Made by a program: the position numbers and the translations under genes | Shown here: positions 1 to 31,184 of the stretch, in pieces | How the letters are laid out: every line of letters starts with the position of its first letter | Numbering within the stretch: the first letter of the stretch is position 1 | Notes under the pieces: generated by a model | Databases searched by the model: none | What the model saw: only the letters and a program-made list of their open reading frames with translations | What the model was told of the DNA's origin: nothing | Source: a virus | Length of the DNA: 31,184 bases | IMG/VR virus record: IMGVR_UViG_3300034102_002356 | Location: 1-31,184 of that record | Direction: 5' to 3' (one strand)

Positions 1-36
1 AATAGACATTGCCAAAGATACAACTTTATCTATCAT
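1..36 (-). CDS. Partial CDS, N-terminus only (left edge)
   Basis: ATG at 34-36 on the minus strand opens a frame that stays open to the window edge and reads MIDKVVSLAMSI. An AGGAG-type Shine-Dalgarno lies about 9 nt upstream, inside the end of the preceding gpI-like gene. Only 12 codons are visible, so no function can be given. Its place after gp25, gp6 and gpI-like suggests another baseplate or tail-fibre gene of the same operon (inference). Confidence 0.5.
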   Translation of the reverse strand, partial: MIDKVVSLAMSI

Positions 37-38
37 GA

Positions 39-674
39 TTATACACTCCTATAAATTATTACAACTCCTGCTGGATAAACATAATTTTTTAAAAAAGAAT
101 CATATGCCAATAAATTATCATATTTTGGAGAGTTTACTTCTATGGTTATAATTCCAGACGACCCAGTACTAACATAGACATCAGTCCAAGATAATCCCAA
201 TAAAGTACATATTAAATACTTTATAGCTTCTGGTGTTCCTTTTTTATCAATATATTCTGATTTTGCTTTTACCGAAAATTGTCTTATATTTGGTAAAACA
301 TTGGAAAGTGGAGCTTGAGAAAAATCAGCACCATCAAAATAAAAATCTGCAAAAGCTTCTAAAAATATAGAATTTGAATATAAAGGAACTCTAATATTTT
401 CCCATTCAAGTTGCGCTCCATAACCATAATCAATACTAAAAAGCCAACGTAGATAATTTTTAACAAGTAAAACTACTAAAACATTTTTTGGATCTGATTC
501 ATACTTTTTAATAATCCAATAAGGAAAAAGAGAATCTACTGTTAGATCATCGCCAAACCATCTTTTTCCATCAACATCAAAAAAATCAGAATAATATAAA
601 GATTTGGCCTTTTCGACCATTTTTTCTATTTTATAACTTTCACTTACTGGTAAATTATTAAAAAGTAAAATCAT
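39..674 (-). CDS. Baseplate/tail protein, P2 gpI-like
   Basis: A 211-residue protein. It follows the gp25-like and gp6-like genes on the same strand, which is the W-J-I order of P2-type baseplates, where protein I joins the J wedge to the tail fibre. The middle holds a segment around KKGTPEAIKYLICTLLG (about residues 143-160) of the kind seen in gpI-like proteins ('KGT..GI..LL..LG'), and the N-terminal half is rich in aromatics. The start overlaps the gp6-like stop (ATGA type), which implies translational coupling. The family call rests on synteny plus this short motif. A T4 gp7-like wedge part is an alternative. Confidence 0.55.
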   Translation of the reverse strand: MILLFNNLPVSESYKIEKMVEKAKSLYYSDFFDVDGKRWFGDDLTVDSLFPYWIIKKYESDPKNVLVVLLVKNYLRWLFSIDYGYGAQLEWENIRVPLYSNSIFLEAFADFYFDGADFSQAPLSNVLPNIRQFSVKAKSEYIDKKGTPEAIKYLICTLLGLSWTDVYVSTGSSGIITIEVNSPKYDNLLAYDSFLKNYVYPAGVVIIYRSV

Positions 675-1741
675 AGACTATACTTTACGCTGATTCCTGC
701 TGGTGTTTTATCTGAAAGATATAATAACAATTGATTCTGTAAAGACGTTCCTAATCCAGTAACATAAACTTTAACTTCTCCCAAAAGACTGCTAGTTACA
801 GATATTTTTGTAATATCATCAGTACCGGATATTCCAGAATTTAATATTGCATTTTTATAATCTGCAATCGTAACACATCGCTCTGTAGAAGATGCTTTGA
901 ATTTTAATTTTGTTTTTGCCTGAGCTACACTGATTAAATCATAACCACCAGATGGTAATTCAGAGGTACCAAACGAAACATATGATGGAGCGTTTATTGT
1001 TGCACTGTTTGCAGAACTACCATTCGATTGTATAGCAGTTATTGTTACTTTATACTGTGTTGTTATATTTTTTGCAGTTGGTATATTTGTTGTTAAAATA
1101 TAACCTAAATTTCCATTTATAACACAATAATGTTTATTATTTGAAGATGATATTTTTGAAATATTTGAAACTTCCGTCCATGTTTCAGTAGTATTTGTAT
1201 TAGTATCGGTAACTTTAAATGTTATTGTTTCTGGATCTATTGTGTATGGTATTTCTATAGAATTTGTTGTATAATCATATTCTGTATAAACAACAACATT
1301 TCCAGAATAAAGTTTTATTGATTTTGAACTATTACTGTCTATAGATTCTTTATTATAAAAATAAACTTGTGAACCTTTTGTAGTAATTGCAGTGAATGCT
1401 GTATATGATTCTAATGTTGTTCCTGCAATTATAAGAGTTCTAGTACAAGCTGCTGTTTTAGTTGGTTCAAGTAATATTGATGAATTGGAAGCGATTCCAA
1501 GCAACCCATTTAATGTAGTTGCAGTAGTTGAAAAACTATTTAAATATCCATATTGAGCATAAATTCCATTATATGCCGTAGCTGTAGCAAGTATGTTTAT
1601 TAACATATTTATGGCGCTAGCTGGATTATCATAATCTAAATCACCAATATCTTCTTGTTGTTTATAAAAATTAATCAAAGAATCTTTAATATCAGTAAAG
1701 TCTAAAGAAGCAACATTTAATTTTTTTAAATCATATGCCAT
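671..1741 (-). CDS. gp6: Baseplate wedge protein, T4 gp6 / gpJ-like
   Basis: A 356-residue protein of the baseplate J/gp6 family, which forms the inner wedge ring around the hub and triggers sheath contraction. The N-terminus has the typical layout: DIKDSLINFYKQQE, then DLDYDNPASAINMLIN, then an alanine/tyrosine-rich helix and the S-rich segment seen in T4 gp6 after 'LLAYNTLY'. The middle is Thr/Ser-rich beta structure. The C-terminus (VTIADYKNAILNSG, then a K/V-rich strand region) resembles the gpJ C-terminal domain. It is much shorter than T4 gp6 (about 660 aa) and nearer to gpJ size. It overlaps the genes on both sides. Confidence 0.85.
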   Translation of the reverse strand: MAYDLKKLNVASLDFTDIKDSLINFYKQQEDIGDLDYDNPASAINMLINILATATAYNGIYAQYGYLNSFSTTATTLNGLLGIASNSSILLEPTKTAACTRTLIIAGTTLESYTAFTAITTKGSQVYFYNKESIDSNSSKSIKLYSGNVVVYTEYDYTTNSIEIPYTIDPETITFKVTDTNTNTTETWTEVSNISKISSSNNKHYCVINGNLGYILTTNIPTAKNITTQYKVTITAIQSNGSSANSATINAPSYVSFGTSELPSGGYDLISVAQAKTKLKFKASSTERCVTIADYKNAILNSGISGTDDITKISVTSSLLGEVKVYVTGLGTSLQNQLLLYLSDKTPAGISVKYSL

Positions 1742-2121
1742 TATATTTCTACCTCAATATAACAAGTTGAATCGTTTTGATTTCCTATCTTGTTAGTTGT
1801 CGTGTAATCTACTTTGAACTCTAACATAGAATTAGTAAAATTTATCAAAGTTACTTTTGTTTTCAATAAATAATAAATTTTTGATAATATGTCAGCAGCA
1901 AGTTTTACTTCAATTTCTGATTTATATATCTGACCATCAAATATATAAGTAAAGTAATCTGAACCGAGTTCTTTATCTGCTGGCAATTCGCCTTTTTGGG
2001 TTTTTGAAATGTTTTCTATATACTGGGAAATTGCATTAAATTCCGTAACAAATCCAACATCTTTTTTTGATGAAGATGTTTGTATTTTTTTAAATGTTAT
2101 TTCAAAATCTTTAATAGCCAT
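1741..2121 (-). CDS. gp25: Baseplate wedge protein, gp25-like
   Basis: A 126-residue protein of the gp25/gpW family, which links the wedge to the sheath. The C-terminal two thirds match the family pattern: a helix, then KTQKGELPADKELGSDYFTY (compare 'TRKGSRPFDPEFGCDL' in T4), a helix rich in A and I, and terminal strands. I chose ATG at 2121 (MAIKDFEITF) over an upstream in-frame TTG at 2154 because a perfect late box TATAAATA (2127-2134, minus) lies exactly 5 nt before this ATG. That puts the predicted late transcription start on the A of ATG. Its stop overlaps the gp6-like start (TAATG). Confidence 0.82.
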   Translation of the reverse strand: MAIKDFEITFKKIQTSSSKKDVGFVTEFNAISQYIENISKTQKGELPADKELGSDYFTYIFDGQIYKSEIEVKLAADILSKIYYLLKTKVTLINFTNSMLEFKVDYTTTNKIGNQNDSTCYIEVEI

Positions 2122-2126
2122 CAAAA

Positions 2127-2134
2127 TATTTATA
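2127..2134 (-). promoter_or_regulatory. Late promoter box, start codon at +1 (gp25-like)
   Basis: TATAAATA on the minus strand matches the T4 late consensus exactly and is followed by TTTTG and ATG. T4 late transcripts begin about 5-6 nt past the box, so the mRNA from this site would be leaderless or nearly so. The box lies inside the end of the upstream hub gene. Confidence 0.65.
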
Positions 2135-2926
2135 TCAGATATAATCTCTTCCAATATCTCCTATTTGTGATAAAGATAGTGATGTTTCATGACTAGATGC
2201 AGTACAAACATGTTTGATTCCAACTATGTAATAGTATCCATTCATGATAGAATTTGTTGTCATATAAGGATATCCGCTCGCAGCATTCATATTCAAATAA
2301 ATCAAATCTCCTAATTTTAAAGAAAAATCTCCAGCAACAGTAACATCTATTTTTTTAGCATATTTTATGGCATCTAAAAATTCTGCTCTGTTTACTGGTG
2401 TTTCTTTTGGAGTGTTCCAAAATGTAGCGTTATTTAATCTAAATTTAGCATATGAATCAAACATTGGTCGAATATCTGGACAAGAACAGCTGTAATCTGC
2501 AGCCGGAGATCCCCATATGCATCCCTGCCAATCTGCTCCAAGTTTTTCTGTTATTTGTTCACATTCTTTAGAAGGAGAATCAAAAAAAGAATCAACACCT
2601 TCAGTATAACTAATATCCATATCAGGTATGCTTGTGGCACCCTTCCACAAAACATATCCACTATAACCAGATGAACCACAAGAACCGGGGGAACCAGTTG
2701 TTGCTCCTATTGTTTTTATAAAACCTAATTGTTCTGCTATTGCTTTAATTGTTGGAAATTTTTTAAAACAATCATTAATAGTATTCGGAATTGCGGTCGC
2801 ACCTCTATTTAAAAATGCATTTGCACACTCATAGGTGCCTTTAGAATTTAAAGGATAAAATGCTTCTTGGGAATAATTTGTCCCATATGTTTTTATTTGT
2901 TTAGGTTCTGCTTTTTTTGTATTCAT
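2135..2926 (-). CDS. Baseplate hub protein, C-terminal part (gpD/gp27-like)
   Basis: A 263-residue protein directly downstream of the 646-residue hub gene. Residues about 195-255 read VTVAGDFSLKLGDLIYLNM and then NGYYYIVGIKHVC with a following TSLSLSQIGD. This is the signature of the last beta-domain of gpD/gp27/VgrG-type hub proteins ('v.G.p.l.vGd.i.l...nG.Y.I..i.H....y.t.l.l.r'). The domain is therefore encoded apart from the rest of the hub. Residues about 73-91 form a short collagen-like G-x-y stretch containing one Cys, and several other Cys lie at residues 115-150. The gap to the upstream gene is 27 nt. Confidence 0.6.
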   Translation of the reverse strand: MNTKKAEPKQIKTYGTNYSQEAFYPLNSKGTYECANAFLNRGATAIPNTINDCFKKFPTIKAIAEQLGFIKTIGATTGSPGSCGSSGYSGYVLWKGATSIPDMDISYTEGVDSFFDSPSKECEQITEKLGADWQGCIWGSPAADYSCSCPDIRPMFDSYAKFRLNNATFWNTPKETPVNRAEFLDAIKYAKKIDVTVAGDFSLKLGDLIYLNMNAASGYPYMTTNSIMNGYYYIVGIKHVCTASSHETSLSLSQIGDIGRDYI

Positions 2927-2953
2927 TTTAGTTAAATTAATAATTTTATAATT

Positions 2954-4894
2954 TTATGGATTTCCAGCAGTTGGTCCAGTTGGGCCAGTATTTCCAATGG
3001 CAGTTCCATCACAACATCCATCTACAACATTTTCTACTGTAAAATAATAAACAAAATTTTCTCCGTCAGAATATTTGCAAAGTTTTACTATATGAAATAT
3101 ATCTTCCTCTGGTAACAGATTTGGTGTCTTGGCTCCAACAGGTCTAAAATAAAAACCATCAGGAAGACAAACATCAACCCATCCGGGCGGCAAATATGTT
3201 CCAGTTATACCTCTTTCATTTAAATTTATGGCCCAGGTTTCATCCTGAGTGTCTGAAGATTTTAATGAATCGTCTAATAACCATTTTTCTATTTGATGGT
3301 AATATGTAAATCCTGTAGAACCAGTTGCTCCGGGTGCTGGAGGAGAAGAGCCAGTTGCACCCGATGCTCCAGTTATACCACTATCATAGTAAAGTTTATT
3401 CCATTTATAACGATATTTTTTAGCATTGGCTTTTGTTGTTGTGGTAGGCGATACATTATCTATTTCATATTTTTGCAATAAAGCAAAAAAACAATCTTCT
3501 CGATTTCCCATACAACACAAAGAATAAAATATAAAATTTTGTAATTCTATATCTCTTATTTTAGTCAATTTATCTTGTGCACTGTTTATTTTTGATTTAA
3601 AAGATTCATATCTTATATCTAAAACTTTTGACAAATACATATCAGAAGCAATAGTAACTCCGCTGATATCGGGATAATTTGGATGAATCTCAGTCATATC
3701 AAACATATTTTTCCACATGTCTGCAGTATCTACATATGGCATTACACCAGTAAGACCCATCAAAGGTAATTCTGAATAAGGTTTGTCTAAACCAAATTGT
3801 TGACCTATATGATTTAAATAATTTTCTGCATTTATTGCATCTAAATCACTATAAAATCCCCAGTGTGAATCATAAACGAGCTGTTCTGCTCCGGGTATCC
3901 CCTGTGTTGCACCTGCGCTAGAAATGAGTTCAATGTTATATTTTTCACCTTCATCTTGAAACTGAAATGTTAATGCTTTTACTGAATAATTCGGATCAGC
4001 ACTTATTCCGCTAGGAACAACATCCAAAAATTTTGGTGTTTTTTTGATATAATAATAATTTTTTGAAACATATTGAAAAGCGGGGTTTGATAAAATAGCA
4101 TATGCTTTTCTGTATTTTTTACCATCAGGAAGTTTTCTTATAACATCATCACCTTCAAAAACACCAACTCTTCTAAAATCATTATCTACTGTACCATATG
4201 AAGGATCGTTAACTGGATCTCTATGAAAATATTTAAAATTAAATTTTCCAGTTAAATCAGTCCAAAAGAAAAAATTTGGTTTTTTATCAACTTCATCTAC
4301 AGAAAATGAAGCAAGATAATTTAAATATTGAATTGTATCACCAGAAGGATTATGTTCTCTTGTTGATAACGCATTTAAAGGTTTATATAAAACAAAATTT
4401 GAAGTTTTATCAACAATTCCAGTAGAAAAACCAGTTTTTGTTACAATTTCTTGAACAAAGGAATCTATTTTTTCTAATACAGGTTTGACGTAAGAGAGAT
4501 CTTTTATTAATGATGTATTTTGTACTTTTTTATAAACTTCCGTAGTAAAAAATATTCCGATAAAATTTTCTTCAGTATCTGAGGATGCGTTATTTAAATA
4601 ACTTACAGAAGTAATATTAAAAGTAAAATTTGGATTATTGGATCCATACAAAACTATTGATATTTTTGTTATTTCAAATTGTAAAATTCTAGATACTATA
4701 TCTTTTTTATCTTGAACTACTAAAACACCATTTGGGAAAACATCATTAATTGTTTCCACCATTTCAATTCTTTCAAATAAACATTCTGTATTTTGTTTTG
4801 CAATATCAACAGATTCGCTTCCATCTGAATTTTGTAAAAGAATACTTTTTATATTAGAGTAAGCTGGATTAAAATTTGACTGAGTATTTGGCAT
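2954..4894 (-). CDS. Baseplate hub protein, gp27/gpD-like, with collagen-like insert
   Basis: A 646-residue protein. The N-terminal 270 residues look like the two hub barrels of gp27/gpD proteins: an 'R.E.....N.VFPNGVLVVQD' strand region, a helix SLIKDLSYVKPVLEKI, the segment LNYLASFSVD, and FFFWTDLTGKFNFKYF, typical of late-control/hub proteins. The hub forms the trimer under the tail tube that carries the spike. Residues about 505-530 and the last 13 residues are collagen-like G-x-y repeats (GATGSS, GATGSTGF, GNTGPTGPT). The usual last domain seems to be supplied by the next gene. It lies 3 nt after gp53. Confidence 0.65.
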   Translation of the reverse strand: MPNTQSNFNPAYSNIKSILLQNSDGSESVDIAKQNTECLFERIEMVETINDVFPNGVLVVQDKKDIVSRILQFEITKISIVLYGSNNPNFTFNITSVSYLNNASSDTEENFIGIFFTTEVYKKVQNTSLIKDLSYVKPVLEKIDSFVQEIVTKTGFSTGIVDKTSNFVLYKPLNALSTREHNPSGDTIQYLNYLASFSVDEVDKKPNFFFWTDLTGKFNFKYFHRDPVNDPSYGTVDNDFRRVGVFEGDDVIRKLPDGKKYRKAYAILSNPAFQYVSKNYYYIKKTPKFLDVVPSGISADPNYSVKALTFQFQDEGEKYNIELISSAGATQGIPGAEQLVYDSHWGFYSDLDAINAENYLNHIGQQFGLDKPYSELPLMGLTGVMPYVDTADMWKNMFDMTEIHPNYPDISGVTIASDMYLSKVLDIRYESFKSKINSAQDKLTKIRDIELQNFIFYSLCCMGNREDCFFALLQKYEIDNVSPTTTTKANAKKYRYKWNKLYYDSGITGASGATGSSPPAPGATGSTGFTYYHQIEKWLLDDSLKSSDTQDETWAINLNERGITGTYLPPGWVDVCLPDGFYFRPVGAKTPNLLPEEDIFHIVKLCKYSDGENFVYYFTVENVVDGCCDGTAIGNTGPTGPTAGNP

Positions 4895-4897
4895 TTT

Positions 4898-5749
4898 TTA
4901 TTTAAACTTTGCTGTTATAAAAAAACTTTTTGCTTTTCCAAAAAAAGAATTTGTAAAACTTTTTATAGTTTTTGATGAAGTGTTTATAAAAGATTCAACC
5001 GTTACATTTGATCCATTATCACCTGTAGTACCATAATTAAAATTTATAGATTCAATTTTATTTGAATCAAATTTAGATTCTCCAGTAGCTGTTATTTTAG
5101 ATGTTACTGTAAATTTACCATTAGGTTTATCATAAAAATATAAAGTTTTTTCTTTTGAAGTTTTAACTTCTTGTGTATAAAGTAGTTTTTGTATGCTATA
5201 TGATCCCCCAGAATTTGGATATATTAATACATAAGAATTGCCAGTGACACCAGAAACAAATAAAGTTCCATTTTTTTCTTTTTTGGTAATCATATCACTT
5301 GTTCCATAAAATTCATCATCAATTAAAGAAAAAGGACCATCGATGTTAAAATTTCCAACAGAAGAAAATGAAGCCGAATTACCACTATTTGATTGATATG
5401 GAAGAATTATACTTCCTCGGGGGAACACATAAGATGTTGTGCCAGAAAGATCTCCCGTCAAAGATATGTCATATTTTCCTTCTTCATTTTTATTAAAAAT
5501 ATTTGCATTTGGTGGTAGTATTTTTAATGGATTTATTTTTTTATTTGCTATAATAAATGACCAAAAACTGTCAGGATTATTATAAATTTTACTAGCCGCT
5601 TCAATTAAAGTACTTTTATCATCTAAATCTATAGTATTGGTATTTTCTTTTACTTTTGAAAAATCAATATAAGTAAAAAAATCAGATATAGTAAAGGAAC
5701 CGATGGTACTTTCAAATTTTGTTTTTGGTAAATTTTCAAAATATTTCAT
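4898..5749 (-). CDS. gp53: Baseplate wedge protein, gp53-like
   Basis: A 283-residue protein. It opens with MKYFENLP, and residues about 44-85 (DDKSTLIEAASKIYNNPDSF, then W, then IIANKKINPLKILPP) match the gp53 LysM-like pattern 'd....la...YgdP.l.WvI...N...dP...p'. In T4, gp53 helps dimerise wedges around the hub. The Ser/Thr/Gly-rich C-terminal 190 residues have no counterpart I recognise and probably form beta structure. It is the second gene of the baseplate operon, 8 nt after the tube-cap gene, with no Shine-Dalgarno visible. Confidence 0.75.
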   Translation of the reverse strand: MKYFENLPKTKFESTIGSFTISDFFTYIDFSKVKENTNTIDLDDKSTLIEAASKIYNNPDSFWSFIIANKKINPLKILPPNANIFNKNEEGKYDISLTGDLSGTTSYVFPRGSIILPYQSNSGNSASFSSVGNFNIDGPFSLIDDEFYGTSDMITKKEKNGTLFVSGVTGNSYVLIYPNSGGSYSIQKLLYTQEVKTSKEKTLYFYDKPNGKFTVTSKITATGESKFDSNKIESINFNYGTTGDNGSNVTVESFINTSSKTIKSFTNSFFGKAKSFFITAKFK

Positions 5750-5757
5750 AATATTCT

Positions 5758-6582
5758 TTAAATTGAATTGGCTGATATTTCTGATTTCGAATAAATTCCA
5801 CCAGCTGCATAACCATCCGAACCACCGGGAACATATGTTCCTGTTTCAAATTCTGTAAATTGTAAACCTAAAAGTGTTACCGCCGAAGTGCCATTAGGCA
5901 ACAATCTGATAACTGAATCGGAATTATCGTTTCTTTTTACCATAACAGTATTTAATACACACACTAACGGCGATCCAAGCCAATCTGCTGTAAGATCTCC
6001 TTCATCACCAAATCCAGTAGGTGCATTTCCTTTAGTAATTTTCATAGCCCATAAACTTTGGGGATAAGACCTTTCAGGAAGATCTGAAGCTAGTGTTGGA
6101 TATGATGACTTATTAAAAGATCCAACAATTTGTTCTATTATTTTTGCCTCTTGTGCGTTTTTTGGAACTAATACATACTGGAAAAAATATTGTTTTCTTG
6201 CTTCTGAAATCATAGACATTTCAGCAATATTACTAAAACGCCTATAAGTTGTAGTGGCAAATACTCTTTCATAATATGACATGGCAGGTGCTGCCATTCT
6301 TTCTAATTGTCTTAAGGTTCCACCAATCCCACCACCTGCATTAGCTATAGCTGCTTTCGTTAAAATGGGACCAACCGGATTGCTATTACTTTCACCAAAC
6401 TCATGTTGGACAACATAACCGGGTTCTTTGGGTAAAGGCAATTTGATATGATTAAAAGCTCTAGATATTACTCCAGCTCTAGTTCTTTGCGTATTTATTA
6501 GAGAATAATCAGCAGCATAAAAATTTAACCATAAAGGTTGTTCGGTTGCATAAGATCCCAATGGAAATTGATAGAAGGCCAT
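5758..6582 (-). CDS. gp48: Tail tube cap / baseplate protein, gp48-like
   Basis: A 274-residue protein. The part from residue 105 onward follows the gp48/gp54 pattern: YERVFATTTYRRFSNIAEMS, a Q/F-rich strand, PKNAQEAKIIEQIVGSF, PQSLWAMKI, then a conserved strand LNTVMVKRN and TLLGLQFTEFETGTY at the end. In T4, gp48 caps the baseplate and seeds the tail tube. The N-terminus carries a Gly-rich linker (GGGIGGT). It is the first gene of the baseplate operon and starts 6 nt after a late-type box (TCTAAATA). gp54 is the main alternative. Confidence 0.65.
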   Translation of the reverse strand: MAFYQFPLGSYATEQPLWLNFYAADYSLINTQRTRAGVISRAFNHIKLPLPKEPGYVVQHEFGESNSNPVGPILTKAAIANAGGGIGGTLRQLERMAAPAMSYYERVFATTTYRRFSNIAEMSMISEARKQYFFQYVLVPKNAQEAKIIEQIVGSFNKSSYPTLASDLPERSYPQSLWAMKITKGNAPTGFGDEGDLTADWLGSPLVCVLNTVMVKRNDNSDSVIRLLPNGTSAVTLLGLQFTEFETGTYVPGGSDGYAAGGIYSKSEISANSI

Positions 6583-6588
6583 TTTAAA

Positions 6589-6596
6589 TATTTAGA
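6589..6596 (-). promoter_or_regulatory. Late promoter-like box (baseplate operon)
   Basis: TCTAAATA on the minus strand (one change from TATAAATA) lies 6 nt before the ATG at 6582. It is back to back with the plus-strand box at 6604-6611, with 7 bp between them. The predicted transcript has no leader or 1 nt of leader. Confidence 0.5.
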
Positions 6597-6603
6597 TAAA
6601 TTA

Positions 6604-6611
6604 CCTAAATA
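6604..6611 (+). promoter_or_regulatory. Late promoter-like box (gp4 operon)
   Basis: CCTAAATA, then TTTTG and ATG at 6617. The spacing to the start codon equals that of the gp25-like gene. The pair with 6589-6596 forms a divergent late promoter that splits the tail operons. Confidence 0.5.
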
Positions 6612-6616
6612 TTTTG

Positions 6617-7036
6617 ATGGCATACAAAACTAAATACAAACCCGAAAATAAACAAAAATATGTTGGGGATATTAACAATATAGTTTGTAGGTCTTTGTGG
6701 GAAAGATCTGTATGTAAATTTTTAGATCAAAATCAAAATATATTGAAATGGTCTTCCGAAGAAATACAAATACCATATTTGAATCCATTTGATAATAAAA
6801 TGCACAACTACTATCCAGATTTTTTAGTCCAATTTAAAGATGGAGAATCTTTAAAATGTTGGTTATTGGAAATAAAACCAAAAAAACAAACTTATTTAAA
6901 AGAAAATGCTTCGAAGAAAGAAAAAATAACTTGGGGCATCAATCAAGCAAAATGGAATGCTGCAAAAAATTATTGTGATAAAAATAATTTTGAATTTAAA
7001 ATACTAACAGAAAAAGAACTATTCACAAATGGCTAA
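6617..7036 (+). CDS. gp4: Head completion nuclease, gp4-like
   Basis: A 139-residue protein. It matches T4 gp4 (gp50/65), which acts on the filled head before tail joining: NIVCRSLWERSVCKFLDQN, then ILKWSSEEIQIPY, then the nuclease-like core YYPDFLVQF with WLLEIKPKKQ, then a W-x-A-A helix near the C-terminus. The PDF...EIKPK arrangement fits a PD-(D/E)xK-type active site (D about residue 75, E and K about 93-95). The annotated start is ATG at 6617. A TTG three bases earlier is less likely because the late box sits exactly 5 nt before this ATG. It overlaps the next gene by 8 nt. Confidence 0.85.
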   Translation: MAYKTKYKPENKQKYVGDINNIVCRSLWERSVCKFLDQNQNILKWSSEEIQIPYLNPFDNKMHNYYPDFLVQFKDGESLKCWLLEIKPKKQTYLKENASKKEKITWGINQAKWNAAKNYCDKNNFEFKILTEKELFTNG

Positions 7037-7589
7037 TCCACAAAACTCAATTTTTGAAATTAAAAATTTTTTTGGTAGGCATCTAGGACTGCAAAGAGAC
7101 AATAGATATAGTATTATATTTGAAAATTTGCCACCAGAAGTTCCAGTTTTACCTGAACAAGATTTATATTCAATAACAAGTGCTGCTGGCGCAAGAGGTA
7201 TCGATGCTATTGCTGACAATCTTGCTGGATATGGACCGGGAAGAATTGTACCTAGATCTCAAAAATTTGTTGGTGGAGTATTACTGACATTTCCAATAAC
7301 GAATGATAATTTTATTGTAGATTTTTTTAATAAATGGTTTAATTCAATTTATTCTGGTGGAAGAAATGCAAATAATAAACCTTATCTTGTTCAATATTAT
7401 GACACCCACGTTTATAATGTAAAAATGAGATTAAAAATATTAGATCCGAATGGAAATATAAACAAAACTCTTTTGTTTCATGAAGTGTTTCCAGTCGAAT
7501 GTATGCCTTTTGAATTTAATATGGCACAAGCAAATGAATATTTAAAATATCAAGTATTGATGAATTATCGTGAATTTACTTTAATTTAA
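7029..7589 (+). CDS. gp19: Tail tube protein, gp19 family (gp19 or gp54-like)
   Basis: A 186-residue protein of the T4 gp19 tube family, which stacks as hexamers to form the inner tail tube. Typical features are an N-terminal strand NRYSIIFENLP, the SAAGARGIDAIADN and PGRIVP region, VGGVLLTFPITNDNFIVDFF, then W..I, and the C-terminal FHEVFPVECMPFEFN. It is about 20 residues longer than T4 gp19 and lies beside gp4 and a gp26-like chaperone, so it could be the tube initiator gp54 rather than the main tube subunit. No Shine-Dalgarno is seen. The overlap with gp4 implies coupling. Confidence 0.75.
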   Translation: MANPQNSIFEIKNFFGRHLGLQRDNRYSIIFENLPPEVPVLPEQDLYSITSAAGARGIDAIADNLAGYGPGRIVPRSQKFVGGVLLTFPITNDNFIVDFFNKWFNSIYSGGRNANNKPYLVQYYDTHVYNVKMRLKILDPNGNINKTLLFHEVFPVECMPFEFNMAQANEYLKYQVLMNYREFTLI

Positions 7590-7590
7590 A

Positions 7591-8265
7591 ATGGAATATC
7601 AAATGGATTTAGCAAAAGAAATAAACAATTTTTTACCAAAATATAAAACTACATTGCCCTTTTCAAAAAAGGATGTAACGTTCGTACCATTTAAAGTAAA
7701 AGATGCAAAAAACATTGCTACTATTTTACAAGAAAATAACAGATATCTTGCTTTTAATGCTATGGTAGATATTTTAAAAAGAAACGTAGAAGGAGTTAAT
7801 GTTAATGATCTTTGTTTAGCGGATGCAGAATTTTTATTTTTACAAATAAGATCAAAAAGTGTTGATGAAATGTTAAATTTGGTATACAATAAAGAAAAAA
7901 TACAGATTAATATATCCGAGATAAAGGCAACAAATAGTCTACAAAATGAACAAATATCAGTTGGAGAAAATTTAGCAATTATTGTAAAAACGCCTACTGT
8001 TAAAGATTTATTGAAGATAAATGGGACAGAAAAAGAAGATTTTATTAAAGCATCAATAAAAAATGTTTTATTAAAAAATGAAATATACGATTGTTCAAAA
8101 TTTATGCCAGATGAAATAAAAGAAGTAATGGCAAATTTACCTTTAAATATCATAACAAAACTTGATGATTTTTTGAAAAAAGAACCACAGTTATATTTGT
8201 CAGTAGAAACTAGTGAAGGTAAGAAGGAGGTCTCCGGGTTACTTAATTTTTTTATCTATCGGTAA
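7591..8265 (+). CDS. gp26: Baseplate hub / tail assembly chaperone, gp26-like (zero-frame product)
   Basis: A 224-residue protein of the T4 gp26-type baseplate hub assembly family. The diagnostic segment is KKDVTFVPFKVKDAKNI near residues 26-45, followed by LCLADAEFLFLQIRSKSVDE (about residues 73-92). A second conserved part, IIVKTPTVKDLL, lies near residue 130. The frame ends in FFIYR just past a run of seven T. The overlapping -1 frame encodes the expected C-terminal extension, so two products are likely (separate entry). It starts 1 nt after the gp19-family gene. Confidence 0.75.
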   Translation: MEYQMDLAKEINNFLPKYKTTLPFSKKDVTFVPFKVKDAKNIATILQENNRYLAFNAMVDILKRNVEGVNVNDLCLADAEFLFLQIRSKSVDEMLNLVYNKEKIQINISEIKATNSLQNEQISVGENLAIIVKTPTVKDLLKINGTEKEDFIKASIKNVLLKNEIYDCSKFMPDEIKEVMANLPLNIITKLDDFLKKEPQLYLSVETSEGKKEVSGLLNFFIYR

Positions 8266-8306
8266 AGTTTTTTGATTTAGCTGATTATTTTTCAACTAAC
8301 TTTACC
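8224..8306 (+). promoter_or_regulatory. Programmed -1 ribosomal frameshift signal
   Basis: Three parts are in place. An SD-like AAGGAGG lies at 8224-8230. The heptamer T TTT TTT at 8247-8253 is phased as X XXY YYZ in the zero frame. A perfect 9-bp inverted repeat, GGTAAAGTT (8261-8269) and AACTTTACC (8298-8306), starts 7 nt past the heptamer and has a 28-nt loop. The geometry is that of known bacterial -1 sites such as dnaX and of tail chaperone genes. The SD-like site is somewhat farther upstream (16 nt) than in dnaX. Confidence 0.8.
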
Positions 8307-8456
8307 ATGATTAGCAAGTACAATTGGAGAATATCTGATATTGAAATGTTGGCACCTTGGGAGAGAGAAGTATACATTACATTAATTGTAGCCAACGAAG
8401 AAAGAAAAAAAGAACAAAACATGCAAAATTCAATAATGCAAGGAAATAATTTTTAA
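8253..8456 (+). CDS. -1 frame extension of the gp26-like chaperone (C-terminal 67 residues)
   Basis: After a -1 slip at 8247-8253 the ribosome reads 67 more codons to TAA at 8454-8456, for a product of 221 + 67 = 288 residues. The extension contains DLADYFSTNFTMISKYNWRI and then DIEMLAPWEREVYITLIVAN, a 'PWERe.Yi.L' motif typical of the C-terminus of T4-type hub assembly proteins. An internal ATG at 8307 has no Shine-Dalgarno. A separately started 49-residue protein from it is possible but less likely. The stop overlaps the ATG of the next gene by 1 nt. Confidence 0.7.
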   Translation, partial: YLSVKFFDLADYFSTNFTMISKYNWRISDIEMLAPWEREVYITLIVANEERKKEQNMQNSIMQGNNF

Positions 8457-9019
8457 TGAATGAAGAAAATAATATTTCAATGGATTTTGAAGCAGAGAGA
8501 CAACTAATGTCTCCTATTATTAATGTTTTTAATGAAGAAATTTCTACCACAAATAATGTTTTATTTGATCCAAAACTACCAGAGTCTAATTTGATTCAAA
8601 GCGCAGAGTCTACGCAATTACCACAAACAGAATTAATTGTATCTTCAACAACAAATGAAACAAATTCAATAGACAATTTATTACCAGATTCAAAATTAAT
8701 ATCTCAAAATTTTAGTGTAGAATTGCCAGAATCATCTTTTATAGTTCCTACAGAAACTATAGATTCTTTCAGTTCTCAGATGCTCCAACCACAATTTTCT
8801 AAAACAATATCTCCATCAAATGTTGATGGTGATATCGATTCTTTGTATCAAAAAACTAAATCTTTAGAACAAATGATTTTAGATTTACAAAATAAAGGTG
8901 ATGGTTGGTTAAAATCAAAAGAGAGAGATTCTTTTGAAGAAAGACCTACGGTAGAACCAACAAATTTGGTATTTGAACAAAGAAAAATGCGTTCTAGCAC
9001 TATTCCAGAATGGGCATAA
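8456..9019 (+). CDS. Acidic protein with LP-x-S-x-LI repeats, unknown
   Basis: A 187-residue acidic, Ser/Thr-rich protein that I do not recognise. A short motif recurs about every 20-25 residues: LPESNLI (about 41), LPQTELI (about 55), LPDSKLI (about 75), LPESSFI (about 90). After these come a predicted coiled-coil segment, SLYQKTKSLEQMILDLQNKG, and a charged C-terminus ending in EWA. It is the last gene of the tail operon, overlaps the chaperone extension (TAATG) and is followed by a terminator. Repeated short linear motifs of this kind often dock onto a repeated partner (inference). Confidence 0.7.
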   Translation: MNEENNISMDFEAERQLMSPIINVFNEEISTTNNVLFDPKLPESNLIQSAESTQLPQTELIVSSTTNETNSIDNLLPDSKLISQNFSVELPESSFIVPTETIDSFSSQMLQPQFSKTISPSNVDGDIDSLYQKTKSLEQMILDLQNKGDGWLKSKERDSFEERPTVEPTNLVFEQRKMRSSTIPEWA

Positions 9020-9020
9020 A

Positions 9021-9042
9021 AAAACCCCCTTTCGGGGGTTTT
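9021..9042. terminator. Bidirectional intrinsic terminator
   Basis: AAAACCCCC, loop TTTC, GGGGGTTTT: a 9-bp stem with A-runs and T-runs on both sides. It lies between the convergent tail operon (stop at 9019) and gp32 (stop at 9045) and can serve both strands. Confidence 0.9.
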
Positions 9043-9044
9043 CT

Positions 9045-9902
9045 TTAATCATTTTCCATTTCGGAGAAATATTTTAGAGGATCTTTTTCCTCCACATCTT
9101 CCACAACTGAAGTCTCTTCAACATCATCCTCAATGCTCTTACTTTCAGCAAACTGAGCACGGATGTCGTCTCCGACAGACTTCTTGAATCTGGCATTCAA
9201 CTCGTCAAAGCTCTTAAACTGACTCTTGTCAACGAAGGGCTTGAGCGGGTACTGCTTCTTCCAAATTTCTTCAAGCTTCTTGTCCTCGCCACCAAACAAA
9301 GGTGCTGGTGTCGCAAACTCGCTTCGGTCGTAGTTAACATAACCACCGACGTTGCGAATCTTAATTTTAAAGTCTGCACCGGTCCAAAAGTTAAAGGGGT
9401 CTACTGCAACTTCATCTTGGAATTCTGGGTGAGCAAGGCTTTGGATCTTCTGGAAGATCTTGGTGCCATACTGATAAAGGAAAACCTTTCCCTTATTCTC
9501 CGGATTGGCGGGGTCTTCGATGACCAAAATGTTGGAAATGTACGTTAGCTTACGCTTACGATTGCGTGCAATATTTTTGTCATCCTCAACACCACTATTC
9601 CAAAGTTCTGTATTTGCTGCACAAACAGGGCACTTTTCTCCAATAGTAGTAGGACAATTTTCATAAAACCATCCACCCTTGCCCTTAAACGTATGGCTAT
9701 AAACTGCCACAAATGGGCTATCTTCATTTTCTATTTCTGGCAGAAAACGAATTACAGCGTATCCATTTCCCGCTTTGTCAATTCCGGGTTTCCACATTCT
9801 TTCATCTTTATAACTTTCTTTAGAAGTCATCTTATCAAGACGCTCAGTTAAAGATGCGACCGAATTTTTACTCTTCTTTTTAAAATCTGAAAAATTTCCC
9901 AT
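9045..9902 (-). CDS. gp32: Single-stranded DNA-binding protein gp32
   Basis: A 285-residue T4 gp32-type SSB that coats ssDNA in replication and recombination. The basic, Ser-containing N-terminus FKKKSKNSV (residues 7-15) corresponds to the LAST motif for cooperative binding. A zinc module H70-C83-C91-C94 sits in the core (HTFKGKGGWFYENC, then CPVC), with the same H-to-first-Cys spacing as T4. The last 35 residues form the acidic tail that recruits partners. I chose ATG at 9902 (MGNFSDF) over an upstream in-frame ATG at 9959 because a GGGGAAAG-type site precedes it and homologues start near this motif. GC is higher than in the structural genes. Confidence 0.93.
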   Translation of the reverse strand: MGNFSDFKKKSKNSVASLTERLDKMTSKESYKDERMWKPGIDKAGNGYAVIRFLPEIENEDSPFVAVYSHTFKGKGGWFYENCPTTIGEKCPVCAANTELWNSGVEDDKNIARNRKRKLTYISNILVIEDPANPENKGKVFLYQYGTKIFQKIQSLAHPEFQDEVAVDPFNFWTGADFKIKIRNVGGYVNYDRSEFATPAPLFGGEDKKLEEIWKKQYPLKPFVDKSQFKSFDELNARFKKSVGDDIRAQFAESKSIEDDVEETSVVEDVEEKDPLKYFSEMEND

Positions 9903-9959
9903 ATTATTCTTTCCCCAAGGATCTACCTTGGCCTTGTTGTTTATCAGTATACAATACAA

Positions 9960-10193
9960 TCAATCAATAGGCAAACGTTTTGTTTTTGTTTTTTTTAAAA
10001 AATTTAAATCTACCGCTTCAATTTCAATTTTTTCTATAAGAGGTTTTGTTAACAATTTTCCAGCAGCATTTGGTTCAATATTCATTTCTTCTGCCAATTC
10101 TAATACACAATCCATAAATGGCAATTTTGTAGTTTTTACTCTCTGTAAAACTTTATTTGAAAAAATTTCTTTGGCAGAATCATCAATATACAT
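9960..10193 (-). CDS. gp33: Late transcription coactivator gp33-like
   Basis: A 77-residue protein. The pattern fits gp33 of T4-like phages, which bridges the late sigma factor gp55, RNA polymerase and the sliding clamp: a central LPFMDCVLELAEEMNIEP, then AGKLLTKPLIEKIEIEA, and a C-terminus LNFLKKTKTKRLPID, which looks like a clamp-binding end. It lies directly upstream of gp32, as in many T4-like phages. This agrees with the late boxes seen elsewhere in the window. A possible -10 (TATGAT) lies 5 nt before the ATG. An alternative leadered reading has GGAG 11 nt upstream. Confidence 0.75.
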   Translation of the reverse strand: MYIDDSAKEIFSNKVLQRVKTTKLPFMDCVLELAEEMNIEPNAAGKLLTKPLIEKIEIEAVDLNFLKKTKTKRLPID

Positions 10194-10238
10194 AACTAAT
10201 CATACTCCAGTTTTATTGAAAAGCAATATTAAAATCTA

Positions 10239-10246
10239 TCTAAATA
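10239..10246 (+). promoter_or_regulatory. Late promoter-like box (fibre-like operon)
   Basis: TCTAAATA, 24 nt before the ATG at 10271. This transcript would have a short leader containing AGAGGA at 10261-10266 as Shine-Dalgarno. Confidence 0.45.
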
Positions 10247-10270
10247 TTCTAGAACTATTTAGAGGACAAA

Positions 10271-11254
10271 ATGCCAGCAGACATAGACCCAAATCTTGTT
10301 ATAGAAACTTCAGGACTTACCGCAGCAGTCGCAACAGATACTGTTGTATTTTCTGGCACAACGGCACACTTTCAATTAATAAAATTAGCTTATGGCTTGA
10401 CTGGTGCTGCCACTATAGTATCTCCCACCAACCCATTACCAGTTTCTGTTTCTTCTGGTATGACTGCTACTATTTCGGGATTTACTGGCACTTTGGCTGT
10501 AGAAGGTGTTGTAGGGGGAGAACCCTTAACTATAACCGGCACAGTAATTGTAACAGGAAACACATCTGCACCAGTATATATTTCTCATATAAGCGGTTCC
10601 CCGGTGGAGGTTACCGGAGGGAGAATTTTAACAAAAAATACCGATGCTATTTCTGTTTTCGGGCCAGCGGGAAATACATGGATATACACTAATCTAGTAA
10701 ATTCATCTGGAAATGCAATTGGCAACACTTCAAATCCTTTAATAGTACAACTTAGTGGGGTTACAGTCAGTGCTACACTCAGTTCTACCGTGGGAGTAAC
10801 AAACGACAGTGCAACTAGTGGTTTGCGTGTACAAGGTCTTTCTGGTGGAACATCTTTAGCAGTCACTGTAGGTAATACTGTCGGTATAAATGATACACAA
10901 ATTTTAAATTCTCTTAGCGGGATTTCTTCACAACTCGGAACATTAAATACAAATCTTTCTACTCTCGGTATTTCAGTTCCTTCATCATTTAAAACAGGAA
11001 GAGTATCTGTAACATCTTCTTCGGTAGTTCAAATGGATTCTTCTGGCTATACTTGTGAAAATGGGATAACAGTAAAAGCAATAAATGCAAATACCAATGT
11101 TGTTTATATGGGAAATACATCAGGACTGGTTGGAACTTCTTTTGGTCACGCTTTATATGAAGGTGATGAAATTTTCTTAAAATTAAATAATACAAATAAA
11201 ATTTATTTGATAGCATCCTCAGGAACACAAATAGTTACATACGTAGCATCTTAA
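10271..11254 (+). CDS. Virion structural protein, fibre-like
   Basis: A 327-residue protein made almost wholly of short Gly/Ser/Thr/Val strands (TATISGFTGTLAVEG, TLSSTVGVTN, LRVQGLSGGTS), with few charged residues and no Cys until the last 60 residues. This composition is typical of phage fibres and decoration proteins. The C-terminal part (ITVKAINANTNVVYMGNTSG, then LYEGDEIFLKL) looks like a small jelly-roll or 'spin-label' domain often found at the end of phage structural proteins. The start has a good Shine-Dalgarno (AGAGGAC). It is the first of a two-gene operon. The exact role is unknown. Confidence 0.65.
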   Translation: MPADIDPNLVIETSGLTAAVATDTVVFSGTTAHFQLIKLAYGLTGAATIVSPTNPLPVSVSSGMTATISGFTGTLAVEGVVGGEPLTITGTVIVTGNTSAPVYISHISGSPVEVTGGRILTKNTDAISVFGPAGNTWIYTNLVNSSGNAIGNTSNPLIVQLSGVTVSATLSSTVGVTNDSATSGLRVQGLSGGTSLAVTVGNTVGINDTQILNSLSGISSQLGTLNTNLSTLGISVPSSFKTGRVSVTSSSVVQMDSSGYTCENGITVKAINANTNVVYMGNTSGLVGTSFGHALYEGDEIFLKLNNTNKIYLIASSGTQIVTYVAS

Positions 11255-11255
11255 A

Positions 11256-12542
11256 ATGAGTACATCTTCGTTAAACCAAGTAAAAACCATGTCAAATTAT
11301 GGTTTTTACGTTTCTGGAAATACTTTAGATCCTATTTTTGCTAAAGGAAAGATAGAAAGCAAACCATCTATATCTTTTTATGGATCTTCTCTATACATAG
11401 ATTATTCAAATACATCTAATATTTCAGATTTAGTATACCTAAAAAAAACTTTTGGTTCTTTTACTGCTGGTGTAACATTTTATATTCCACCTGTTCAATA
11501 TTATGATGGAAATAATAATATACAAACTACTATTGGTGGAACGGCATATTTTAATAAATTAATAAATGGAGACCGTGTTGTTGTTGCTAACATTATTAGT
11601 GGATTTACTACTCCTACAAATTATAGTTTTTTTGAAAAAAATAATTTTATTAAAAACATAGAATACAATTTTTCTACTAGCCAATCTCTTACTGGATATT
11701 TTTTAGTAAATTCTATGCCAAGCATGAGTCCCAATAGATTTAAAGGATTGGGAATCATAGGGAGTATATTTAATTTTGAAGAATATGTATCTTTGAATGG
11801 TGGAACTGCAGAAAATGCAGATAGATTAAAGGTATATGGTTATTGTGAATTAAAAGACGGTCAAGAAGTAATATATTTTGAAAGTGGCGGAACAGCACAA
11901 AATTTAATAGAAACCAATTCTGAAATTAGTTTATATGTTCGAGGAGATCCAGATTTAATAACTGCACCAAAATATTCTTCAGTGCCTGTAGTATTAATAT
12001 TAAAAGTTAAAAATTCAGGCTCTGTTATTTCTTGTTTTGAAAATCAAAGTTTCAATCAAGCAATACTAAGAAAAAATCAATTTGGTGCTGCTAGCTATGC
12101 TTACGCAATAATTGATAATTGTGCGTCGTGTATTGATGCAAATTATTCGGATCCTGTTAATGGATATAAAAATGATATTGGTGAATTTTTTAATAGTTTG
12201 ATTTTTATCAAATTAACAAATTCATCTGTTGCATTTGCAACTTCAGCTTTTTCTGCAACACTGAATGTAGCATCAAATCCTAATATTATTATCGGTGGCG
12301 CAAATAATAGCATTATAAAAATTGATATAAGCCATCCATCGCTGATTGGTTACGATTTATTGATATATTCTGAACCAACAAGAAAAACTTTATTAAATAT
12401 AAATCAATTTGAAAAATTTGGAAAATTGGGTTATATAAATTCTTTCGCTATATTAAAAAATTATATAACAAATAGTACATTATATTGCACTTTACAAAAT
12501 TCACAAACTTCGGCAGAAGTACAGTTTACCATAAAAGTATAA
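11256..12542 (+). CDS. Virion-type structural protein, unknown
   Basis: A 428-residue protein, rich in Ser, Asn, Tyr and Phe, predicted mostly beta. I do not recognise its family. Two Cys pairs near residues 258 and 285-288 (NCASC) are the only notable residues. It begins 1 nt after the stop of the fibre-like gene (TAAAATG) with no Shine-Dalgarno, so translation is probably coupled, and a terminator follows directly. The pair may form one appendage (inference from context only). Confidence 0.6.
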   Translation: MSTSSLNQVKTMSNYGFYVSGNTLDPIFAKGKIESKPSISFYGSSLYIDYSNTSNISDLVYLKKTFGSFTAGVTFYIPPVQYYDGNNNIQTTIGGTAYFNKLINGDRVVVANIISGFTTPTNYSFFEKNNFIKNIEYNFSTSQSLTGYFLVNSMPSMSPNRFKGLGIIGSIFNFEEYVSLNGGTAENADRLKVYGYCELKDGQEVIYFESGGTAQNLIETNSEISLYVRGDPDLITAPKYSSVPVVLILKVKNSGSVISCFENQSFNQAILRKNQFGAASYAYAIIDNCASCIDANYSDPVNGYKNDIGEFFNSLIFIKLTNSSVAFATSAFSATLNVASNPNIIIGGANNSIIKIDISHPSLIGYDLLIYSEPTRKTLLNINQFEKFGKLGYINSFAILKNYITNSTLYCTLQNSQTSAEVQFTIKV

Positions 12543-12563
12543 ACCCCTCTTTTGGAGGGGTTT
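12541..12563 (+). terminator. Intrinsic terminator
   Basis: AAACCCCTC, 5-nt loop, GAGGGGTTT, a perfect 9-bp stem that begins within the stop codon of the 428-residue gene. The A/T ends make it usable on both strands. Confidence 0.8.
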
Positions 12564-12595
12564 GATACCTTCGTATTTAATACGTAAGTAAATTT

Positions 12596-12832
12596 TTAAC
12601 GGCTACGATTTCGTACCAAACGGTAGTAGGAACGACCGTTGCGCGATTCACGTGTGATGGCGTAGTTCATGTCAAACCGATCAAACGCTTCACGGAGGTC
12701 ATGCATCGTTGCGCGCATGTTGCTCACACGGAAACGCTTCCGTGCCTCTCCTGCGGTAAGGGTGGAACCCGAACGCATGTAATCAAACACTCTCTGAATC
12801 TTGGTAGGACGATCAACAGTAGTAATTTCCAT
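12596..12832 (-). CDS. Small winged-helix-like DNA-binding protein
   Basis: A 78-residue protein. Residues about 13-50 read IQRVFDYMRSGSTLTAGEA and RKRFRVSNMRATMHDLREAF, a helix-turn-helix typical of small winged-helix proteins. It is followed by a basic wing (TRESRNGRSYYRLVRNRSR). I use ATG at 12832 because AAGGAAA stands just upstream, and a consensus promoter (12864-12891) would make the longer upstream frame untranscribed. GC is about 50 percent, well above the late genes. It is likely an early regulator. The target is unknown. Confidence 0.7.
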   Translation of the reverse strand: MEITTVDRPTKIQRVFDYMRSGSTLTAGEARKRFRVSNMRATMHDLREAFDRFDMNYAITRESRNGRSYYRLVRNRSR

Positions 12833-12863
12833 ATAAATTTCCTTTCTTATAAGAAGTGCACAT

Positions 12864-12891
12864 AATATAGCACCCATTACTTGACTGTCAA
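12864..12891 (-). promoter_or_regulatory. Sigma70 promoter (minus), -35s overlap a divergent promoter
   Basis: TTGACA at 12886-12891 and TATATT at 12864-12869 with a 16-bp spacer. The -35 is inside a perfect 7+1+7 palindrome, ACTTGACTGTCAAGT (12879-12893), whose other arm gives TTGACT for the plus strand with a weaker TAATAT at 12905-12910. The two promoters share their -35 region, so RNA polymerase may use only one at a time. Confidence 0.7.
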
Positions 12892-12929
12892 GTATTATCC
12901 TAAATAATATGGACTGAGGAGGCTCCCCT

Positions 12930-13526
12930 ATGAACAAGCGGAATCGTCAGTTTGTCAGGCATGTGAAAAATCATCTGGCAGAATACGGCATGAGCCTCGT
13001 CATTGGGCGTGGAAAAAAGGTAAACGTCGGAGGATACCGCTGTGTTGGTTACTTCGATGAAGGCAAAAAAGTTATAAAAATTGCAAAAAATTCACCAGAA
13101 TTTATGTCCACTCTGGTACATGAATATTGCCATTTTCTACAATGCATCAAAAAATGTAAAATTTTTAAAAAATCAGACAATGCTGGTATTATAATAGATG
13201 AATGGTTTAATGGAAAAGAATACTCAGAACAAAAATTAAAAAGAGCATTTTTTCTCGTTCGTGCGATGGAACGTGACTGCGAAAAAAGAGCAGTAAAAAT
13301 TATTAAAAAATTTAATCTTGAAATTGACAGCAAGATGTATGCAAAGAAAGCAAATTGCTACATCTATAGTCATTTTATGATGGAGAAGACTCGAAAATTT
13401 GACTCATACAAAAAGAGCCCTTATCGAAGTCCTATCGTGCTTAAAGTAATGCCATCTACAATGGCAGTTTTAAGTCATCGAACCATCCCACCTAAAATTT
13501 ATTCAATATTGGAGTCATTCATCTAA
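12930..13526 (+). CDS. Zincin-like metallopeptidase (HExxH)
   Basis: A 198-residue protein. LVHEYCHFLQ places an HExxH zinc motif at residues 64-68. A glutamate-rich helix around residues 112-120 (RAMERDCEKRA) could supply the third ligand. The length and layout fit small zincins of the SprT or ImmA/IrrE type, but I cannot name the family. GAGGAGG upstream of the ATG gives a strong ribosome site. The first 130 bases are GC-richer than the rest. The 3' end overlaps the convergent gene by 12 nt. A role in degrading a host regulator is possible but not shown. Confidence 0.7.
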   Translation: MNKRNRQFVRHVKNHLAEYGMSLVIGRGKKVNVGGYRCVGYFDEGKKVIKIAKNSPEFMSTLVHEYCHFLQCIKKCKIFKKSDNAGIIIDEWFNGKEYSEQKLKRAFFLVRAMERDCEKRAVKIIKKFNLEIDSKMYAKKANCYIYSHFMMEKTRKFDSYKKSPYRSPIVLKVMPSTMAVLSHRTIPPKIYSILESFI

Positions 13527-13859
13527 TGGTGGATGTTCGTTTACAAATTTTTTAAATGGTTGATCTCCATACGGCCATCTATCGTCTTTATCCATAAATT
13601 TATAGTGAACCAAAGAATCAAGATGATCTGAGAGCATTTTCAGAGTTGTGTCGTCTATATTCCATTTGACATTGTCCTCTTCATTTATTGCTGGAGCCTC
13701 TGCAGCATTGTGTTCTGCAACTGCAAGATCAGCAATCTTGGCAAGATTTCCAAGAATCTCTAAGGACTTGGCGCATTGATAAAAAAGATCCTTGTCTAGA
13801 GGATCTTCTTCTTTGCGAGCCAAGTTACGAATTTCGTAAACTAACTCTGAAATTTTCAT
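13515..13859 (-). CDS. Hypothetical small acidic protein
   Basis: A 114-residue protein with predicted helices (MKISELVYEIRNLARKEE, SLEILGNLAKIADLAVAEHN) and an acidic, Trp/Pro-containing C-terminus. No family is recognised. I chose ATG at 13859 because a perfect AAGGAGA stands 6 nt upstream. The longer upstream frame would read through this site. That Shine-Dalgarno overlaps the stop region of the Dps-like gene. Confidence 0.65.
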   Translation of the reverse strand: MKISELVYEIRNLARKEEDPLDKDLFYQCAKSLEILGNLAKIADLAVAEHNAAEAPAINEEDNVKWNIDDTTLKMLSDHLDSLVHYKFMDKDDRWPYGDQPFKKFVNEHPPLDE

Positions 13860-13869
13860 AATTGTCTCC

Positions 13870-14232
13870 TTACGACAGTGTGAGGAGATACCTGGTTTTC
13901 TGGACAAGTGCAAGCATCTCATCACGTATATTTAACAGAGATGTGTGATCAATTGTTTTTTCTTTTTGTATTTCTTCTGAAAGATATTCTTCAAAAGATT
14001 TAAGAACAAAATCTGCAGTAGTTTTTTTTGGTCCATTGAATGTTAGAGAACTAATTTGAAATACTTCTTCCCGACCATTGATTCCAACATATGCCTCCGT
14101 AAATGCATCCAATAAAGGATCTAATCCTTCGTAAAGAGTTCCCAACGCAATATGGGCTGAATACGAGGATGTACCCCAATGATGGAGACGAATTTCATTT
14201 TGAAAATTTAAAAGTGTTTGTATACAATTCAT
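13870..14232 (-). CDS. Dps/ferritin-like phage protein (DUF5856-type)
   Basis: A 120-residue helical protein. The N-terminus has NEIRLHHWGTSSYSAHIALG, then YEGLDPLLDAFTEAYVG. This resembles the first helices of Dps ('LhW.v.g..F..lH..f..lY..l....D..aE') and a small phage family of the DUF5856 type. The His, His and Asp/Glu residues could bind metal, but the protein is shorter than Dps, so function is uncertain. It begins in an ATGA overlap with the upstream zinc-binding protein and has AAAAGGA as Shine-Dalgarno. Confidence 0.6.
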   Translation of the reverse strand: MNCIQTLLNFQNEIRLHHWGTSSYSAHIALGTLYEGLDPLLDAFTEAYVGINGREEVFQISSLTFNGPKKTTADFVLKSFEEYLSEEIQKEKTIDHTSLLNIRDEMLALVQKTRYLLTLS

Positions 14233-14885
14233 GTTATTCCTTTTTGTTCTTCAATAGTATTTACAATTGCTTTTGCAGCACCTTTTATAGAATTTAAAGC
14301 ATCCTTTGTATTAAAACCTGTCCCAGAAGATTTACCAAATTTTTTAATTGGGCATTCAAAAGAAGGCATCCACAATTTATTTGTTAATGCTGCTCTAGGA
14401 TTTTTTGAACTACAACCACATTTAGTACACCAACCCAGTTCTTCTTGATCTGGTTTTGGATTTACTTTATTTGGACACTCTTTACAAATATTTTTTCTTT
14501 CTTCATATATCTCAAGAGAAACTTTTCCATTAAAAAATTGAGATCCTTCTGCTTTTCCATATGAAAGAGCTTTTTTAAGAAAAGATTCACTTTCACCATT
14601 TTCTTCGTCGACTTTTTCATTTATAGAAGGATTGTATACATTAGTTTGTGGAAGTTTTGATTTTAATTCTTCCAATGATGGTCGCAAAAATCCCGGAATA
14701 TCCGGTGTTATATTTTTTCTTAATTCACATTCACTGCACTTTTTAATATTAGTTTCTTCATTTTTTAATGCACAAAATGAAGAACATTTGTTATTAATTT
14801 GCCAGTATACGCAATTAATTTTTTTATGTACAATTTTATTATTAGTTGTACATCTTTCGAATTGTGGTAAAACAATATTATTCAT
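14229..14885 (-). CDS. Cys-rich zinc-binding protein
   Basis: A 218-residue protein with at least 15 Cys. The N-terminal cluster reads NCVYWQINNKCSSFCALKN and KKCSECEL. The C-terminal cluster reads NICKECPNKV, GWCTKCGCSSKNP, FECPIKKFG, a pattern of two CxxC pairs closed by a 'CP..K.' end seen in several phage zinc-ribbon proteins. The basic/Ala-rich tail is helical. It overlaps the 1268-residue gene upstream and the Dps-like gene downstream, so all belong to one transcript. It may be an assembly or maturation partner of the large Cys-rich protein (inference). Confidence 0.6.
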   Translation of the reverse strand: MNNIVLPQFERCTTNNKIVHKKINCVYWQINNKCSSFCALKNEETNIKKCSECELRKNITPDIPGFLRPSLEELKSKLPQTNVYNPSINEKVDEENGESESFLKKALSYGKAEGSQFFNGKVSLEIYEERKNICKECPNKVNPKPDQEELGWCTKCGCSSKNPRAALTNKLWMPSFECPIKKFGKSSGTGFNTKDALNSIKGAAKAIVNTIEEQKGIT

Positions 14886-17800
14886 TATCTACTTGGACCT
14901 TTAGCCGTAATTATAATATGACTTCTGTTTATTGCAAGTGAATCTCTATTTGGATTTGGCTGGTATGTAGTATCAAAAGGCAAAAATCCTCTATCATTTT
15001 CTTCTACTTCATATTTTTTAATAGTAATGCTCAATCCTGGTGCTTCTGAGGCACATGATCTACCACAACCCAATTGTGGCCAAGGATTTATTGGAACATT
15101 CAAAGGCTCTAAACTATCACATTGCGCATCACTGGTATACCAAGCATACCTACTCCAACCAGACAAAGAAGCATAATCTATGCTTATTCCATTTTCTGGG
15201 CAATTTATATCTTGGCTTTCTACTTCTATTTTTAAATTTTCAATAAAATCTGGAGTTTGTAGTTTTCCTTCTTTTGTTCTTTGTTGACATAAATATTTTC
15301 TCCAATTTACAAATGATGGTGGGAATCCCCAACCATATCCTGCTCCAAGAGGACCACACGTTTTAAATTGATAACCATACTGACAATCCAAACCACCGGG
15401 ACAATCATCAGTTGGTGTTGCAGTTTTTGTCCATAAACATTCTTCTCCGGGACCAGAATATTTTTGACAATTTGCTCCAGAATTCAGTGCATCAATTTCT
15501 AATGATTGTACACAACCACATGCATGATATTCTTGACAATTTTCAGACATACATTCTGACAAATAAGTTAAAGTAGAATTTGAACCGCCTGTCTGTAAGT
15601 ATATTCTTTCTGTATCAAGTCCAAAATATTTTGGAGCAATCGAACAACTTGATAAGTAACATACTTCTGCAACTTCTCCCCTACCAACTAATTTTTCATC
15701 ACCACAATCTTCACAAAATTTAGAAATTCCAGCTCTAGCCTTTGGGCCCATAATATTTTGACCACAAGACCAATAACCAGACCAAGTTTTGTCTGATCCG
15801 GCAACACCCTGTTCTATAGCAGAAGATTCTCCGGGGCAAAATACTTCATTGCTTGAACCTTTACAAAGTATAGTATCTTCACCAGTGCATTTATTGCATC
15901 TGCAAGAACTTTTACATCCAGGACAAATGGGCTCACACCCATCTCCATCTGGAAAACAACATGCGTCGTATCCACCAAATGTTCCTGTTGGATTTCCTTC
16001 TTCGTCAACATCTGCTTCATAACAAATTCTGTTTTCCCCGGAAGAAGGATTGTAACATCCACCCGGGCAGAATATTATTCCCTGACCACACGGATCTGGT
16101 TCATCTATTTGACAAACTGCATCTTGTTCATCACATGCACACAAAGAACATTCAACTGCACACATATATTTTGGTGCATTGGTGGGAAATGGGGTTTCAT
16201 TAAACACGGGATATTGATTCATGTAATAACTATCCCTGCGGTATCCTTCTGCATCACCTATTGAACAAGTTGAGGATATCCATTCACAAGAATATTCTCC
16301 GTATAAAATACCACAATCATATGGTTCAAATCCCCTTGTAACTAATTCTTTTGCGTCTGAAATTGCATTGGGGTGAACTTTTAATCCAATATAAGAATTT
16401 CTATATCTGCATCCTTCTCTGTCAACAAAACTTGACATGGGGGATCCCGGATTTCCAGATGCGAATGGTATATCTGCATTTGCTCCAGTCCATCTTTTTG
16501 AATGTTCTGCCATTACATTAGATGCATTTCCCGGATCAATTACATCATCATTTTGATCTACATAAACAACGGGGCAGGATCCAGAACTTAAATAAGGTAA
16601 TAGTTTATTTGTTAATCCAAATACACAATTATCTCCTGTAGGCCAAGCAGCTGGAGTTCTAAATTGCACCTCTGGATTTGCGCAAAGATTTACCTGTGAT
16701 GGCATTGGCAATCCTTTGCTGTGGATTATCATTTTTAATCCACCGCTAAGTTCATTTGTTGAACCACCGGGCTGCGAATCACAATTGCAATTTGGATCAG
16801 TTGGAGAACTACTACATACAATGCACGACATTGCTTTTGTTTCAACTTTTACATCTAAAACAATAGGTCCTCTTTCTGCAAAAGATATTTTTCCTCCTAT
16901 TTTATTTGTCATGCAATGTAAAAATGGATCTACTGGAAGAGGGTCCATAAATCCTCCACCCTCTAACGGTATTGGACAACCTGTTACACATTCATCACAA
17001 GAAGAAGGTAATATTCTTTCATATCTTCCTGTATTTCCAGTTCCACTAGATCCTGTTGGGCCACTGTCACCATAACATGGATAATGTGCTACAGACGATC
17101 CTGTAGGTCCAGATGATGCTGTAGGTCCAGATGATGCCGTAGGCCCACATGATCCAGAATTATTTGTTGAGGGTGTTTTATTTTTATAACCAGATGGGCA
17201 ATCGCAACCTAGACTAGAAAAATGAGTTTCTGTTAATTTTTGAGTAACAGTTATTTTAAATTTTTTTTCGTCTGGTGTTCCTTCTTTAAATACTTTTTCT
17301 AAAGAATTTATTTGAACATCCCAATCTCTGAACACTCTCCAGACTTTTCCTTGATCTATATCAGAATGATCTAAAGTAAAAAGCACTCTAAGAGCATTTG
17401 TCGGTGTTTTATTTATCCACAGACCATCATCTTCGGGGCCAGCAGACCATTCAAATCCAGAAGCTTCTAATAATTCTATTTCACCATTTATGGCTTCACA
17501 ATCCATACCAAAAGACCATTCACCAAAACTTCTTGCCTGTTCGCTATAAGTGGGTCTACAAAAATCTCCATATATACCACCAAAACCGTCAAAATCATAA
17601 TCTGGCGGCGGGCCATCTTCCAATTCTTGCGCAAAAAATTTGGTTGGTACTACAACGTGAATACTAAATTTTCTCGGAAGCTGGCCTGAATTTGTTTTAT
17701 CATAAACATCCCATTCTGGGGTTGTATATCTATGTGCCGGATCCCACCAACAAAAAAATCTTCTCTTTTCTTCTGCGGTATTATAATTTGAAAGTTTTTC

Positions 17801-18691
17801 ACATGATTCGGGAACATCTTCCCAGCCAAATGGAGTTCCATTTGGATCTAATTCATAACATATTTCATCATTAGAACAATAAGATTTTAAACATCTCTGT
17901 GGGTTTTCATTTTCACAGGGATCTTCGCTTTCCCCATCGCCAATATTTGTTTCATCGTTACATGTGTCATTAAAAAGACTATTTTGTTCTGCGTATTTAA
18001 ATCTGTATGGCCATGGGCCTCTGGGCATTTTTGCAAAACTTTTATTACAACCTTCATTACCTAATAAATCAACAAATGCATAACATTCTGTCAACTCTTC
18101 CCAATTTATTTTTTCACTTTCATTTACATGATAAGATCCAACTGCATCTGGATGCGCTCTTAAATTTTTTGTTTTTCCATCAATATTTAAATTTATAACT
18201 TCTTGGTAAGAACCATTTACTTCTTTTTCAATTTTTAAATTAAATAAAATATCAAAAAATGAATCATCATCATTTTCGATATTTGTCATATTAAGGCCGT
18301 TGAACCAACACGGATATATTTCACCATAATATAATGCATCACCCCAAACATAACTTTGTTCTTTTAAAACATCTGAGGGGGTTCTAAAATTTATATAAGT
18401 ATCTAAATTTTTTACTTTTTTGCATTCCCAACAAGAATTTTCATCATATGTTCCATAACCTATTGCTGTTTCTAATGTGCCATCTTGTGAACATATGAAA
18501 TTGGTCATCACATGACCGACACTTGGTATATCGGTTGTTAACGTTCCTATAGGATTCCAATTAGGTTGTCCACATTGTTCTAAATTGCCTTCATTAGCAA
18601 ATAAATCATAACGATTATACCAATTTGCTCCAGAAAAATCATGGTCGCACCAACCTTCTTTAATATCACAACAACAAGCTTTTGTAGGCAT
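14885..18691 (-). CDS. Giant cysteine-rich virion-type protein (1268 aa)
   Basis: 1268 residues with about 77 Cys (roughly 6 percent), far above normal for a phage. Residues about 830-960 hold the densest part, with motifs such as CSLCACDEQDAVC, CPGGC, DACCFPDGDGC and CPGCKSSCRCNKC, like extracellular disulfide or metal modules. A unit 'CYEL..NG.PFGW....C' occurs twice (about residues 279-296 and 880-905). Residues about 512-553 are collagen-like (GPTASSGPTGSS). It lies with other virion-like genes and has a T4-type late promoter with a leader (GAGGTGA). An adhesin or tail appendage is a fair guess. No homologue is recognised. Confidence 0.65.
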   Translation of the reverse strand: MPTKACCCDIKEGWCDHDFSGANWYNRYDLFANEGNLEQCGQPNWNPIGTLTTDIPSVGHVMTNFICSQDGTLETAIGYGTYDENSCWECKKVKNLDTYINFRTPSDVLKEQSYVWGDALYYGEIYPCWFNGLNMTNIENDDDSFFDILFNLKIEKEVNGSYQEVINLNIDGKTKNLRAHPDAVGSYHVNESEKINWEELTECYAFVDLLGNEGCNKSFAKMPRGPWPYRFKYAEQNSLFNDTCNDETNIGDGESEDPCENENPQRCLKSYCSNDEICYELDPNGTPFGWEDVPESCEKLSNYNTAEEKRRFFCWWDPAHRYTTPEWDVYDKTNSGQLPRKFSIHVVVPTKFFAQELEDGPPPDYDFDGFGGIYGDFCRPTYSEQARSFGEWSFGMDCEAINGEIELLEASGFEWSAGPEDDGLWINKTPTNALRVLFTLDHSDIDQGKVWRVFRDWDVQINSLEKVFKEGTPDEKKFKITVTQKLTETHFSSLGCDCPSGYKNKTPSTNNSGSCGPTASSGPTASSGPTGSSVAHYPCYGDSGPTGSSGTGNTGRYERILPSSCDECVTGCPIPLEGGGFMDPLPVDPFLHCMTNKIGGKISFAERGPIVLDVKVETKAMSCIVCSSSPTDPNCNCDSQPGGSTNELSGGLKMIIHSKGLPMPSQVNLCANPEVQFRTPAAWPTGDNCVFGLTNKLLPYLSSGSCPVVYVDQNDDVIDPGNASNVMAEHSKRWTGANADIPFASGNPGSPMSSFVDREGCRYRNSYIGLKVHPNAISDAKELVTRGFEPYDCGILYGEYSCEWISSTCSIGDAEGYRRDSYYMNQYPVFNETPFPTNAPKYMCAVECSLCACDEQDAVCQIDEPDPCGQGIIFCPGGCYNPSSGENRICYEADVDEEGNPTGTFGGYDACCFPDGDGCEPICPGCKSSCRCNKCTGEDTILCKGSSNEVFCPGESSAIEQGVAGSDKTWSGYWSCGQNIMGPKARAGISKFCEDCGDEKLVGRGEVAEVCYLSSCSIAPKYFGLDTERIYLQTGGSNSTLTYLSECMSENCQEYHACGCVQSLEIDALNSGANCQKYSGPGEECLWTKTATPTDDCPGGLDCQYGYQFKTCGPLGAGYGWGFPPSFVNWRKYLCQQRTKEGKLQTPDFIENLKIEVESQDINCPENGISIDYASLSGWSRYAWYTSDAQCDSLEPLNVPINPWPQLGCGRSCASEAPGLSITIKKYEVEENDRGFLPFDTTYQPNPNRDSLAINRSHIIITAKGPSR

Positions 18692-18707
18692 AAGTCACCT
18701 CAAATAA

Positions 18708-18715
18708 TATTTATA
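18708..18715 (-). promoter_or_regulatory. Late promoter box (giant Cys-rich gene)
   Basis: TATAAATA on the minus strand, 16 nt before ATG at 18691. Unlike several other late genes here, this one has a leader with GAGGTGA as Shine-Dalgarno. Confidence 0.65.
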
Positions 18716-18717
18716 TG

Positions 18718-19650
18718 TTATGTGAGAGGAGTCGGATCTATTTTATATGGTCTAACATCATCAAGCGAAGTATTAGTTAGGTTATTTATATCTGTTCCTA
18801 TTCCACCTTGTAAAATTATACTATTAGGTGCATTTACATAATTTATAAAATAATTGTCTGCTGTTTTACCGGAAAAAGGAATTTCTGAAATATTTATTCT
18901 TCTATTAATAGTATAGTATGGTGGATTTGCAATTAAAAGCAGTTCATCACCGAAACTAATATTGTTAGAAGGTTCAGATGCATTTTCAATTACTATATCA
19001 TTGCCACCTAATGTCATGCCTGTTCCAGCACTAAGTCCTGTAACTATTCTGTAAGTAAATCCAATGGCAAGTTTCATTCTCCAAACAATTTCTTTTTCAT
19101 TTCCGGAATTATTGTTAACTATGTAGTAATGATACAATCCATTATAAGATGTGTCTGGAGCAGAATCACCCATCTTAAATCCCATACAAAAACCGTAGTT
19201 AACTGGAAATCCAAAAGTACTTCCGGGTCTTGGAGAATTTGCGGGTGTTCCTATAGTTCCACCTTGTGTAAATTTTCCTGCTGCAACTATTGTTTCTCTG
19301 GTTGTAGAAACATCGTCAAGTGTGGATGATTGATCTACTAATTTATAATATAGAGTTAACCCAGCAGAAGAAAGCTGTGCAACCGTTTTTGGATTATTTG
19401 TTGCTTCTTCTAATGTTAAAACTAAAGTTGTAACTTTTGTCGGAAATCCTTCAGATATATCTGGTGGAACTCTTTTATATGCTGGAGTCCAAGAAACAAA
19501 ATTTGATGTTCCATTACCAAATGGTGGCAAATGCATGTAAAGATCATTTATTCTTGGTTGATAATATATCGAACCCGTATTGTATTCACCAGCAGAACCA
19601 TTAACTTCAGTAGTTCTAGTACTGGGAATTCCAAAATTTTTGTATGTCAT
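18718..19650 (-). CDS. Virion-type structural protein, unknown
   Basis: A 310-residue protein with many Asn, Gly, Thr and Tyr, predicted mostly beta. Recognisable landmarks are PRINDLYMHLPPFGNGTSNF near residue 32, YNGLYHYYIVNNNSG near 165 and a C-terminal block IILQGGIGTDINNLTNTS. I know no family for it. GGAGAAG stands before the ATG. It is in the same operon as the 107- and 216-residue genes upstream and lies before the late box of the giant Cys-rich gene. It is likely a tail or fibre component. Confidence 0.6.
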   Translation of the reverse strand: MTYKNFGIPSTRTTEVNGSAGEYNTGSIYYQPRINDLYMHLPPFGNGTSNFVSWTPAYKRVPPDISEGFPTKVTTLVLTLEEATNNPKTVAQLSSAGLTLYYKLVDQSSTLDDVSTTRETIVAAGKFTQGGTIGTPANSPRPGSTFGFPVNYGFCMGFKMGDSAPDTSYNGLYHYYIVNNNSGNEKEIVWRMKLAIGFTYRIVTGLSAGTGMTLGGNDIVIENASEPSNNISFGDELLLIANPPYYTINRRINISEIPFSGKTADNYFINYVNAPNSIILQGGIGTDINNLTNTSLDDVRPYKIDPTPLT

Positions 19651-19970
19651 AATTCTTCTCCGATATAATTAAATTTATATTTTGTCAATTCTTCATTTGT
19701 TGTAGAGTTTTTTAATACTAAATTAAAATTTTCTTGTACACTATTAAATATTACTTTTAATTTAAAACTAAAAAAAGAATCAATTAAAATTTCATTATTC
19801 ATTAATATCGGTTCTTCGTTCTTGATTAAATAAACTTCTACATTAGAAGCATTTTGATCTTTTACTAATGTTAAATAAAATATTTCTGAATTTTCATTTC
19901 CAGAAAAACCCACTGTATATAAAAATTCTGTACTATTAGAATAATTATATGTTGTTATACAATATTTCAT
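19647..19970 (-). CDS. Hypothetical 107-aa beta-rich protein
   Basis: Small protein with regular strands (YCITTYNYSNSTEFLYTVGF, IFYLTLVKDQNASNVEVYLI), of a size and composition seen in single-domain immunoglobulin-like phage proteins. No family is recognised. It lies 4 nt after the 216-residue gene and overlaps the start of the 310-residue gene by 4 nt, with no Shine-Dalgarno of its own. Confidence 0.55.
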   Translation of the reverse strand: MKYCITTYNYSNSTEFLYTVGFSGNENSEIFYLTLVKDQNASNVEVYLIKNEEPILMNNEILIDSFFSFKLKVIFNSVQENFNLVLKNSTTNEELTKYKFNYIGEEL

Positions 19971-19974
19971 TTAA

Positions 19975-20625
19975 TTAAACATCTGTAATATTAAAAGTAG
20001 CTACGGTTGCATTTGGTGAAACTGATGTATTTTTCACTACAAATGATACCGGATATGGTACAGGACCATCAATATAATCTTCAAGCGCTACTATTTTAAA
20101 TCTTAAATTGCCTGGGCCCAACGTTACTAATGCTAATTCTAATGTAGTAGAATCTGTTATATCGATATAAGACCCACCTTGATTAGAATATTGAAATTTA
20201 TAATCAACCAAAGAAGAGAAACTGACACCTGTGGTGCCATTGAATACTCCAAATGAAAGTGTTACGGGACAACTATTTCCAGATAAAGTGGTAGCTGCAT
20301 CAGGAAACAATTCTGCATCGTCTGCTGTGTAATCTTTAAACAAAATGTTTACAGGGTTTCCTGAGTTTAATACACCAACGGCATAATTACATGGAATAAC
20401 TTTTTCTCTGCTATCGCCACTTAAAGTTTCATAACCGATTAACAATAAATCTTGCATAGAAATATTGGGCAAACGAAAACCATTGTTTACGTTCACCCAA
20501 GATTCATTGAGTTGATCCCATTTAAATGGGCCCATCGCAGTATTAATAATTTTTTCACCTGTTTTTGAAGGTAAGCCTGATTGCATACCTTCAAAAAATG
20601 TATTCATTGTCTTTTTTACGCCCAT
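19975..20625 (-). CDS. Virion-type protein, unknown
   Basis: A 216-residue protein. The first 60 residues include a Trp-containing segment (GPFKWDQLNESWVNVNNGF) that resembles conserved N-terminal parts of small phage neck/tail proteins. The rest is beta-rich with LSGNSCPVTLSFGVFNGTTG, possibly an immunoglobulin-like domain. It is the first gene of the minus-strand structural operon and has a perfect late box plus GAGGAAAA as Shine-Dalgarno. Function is unknown. Confidence 0.6.
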   Translation of the reverse strand: MGVKKTMNTFFEGMQSGLPSKTGEKIINTAMGPFKWDQLNESWVNVNNGFRLPNISMQDLLLIGYETLSGDSREKVIPCNYAVGVLNSGNPVNILFKDYTADDAELFPDAATTLSGNSCPVTLSFGVFNGTTGVSFSSLVDYKFQYSNQGGSYIDITDSTTLELALVTLGPGNLRFKIVALEDYIDGPVPYPVSFVVKNTSVSPNATVATFNITDV

Positions 20626-20639
20626 ATTTTCCTCAAAAG

Positions 20640-20647
20640 TATTTATA
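20640..20647 (-). promoter_or_regulatory. Late promoter box (structural operon)
   Basis: TATAAATA on the minus strand, 14 nt before ATG at 20625, with GAGG in the short leader. It lies partly in the 3' end of the deaminase-like gene (stop at 20643). Confidence 0.65.
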
Positions 20648-21017
20648 AAATATTCAAACCATCATCAGTGGTGTAGTATATTTTATGAAATATTTCTGAG
20701 CACCATTTACTACATACGGCACATGGTTTTGAATTTCTAAATTCTCCAAATCGATTGAACCTAACATTCAACAATATAAGTTTTTTATCTCTCAAATTGT
20801 ATGGAATTTTTCTAAATGCATCAAGTTCTGAATGCATTTCCCCACACCTATAACCCAATTTTACTGTTTTAGGATGTGTTTTAAAAATATTTTGACCTAT
20901 TGCTACTATTTTTTTCTTGTAAATTATAATAGAAGTATGTTTTTTTTGCCTTTGCATAGCAATTGAAAGAGATTTTGCAATAGGCATATAATTTTCTATA
21001 ATAGTATCAAAAGTCAT
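20643..21017 (-). CDS. CDA-fold nucleotide deaminase-like protein
   Basis: A 124-residue protein. H62-S-E64 (MHSELDAF) and PC-A-V-C (residues 98-102, KPCAVCSKWC) form the zinc and proton-shuttle motifs of the cytidine/deoxycytidylate deaminase fold. The usual HAE is HSE here, which occurs in the superfamily. It is shorter than T4 dCMP deaminase (193 aa) and lacks its extra zinc region, so the substrate is uncertain (dCMP, cytosine or a base in nucleic acid). It lies 1 nt after the Sm-like gene, with no Shine-Dalgarno. Confidence 0.7.
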   Translation of the reverse strand: MTFDTIIENYMPIAKSLSIAMQRQKKHTSIIIYKKKIVAIGQNIFKTHPKTVKLGYRCGEMHSELDAFRKIPYNLRDKKLILLNVRFNRFGEFRNSKPCAVCSKWCSEIFHKIYYTTDDGLNIL

Positions 21018-21018
21018 T

Positions 21019-21327
21019 TTACGTCGTCAATTTTAATCCTCCAACTGTGTTTAGAGAATTTGTCGGGGTGACGATACCCTTATTAAGACTTGAATCGTAT
21101 TGTTCTTTGAGTTCTTCTACTGGTTCTACTATAAACGGAATAAATGATTTTGGAATTTCTACACCTTTAGATGCTTTTGTATAGATTAACCAAGGCATTA
21201 AACCAATTTGGCCGTGTCCAACTGGAACTAAAATTGCTGGATCTTTTAAAATAAAACTTTCAGGAGTTTCTTCAAATCTTGATAAAATTTCTTCTCCCGA
21301 ATTTAGTCTAAATACTTTTACATTCAT
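21019..21327 (-). CDS. Sm/Hfq-like small phage protein
   Basis: A 102-residue protein of a type common in T4-like phages and cyanophages: VKVFRLNSGEEILSRFEE at the start, then KDPAILVPVGHGQIGLMPWL. The alternating strands and the G-E-I-L pattern fit an Sm-like barrel. The rest is low in structure and ends KLTT. The RNA or protein partner is unknown. A sigma70 promoter (21346-21373) and AAAGGA precede it, so it probably heads an early/middle operon with the deaminase. Confidence 0.65.
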   Translation of the reverse strand: MNVKVFRLNSGEEILSRFEETPESFILKDPAILVPVGHGQIGLMPWLIYTKASKGVEIPKSFIPFIVEPVEELKEQYDSSLNKGIVTPTNSLNTVGGLKLTT

Positions 21328-21345
21328 ATGAATCCTTTGTGTATT

Positions 21346-21373
21346 ATTATAGCCTGTATAATACTATTAGCAA
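21346..21373 (-). promoter_or_regulatory. Sigma70 promoter for the Sm-like/deaminase operon
   Basis: TTGCTA at 21368-21373 and TATAAT at 21346-21351 with a 16-bp spacer, followed by AAAGGA before ATG at 21327. On the plus strand, TATAAT at 21357-21362 overlaps it and could serve the muramidase-like gene at 21385, but its -35 is poor. Confidence 0.6.
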
Positions 21374-21384
21374 GCAACATCCCA

Positions 21385-22098
21385 ATGAAATCATTTAAAG
21401 AATATTTAACAGAACAAAAAGAAAAAGTAGAAATAACAAAACCCCAACCAAATATTGGTTCAGGTCAGGTTAAAGCACAAGTCAAAGAAGAGCAACCACC
21501 GACACCAAAAGAAACTACAACACCAAAAACCGAAACATCAAAAACTCAAGATCCTTTTGCTGGAAATGAAAATATTAAAAAATTATATGGAGCATTTGCT
21601 GCTGCAGAACACCGTGGAGCAAAAGTTGAAAATCCTTTTGAATTTAATGAAAAAATATTCATAAGAACTAAAGGTGATAAATCTTCCAGTGCATATGGTC
21701 CAGTGCAAATGACAACGTCTACTGTTTCTGGATTTTTAAAAAATAATCCAAATGATTTTAAAGGAATAGAAGATTATACACAAAAATTTATTCAACAAGG
21801 CAGAAAAATGTTGAAAGCAAAAGAAGGTGATTTAAATTATTCTTTGGGTTGCAAAGGTGATTTGTGTGATCAAAAATATAATACAGATTATCAAAGTTTG
21901 GCTGCAACTGTAATACGTGGAAAAATGAAAGAAGCAAAAGTTGATCCAGATAAACCACTTTCAGATCAAGATTTAGAAAAAGTCATAGATCACTGGAGAT
22001 ATGGTTTAGGGTCTAAAAAATCTACTAAACAATCTGATAAAGGTTATTATGAAGCATTTATGAATGCTTACAATAATCAAACTAAAAGTTCAGGATAA
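21385..22098 (+). CDS. Putative capsid-targeted muramidase / internal head protein
   Basis: A 237-residue protein. The N-terminus MKSFKEYLTEQ resembles the capsid-targeting sequence of T4 internal proteins (IPI-III, Alt: MKTYQEFIAEA), which the gp21 protease cleaves after L-x-E or I-x-E. Here LTE is at residues 8-10. A Pro/Thr/Lys linker runs to residue 57. The C-terminal domain looks like a lytic transglycosylase: E75 in GAFAAAEHRG, then SSAYGPVQMTTST (residues 101-113), like the 'E...g..SsA.G.mQi.p.T' of SLT domains. I used ATG at 21385, since the upstream frame gives a poor hydrophobic start. It overlaps the convergent GT gene by 22 nt. Confidence 0.65.
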   Translation: MKSFKEYLTEQKEKVEITKPQPNIGSGQVKAQVKEEQPPTPKETTTPKTETSKTQDPFAGNENIKKLYGAFAAAEHRGAKVENPFEFNEKIFIRTKGDKSSSAYGPVQMTTSTVSGFLKNNPNDFKGIEDYTQKFIQQGRKMLKAKEGDLNYSLGCKGDLCDQKYNTDYQSLAATVIRGKMKEAKVDPDKPLSDQDLEKVIDHWRYGLGSKKSTKQSDKGYYEAFMNAYNNQTKSSG

Positions 22099-22856
22099 AC
22101 AATTATTGGATTTAAAATTTCTTTAATATTTACAGAATGACCATTTTCTTTCCACCAATTTAAAATTAAAGTATTAGAATTGATGTGGGCACATTTATCT
22201 TCTTCGCCTTTATCTGGGAAAACAGATTGCAAATTTATATTTTCAATTAACAGTGGTAAATTGTAAGTTTTACCCCCCATATACATTATATTTTCGCATA
22301 TAGGCCATGCTTCTGCATTTGGTATTGTAAAATTAAATAAATTTATATCTTTAATATACCAATCTATTAATTTTTTTGCATAAGATCTTTTTATTAAAGA
22401 AAATAAACCAAATTCTTGTGTAATTCTTGGATGTAGATGATATGTAAGTCTTTGTGTACCATAGGTTATATTACCTAAATGTATACATTCCCAATCATCT
22501 GGCAAATTGTTTTCAAATTCTTCCCAAGTAAAATTCCAATAATTTGCTGTTTCAAATGAAACATCATCTTCTAAAAACAGAGCGGAATTGTCATCTGTTG
22601 TTTCATACCATTCTTTTATTGCCAACAAATGTGATGCAGTCACATAATGACCTTTAATCGATCCTAATTCATTTATTCTGTGACCAGTTATTATTTTTTT
22701 TGAATCAGATTCTTCAGTAGATATTTTTAAATCATAATTGTTAATATTATAATTTTTAAAATGATCTATAATATAATTTTGTCTATCGGTGCATGTCTCA
22801 TAGGACATGCAATAAATTTTTGGTAAATTTTTTAATTTATTTTCTAGAGATATCAT
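22077..22856 (-). CDS. Glycosyltransferase, GT25-like
   Basis: A 259-residue protein. The start LPKIYCMSYETCTDRQNYI matches the GT25 (LPS biosynthesis) beginning, 'i.v.nL....dR.......f'. ASHLLAIKEWYE is the family's S/H helix, and ALFLEDDVSFE at residues 92-102 supplies the DxD-like EDD for metal and nucleotide sugar. A further conserved part, AYIIKRSYAKKLI-like, appears as FSLIKRSYAKKLI. It is last in a minus-strand sugar cluster (beta-propeller, TPR, GT). It could glycosylate a virion protein or a host surface sugar. Confidence 0.75.
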   Translation of the reverse strand: MISLENKLKNLPKIYCMSYETCTDRQNYIIDHFKNYNINNYDLKISTEESDSKKIITGHRINELGSIKGHYVTASHLLAIKEWYETTDDNSALFLEDDVSFETANYWNFTWEEFENNLPDDWECIHLGNITYGTQRLTYHLHPRITQEFGLFSLIKRSYAKKLIDWYIKDINLFNFTIPNAEAWPICENIMYMGGKTYNLPLLIENINLQSVFPDKGEEDKCAHINSNTLILNWWKENGHSVNIKEILNPIIVYPELLV

Positions 22857-22857
22857 A

Positions 22858-23367
22858 TTACAATTTTATATCAAGGTCTTTTATAAATTGAAATGAATCA
22901 TCTTCTGCTTTCATACCACATTTGTGGGCAAACAATAATTTTTTTAATTTAAATTCAAGATCCCCCTTATATGATATTGGTTCTCTTAATTTTTCATTTA
23001 CATCACAATACTGTTCTCCAATACAAATCATCATATAAGAATTATGATGCATTGCAAGCTTGTAAAAAACATCTGCAATAAAAAGATATGCTTCAGGTCT
23101 ATTTGGAAGAATAGAAATTGCATTTTGAAAAAATGATTTTTCTGTATAAAGTCTGCTGCCTTGTCTTCTTATTGCAAGACCCGCACGAATCATACATTCA
23201 TATTGAAGTAATTTATCATTACTTCTTTCTGCACAACGAATATAATGTGATATTGCTGAAGCAACTTGATTCATAGAATCATATGTTAAAGCTATTTTAA
23301 AATTTATTTCTGGATCTTCGGTGTTATGCGTATATTCAATCAGTTGTTTTGTTAAACGATCTATCAT
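22858..23367 (-). CDS. TPR-like helical repeat protein
   Basis: A 169-residue protein with tetratricopeptide-like helix pairs: NFKIALTYDSMNQVASAISH, then YECMIRAGLAIRRQGS, then SFFQNAISILPNRPEAYLFI, in which the 'NRPEAY..iA..f' end is the TPR signature. It overlaps the beta-propeller gene by 4 nt and lies 1 nt before the GT25-like gene. Similar TPR proteins accompany glycosyltransferases in phages, so a scaffold for the sugar enzymes is likely (inference). Confidence 0.6.
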   Translation of the reverse strand: MIDRLTKQLIEYTHNTEDPEINFKIALTYDSMNQVASAISHYIRCAERSNDKLLQYECMIRAGLAIRRQGSRLYTEKSFFQNAISILPNRPEAYLFIADVFYKLAMHHNSYMMICIGEQYCDVNEKLREPISYKGDLEFKLKKLLFAHKCGMKAEDDSFQFIKDLDIKL

Positions 23368-24344
23368 ATATTTAATAGTCCTTTAATTAAATTTTCAGGA
23401 ACTTTTAATAAACAAGCAGAATTATCTTGGAATCCAAAAGTTATGTAAAAATGTTCATCTTTAAATGCCATTCCAGCACAAAATTCAATATCACCACCCA
23501 AAAAACTAAAATCATCAGACCAACCAATTTTTACAAAATTTTTATCCCATAAAACAATTCTGTGTCTATAGATTCCGTCTTTTCTTCCTATAAAATCATT
23601 AAAAAGATCTACTTCATGAGTAATGGTAATATAATAATCTTTCCAAGGAATTACTTGAGAACCACCTCTCAAATCTCTATTCAAAGGTTTATACTCACCC
23701 ACATAAACTTGTTCCGATGACAAGTTATCAATATCTACTTTTACTAATTCTGTTGGGTTTGTCCATTTAACATAATGAAATGGTTTATCTAAAACTGGCA
23801 TCCAGTTTTTTTCACAATAGCTATCTTTATCTATAGGTGGTTCAATTCTATAACGTTTTATTTCTTTTACAGAATAATTGTTAATTGACAATTCTGATAA
23901 TTCAATTCTTCCCTGCCCGTTTGTTGTGGTATCTCTTCTTACGCCTGATAGATATATTTTATTGTCCCAATAAACAATTCTAGCATCTTCAAGTCCAACA
24001 AATTCCCATAGAGGCTCAACATCAAGCAGTGATGTATCGATAACAAGATTTTTTAAAACTAAACCATTATCATCAATTTCACAATAATAATTTGTTGTTT
24101 TTAATTTTTGATAATGTTCTGGGTGCAAATATACAAGTGGTCCCCATTCATGTAAAAATTTTTTCTTTTCAGAATGATAAATTGTATAATTTACATGACG
24201 TAAAATTACAATAGTTTTTCCTTCATGAAAAATAATAGAAGGATTCATTAATCCTGTACCATCAGTTAATGATGCAGGAATTATTAAAGGTGTAATTCTA
24301 CCGCCGTTATCAATTGCTAATTTTGCTAAAGGTTGATTCAACAT
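23364..24344 (-). CDS. GH130-like beta-propeller sugar enzyme
   Basis: A 326-residue protein. Repeated blades are visible: LMNPSIIFHEGKTIVILR, FVGLEDARIVYWDNKIYLSG, KNWMPVLDKP, RGGSQVIPW and FCAGMAFKDEHFYITFGFQD. The 'GLEDAR' and final 'H/E..G' parts match five-bladed GH130/GH43-type propellers that act on mannosides. The acidic residues in GLEDAR would be in the active site. It begins just after the CDKHVVKM gene and overlaps the TPR-like gene. The substrate cannot be read. Confidence 0.65.
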   Translation of the reverse strand: MLNQPLAKLAIDNGGRITPLIIPASLTDGTGLMNPSIIFHEGKTIVILRHVNYTIYHSEKKKFLHEWGPLVYLHPEHYQKLKTTNYYCEIDDNGLVLKNLVIDTSLLDVEPLWEFVGLEDARIVYWDNKIYLSGVRRDTTTNGQGRIELSELSINNYSVKEIKRYRIEPPIDKDSYCEKNWMPVLDKPFHYVKWTNPTELVKVDIDNLSSEQVYVGEYKPLNRDLRGGSQVIPWKDYYITITHEVDLFNDFIGRKDGIYRHRIVLWDKNFVKIGWSDDFSFLGGDIEFCAGMAFKDEHFYITFGFQDNSACLLKVPENLIKGLLNI

Positions 24345-24346
24345 AA

Positions 24347-24910
24347 TTAAAAAGGAATAGTCTCTGCAATGTATATAGGTGATTTATTTGCAAACCATTC
24401 TGGAATATTACCAATTTTCCATTTTGCAAATCGTTGTTTTTCATTGATGTAATATTTTCTATAAGCTGTCACTGCATTTTCATCTTTATATTGTTCTGGC
24501 ATAGCCTGAGCAAAAGGAGTTAGTTTTCCCTTTGGGATATTTACAGGTGCATTATAAAGTTCATCCATCAACATTGCTTCCATAGAATGCACTTTATTGC
24601 CATATCTCGCAGAGTATTCTTTGCACAAAGCATATGCATGCTTCCATAGCCACATGTAATTTTTTCTGCTTTCGCGGACCCAAATACTACATGGGTGATT
24701 AATCATAGTTGCTTTGCAAATATTTTTCTTTGTGCAAATACTAGTCTGGTATTTTCTTTTTCCAGTATCTACGTGAAGGATTTCACCATCAAGAACATGA
24801 TGTGCAGTCGAAAGCAATTGGCAAGATTCAACAATCATCTTAACTACATGCTTATCGCACATCATTTGTGCAGAAATTTCCGGCTGTTCATCCAATACAA
24901 AAATATTCAT
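24347..24910 (-). CDS. Conserved phage protein with CDKHVVKM motif
   Basis: A 187-residue protein. It begins MNIFVLDEQPEISAQMMCDK and continues HVVKMIVESCQLLSTAHH, the highly conserved start of a family in T4-like phages that is often annotated as pyrimidine-dimer DNA glycosylase-like. Later parts include INHPCSIWVRESRKNYMWLW and FAQAMPEQYKDENAVTAYRK. The His, Lys and Trp residues suggest a nucleic-acid-linked activity, but I cannot confirm the glycosylase label. Its ATG overlaps the guaC stop (ATGA). Confidence 0.6.
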   Translation of the reverse strand: MNIFVLDEQPEISAQMMCDKHVVKMIVESCQLLSTAHHVLDGEILHVDTGKRKYQTSICTKKNICKATMINHPCSIWVRESRKNYMWLWKHAYALCKEYSARYGNKVHSMEAMLMDELYNAPVNIPKGKLTPFAQAMPEQYKDENAVTAYRKYYINEKQRFAKWKIGNIPEWFANKSPIYIAETIPF

Positions 24911-25941
24911 ATTTCGTGATTCTCAAAAATGTTGTTAATAGTGCGATTGACTTTTATTAGTGTACCACAGGTGTACAGAGAAGGCAAGTCAAAAGCGCCA
25001 ACATAAGAACAAGCCGAGCGAATTCCACCAAAAATTTCCTGTATCGTATTTCGTACAGATCCGCGATAGGGTACTTCAACTGTTCGTCCTTCCGATGCTC
25101 TATAATCGGAAAGCCCGCCATTGTACTTTTCATTTGCAGTTTTACTGCTCATGCCGTAGTGCAACATTCGGAGCTCTCCATGCTCACCATGTCGTATTTC
25201 GCCACCACATTCATCGTGACCGGCAAATATTCCTCCCGCCATTACAAAGGCAGCGCCAGCCACAAAAGATTTTGCAAAATCTCCGGGGTGTATGATACCG
25301 CCGTCAGCAACGATCCCAATATCGAATGCTTCGGCTGTCTGTGCACACTCTAATACCGCTGATAGCTGTGGATAGCCCACGCCTGCCACACGCCGGGTCA
25401 GACACATCGACCCCGATCCTATTCCCACCTTTACGAGATCTACTCCAACTTTTGACAATTCCTCTACCCCCTCGGGGGTCACGACATTCCCTGCAATCAA
25501 AATAGACTTCGGCCATTTTTCTCTAACCTTTCTTGTAAAATTATGAAACTCGGTCATGTAGCCGTTTGCTACATCTACACAAACAAAAGTGGGGTCAGCA
25601 ATATTTGCCGAATCCACAAACAATTTACTTTCAGAATCCAAACCAAGAGTCAAAGAAACATATTTTTCTTTATCTGGATAACTTGCAACAAAATTTGAAT
25701 AATAACTTCCACCCTTACGAAGACAAGTTACAATTTTATATTCAGACAAAGCGAGGGCCATGTCATACGTTCCAACCGTTGACATGTTTGCTGCCATGAT
25801 GGGAACACCAGACCAAGTAGTTCCGTTTTTGAACGTTTTGGTGACCTCAAGAGAAACTTCTTTTCTTGACTTTACATTGCTTTTTTGAGGAACAATAAGA
25901 ACATCAGAATAATCAAGTTTTGGGTCGGCGTTAACAATCAT
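24907..25941 (-). CDS. guaC: GMP reductase
   Basis: A 344-residue protein, close to the 347 of E. coli GuaC. It catalyses GMP + NADPH -> IMP + NH3. The catalytic loop GIGSGSMCLTRRVAGVGYPQ at residues 173-192 has Cys180. VADGGIIHPGDFAKSFVAGA and the following Gly-rich MAGGIFAGHDE bind the phosphate, and YRGSVRNTIQEIFGGIRSAC is the usual C-terminal part. I use ATG at 25941 (MIVNADPKLDYSDVL) because the family starts near 'LDYSDVLI'. An upstream frame to 25977 lies in the promoter. GC is near 45 percent. Confidence 0.92.
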   Translation of the reverse strand: MIVNADPKLDYSDVLIVPQKSNVKSRKEVSLEVTKTFKNGTTWSGVPIMAANMSTVGTYDMALALSEYKIVTCLRKGGSYYSNFVASYPDKEKYVSLTLGLDSESKLFVDSANIADPTFVCVDVANGYMTEFHNFTRKVREKWPKSILIAGNVVTPEGVEELSKVGVDLVKVGIGSGSMCLTRRVAGVGYPQLSAVLECAQTAEAFDIGIVADGGIIHPGDFAKSFVAGAAFVMAGGIFAGHDECGGEIRHGEHGELRMLHYGMSSKTANEKYNGGLSDYRASEGRTVEVPYRGSVRNTIQEIFGGIRSACSYVGAFDLPSLYTCGTLIKVNRTINNIFENHEI

Positions 25942-25949
25942 AGACACAT

Positions 25950-25977
25950 ATAGTACCACCACAACTAAAATGGTCAA
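25950..25977 (-). promoter_or_regulatory. Sigma70 promoter of guaC, almost leaderless
   Basis: TTGACC at 25972-25977 and TACTAT at 25950-25955, with a 16-bp spacer. The -10 ends 8 nt before the ATG at 25941 and there is no Shine-Dalgarno between them. Confidence 0.55.
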
Positions 25978-25980
25978 CTA

Positions 25981-26154
25981 TTATTTTGACTCTTCTATTC
26001 TTTTAACCGCATCTCTAAGACTTAACATTTTTTGTGCCAATTCTTTAGAAGTTATTTTTTGACGCAAATAATCTTCATATTTTGATATGATTATTTTTGC
26101 TTCACGGAACAGTACTGCGTGAAGATGGTTATTTTTTTTGTCTTCTTGTTCCAT
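25981..26154 (-). CDS. Small helical protein (57 aa)
   Basis: Short protein that begins MEQEDKKNNHLHAVLFREAK and continues as charged helices (EDYLRQKITSKELAQKML) to REESK-like end RIEESK. It shares MEQ and Lys/Asn-rich beginnings with the WYL_2-like gene directly upstream but not more. An A/T late-type box (AATAAATA) lies 6 nt before its ATG. It is the last gene of a three-gene minus-strand group that ends 4 nt before the guaC promoter. Function is unknown. Confidence 0.55.
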   Translation of the reverse strand: MEQEDKKNNHLHAVLFREAKIIISKYEDYLRQKITSKELAQKMLSLRDAVKRIEESK

Positions 26155-26160
26155 TAAAAT

Positions 26161-26168
26161 TATTTATT
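26161..26168 (-). promoter_or_regulatory. Possible late promoter box, start codon near +1
   Basis: AATAAATA on the minus strand (one change from TATAAATA), 6 nt before ATG at 26154. It is in the 3' end of the preceding gene. Confidence 0.4.
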
Positions 26169-26775
26169 CTGTGCCGATTGTCTCATCACGGATAAATCTA
26201 AAAACGCTATCGACATAAAATGATTTCCACATTTGTTCATTTATGTCCCATATTCCAAGTCTATCACCTGCAAGAGGAGAAAAGAAATTTTTTCTGGCTC
26301 CATATTCCTTTGTGGGAAGCATAGACGGTTCTAATGTTCCAGTCAATCTTCTTGAAGAACCATCTGTTCTTTTAATAAAGAATACTGTGCAAACTCCACT
26401 TAGTAGTTCTAAAATAATTTCGTGCGTAGAAATATGATCCGATGTGTAAGATTCTTCTTTATTTACTATTTTAACATCAATTCTATAATCCACTCCCGGA
26501 TCAAACACGTTGGTATTTTGATTTATTTTATATTGCTGTAAATAATTTTCGTATGATCCATATGCTTCTGCAATAAAATTTTTGTATAAAACATCATTAT
26601 TTTGTAATTTTTGATATGTTCTTAGTTGATAGTCAGAGCCACCATACTCACCTCTAAATGGTTTAGATTCAATATAAGAAAAATTTGATTCTTCAAATTC
26701 TTTTTTTAATTGAGTTCTTTGTCTGTCCAAAGAAGACAGCGCCGAACGAATGTTATTTTGTTTTGATTGTTCCAT
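26164..26775 (-). CDS. Protein with C-terminal WYL_2/Sm-like SH3 barrel
   Basis: A 203-residue protein. The N-terminal 120 residues are helical and charged (SALSSLDRQRTQLKKEFEES). The C-terminal 75 residues match the small WYL_2/Sm-like family: CTVFFIKRTDGSSRRLTGTL, a Leu/Pro turn, then LGIWDINEQMWKSFYVDSVF. The same domain forms the gene at 29436 ('V.F.yrk.DGS.R...GT......DL....WrSfk.d.i'). The function of this domain in phages is unknown. It starts directly after the upstream gene (shared TAATG-type junction). Confidence 0.6.
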   Translation of the reverse strand: MEQSKQNNIRSALSSLDRQRTQLKKEFEESNFSYIESKPFRGEYGGSDYQLRTYQKLQNNDVLYKNFIAEAYGSYENYLQQYKINQNTNVFDPGVDYRIDVKIVNKEESYTSDHISTHEIILELLSGVCTVFFIKRTDGSSRRLTGTLEPSMLPTKEYGARKNFFSPLAGDRLGIWDINEQMWKSFYVDSVFRFIRDETIGTE

Positions 26776-27020
26776 TAAAATTCTATTACAATTTCATTTT
26801 TTTTCTTCATTATATTTTTTGGTTTAATATCAAAATTTTCCATGGCCGATGAAATATGGTTTGAAGCAAAGACTGGAAATTTTAAATATATCGAACTGAA
26901 AGGAAATTTTTTTTCTTCTACAATTTGTTTTAAAACATTATTTATTTCTTCTATAAAATTTTTATTCATACCATCTACAATGTATACAATACCATGAATA
27001 TTTTGAATTTTATGAATCAT
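26775..27020 (-). CDS. Hypothetical protein
   Basis: An 81-residue protein from ATG at 27020 (MIHKIQNIHGIVYIVDGMNK). A GTG at 27059 would add 13 residues. Neither start has a clear Shine-Dalgarno. The sequence has alternating strands and helices (IEEINNVLKQIVEEKKF, LKFPVFASNHISSAMENF) and a Lys-rich end. No family is recognised. It is the first of three genes that run leftward from the repeat-rich region at 27062-27129. Confidence 0.5.
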   Translation of the reverse strand: MIHKIQNIHGIVYIVDGMNKNFIEEINNVLKQIVEEKKFPFSSIYLKFPVFASNHISSAMENFDIKPKNIMKKKNEIVIEF

Positions 27021-27061
27021 TTTATTATTTGATTTACTAAAAATATATAGTACACTCACAG

Positions 27062-27129
27062 GAACTTTTAAGTTCTCTAAAGTACTTTATAATAATCTCT
27101 CTAAAGAGTATATTAAAGTATATCTAAAG
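27062..27129. repeat. AT-rich palindromes with three TCTAAAG direct repeats
   Basis: TCTAAAG occurs at 27076, 27100 and 27123, with spacings of 24 and 23 bp. Palindromes overlap them: GAACTTTTAAGTTC (27062-27075), TAAAGTACTTTA (27078-27089) and CTCTAAAGAG (27099-27108). It lies in the only sizeable divergent gap of the AT-rich part, between 27020 (minus) and 27222 (plus). An operator or an iteron-like site is possible. Confidence 0.5.
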
Positions 27130-27208
27130 AAACTTTAAAATCACTTTTATTAATTCAAGATATTCAATAATTTTTGATTTTTTCGATTTTTTATGATTAA
27201 AACTTTTT

Positions 27209-27216
27209 AATAAATA
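27209..27216 (+). promoter_or_regulatory. Possible late promoter box, start codon at +1
   Basis: AATAAATA, then ATTTT and ATG at 27222, with 5 nt between as for gp25-like and gp4. Confidence 0.45.
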
Positions 27217-27221
27217 ATTTT

Positions 27222-27767
27222 ATGCTTTCATTTAAACAATTTTTAACAGAAACCTCGCAGGGGTCTTCTATTCCTCTTGTATTGGATGATCCCGATTTTG
27301 CAAAAGTTTCTTCAAATAAAGGAAATTGGGCAAAAAAATTTATTAAAAGCAATGTCGCAGACCTCGCGGGATCATTAGTTGGAAATTATGTAGTAAAGCC
27401 AACAGCAGAAAAAATTGGATTTTTCGAACCTTTTGAGTCTGGTGGAACAGTTCATAAAATTTTATCAAATTCTCCTGAATGGGTTACAAACACTACAGAA
27501 AAGGCATTAGATTTAACTCAAACCGGACTTGGATTAGTATTGGATCCAATTCAAACTGCTGGAAACTTTATAGCCAAAAAAATTGAAGATTCTGGAAATA
27601 AAAAATTACAATCAATAAGACACACAGATCCTGCCAGCAAATCAGATTATGAAAAGGCAGCAAAAGAGGCAGAACAAAGAAGAAAAGCAAGAGGAATAAA
27701 AACACCAGAAGAGTTATCAACAGAACAGTCCTCAAATCCAGAACCATACAGAATGAGGGCTGGATAA
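27222..27767 (+). CDS. Putative internal head protein with capsid-targeting sequence
   Basis: A 181-residue protein. The N-terminus MLSFKQFLTETSQ is nearly that of the muramidase-like gene (MKSFKEYLTEQ) and like the T4 internal-protein targeting peptide. LTE at residues 8-10 fits the gp21-type cleavage rule. The mature part has a region with Gly/Ala pattern (NVADLAGSLVGNYVVKPTAE, GLGLVLDPIQTAGNFI) that could be membrane-active, and a highly charged C-terminus. The product may be ejected with DNA. No family is recognised beyond the N-terminal peptide. Confidence 0.6.
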   Translation: MLSFKQFLTETSQGSSIPLVLDDPDFAKVSSNKGNWAKKFIKSNVADLAGSLVGNYVVKPTAEKIGFFEPFESGGTVHKILSNSPEWVTNTTEKALDLTQTGLGLVLDPIQTAGNFIAKKIEDSGNKKLQSIRHTDPASKSDYEKAAKEAEQRRKARGIKTPEELSTEQSSNPEPYRMRAG

Positions 27768-27776
27768 AAAAAAATT

Positions 27777-27784
27777 TATAAATA
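27777..27784 (+). promoter_or_regulatory. Late promoter box, start codon at +1
   Basis: Perfect TATAAATA, then TTTTC and ATG at 27790. No Shine-Dalgarno lies between box and ATG. Confidence 0.65.
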
Positions 27785-27789
27785 TTTTC

Positions 27790-28296
27790 ATGCAATATTT
27801 AACAAATTATTATAAAAATTTATCGGAACAACTTCAAGAGAGAATCAACATTCTTGAAAAATATCTTGCAGAAGTAAAAGTGACTAAGGTAGTCGATGGA
27901 GTGACAGTAAAATGGGATCCTAGCAAGGAATCAGAAAAAGAAGCTACTGAACGTGCACTTAATACTGATCCAAGAGCAAGTGCTCTAGCAAAAGATCCCT
28001 TTGACCGAAGTGAATGGGATAAAGAAGTAGATAAAATTGAAAATGACATGTTGCGAAAGAGACGAGATCTGACGCTAAATTCCATGAGAGTAGCAGCAAA
28101 TACTGTTGAATATGATCGAAATGCTCCAGGGGAATCATTAAATAGAAATAGTATCTCCCTTCAAGCAGAAAGAAGAAGAGAAGCAGAAGAACGGAACGAG
28201 CGAGAATTGCGCGATTCCCCTTATTACAAGCCAAAACAACAGCCAAAACCGGGTGAACCGGGATATCAGGGCCCTTCGGCTGGAAGAAAACAATAA
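27790..28296 (+). CDS. Charged coiled-coil protein, possible head-internal protein
   Basis: A 168-residue protein of very high charge with long helices (LQERINILEKYLAEVKVTK, RSEWDKEVDKIENDMLRKRR) and a C-terminal Pro/Lys/Gly tail (KPKQQPKPGEPGYQGP). The first 15 residues (MQYLTNYYKNLSEQL) have an LSE that could be a prohead-protease site, as in the two proteins with clearer targeting peptides, but this match is weaker. It follows the 181-residue gene and is itself followed by a terminator. Function is unknown. Confidence 0.6.
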   Translation: MQYLTNYYKNLSEQLQERINILEKYLAEVKVTKVVDGVTVKWDPSKESEKEATERALNTDPRASALAKDPFDRSEWDKEVDKIENDMLRKRRDLTLNSMRVAANTVEYDRNAPGESLNRNSISLQAERRREAEERNERELRDSPYYKPKQQPKPGEPGYQGPSAGRKQ

Positions 28297-28323
28297 AATA
28301 AATTAAAATTTTTCAGTGAACCT

Positions 28324-28355
28324 TTTCCGGCTCTTTTGGGGCCGGAAATTTTTTT
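28324..28355 (+). terminator. Intrinsic terminator
   Basis: TTTCCGGC (28324-28331), 9-nt loop, GCCGGAAA (28341-28348), then seven T. It ends the operon of the two internal-protein-like genes and marks the boundary to the GC-rich block. Confidence 0.9.
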
Positions 28356-28533
28356 AGCCATCCCATGGTTTTTGAGAATTGGGGTTAGGGGGGTGGGGGT
28401 ACTGGACGGGATCAAAATTATTTGAGAAAATTAAAGAGGTATGAGAGAATTGAGGGGGTGGAGAGCTAGCCCGCCCAAATATTAATATTTCTTAGGGGAC
28501 CCATTTTACTGTTTGGACACGACCACCAAGGAG

Positions 28534-28563
28534 ATTCTACCATGACCCCTAGCGGGTTGTCAA
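28534..28563 (-). promoter_or_regulatory. Sigma70 promoter facing a gene-free stretch
   Basis: TTGACA at 28558-28563, TAGAAT at 28534-28539, 18-bp spacer, then CTCCTTGG. This -10 and start region copies the TAGAATCTACTTGG shared by other promoters of the block. The transcript would run left into 28520-28356. Confidence 0.75.
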
Positions 28564-28578
28564 GTTCCGATAATGGCA

Positions 28579-28600
28579 CAACCCCCCTTTCGGGGGGTTG
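28579..28600. terminator. Terminator-like hairpin
   Basis: CAACCCCCC, loop TTTC, GGGGGGTTG, a perfect 9-bp stem. It lies 22 nt past the stop of the minus-strand gene at 28622 and just before the next -35 (28558-28563). A T-run is lacking on the minus side. Confidence 0.65.
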
Positions 28601-28621
28601 CTGTTTTCCGATCCTCCTTTT

Positions 28622-28897
28622 TTACTTGGTCGCCAATTCCATCAGGGCGGCGAAGTCTGTGTCGCTGATGCGGAGCAGCCCCTGCTGCTCCATCCAGAGG
28701 ACGTACTGGGCGTAAACCTTGACCTTGTTGCCCTTAAAGCCGAGTTCGCGCTTGATGATCGTGTAGCAGGTCGGAGCCTTGCTCGTCAGGCGAATCTTGT
28801 GCATGATCTCGCCCTCCAAGCCGATGCGGAGAGTGTGGGCGCGGAGCGCGTTGATCTGGGCGGGGGTGGAGAGAACGATGGAGGAGTTGGTGCTCAT
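28622..28897 (-). CDS. Small conserved-type protein, leaderless
   Basis: A 91-residue protein: a short polar start (MSTNSSIVLSTPAQINALRA), then TLRIGLEGEIMHKIRL, APTCYTIIKRELGFKGNKVK and a final YAQYVLWMEQQGL helix. The layout 'lR..tLr..LegEi....ltskaptcy.iIKrelGfkGnK....aqyv' looks like a known small phage family, but I cannot name a function. ATG at 28897 is fixed by the promoter: TACAAT ends exactly 6 nt before it. An upstream in-frame ATG lies before the promoter. GC is near 56 percent. Confidence 0.7.
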   Translation of the reverse strand: MSTNSSIVLSTPAQINALRAHTLRIGLEGEIMHKIRLTSKAPTCYTIIKRELGFKGNKVKVYAQYVLWMEQQGLLRISDTDFAALMELATK

Positions 28898-28903
28898 GCG
28901 TAC

Positions 28904-28933
28904 ATTGTAACACAACCCACCCTCCCATGTCAA
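28904..28933 (-). promoter_or_regulatory. Sigma70 promoter, ATG at +1 (91-aa gene)
   Basis: TTGACA at 28928-28933, TACAAT at 28904-28909, 18-bp spacer, then 6 nt and ATG at 28897. No room for a Shine-Dalgarno. Confidence 0.85.
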
Positions 28934-28947
28934 GGGGTGGAACGATA

Positions 28948-28958
28948 AGTCCGATAAC
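28948..28958 (+). repeat. AGTCCGATAAC element, copy 1
   Basis: AGTCCGATAAC lies 7 bp before the -35 at 28966 and between two divergent promoters. See copies at 29776, 29856 and 31138 (minus). Confidence 0.7.
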
Positions 28959-28965
28959 ACCTCGC

Positions 28966-28994
28966 TTGACAACAAAGACACCTTGTGGTACAAT
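28966..28994 (+). promoter_or_regulatory. Sigma70 promoter without an obvious gene
   Basis: TTGACA at 28966-28971, TACAAT at 28989-28994, 17-bp spacer, then ATACTTGG. A hairpin stands about 45 nt past the predicted start, so a transcript of about 60 nt or an antisense RNA to the gene at 29066 is expected. Confidence 0.8.
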
Positions 28995-29040
28995 ATACTT
29001 GGTCGCTCTTAAAAATTTCAAATTTCAAAGAAACAAAGAA

Positions 29041-29056
29041 GCCCCCTTTCGGGGGC
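29041..29056. terminator. Terminator of the 72-aa gene (and end of a short plus transcript)
   Basis: GCCCCC, loop, GGGGGC. On the minus strand the stem is followed by TTCTTTGTTTCTTTG, so it ends the gene at 29066. On the plus strand it meets the transcript from the promoter at 28966. Confidence 0.75.
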
Positions 29057-29065
29057 CGGGAGGGT

Positions 29066-29284
29066 TTAGCCCTCCGCGTGTTGGTCCCAGTAGAGCGCGT
29101 GGTCCTCGTCGGCCTCGTAGCCCCATTCCTCCAATGCCTCAATTTCCTCCTCGCGGCGAGCCTCGCGCTCGCGCGCCTGCTCCTCCTCGCAAAACGGGCA
29201 GAGGCTGTCCGTGTAGGCATACTCGGCGCGGTGGCAGAAGCAGGGGAAGTGTTCGTCTTCGTGGTTGTGGGTGGTGTTGCACAT
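29066..29284 (-). CDS. Small zinc-finger-like acidic protein, leaderless
   Basis: A 72-residue protein. N-terminal Cys and His residues (C2, H6, H12, C15, C17, H18) and C29PFC32 could bind zinc. The second half is a strongly acidic helix (EEEQAREREARREEEIEALE) and ends WDQHAEG. No family is known to me. ATG at 29284 is set by TAGAAT ending 6 nt upstream. A second promoter (29367-29395) lies farther upstream and would add a leader of about 75 nt. Small acidic zinc proteins in phage early regions often bind host factors (inference). Confidence 0.65.
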   Translation of the reverse strand: MCNTTHNHEDEHFPCFCHRAEYAYTDSLCPFCEEEQAREREARREEEIEALEEWGYEADEDHALYWDQHAEG

Positions 29285-29290
29285 GATGCC

Positions 29291-29319
29291 ATTCTAGCAT
29301 ACCGGGGCGGAGTTGTCAA
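29291..29319 (-). promoter_or_regulatory. Sigma70 promoter, ATG at +1 (72-aa gene)
   Basis: TTGACA at 29314-29319, TAGAAT at 29291-29296, 17-bp spacer, then 6 nt and ATG at 29284. Confidence 0.85.
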
Positions 29320-29366
29320 GAGCCTATTCCCGCGATTTACATATAAAGGCAAAGCCCACCAAGTAG

Positions 29367-29395
29367 ATTCTACCACGATGTTCTCAAAATGTCAA
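29367..29395 (-). promoter_or_regulatory. Sigma70 promoter, upstream of the 72-aa gene
   Basis: TTGACA at 29390-29395, TAGAAT at 29367-29372, 17-bp spacer, then CTACTTGG. The first two bases of the -35 are the last two of the hairpin at 29394-29424. Confidence 0.85.
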
Positions 29396-29424
29396 CCCCC
29401 ACCCCCCGAAGGGGGGTGGGGGTT
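29394..29424 (-). terminator. Strong hairpin terminator fused to the next -35
   Basis: A perfect 14-bp stem with a 3-nt GAA (plus) / TTC (minus) loop, C5-A-C6 on one arm. It lies 12 nt after the stop of the 96-aa gene at 29436. On the minus strand the T's that end the stem begin TTGACA of the next promoter. Confidence 0.8.
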
Positions 29425-29435
29425 CTGTCGGGCTG

Positions 29436-29726
29436 TTAGGCCCGGTTCGGGTTTACTACGATTGCTTCGATCCGTTCGATTCGTTCGGTCTTGCAGGACC
29501 GCCAATCTTGCGCGGTGAGATCCCAGTAGGAGATCATGTTCTCCGGCATCCGGCGGGTTCCCTTCGGGATGTTCGCGCTCGGAATCAACTGGTCATCGTT
29601 GGTTCCCAACGCGATCCGCAGAGAGCCATCCATCTTGCGATAGACGAATCGAACGATGCCCACGGCCATTGCCGCGCGGAGGTTTGAGGCGAGAGGGTAG
29701 GAGGAAACGGTGGTGGTGAGTGTCAT
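29436..29726 (-). CDS. WYL_2/Sm-like SH3-barrel protein, leaderless
   Basis: A 96-residue single-domain protein: GIVRFVYRKMDGSLRIALGT, then PKGTRRMPENMISYWDLTAQ and DWRSCKTERIERIEAIV. The pattern 'VrF.YRK.DGS.R.A.GT...........yfDl....WRsfk...i..i' is that of the small WYL_2 family (Sm-like barrel). The residue after WRS, usually Phe, is Cys here. A second copy is the C-terminal domain of the gene at 26164. ATG at 29726 lies exactly 6 nt after TATACT. Molecular role unknown. Confidence 0.8.
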   Translation of the reverse strand: MTLTTTVSSYPLASNLRAAMAVGIVRFVYRKMDGSLRIALGTNDDQLIPSANIPKGTRRMPENMISYWDLTAQDWRSCKTERIERIEAIVVNPNRA

Positions 29727-29732
29727 GCCCGC

Positions 29733-29761
29733 AGTATAGCAGACGACTCCAAAGGTGTCAA
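29733..29761 (-). promoter_or_regulatory. Sigma70 promoter, ATG at +1 (WYL_2 gene)
   Basis: TTGACA at 29756-29761, TATACT at 29733-29738, 17-bp spacer, then 6 nt and ATG at 29726. Confidence 0.85.
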
Positions 29762-29775
29762 GTCACCACATGGCA

Positions 29776-29786
29776 AGTCCGATAAC
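29776..29786 (+). repeat. AGTCCGATAAC element, copy 2
   Basis: AGTCCGATAAC, again 7 bp before a -35 (29794). The whole 50-bp promoter unit is nearly the same as that at 28948-28998. Confidence 0.7.
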
Positions 29787-29793
29787 ACTCGGC

Positions 29794-29822
29794 TTGACAA
29801 CGGAGACACCTTGAGGTACAAT
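29794..29822 (+). promoter_or_regulatory. Sigma70 promoter, distal, for the 130-aa gene
   Basis: TTGACA at 29794-29799, TACAAT at 29817-29822, 17-bp spacer, then CTACTTGG. It is followed 62 bp later by a second promoter in the same direction. Confidence 0.8.
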
Positions 29823-29855
29823 CTACTTGGTGAAATAAAATAAAAACAGGGGGAA

Positions 29856-29866
29856 AGTCCGATAAC
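29856..29866 (+). repeat. AGTCCGATAAC element, copy 3
   Basis: AGTCCGATAAC, 18 bp before the -35 at 29885. The spacing is 11 bp (about one helix turn) more than in copies 1 and 2. Confidence 0.65.
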
Positions 29867-29884
29867 GCAATGTTGCATGGGGGC

Positions 29885-29913
29885 TTGACACCATCGGCAG
29901 CGTGTGGTAAGAT
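29885..29913 (+). promoter_or_regulatory. Sigma70 promoter, proximal, for the 130-aa gene
   Basis: TTGACA at 29885-29890, TAAGAT at 29908-29913, 17-bp spacer. The leader of about 45 nt has GGCCGAGTGGCC, a small hairpin, and GGAGA as Shine-Dalgarno before ATG at 29965. Confidence 0.75.
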
Positions 29914-29964
29914 TGGCGCATCGGGCCGAGTGGCCCATTCAACACCCTCTACGGAGACAGTCAG

Positions 29965-30357
29965 ATGAACAGCACCACCCAGTTCCTCCCCGGCTTTGAG
30001 TCCCTGATGATGGCCGATCCCCACCCATCCAACACGGCGAACACCCACTCTCCCCGTGGCCTCGGCGGCAAGCGCGGCGTTCGCTATTCGGCGTCCACCG
30101 AACAGATCGCAGGATCGAACTACGTTCACCGCGAGTTCCGCGCTGCGGTCTGGGCGCTCACCTCCGGCGACCGTTGCGTGTCGGTGAAGGTGCAGGCCGA
30201 TGCTTCGGACAGGATCGGCTACCACTTCGGATCCATGCTCGTCCGATCCGTCGATGGCAACTACGTTTCCATCGGCATGGACGCAGAGCAGATGCGTTCG
30301 GTCGCCGCTGCCCTCCTCGCCGCCGCCAACTCCTGCGGAGCCAAGTGGCGCAAGTAA
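29965..30357 (+). CDS. Hypothetical protein, 130 aa
   Basis: GC-rich gene with a leader and GGAGA before ATG, unlike its leaderless neighbours. The N-terminal 45 residues are polar and loose (SNTANTHSPRGLGGKRGVRY). The rest is a compact alpha/beta domain: HREFRAAVWALTSGDRCVSV, YHFGSMLVRSVDGNYVSIGM, then an Ala-rich helix AEQMRSVAAALLAAAN. I recognise no family. Two tandem promoters suggest high expression early in infection. It ends in a strong hairpin terminator that abuts the next promoter. Confidence 0.65.
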   Translation: MNSTTQFLPGFESLMMADPHPSNTANTHSPRGLGGKRGVRYSASTEQIAGSNYVHREFRAAVWALTSGDRCVSVKVQADASDRIGYHFGSMLVRSVDGNYVSIGMDAEQMRSVAAALLAAANSCGAKWRK

Positions 30358-30367
30358 GAACGGGATG

Positions 30368-30392
30368 GGGGAGGGGCTAACTGCCCCTCCCC
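30368..30392 (+). terminator. Hairpin terminator abutting the next -35
   Basis: GGGGAGGGGC, loop TAACT, GCCCCTCCCC: a perfect 10-bp stem, 10 nt past the stop codon. The next base (30393) begins TTGACT of the following promoter, so no T-run other than TT. Confidence 0.75.
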
Positions 30393-30422
30393 TTGACTTC
30401 CCGCACCCCTAGCAGGTACAAT
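30393..30422 (+). promoter_or_regulatory. Sigma70 promoter, ATG at +1 (63-aa gene)
   Basis: TTGACT at 30393-30398, TACAAT at 30417-30422, 18-bp spacer, then ACACCC and ATG at 30429. Near copy of the promoter at 30622-30650. Confidence 0.85.
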
Positions 30423-30428
30423 ACACCC

Positions 30429-30620
30429 ATGAACACGCTCTTCCCCGTCCTTCGCATCGGTTCGATCCTCAACGCCATTGCCGCTGGCATCTTCGGAGTA
30501 TGGATGGCTTTCAACGGAGACACCTATGGCAGCGTCTTCTGCCTTGTGATGGGAGCCATCTCCATCGTCCTCTCGCTGTTTGCCAATAAGTGCCAGAAAG
30601 AATATTTCTCCACTCGTTGA
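30429..30620 (+). CDS. Small membrane protein, two TM segments, leaderless
   Basis: A 63-residue protein with two hydrophobic helices: about residues 12-27 (ILNAIAAGIFGVWMAF) and 34-52 (GSVFCLVMGAISIVLSLFA), joined by a short acidic/Gly loop (NGDTYG), and a charged C-terminus (NKCQKEYFSTR). It is likely an inner-membrane protein. Superinfection exclusion or a lysis function are options but unproven. ATG at 30429 lies 6 nt after TACAAT. A longer frame from 30393 would begin at the -35. The stop codon TGA is followed by only one base before the next -35. Confidence 0.7.
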   Translation: MNTLFPVLRIGSILNAIAAGIFGVWMAFNGDTYGSVFCLVMGAISIVLSLFANKCQKEYFSTR

Positions 30621-30621
30621 C

Positions 30622-30650
30622 TTGACTTCCCGCACCACCTACGGTACAAT
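30622..30650 (+). promoter_or_regulatory. Sigma70 promoter, ATG at +1 (95-aa gene)
   Basis: TTGACT at 30622-30627, TACAAT at 30645-30650, 17-bp spacer, then ACACCC and ATG at 30657. It begins 1 bp after the stop of the preceding gene. Confidence 0.85.
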
Positions 30651-30656
30651 ACACCC

Positions 30657-30944
30657 ATGAATCGCACCACCGTTGCAGACCTCGTCCTTTCCGTTCGCCA
30701 CCTGAACTCGGCTATGGGATTCTCCGATGATGCCGCAGCAGCCATCGGCGTGAACTCCGCTCCCGGTTCCTACTTCTTGCAGGGAGCCTACGGAGGCTGG
30801 CAACTTCAGCGCGTCCACCCGATGGGTGGGTGCGAGTCCGTGACCTCGGGCTACCGCAGCAAGCGGGAACTGAACGAACTGGTGAACGCGATCCGCTACG
30901 GCGTATTGGAGGGGACGGTACGCATGACCGGGCTAACGATCTAA
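30657..30944 (+). CDS. Hypothetical protein, 95 aa, leaderless
   Basis: Small GC-rich gene. A helix (TTVADLVLSVRHLNSAMGF) is followed by a beta part SYFLQGAYGGWQLQRVHPMG and a last helix with SKRELNELVNAIRYGVLEG. The 'GaYGGW.L.r......v..GY.SKREL.e.i.ai' pattern looks like a small conserved phage family of unknown role. The start is set by TACAAT 6 nt before ATG. A terminator hairpin follows at 30982. Confidence 0.7.
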   Translation: MNRTTVADLVLSVRHLNSAMGFSDDAAAAIGVNSAPGSYFLQGAYGGWQLQRVHPMGGCESVTSGYRSKRELNELVNAIRYGVLEGTVRMTGLTI

Positions 30945-30981
30945 CGAGGTGGTGCTCGTCAACCGAAAAGGCTAACGCCCT

Positions 30982-31011
30982 GCCCCGGAAGTTCCGGGGC
31001 TAGGTTTTTTT
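30982..31011 (+). terminator. Intrinsic terminator
   Basis: GCCCCGGAA, 1-nt loop (effectively a longer loop at the tip), TTCCGGGGC, then TAGG and seven T. It ends the 95-aa gene. Confidence 0.9.
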
Positions 31012-31019
31012 ATTGGCAC

Positions 31020-31048
31020 TTGACATCGGACGGGATCTGTGATAGAAT
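31020..31048 (+). promoter_or_regulatory. Sigma70 promoter, convergent with the next
   Basis: TTGACA at 31020-31025, TAGAAT at 31043-31048, 17-bp spacer, then CTACTTGG. It faces the minus promoter at 31103-31132. Confidence 0.8.
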
Positions 31049-31102
31049 CTACTTGGTGTTCAAGTATAATAACGATTCTTTTTTCACTTGGGGACCAAGT
31101 AG

Positions 31103-31132
31103 ATTCTACCATACCACCCTCCACATTGTCAA
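31103..31132 (-). promoter_or_regulatory. Sigma70 promoter, convergent with the previous
   Basis: TTGACA at 31127-31132, TAGAAT at 31103-31108, 18-bp spacer, then CTACTTGG. No gene is seen on the minus strand until 29726, so its product may be a short RNA. Confidence 0.8.
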
Positions 31133-31137
31133 GTGGG

Positions 31138-31148
31138 GATATCGGACT
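31138..31148 (-). repeat. AGTCCGATATC element, copy 4
   Basis: AGTCCGATATC on the minus strand (one change from AGTCCGATAAC), 5 bp before the -35 at 31127-31132. Confidence 0.6.
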
Positions 31149-31175
31149 CTGTATGATTTTATTTCTTGCGAGTAC

Positions 31176-31181
31176 TTGACA
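31176..31181 (+). promoter_or_regulatory. Likely -35 of a promoter cut by the right edge
   Basis: TTGACA followed by CCC at the window end. The -10 lies outside. It follows the style of the other promoters of this block, but only the -35 can be seen. Confidence 0.4.
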
Positions 31182-31184
31182 CCC

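Follow-up and report, generated by a model that had tools for sequence, protein, structure and literature searches.

The gene 26-like reading frame of this virus ends shortly after a run of seven T, behind which a second frame, one base back, stays open. This arrangement raises the question of whether a single locus yields two proteins, as the sequence-only reading had claimed when it proposed a programmed -1 frameshift in a T4-type gp26-like tail or hub chaperone. The locus was analysed within the whole stretch of DNA (31,184 nucleotides, called the window here) and among its relatives. The features of the site and of the gene that precedes it are the following.

7029-7589, + strand: tail tube-like gene, directly 5' of gene 26 (phrog_45 tail tube, E 1.4e-11)
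7591-8265, + strand: gene 26-like 0-frame ORF, predicted short form of 224 aa (PF12322, phrog_150 and AlphaFold model)
8224-8230, + strand: AAGGAGG, Shine-Dalgarno (SD)-like, inside gene 26 and 16 nt 5' of the heptamer
8247-8253, + strand: candidate slippery heptamer T TTT TTT, in phase with gene 26
8247-8456, + strand: -1 frame with the gp51-like extension (FF and 67 codons), stop at 8454-8456, predicted long form of 288 aa
8261-8269, + strand: 5' arm GGTAAAGTT of the putative stimulatory stem, beginning 7 nt past the heptamer
8263-8265, + strand: gene 26 stop TAA, within the 5' arm of the stem
8298-8306, + strand: 3' arm AACTTTACC of the stem, a perfect complement of 8261-8269

The heptamer, the 7-nt spacer, the 9-bp stem, the AAGGAGG and the open -1 frame were all found where they had been placed earlier, and the claimed lengths of 224 and 288 aa agree with the recomputed frames. 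In the 0 frame, the heptamer is read as part of AAT TTT TTT ATC TAT CGG TAA, which places X XXY YYZ in phase. All nine base pairs of the GGTAAAGTT/AACTTTACC stem are formed, enclosing a 28-nt loop. A TAA at 8244-8246 closes the -1 frame immediately 5' of the heptamer, and the frame is then open until its stop; therefore, entry from gene 26 is possible only at 8247-8265. The predicted products have 224 aa without a shift and 219 + 69 = 288 aa after a -1 slip. The window thus holds the components of a frameshift cassette, an in-phase X XXY YYZ in the frame overlap with a stem downstream and an SD-like AAGGAGG upstream. In-phase U UUU UUY occurs 12 times per 7297 codon positions across the whole AT-rich window. 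A Watson-Crick stem of at least 9 bp at that place arises in 0.4% of mononucleotide shuffles (8/2000), or in 7.5% if G-U pairs are allowed, and the fold z-score of the site is -2.8. A search of 8150-8400 against Rfam gave no match, even at E 1. As a single sequence, the site is only moderately improbable; it is the conservation among relatives that makes the case compelling.

Profile comparisons showed that the two frames correspond to two T4 genes. The 224-aa ORF matches PF12322 T4_baseplate (E 3.6e-27, 95.9 bits vs. a cut-off of 24.5) over its full length, with residues 16-221 aligned to positions 2-218 of the 219 in the profile, and it matches phrog_150 with E 1.6e-27. On these matches, the 0 frame encodes a predicted T4 gp26-type protein. 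Its AlphaFold model has a pLDDT of 90, and the nearest viral folds are gp26-type baseplate hub proteins. Searching the PDB with the same model gave no match at E <= 0.001 (3fgx appeared at E 1.4), and a fold common to gp26 and the G/GT-type chaperones is not supported by this search with a predicted structure. For the -1 frame, the matching profile is phrog_634 'baseplate hub assembly catalyst', i.e. gp51 (E 3.3e-15, profile positions 62-116 of 121), and the frame is by this similarity the C-terminal domain of T4 gene 51 rather than a mere extension of gene 26. Because the heptamer marks the exact opening of this gene 51-like frame, a -1 slip would join gp26 to gp51 in a protein of 288 aa. T4 gp51 itself consists of a gp26-like domain (PF12322, E 3.9e-52) and the domain that is encoded here in the -1 frame (phrog_634, E 1.2e-23). 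Thus, the frameshift product would resemble T4 gp51, and the unshifted product would resemble T4 gp26. However, the two T4 genes lie on opposite strands, with no heptamer and no frameshift. In the window's clade, the N-terminal part is common to the predicted short and long forms, and the C-terminal domain that only the long form has is under purifying selection. A passage of an earlier paper lists T4 gp26 and gp51 as hub assembly chaperones and describes gp51 as absent from the finished particle (PMC3004832).

Relatives were collected by gp26 and gp51 protein searches of viral contigs, giving 262 loci with both parts; some of these loci overlap on the same contig, and the tests therefore use dereplicated sets. 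The gp51 part lies in the -1 frame in 262 of the 262 loci, and each of them has an in-phase heptamer within the frame overlap (T TTT TT[TC] in 261, T TTT TTA in 1). Four more loci lack a gp51 match, apparently being cut by contig ends. In the cyanophages Syn19, P-TIM68 and P-SSM2, the rhizobial phage phiM12, the Pseudomonas phage pf16 and the Ochrobactrum phage OC, the same heptamer occupies the identical position and gp51 lies in the -1 frame. Close IMG/VR relatives from several metagenomes retain the heptamer, the stem and the frame. Within the window's clade, the median omega of the -1 frame is 0.13 with zero stops, vs. 0.81 and a mean of 7.2 stops for the same stretch read in the 0 frame; by this measure, purifying selection acts on the -1 frame. 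The sequence-only reading had proposed conservation of the heptamer, the stem and the -1 frame under purifying selection as a check of its claim, and this conservation was observed, with a simple hairpin present in about half of the wider family.

Codon comparisons were made for 89 diverse representatives with less than 70% identity. In the 88 representatives with T TTT TT[TC], the first Phe codon is always TTT, vs. 75% elsewhere in gp26 (log10 P of about -11), and the codon before it always ends in T (log10 P of about -19), where both P values were calculated under background codon usage and are not corrected for relatedness. The last base of the heptamer is free, with TTT and TTC at 64:24, which is the background rate. 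A fixed first Phe codon and a fixed preceding T, combined with a free last base, form the pattern that X XXY YYZ demands. Judged by these frequencies, codon usage accounts for neither the first TTT nor the preceding T. The 89th representative (L135) has T TTT TTA, in which the second conserved Phe of gp26 is replaced by Leu while the heptamer rule is kept.

The RNA around the heptamer shows further constraints. Hairpins anchored 4-10 nt past the heptamer average -4.15 kcal/mol in the representatives vs. -0.84 kcal/mol in dinucleotide shuffles, the commonest form having a 7-nt spacer and 9-10 bp, with stem sequences that are unrelated between clades. A simple hairpin at the expected place is missing in about half of the representatives, and the hairpin is thus not universal. 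All 45 distinct sequences compared from the window's clade have GGTAAAGT without a change. The codons TCG GTA AAG TTT are invariant in 49 of 49 clade sequences while nearby codons vary at third positions, and many of these loci were found by a peptide pattern including FFYLSVKF, whose degenerate back-translation favours amino acids, not codons. In 42 of the 45 distinct clade sequences, the 3' arm pairs where it does in the window. Six clade sequences have ACA or ACT in place of ACC, and all six contain a second perfect ACTTTACC 12 nt upstream; these six may be related and hence represent few events. By these comparisons, the RNA is itself under selection, with a 5' arm frozen at synonymous sites and a 3' arm that changes place when the usual one decays. 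Of 13 aligned clade members, 11 retain AAGGAGG. SD-like 4-mers occur 5' of the heptamer in 50 of the 89 representatives vs. 11% of background windows; their usual distance of 8-11 nt is shorter than the 16 nt in the window's clade.

The family of T4 provided a control. Ten Straboviridae-type phages (T4, RB43 and others) have a gp26 without the heptamer and a full-length gp51 in one frame. The sampled Straboviridae gp26 proteins keep Phe-Phe (Glu-Phe-Phe is coded as GAG TTC TTT in T4 gp26), and the gp51 domain is encoded only in fusion with the gp26 domain. However, Aeh1 and the KVP40-type phage V09, which belong to the same family as T4, have GAT TTT TTC and gp51 in the -1 frame, as in the marine and rhizobial phages. 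Thus, the heptamer tracks the gene layout and not Phe-Phe. T4 gp51 has a single-place match covering at least 80% of its length in 1334 GenBank records. The only relative found whose -1 frame does not lead into gp51 is the Synechococcus phage S-SCSM1 (L279, near 1470-1500), which keeps the heptamer as TCT TTT TTC and has gp51 in the +1 frame, apparently following a short insertion behind the gp26 stop.

A programmed -1 frameshift that yields a short and a long hub or tail chaperone, as claimed earlier, remains the best explanation of a heptamer and a -1 frame found in 262 of 262 loci and of an omega of 0.13. A programmed -1 ribosomal frameshift cassette at the end of gene 26 is given a probability of about 0.93. 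Separate gp51 genes are annotated in most of the deposited GenBank records, and gene 51 could accordingly be a gene with its own start, or one reached by reinitiation after the gene 26 stop, the heptamer then merely resulting from the conserved Phe-Phe. An ATG does occur 1-4 codons past the slip in some members, and in S-SCSM1 gp51 lies outside the -1 frame with an upstream ATG. However, the first 13 codons of the -1 frame past the slip contain no ATG in 72 of the 89 representatives, and no ATG, GTG or TTG in 48 of the 89; in the window, the first of these codons is at 8307, 18 codons past the slip. With so few early ATG codons, the conserved xxNYxxxNF block would be reachable only from gene 26 or a rare start, and the annotated gp51 starts in Syn19 and OC fall inside or after this block. 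The heptamer bases are also retained beyond codon usage, even in L135, where a Phe is lost, whereas the Straboviridae have Phe-Phe without the heptamer and gp51 only in the fused form. The independent start of gp51 was rejected as very unlikely, with too few early starts and a heptamer conserved beyond codon usage. A downstream part always present as a separate gene with its own ribosome site would have spoken against the earlier claim; instead, the sampled Straboviridae encode the whole long form as a second gene.

The remaining alternatives place the cause in the T run itself. Seven T can provoke transcriptional slippage, as is generally known, and RNA polymerase slippage would produce mixed mRNA and the same two proteins. 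However, many relatives have only six T (T TTT TTC), the hairpins begin 5-8 nt downstream, which is a ribosome-like distance, and a conserved in-phase heptamer is a translational signature, leaving polymerase slippage even less probable than a separate start. A run of seven T is also a classic indel site, at which a homopolymer frameshift mutation or an assembly error might have split one longer gene. Independent contigs, drawn from several metagenomes, share the same seven T, including that of a relative with a 75% identical protein, which excludes an assembly error. The break and its phase are identical in the 262 loci, also in finished GenBank genomes, and both frames are under selection on either side of the site. 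A sequencing error or a simple frameshift mutation, which the sequence-only reading had itself raised, is thus refuted by the relatives and has hardly any probability left.

Under a programmed frameshift, most ribosomes would read AAT TTT TTT ATC TAT CGG TAA and terminate, releasing gp26 of 224 aa. A fraction of them, paused by the hairpin 7 nt ahead, would slip one base back on T TTT TTT, probably assisted by the internal SD-like sequence behind the ribosome, and would continue into gene 51 to produce the 288-aa gp26-gp51 protein. Present in a fixed ratio, the two proteins would serve as the short and the long chaperone of tail assembly, like lambda G/GT and P2 E/E'. The sequences show the anatomy, the phase, the conservation, the homology to gp51 and the selection on both the -1 frame and the RNA; we infer the slippage at the heptamer and its rate, and likewise propose the chaperone role of the two forms.

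The lambda G/GT genes, just 3' of the tail tube genes, produce a short and a long tail chaperone by a -1 slip at G GGA AAG, close to where the first ORF ends. The locus studied here is alike in its position just 3' of a tail tube-like gene, in the predicted -1 slip late in the first ORF and in the predicted short and long proteins. However, the slip sequence differs, the proteins have no detectable relation in the PDB fold search, and no tape-measure gene lies directly 3'. P2 E/E' in the FETUD operon belongs to a contractile-tail phage and involves a -1 slip at the heptamer T TTT TTG. The contractile tail, the proposed -1 slip and the T-rich heptamer are in common with P2, but the protein family is another.

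The sequence-only reading knew of no description of such frameshifting for gp26-type genes, which appears out of date. According to papers that cite their work, Vladimirov, Gautam and Davidson reportedly identified the tail assembly chaperones of T4-like phages in 2022. A passage of the 2025 Adele paper (PMC12846349) cites that study (Virology 566:9-15) for poly-T slip signals located within the TAC-N genes of T4-like phages, and a passage of the PRFect paper (PMC10885494/PMC10274946) cites it for some T4-like phages that have a short and a fused long gene and do not frameshift. From these descriptions and the T4 sequences, we infer that the genes meant are 26 and 51. As far as the citing passages describe them, these chaperones are alike in having a short form and a long form with an extra C-terminal part. 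None of the papers searched combines 'hub assembly catalyst' with 'frameshift', and gp26 frameshifting is not treated in PMC10448857 or PMC8785237. The concept counts as published. To it, the present analysis adds a new clade, the scale of the comparison, the RNA signals and the division within the Straboviridae.

The distribution of the two layouts somewhat favours a gp26-gp51 frameshift fusion that is ancestral and widespread in T4-like phages (cyanophages, pelagiphages, rhizobial, Aeh1 and KVP40 types) and that is driven by an SD/heptamer/hairpin cassette under selection, its 3' arms being exchangeable; the separate T4 genes 26 and 51 would then be derived by duplication with fusion. The direction from frameshift to duplication is read from this distribution only. 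The proposed frameshift also offers a simple reading of the T4 genes 26 and 51, whose products have long counted as hub assembly chaperones: they would be a single chaperone that comes in two lengths, short and long. One phage family would reach the same pair by two genetic routes, through a frameshift in the Aeh1 and KVP40 types and through two genes in the T4 and RB43 types, which makes the need for a fixed short:long ratio testable. If the frameshift is ancestral, hundreds of annotated 'gp51' genes are mis-annotated halves of one protein. Most GenBank records that have this layout probably err in the common practice of annotating gp51 as a small gene of its own. The deposited gp51 starts of Syn19 and OC lie 3' of part of the conserved gp51 sequence, so that the small genes annotated there probably represent the real frame in truncated form. 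Comparison documents the RNA signal unusually well, and the relatives form a good natural set for the tuning of -1 slippage by spacer, stem and SD outside the E. coli model sites. In the RB43-type phages L274 and L275, gp51 directly neighbours gp26 on one strand, with 51 before 26 (order 51-26), beside gp48/gp54 and gp25. Unlike the divergent T4 pair, this order could possibly inform the origin of the two-gene state.

The phages phiM12 and Cr30 have an annotated tape-measure-like gene shortly 3' of the locus, whereas the window has the tail tube-like gene 5' and no adjoining tape measure. The largest gene of the window is a 1268-aa ORF (14885-18691, - strand) with no convincing family match in Pfam or PHROG. 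The position 3' of gene 51 is occupied by a 187-aa gene (8456-9019) whose start codon overlaps the gp51 stop and which is not a tape measure. This gene matches no Pfam or PHROG family, and it has a repeated LPE(S/P) motif. A homologue likewise lies 3' of gp51 in L008, whereas other T4-like phages have a tape-measure or another large tail gene there.

Follow-up and report, generated by a model that had tools for sequence, protein, structure and literature searches.

Leaderless messages have been described for phiYS40, a phage of Thermus, in which middle and late mRNAs are leaderless and host IF2 and IF3 levels are shifted during infection (PMC3594737). The standard leaderless mRNA is the cI transcript from PRM of phage lambda (PMC4965119). 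Actinobacteria and Deinococcus-Thermus possess leaderless genes in which a TANNNT adjoins the ORF (PMC3160421, PMC12340547), and according to a review, CA repeats after the start codon enhance leaderless translation while structure around the start codon inhibits it (PMC9031893). For T4-like phages, promoter-early-stem-loop cassettes (PeSLs) have been described (cited in PMC4503421), and the first base of the T4 late octamer is placed at -13, so that the octamer spans -13 to -6 (PMC2988020).

The window analysed here is the whole 31,184-bp stretch of an IMG/VR record (G000), which is a fragment. It is mostly AT-rich (25-43% GC) and carries T4-like structural genes together with a homologue of gp32, a ssDNA-binding protein (phrog_224, E 5e-107), for which the best phage matches are cyanophages and a Pelagibacter phage. 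The final ~2.9 kb contain small genes and have a core GC content of 57-61%.

Fused promoters and small genes of the early cluster

The sequence-only reading of this DNA had listed five early sites at which a promoter is followed by exactly 6 nt and an ATG, and all five exist exactly as described. Each follows TTGAC(A/T)-N17/18-TANNNT-N6-ATG, with the -35 box TTGACA in three and TTGACT in two and spacers of 17 or 18 nt. On the minus strand, promoter A1 (28898..28933; 28895-28933 with the ATG) reads TTGACA-N18-TACAAT-GTACGC-ATG, with the -35 box TTGACA at 28933-28928, the -10 box TACAAT at 28909-28904 and the 6-nt discriminator GTACGC, and abuts the ATG at 28897 of predicted leaderless gene 1 (28622..28897, minus strand, 91 aa). 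A homologue of gene 1 in G008 (38% identity) is preceded by TACAAT-N6-ATG with a poor -35 box. Promoter A2 (29285..29319, minus strand; 29282-29319 with the ATG; TTGACA-N17-TAGAAT-GGCATC-ATG) abuts the ATG at 29284 of predicted leaderless gene 2 (29066..29284, minus strand, 72 aa), whose product is Cys/His-rich and possibly zinc-binding. Promoter A3 (29727..29761, minus strand; 29724-29761 with the ATG; TTGACA-N17-TATACT-GCGGGC-ATG) abuts the ATG at 29726 of predicted leaderless gene 3 (29436..29726, minus strand, 96 aa), which encodes a WYL_2 Sm-like SH3 beta-barrel (Pfam PF10902, E 4e-18; phrog_1086, E 7e-19). On the plus strand, promoter A4 (30393..30428; 30393-30431 with the ATG; TTGACT-N18-TACAAT-ACACCC-ATG), the -35 box of which comes directly after a GC-rich hairpin, abuts the ATG at 30429 of predicted leaderless gene 4 (30429..30620, plus strand, 63 aa), by sequence reading an apparently hydrophobic membrane protein. 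Directly behind the final codons and stop of gene 4 follows promoter A5 (30622..30656, plus strand; 30622-30659 with the ATG; TTGACT-N17-TACAAT-ACACCC-ATG), abutting the ATG at 30657 of predicted leaderless gene 5 (30657..30944, plus strand, 95 aa). The 6-nt design is kept in both homologues of gene 5, in G002 (56% identity) and in G005 (38% identity). With the exception of gene 3, the five gene products gave no Pfam match and no convincing PHROGs match. For guaC (ATG at 25941), a spacing of 8 nt had been reported, and we found the same behind a weaker promoter, TTGACC-N16-TACTAT-N8-ATG. Across 1000 dinucleotide shuffles of window positions 28301-31184, promoters averaged 0.06 per shuffle compared with 13 observed, and promoter-N6-ATG occurred 0 times compared with five observed; the five-site pattern read backwards had 0 matches in the window record.

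A sixth gene of the cluster, not mentioned in the sequence-only reading, provides an internal contrast. Its promoter and leader (29885..29964, plus strand) consist of TTGACA-N17-TAAGAT and ~45 nt containing GGAG, followed by an SD-type gene of 130 aa (29965-30357, plus strand). Because this gene has a ~45-nt leader behind a similar promoter, the cluster region uses both modes. An A/C-rich start is present in this SD-led gene as well and is therefore a feature not specific to leaderless genes.

A second promoter class (class B), also absent from that reading, has the form TASAAT-CTACTTGGT and lacks an ATG. One class B promoter (28966..29005, plus strand; TTGACA-N17-TACAAT-ATACTTGGT, no ATG) diverges from A1 and another (29794..29833, plus strand) from A3, while a third (29356..29395, minus strand; TAGAAT-CTACTTGGT), whose -35 box abuts a hairpin, lies ~76 nt upstream of A2 and in tandem with it. 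A head-to-head pair at 31020..31132, with ~45 bp between, has the opposite orientation in G001. A class B promoter upstream of some genes may add a leadered transcript. Class B promoters were also considered as starts of leaderless GTG genes, with GTG at offset 7 in 18 cases; this was rejected, as the frames of the window copies are short or inconsistent or the GTG is missing. A GC-rich hairpin lies within 12 nt of the -35 box at only 7 of 129 promoters. The PeSL cassette was for this reason rejected as a full explanation, and most of the units are not cassettes of a promoter plus a terminator.

Spread of the 6-nt spacing and alternative explanations

The nearest relatives of the window in viral_contigs are G001 (IMGVR_UViG_3300044627_004278), retrieved by protein, and G002 (IMGVR_UViG_3300042453_003743, 137 kb), retrieved via a different promoter motif, and hence both without the fused-promoter pattern. 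The major capsid protein gp23 is encoded in G002, G004 and G005 and is absent from the window, a fragment; the top matches of the G002 protein (52-54%) are cyanophage and other T4-like capsids, and G002 also has tRNAs and a permuted tmRNA. For psbA, which is common in cyanophages, 0 Photo_RC matches were obtained in 7 records, which include fragments, and two scans of genome_contigs for exact tRNA segments, made to find the host, had 0 matches. Leaderless genes are common in actinobacterial hosts. The DUF7178 early gene has homologues almost only in phages of Mycobacterium, Gordonia and Rhodococcus, a distribution that hints at an actinobacterial host. At odds with this hint, the relatives of the capsid and CobS proteins point to marine Kyanoviridae.

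Counted over whole records, the fused pattern has 5 sites in G000, 10 in G001, 18 in G002, 21 in G004, 13 in G005, 10 in G006, 9 in G007, 16 in G008, 23 in G010, 16 in G019, 9 in G020 and 23 in G021, compared with 0-1 for the reversed control pattern in each record of this range counted; records from G004 onward were retrieved by the fused pattern itself, and IMG/VR pattern scans favour records with at least one site, which leaves G001 and G002 unaffected. The design is thus spread over at least 10 records of uncultivated T4-like phages and others with 5-23 sites per record. Only 0-3 sites each were present in 16 records of named phages (P-SSM4, HTVC008M, S-SRM01, S-SKS1, DLP6, S-8S53, DSL-LC03, AG-345-L05, T4, S-PM2, C48C1, S-P4 and four actinophages). 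A scan of viral_contigs returned 89 stretches with the 6-nt pattern, in which ~1.5 extra bases are specified, versus 32 with a control in which the ATG lies 3 bases further, and a looser 6-nt pattern had at least 120 matches. The former statement that phages rarely use leaderlessness as a systematic design has to be revised, both because it has been published for middle and late genes of phiYS40 and because the putative design is widespread here. The description of the units as very small modules is too narrow, since the fused design also fronts large genes of G002 encoding 423 aa (a CobS homologue) and 746 aa and appears to be shared by late genes.

To see whether the spacing follows a rule, we collected every TTGAC(A/T)-N16-18-TANNNT in nine phage records (n = 184). 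The result is a sharp peak, with ATG at offset 6 in 101 of the 184. Offset 4 had no ATG, offset 5 had two and offset 7 had eight, which were counted against the rule, and ~2 ATGs fell on each remaining offset; at offset 6, GTG and TTG were each found once. The genes are tightly packed, which would fit an origin of the exact spacing as a by-product of genome compaction or by chance. Compaction should, however, yield various short distances instead of a peak one base wide, and the named T4-like phages are equally compact and yet have few such sites. The shape of the peak already refutes this explanation, and we assign it practically no weight.

It is very unlikely that the ATG at +7 merely belongs to a conserved motif of the promoter or of the initially transcribed region, with translation beginning elsewhere. 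The discriminator of the fused promoters does have a consensus of its own, ACACMC, and one of the three cases with a short frame is the promoter of a tRNA gene (G005 L271:7082), behind which an ATG happens to stand at offset 6. Against a mere motif, no ATG stands at this position in the class B promoters of these regions or in their other tRNA promoters, and ORFs of at least 35 aa begin at 98 of the 101 offset-6 ATGs, compared with 34% for the ATGs of that DNA overall; the median frame over all 101 is 85 aa. Homologues align starting at the offset-6 Met. When homologues of G000 and G001 proteins were gathered blind to the promoter, promoter-N6-ATG was kept in 12 of 14, down to 31% identity, the exceptions being one in G004 with the SD GAGGAGG instead and one in G008 with TACAAT-N6-ATG and a poor -35 box. 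In pairs below 95% identity, differences were most frequent at third codon positions (1656 vs 1264 and 1068), while promoter spacers were only 38% identical. The diverged spacers, the constant distance and the codon pattern together indicate that selection preserves the protein and its distance from the promoter but not the intervening sequence. In addition, actinophage homologues of the DUF7178 gene are preceded by SD-like sequences and do not carry the fused motif. We also consider it unlikely that expression comes mainly from leadered upstream transcripts, initiated at class B promoters or produced by read-through, so that the fused promoter would be minor and the starts would simply be unstructured, A/C-rich and free of an SD. 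Some fused (class A) promoters do have a class B promoter in tandem 75-90 nt further upstream, and there is no terminator between gene 4 and gene 5. However, most class A genes have no same-direction class B promoter upstream, and the fused promoters come close to the consensus and keep their position while the spacers diverge.

Late boxes and the proposed mode of expression

Transcription from sigma-70 promoters typically starts 6-7 nt after the -10 box, and as the chosen start can shift by 1-2 nt, leaders of 1-3 nt would be possible on these genes. The base preceding the ATG is C in 94 of 98 genes, and SD-like 4-mers precede the start in only 10 of 98. In codons 2-8 the A+C content is 76% compared with 51% further in, and G amounts to 10% compared with 29%. 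The first 40 nt have a folding energy of -1.6 kcal/mol, compared with -8.7 kcal/mol inside genes.

A similar fusion is found at candidate late promoters. T4-type late boxes occupy 27209..27221 (plus strand; AATAAATA + 5 nt), abutting the ATG of gene 27222-27767, 27777..27789 (plus strand; TATAAATA + 5 nt), abutting the ATG of gene 27790-28296, and 2122..2134 (minus strand; TATAAATA + 5 nt), abutting the ATG at 2121 of a gene for 126 aa (1741-2121); the last arrangement is the same in G001 and G002. ATAAATA-N5-ATG occurs 28 times in G000, G002, G005 and G008, whereas other spacings from 0 to 15 give 0-7 each, and with an ORF filter 30 cases at offset 5 were counted in the G records. As a control, 40 kb of T4 had 0 at offset 5, with distances of 12-50 nt, and 40 kb of S-PM2 had one. 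Counting against the late peak, its motif has only 7 bp and the DNA is AT-rich. With the octamer at -13 to -6, a distance of 5 nt to the ATG would place +1 on the A of the ATG. Homologues of the late sigma factor gp55 are encoded in G002 (E 1.7e-18) and G005 (E 1.3e-17), and together with the N5 peak they suggest that late genes are apparently leaderless by the same rule. Both temporal classes, early and late, thus appear leaderless by design. Two kinds of promoter that differ in the distance from box to start thus independently have the ATG at their predicted start site, and this agreement is the strongest argument for the mechanism.

We propose that the early genes are very probably leaderless, with sigma-70 transcription starting on the A of the ATG and translation from the 5'-terminal AUG, and that the late genes apparently behave likewise. 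Host sigma-70 RNA polymerase would recognise TTGACA-N17-TANNNT, and the canonical 6-bp discriminator would direct transcription from the A of the ATG, with C at -1 and A at +1. The mRNA would begin with 5'-AUG and have an A/C-rich, unstructured 5' end, and its terminal AUG would be translated, presumably by 70S or fMet-tRNA-dependent leaderless initiation. Promoter and start signal would fit into ~40 bp per short gene with no SD needed, and at late genes a gp55-type late box 5 bp from the ATG would again put +1 on the A. Whether by this route the genes escape control acting on SD-led translation, as the sequence-only reading proposed, is at most a conjecture. Leaderless expression, as suggested in the sequence-only reading, gains strong support from the statistics of the sequence, the conservation and lambda cI as a yardstick. 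The sequence itself gives the spacing peaks and their conservation, the lack of SD sites, the preference for ATG, the base composition and weak folding of the 5' ends and the gp55 gene, while we infer where transcription begins, how translation is initiated and whether genes are expressed early or late. A broader proposal, for which we see the case as evenly balanced, is that a T4-like lineage fuses both its sigma-70 early and its gp55 late promoters to the start codon, by which the first gene of most transcription units would be leaderless, possibly with a phage-imposed switch of the host ribosome to initiation at 5'-terminal AUGs.

If true, leaderless translation would be the design rule, rather than an exception, across a large group of phages from the environment. 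Start-codon annotation would change, as gene callers seeking an SD will misplace the starts, and nature would provide a collection of ~100 leaderless promoter-genes that follow a clear sequence rule. It would also raise the question of whether the phage alters host ribosomes or initiation factors, favouring leaderless over host messages.

Comparison with described systems

The fused genes resemble lambda PRM-cI, in which the -10 box TAGATT is followed by 6 nt (TAACGT), the ATG and A-rich second codons. Unlike this single repressor gene, near-consensus promoters are fused to most genes of an early cluster here. The likeness extends to cellular TA-led or -10-adjacent genes: the first T of TANNNT lies ~12 bp upstream of the start codon, the motif ends 6-7 nt before it, no SD precedes the start and a real protein frame is conserved. 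In contrast to those cellular genes, among which the Deinococcus -10 works without a -35, the genes described here are viral and have a near-perfect -35 box TTGACA.

As with PeSLs, insofar as these are described secondhand, dense early promoters and hairpins are found among small variable early genes, and some -35 boxes abut a hairpin. By the same secondhand description a PeSL joins an early promoter to a stem-loop, from which our set differs in that an abutting hairpin is confined to the seven promoters mentioned above. With T4 late promoters (PMC2988020) our late boxes share the octamer TATAAATA and an encoded gp55 homologue, and they differ in the sharp 5-nt peak, the 40 kb of T4 having distances of 12-50 nt to the ATG and no case at 5.

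In the literature searched, which many subscription papers lie outside, we found no report of a leaderless design in T4-like phages. Such a design is apparently new for this group and already known from the later genes of phiYS40. Like phiYS40, for which this was published, the phages described here seem, judged from sequence alone, to have many systematically leaderless genes in one genome. Unlike in that unrelated Thermus phage, where middle and late genes were reported, the fusion to the ATG here involves host-type early as well as T4-type late promoters.

Promoters without a fused start codon

Class B, the second promoter type of these clusters, follows the consensus TTGACA-N17/18-TASAAT-CTACTTGGT and lacks an ATG, and its -10 box is covered by the near-palindrome GTAGAWTCTAC. 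The strict pattern occurs five times in the window, ten times in G001 and eight times in G002, the last two being the nearest relatives among the viral contigs searched. The window promoters are located at 28966 (+), 29395 (-), 29794 (+), 31020 (+) and 31132 (-), with an additional site at 28563 (-). Class B promoters could be operator-controlled or could drive small RNAs. A repeat, AGTCCGATA(AC) / TATCGGACT, is found 5' of several promoters in all three genomes (window ~28950, ~29770, ~29860 and ~31160) and is a possible regulator site.

The ~45 bp separating head-to-head class B promoters have opposite orientation in the window (31020-31132) and in G001 (L173 18914-19026), as if this segment had been inverted between the repeats CTACTTGG/CCAAGTAG.

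Composition and RNA genes

The GC content of the early cluster is mostly 50-62% (window 28300-31184; G002 81-93 kb), compared with mostly 25-45% in the remaining phage. G002 encodes a permuted tmRNA (L172 7245-7644; Rfam RF04321, 81.8 bits) with the tag ANIKAAPMRMAA, and several tRNAs, some of which have a -10 box ~8 nt 5' of the tRNA.

Promoters and start codons in other phages

G010, apparently a phage different from the window lineage, contains 23 promoter-N6-ATG sites (L228, L310) with a discriminator of its own type, CCGCNC-ATG; given this genome, the fused design may have arisen or spread outside the window lineage. In the phage record G006, the 16-codon frame starting from promoter-N6-ATG at L221 2145(-) overlaps a Shine-Dalgarno sequence (CGGAGGAG) and a second start, consistent with a possible 5'-terminal uORF. 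In Pelagibacter phage HTVC008M, cobS is annotated with a GTG start codon (L444 505) that falls within a TTGACT-N17-TAGGAT promoter; the gene probably begins instead at the ATG located 11 nt past the -10 box.
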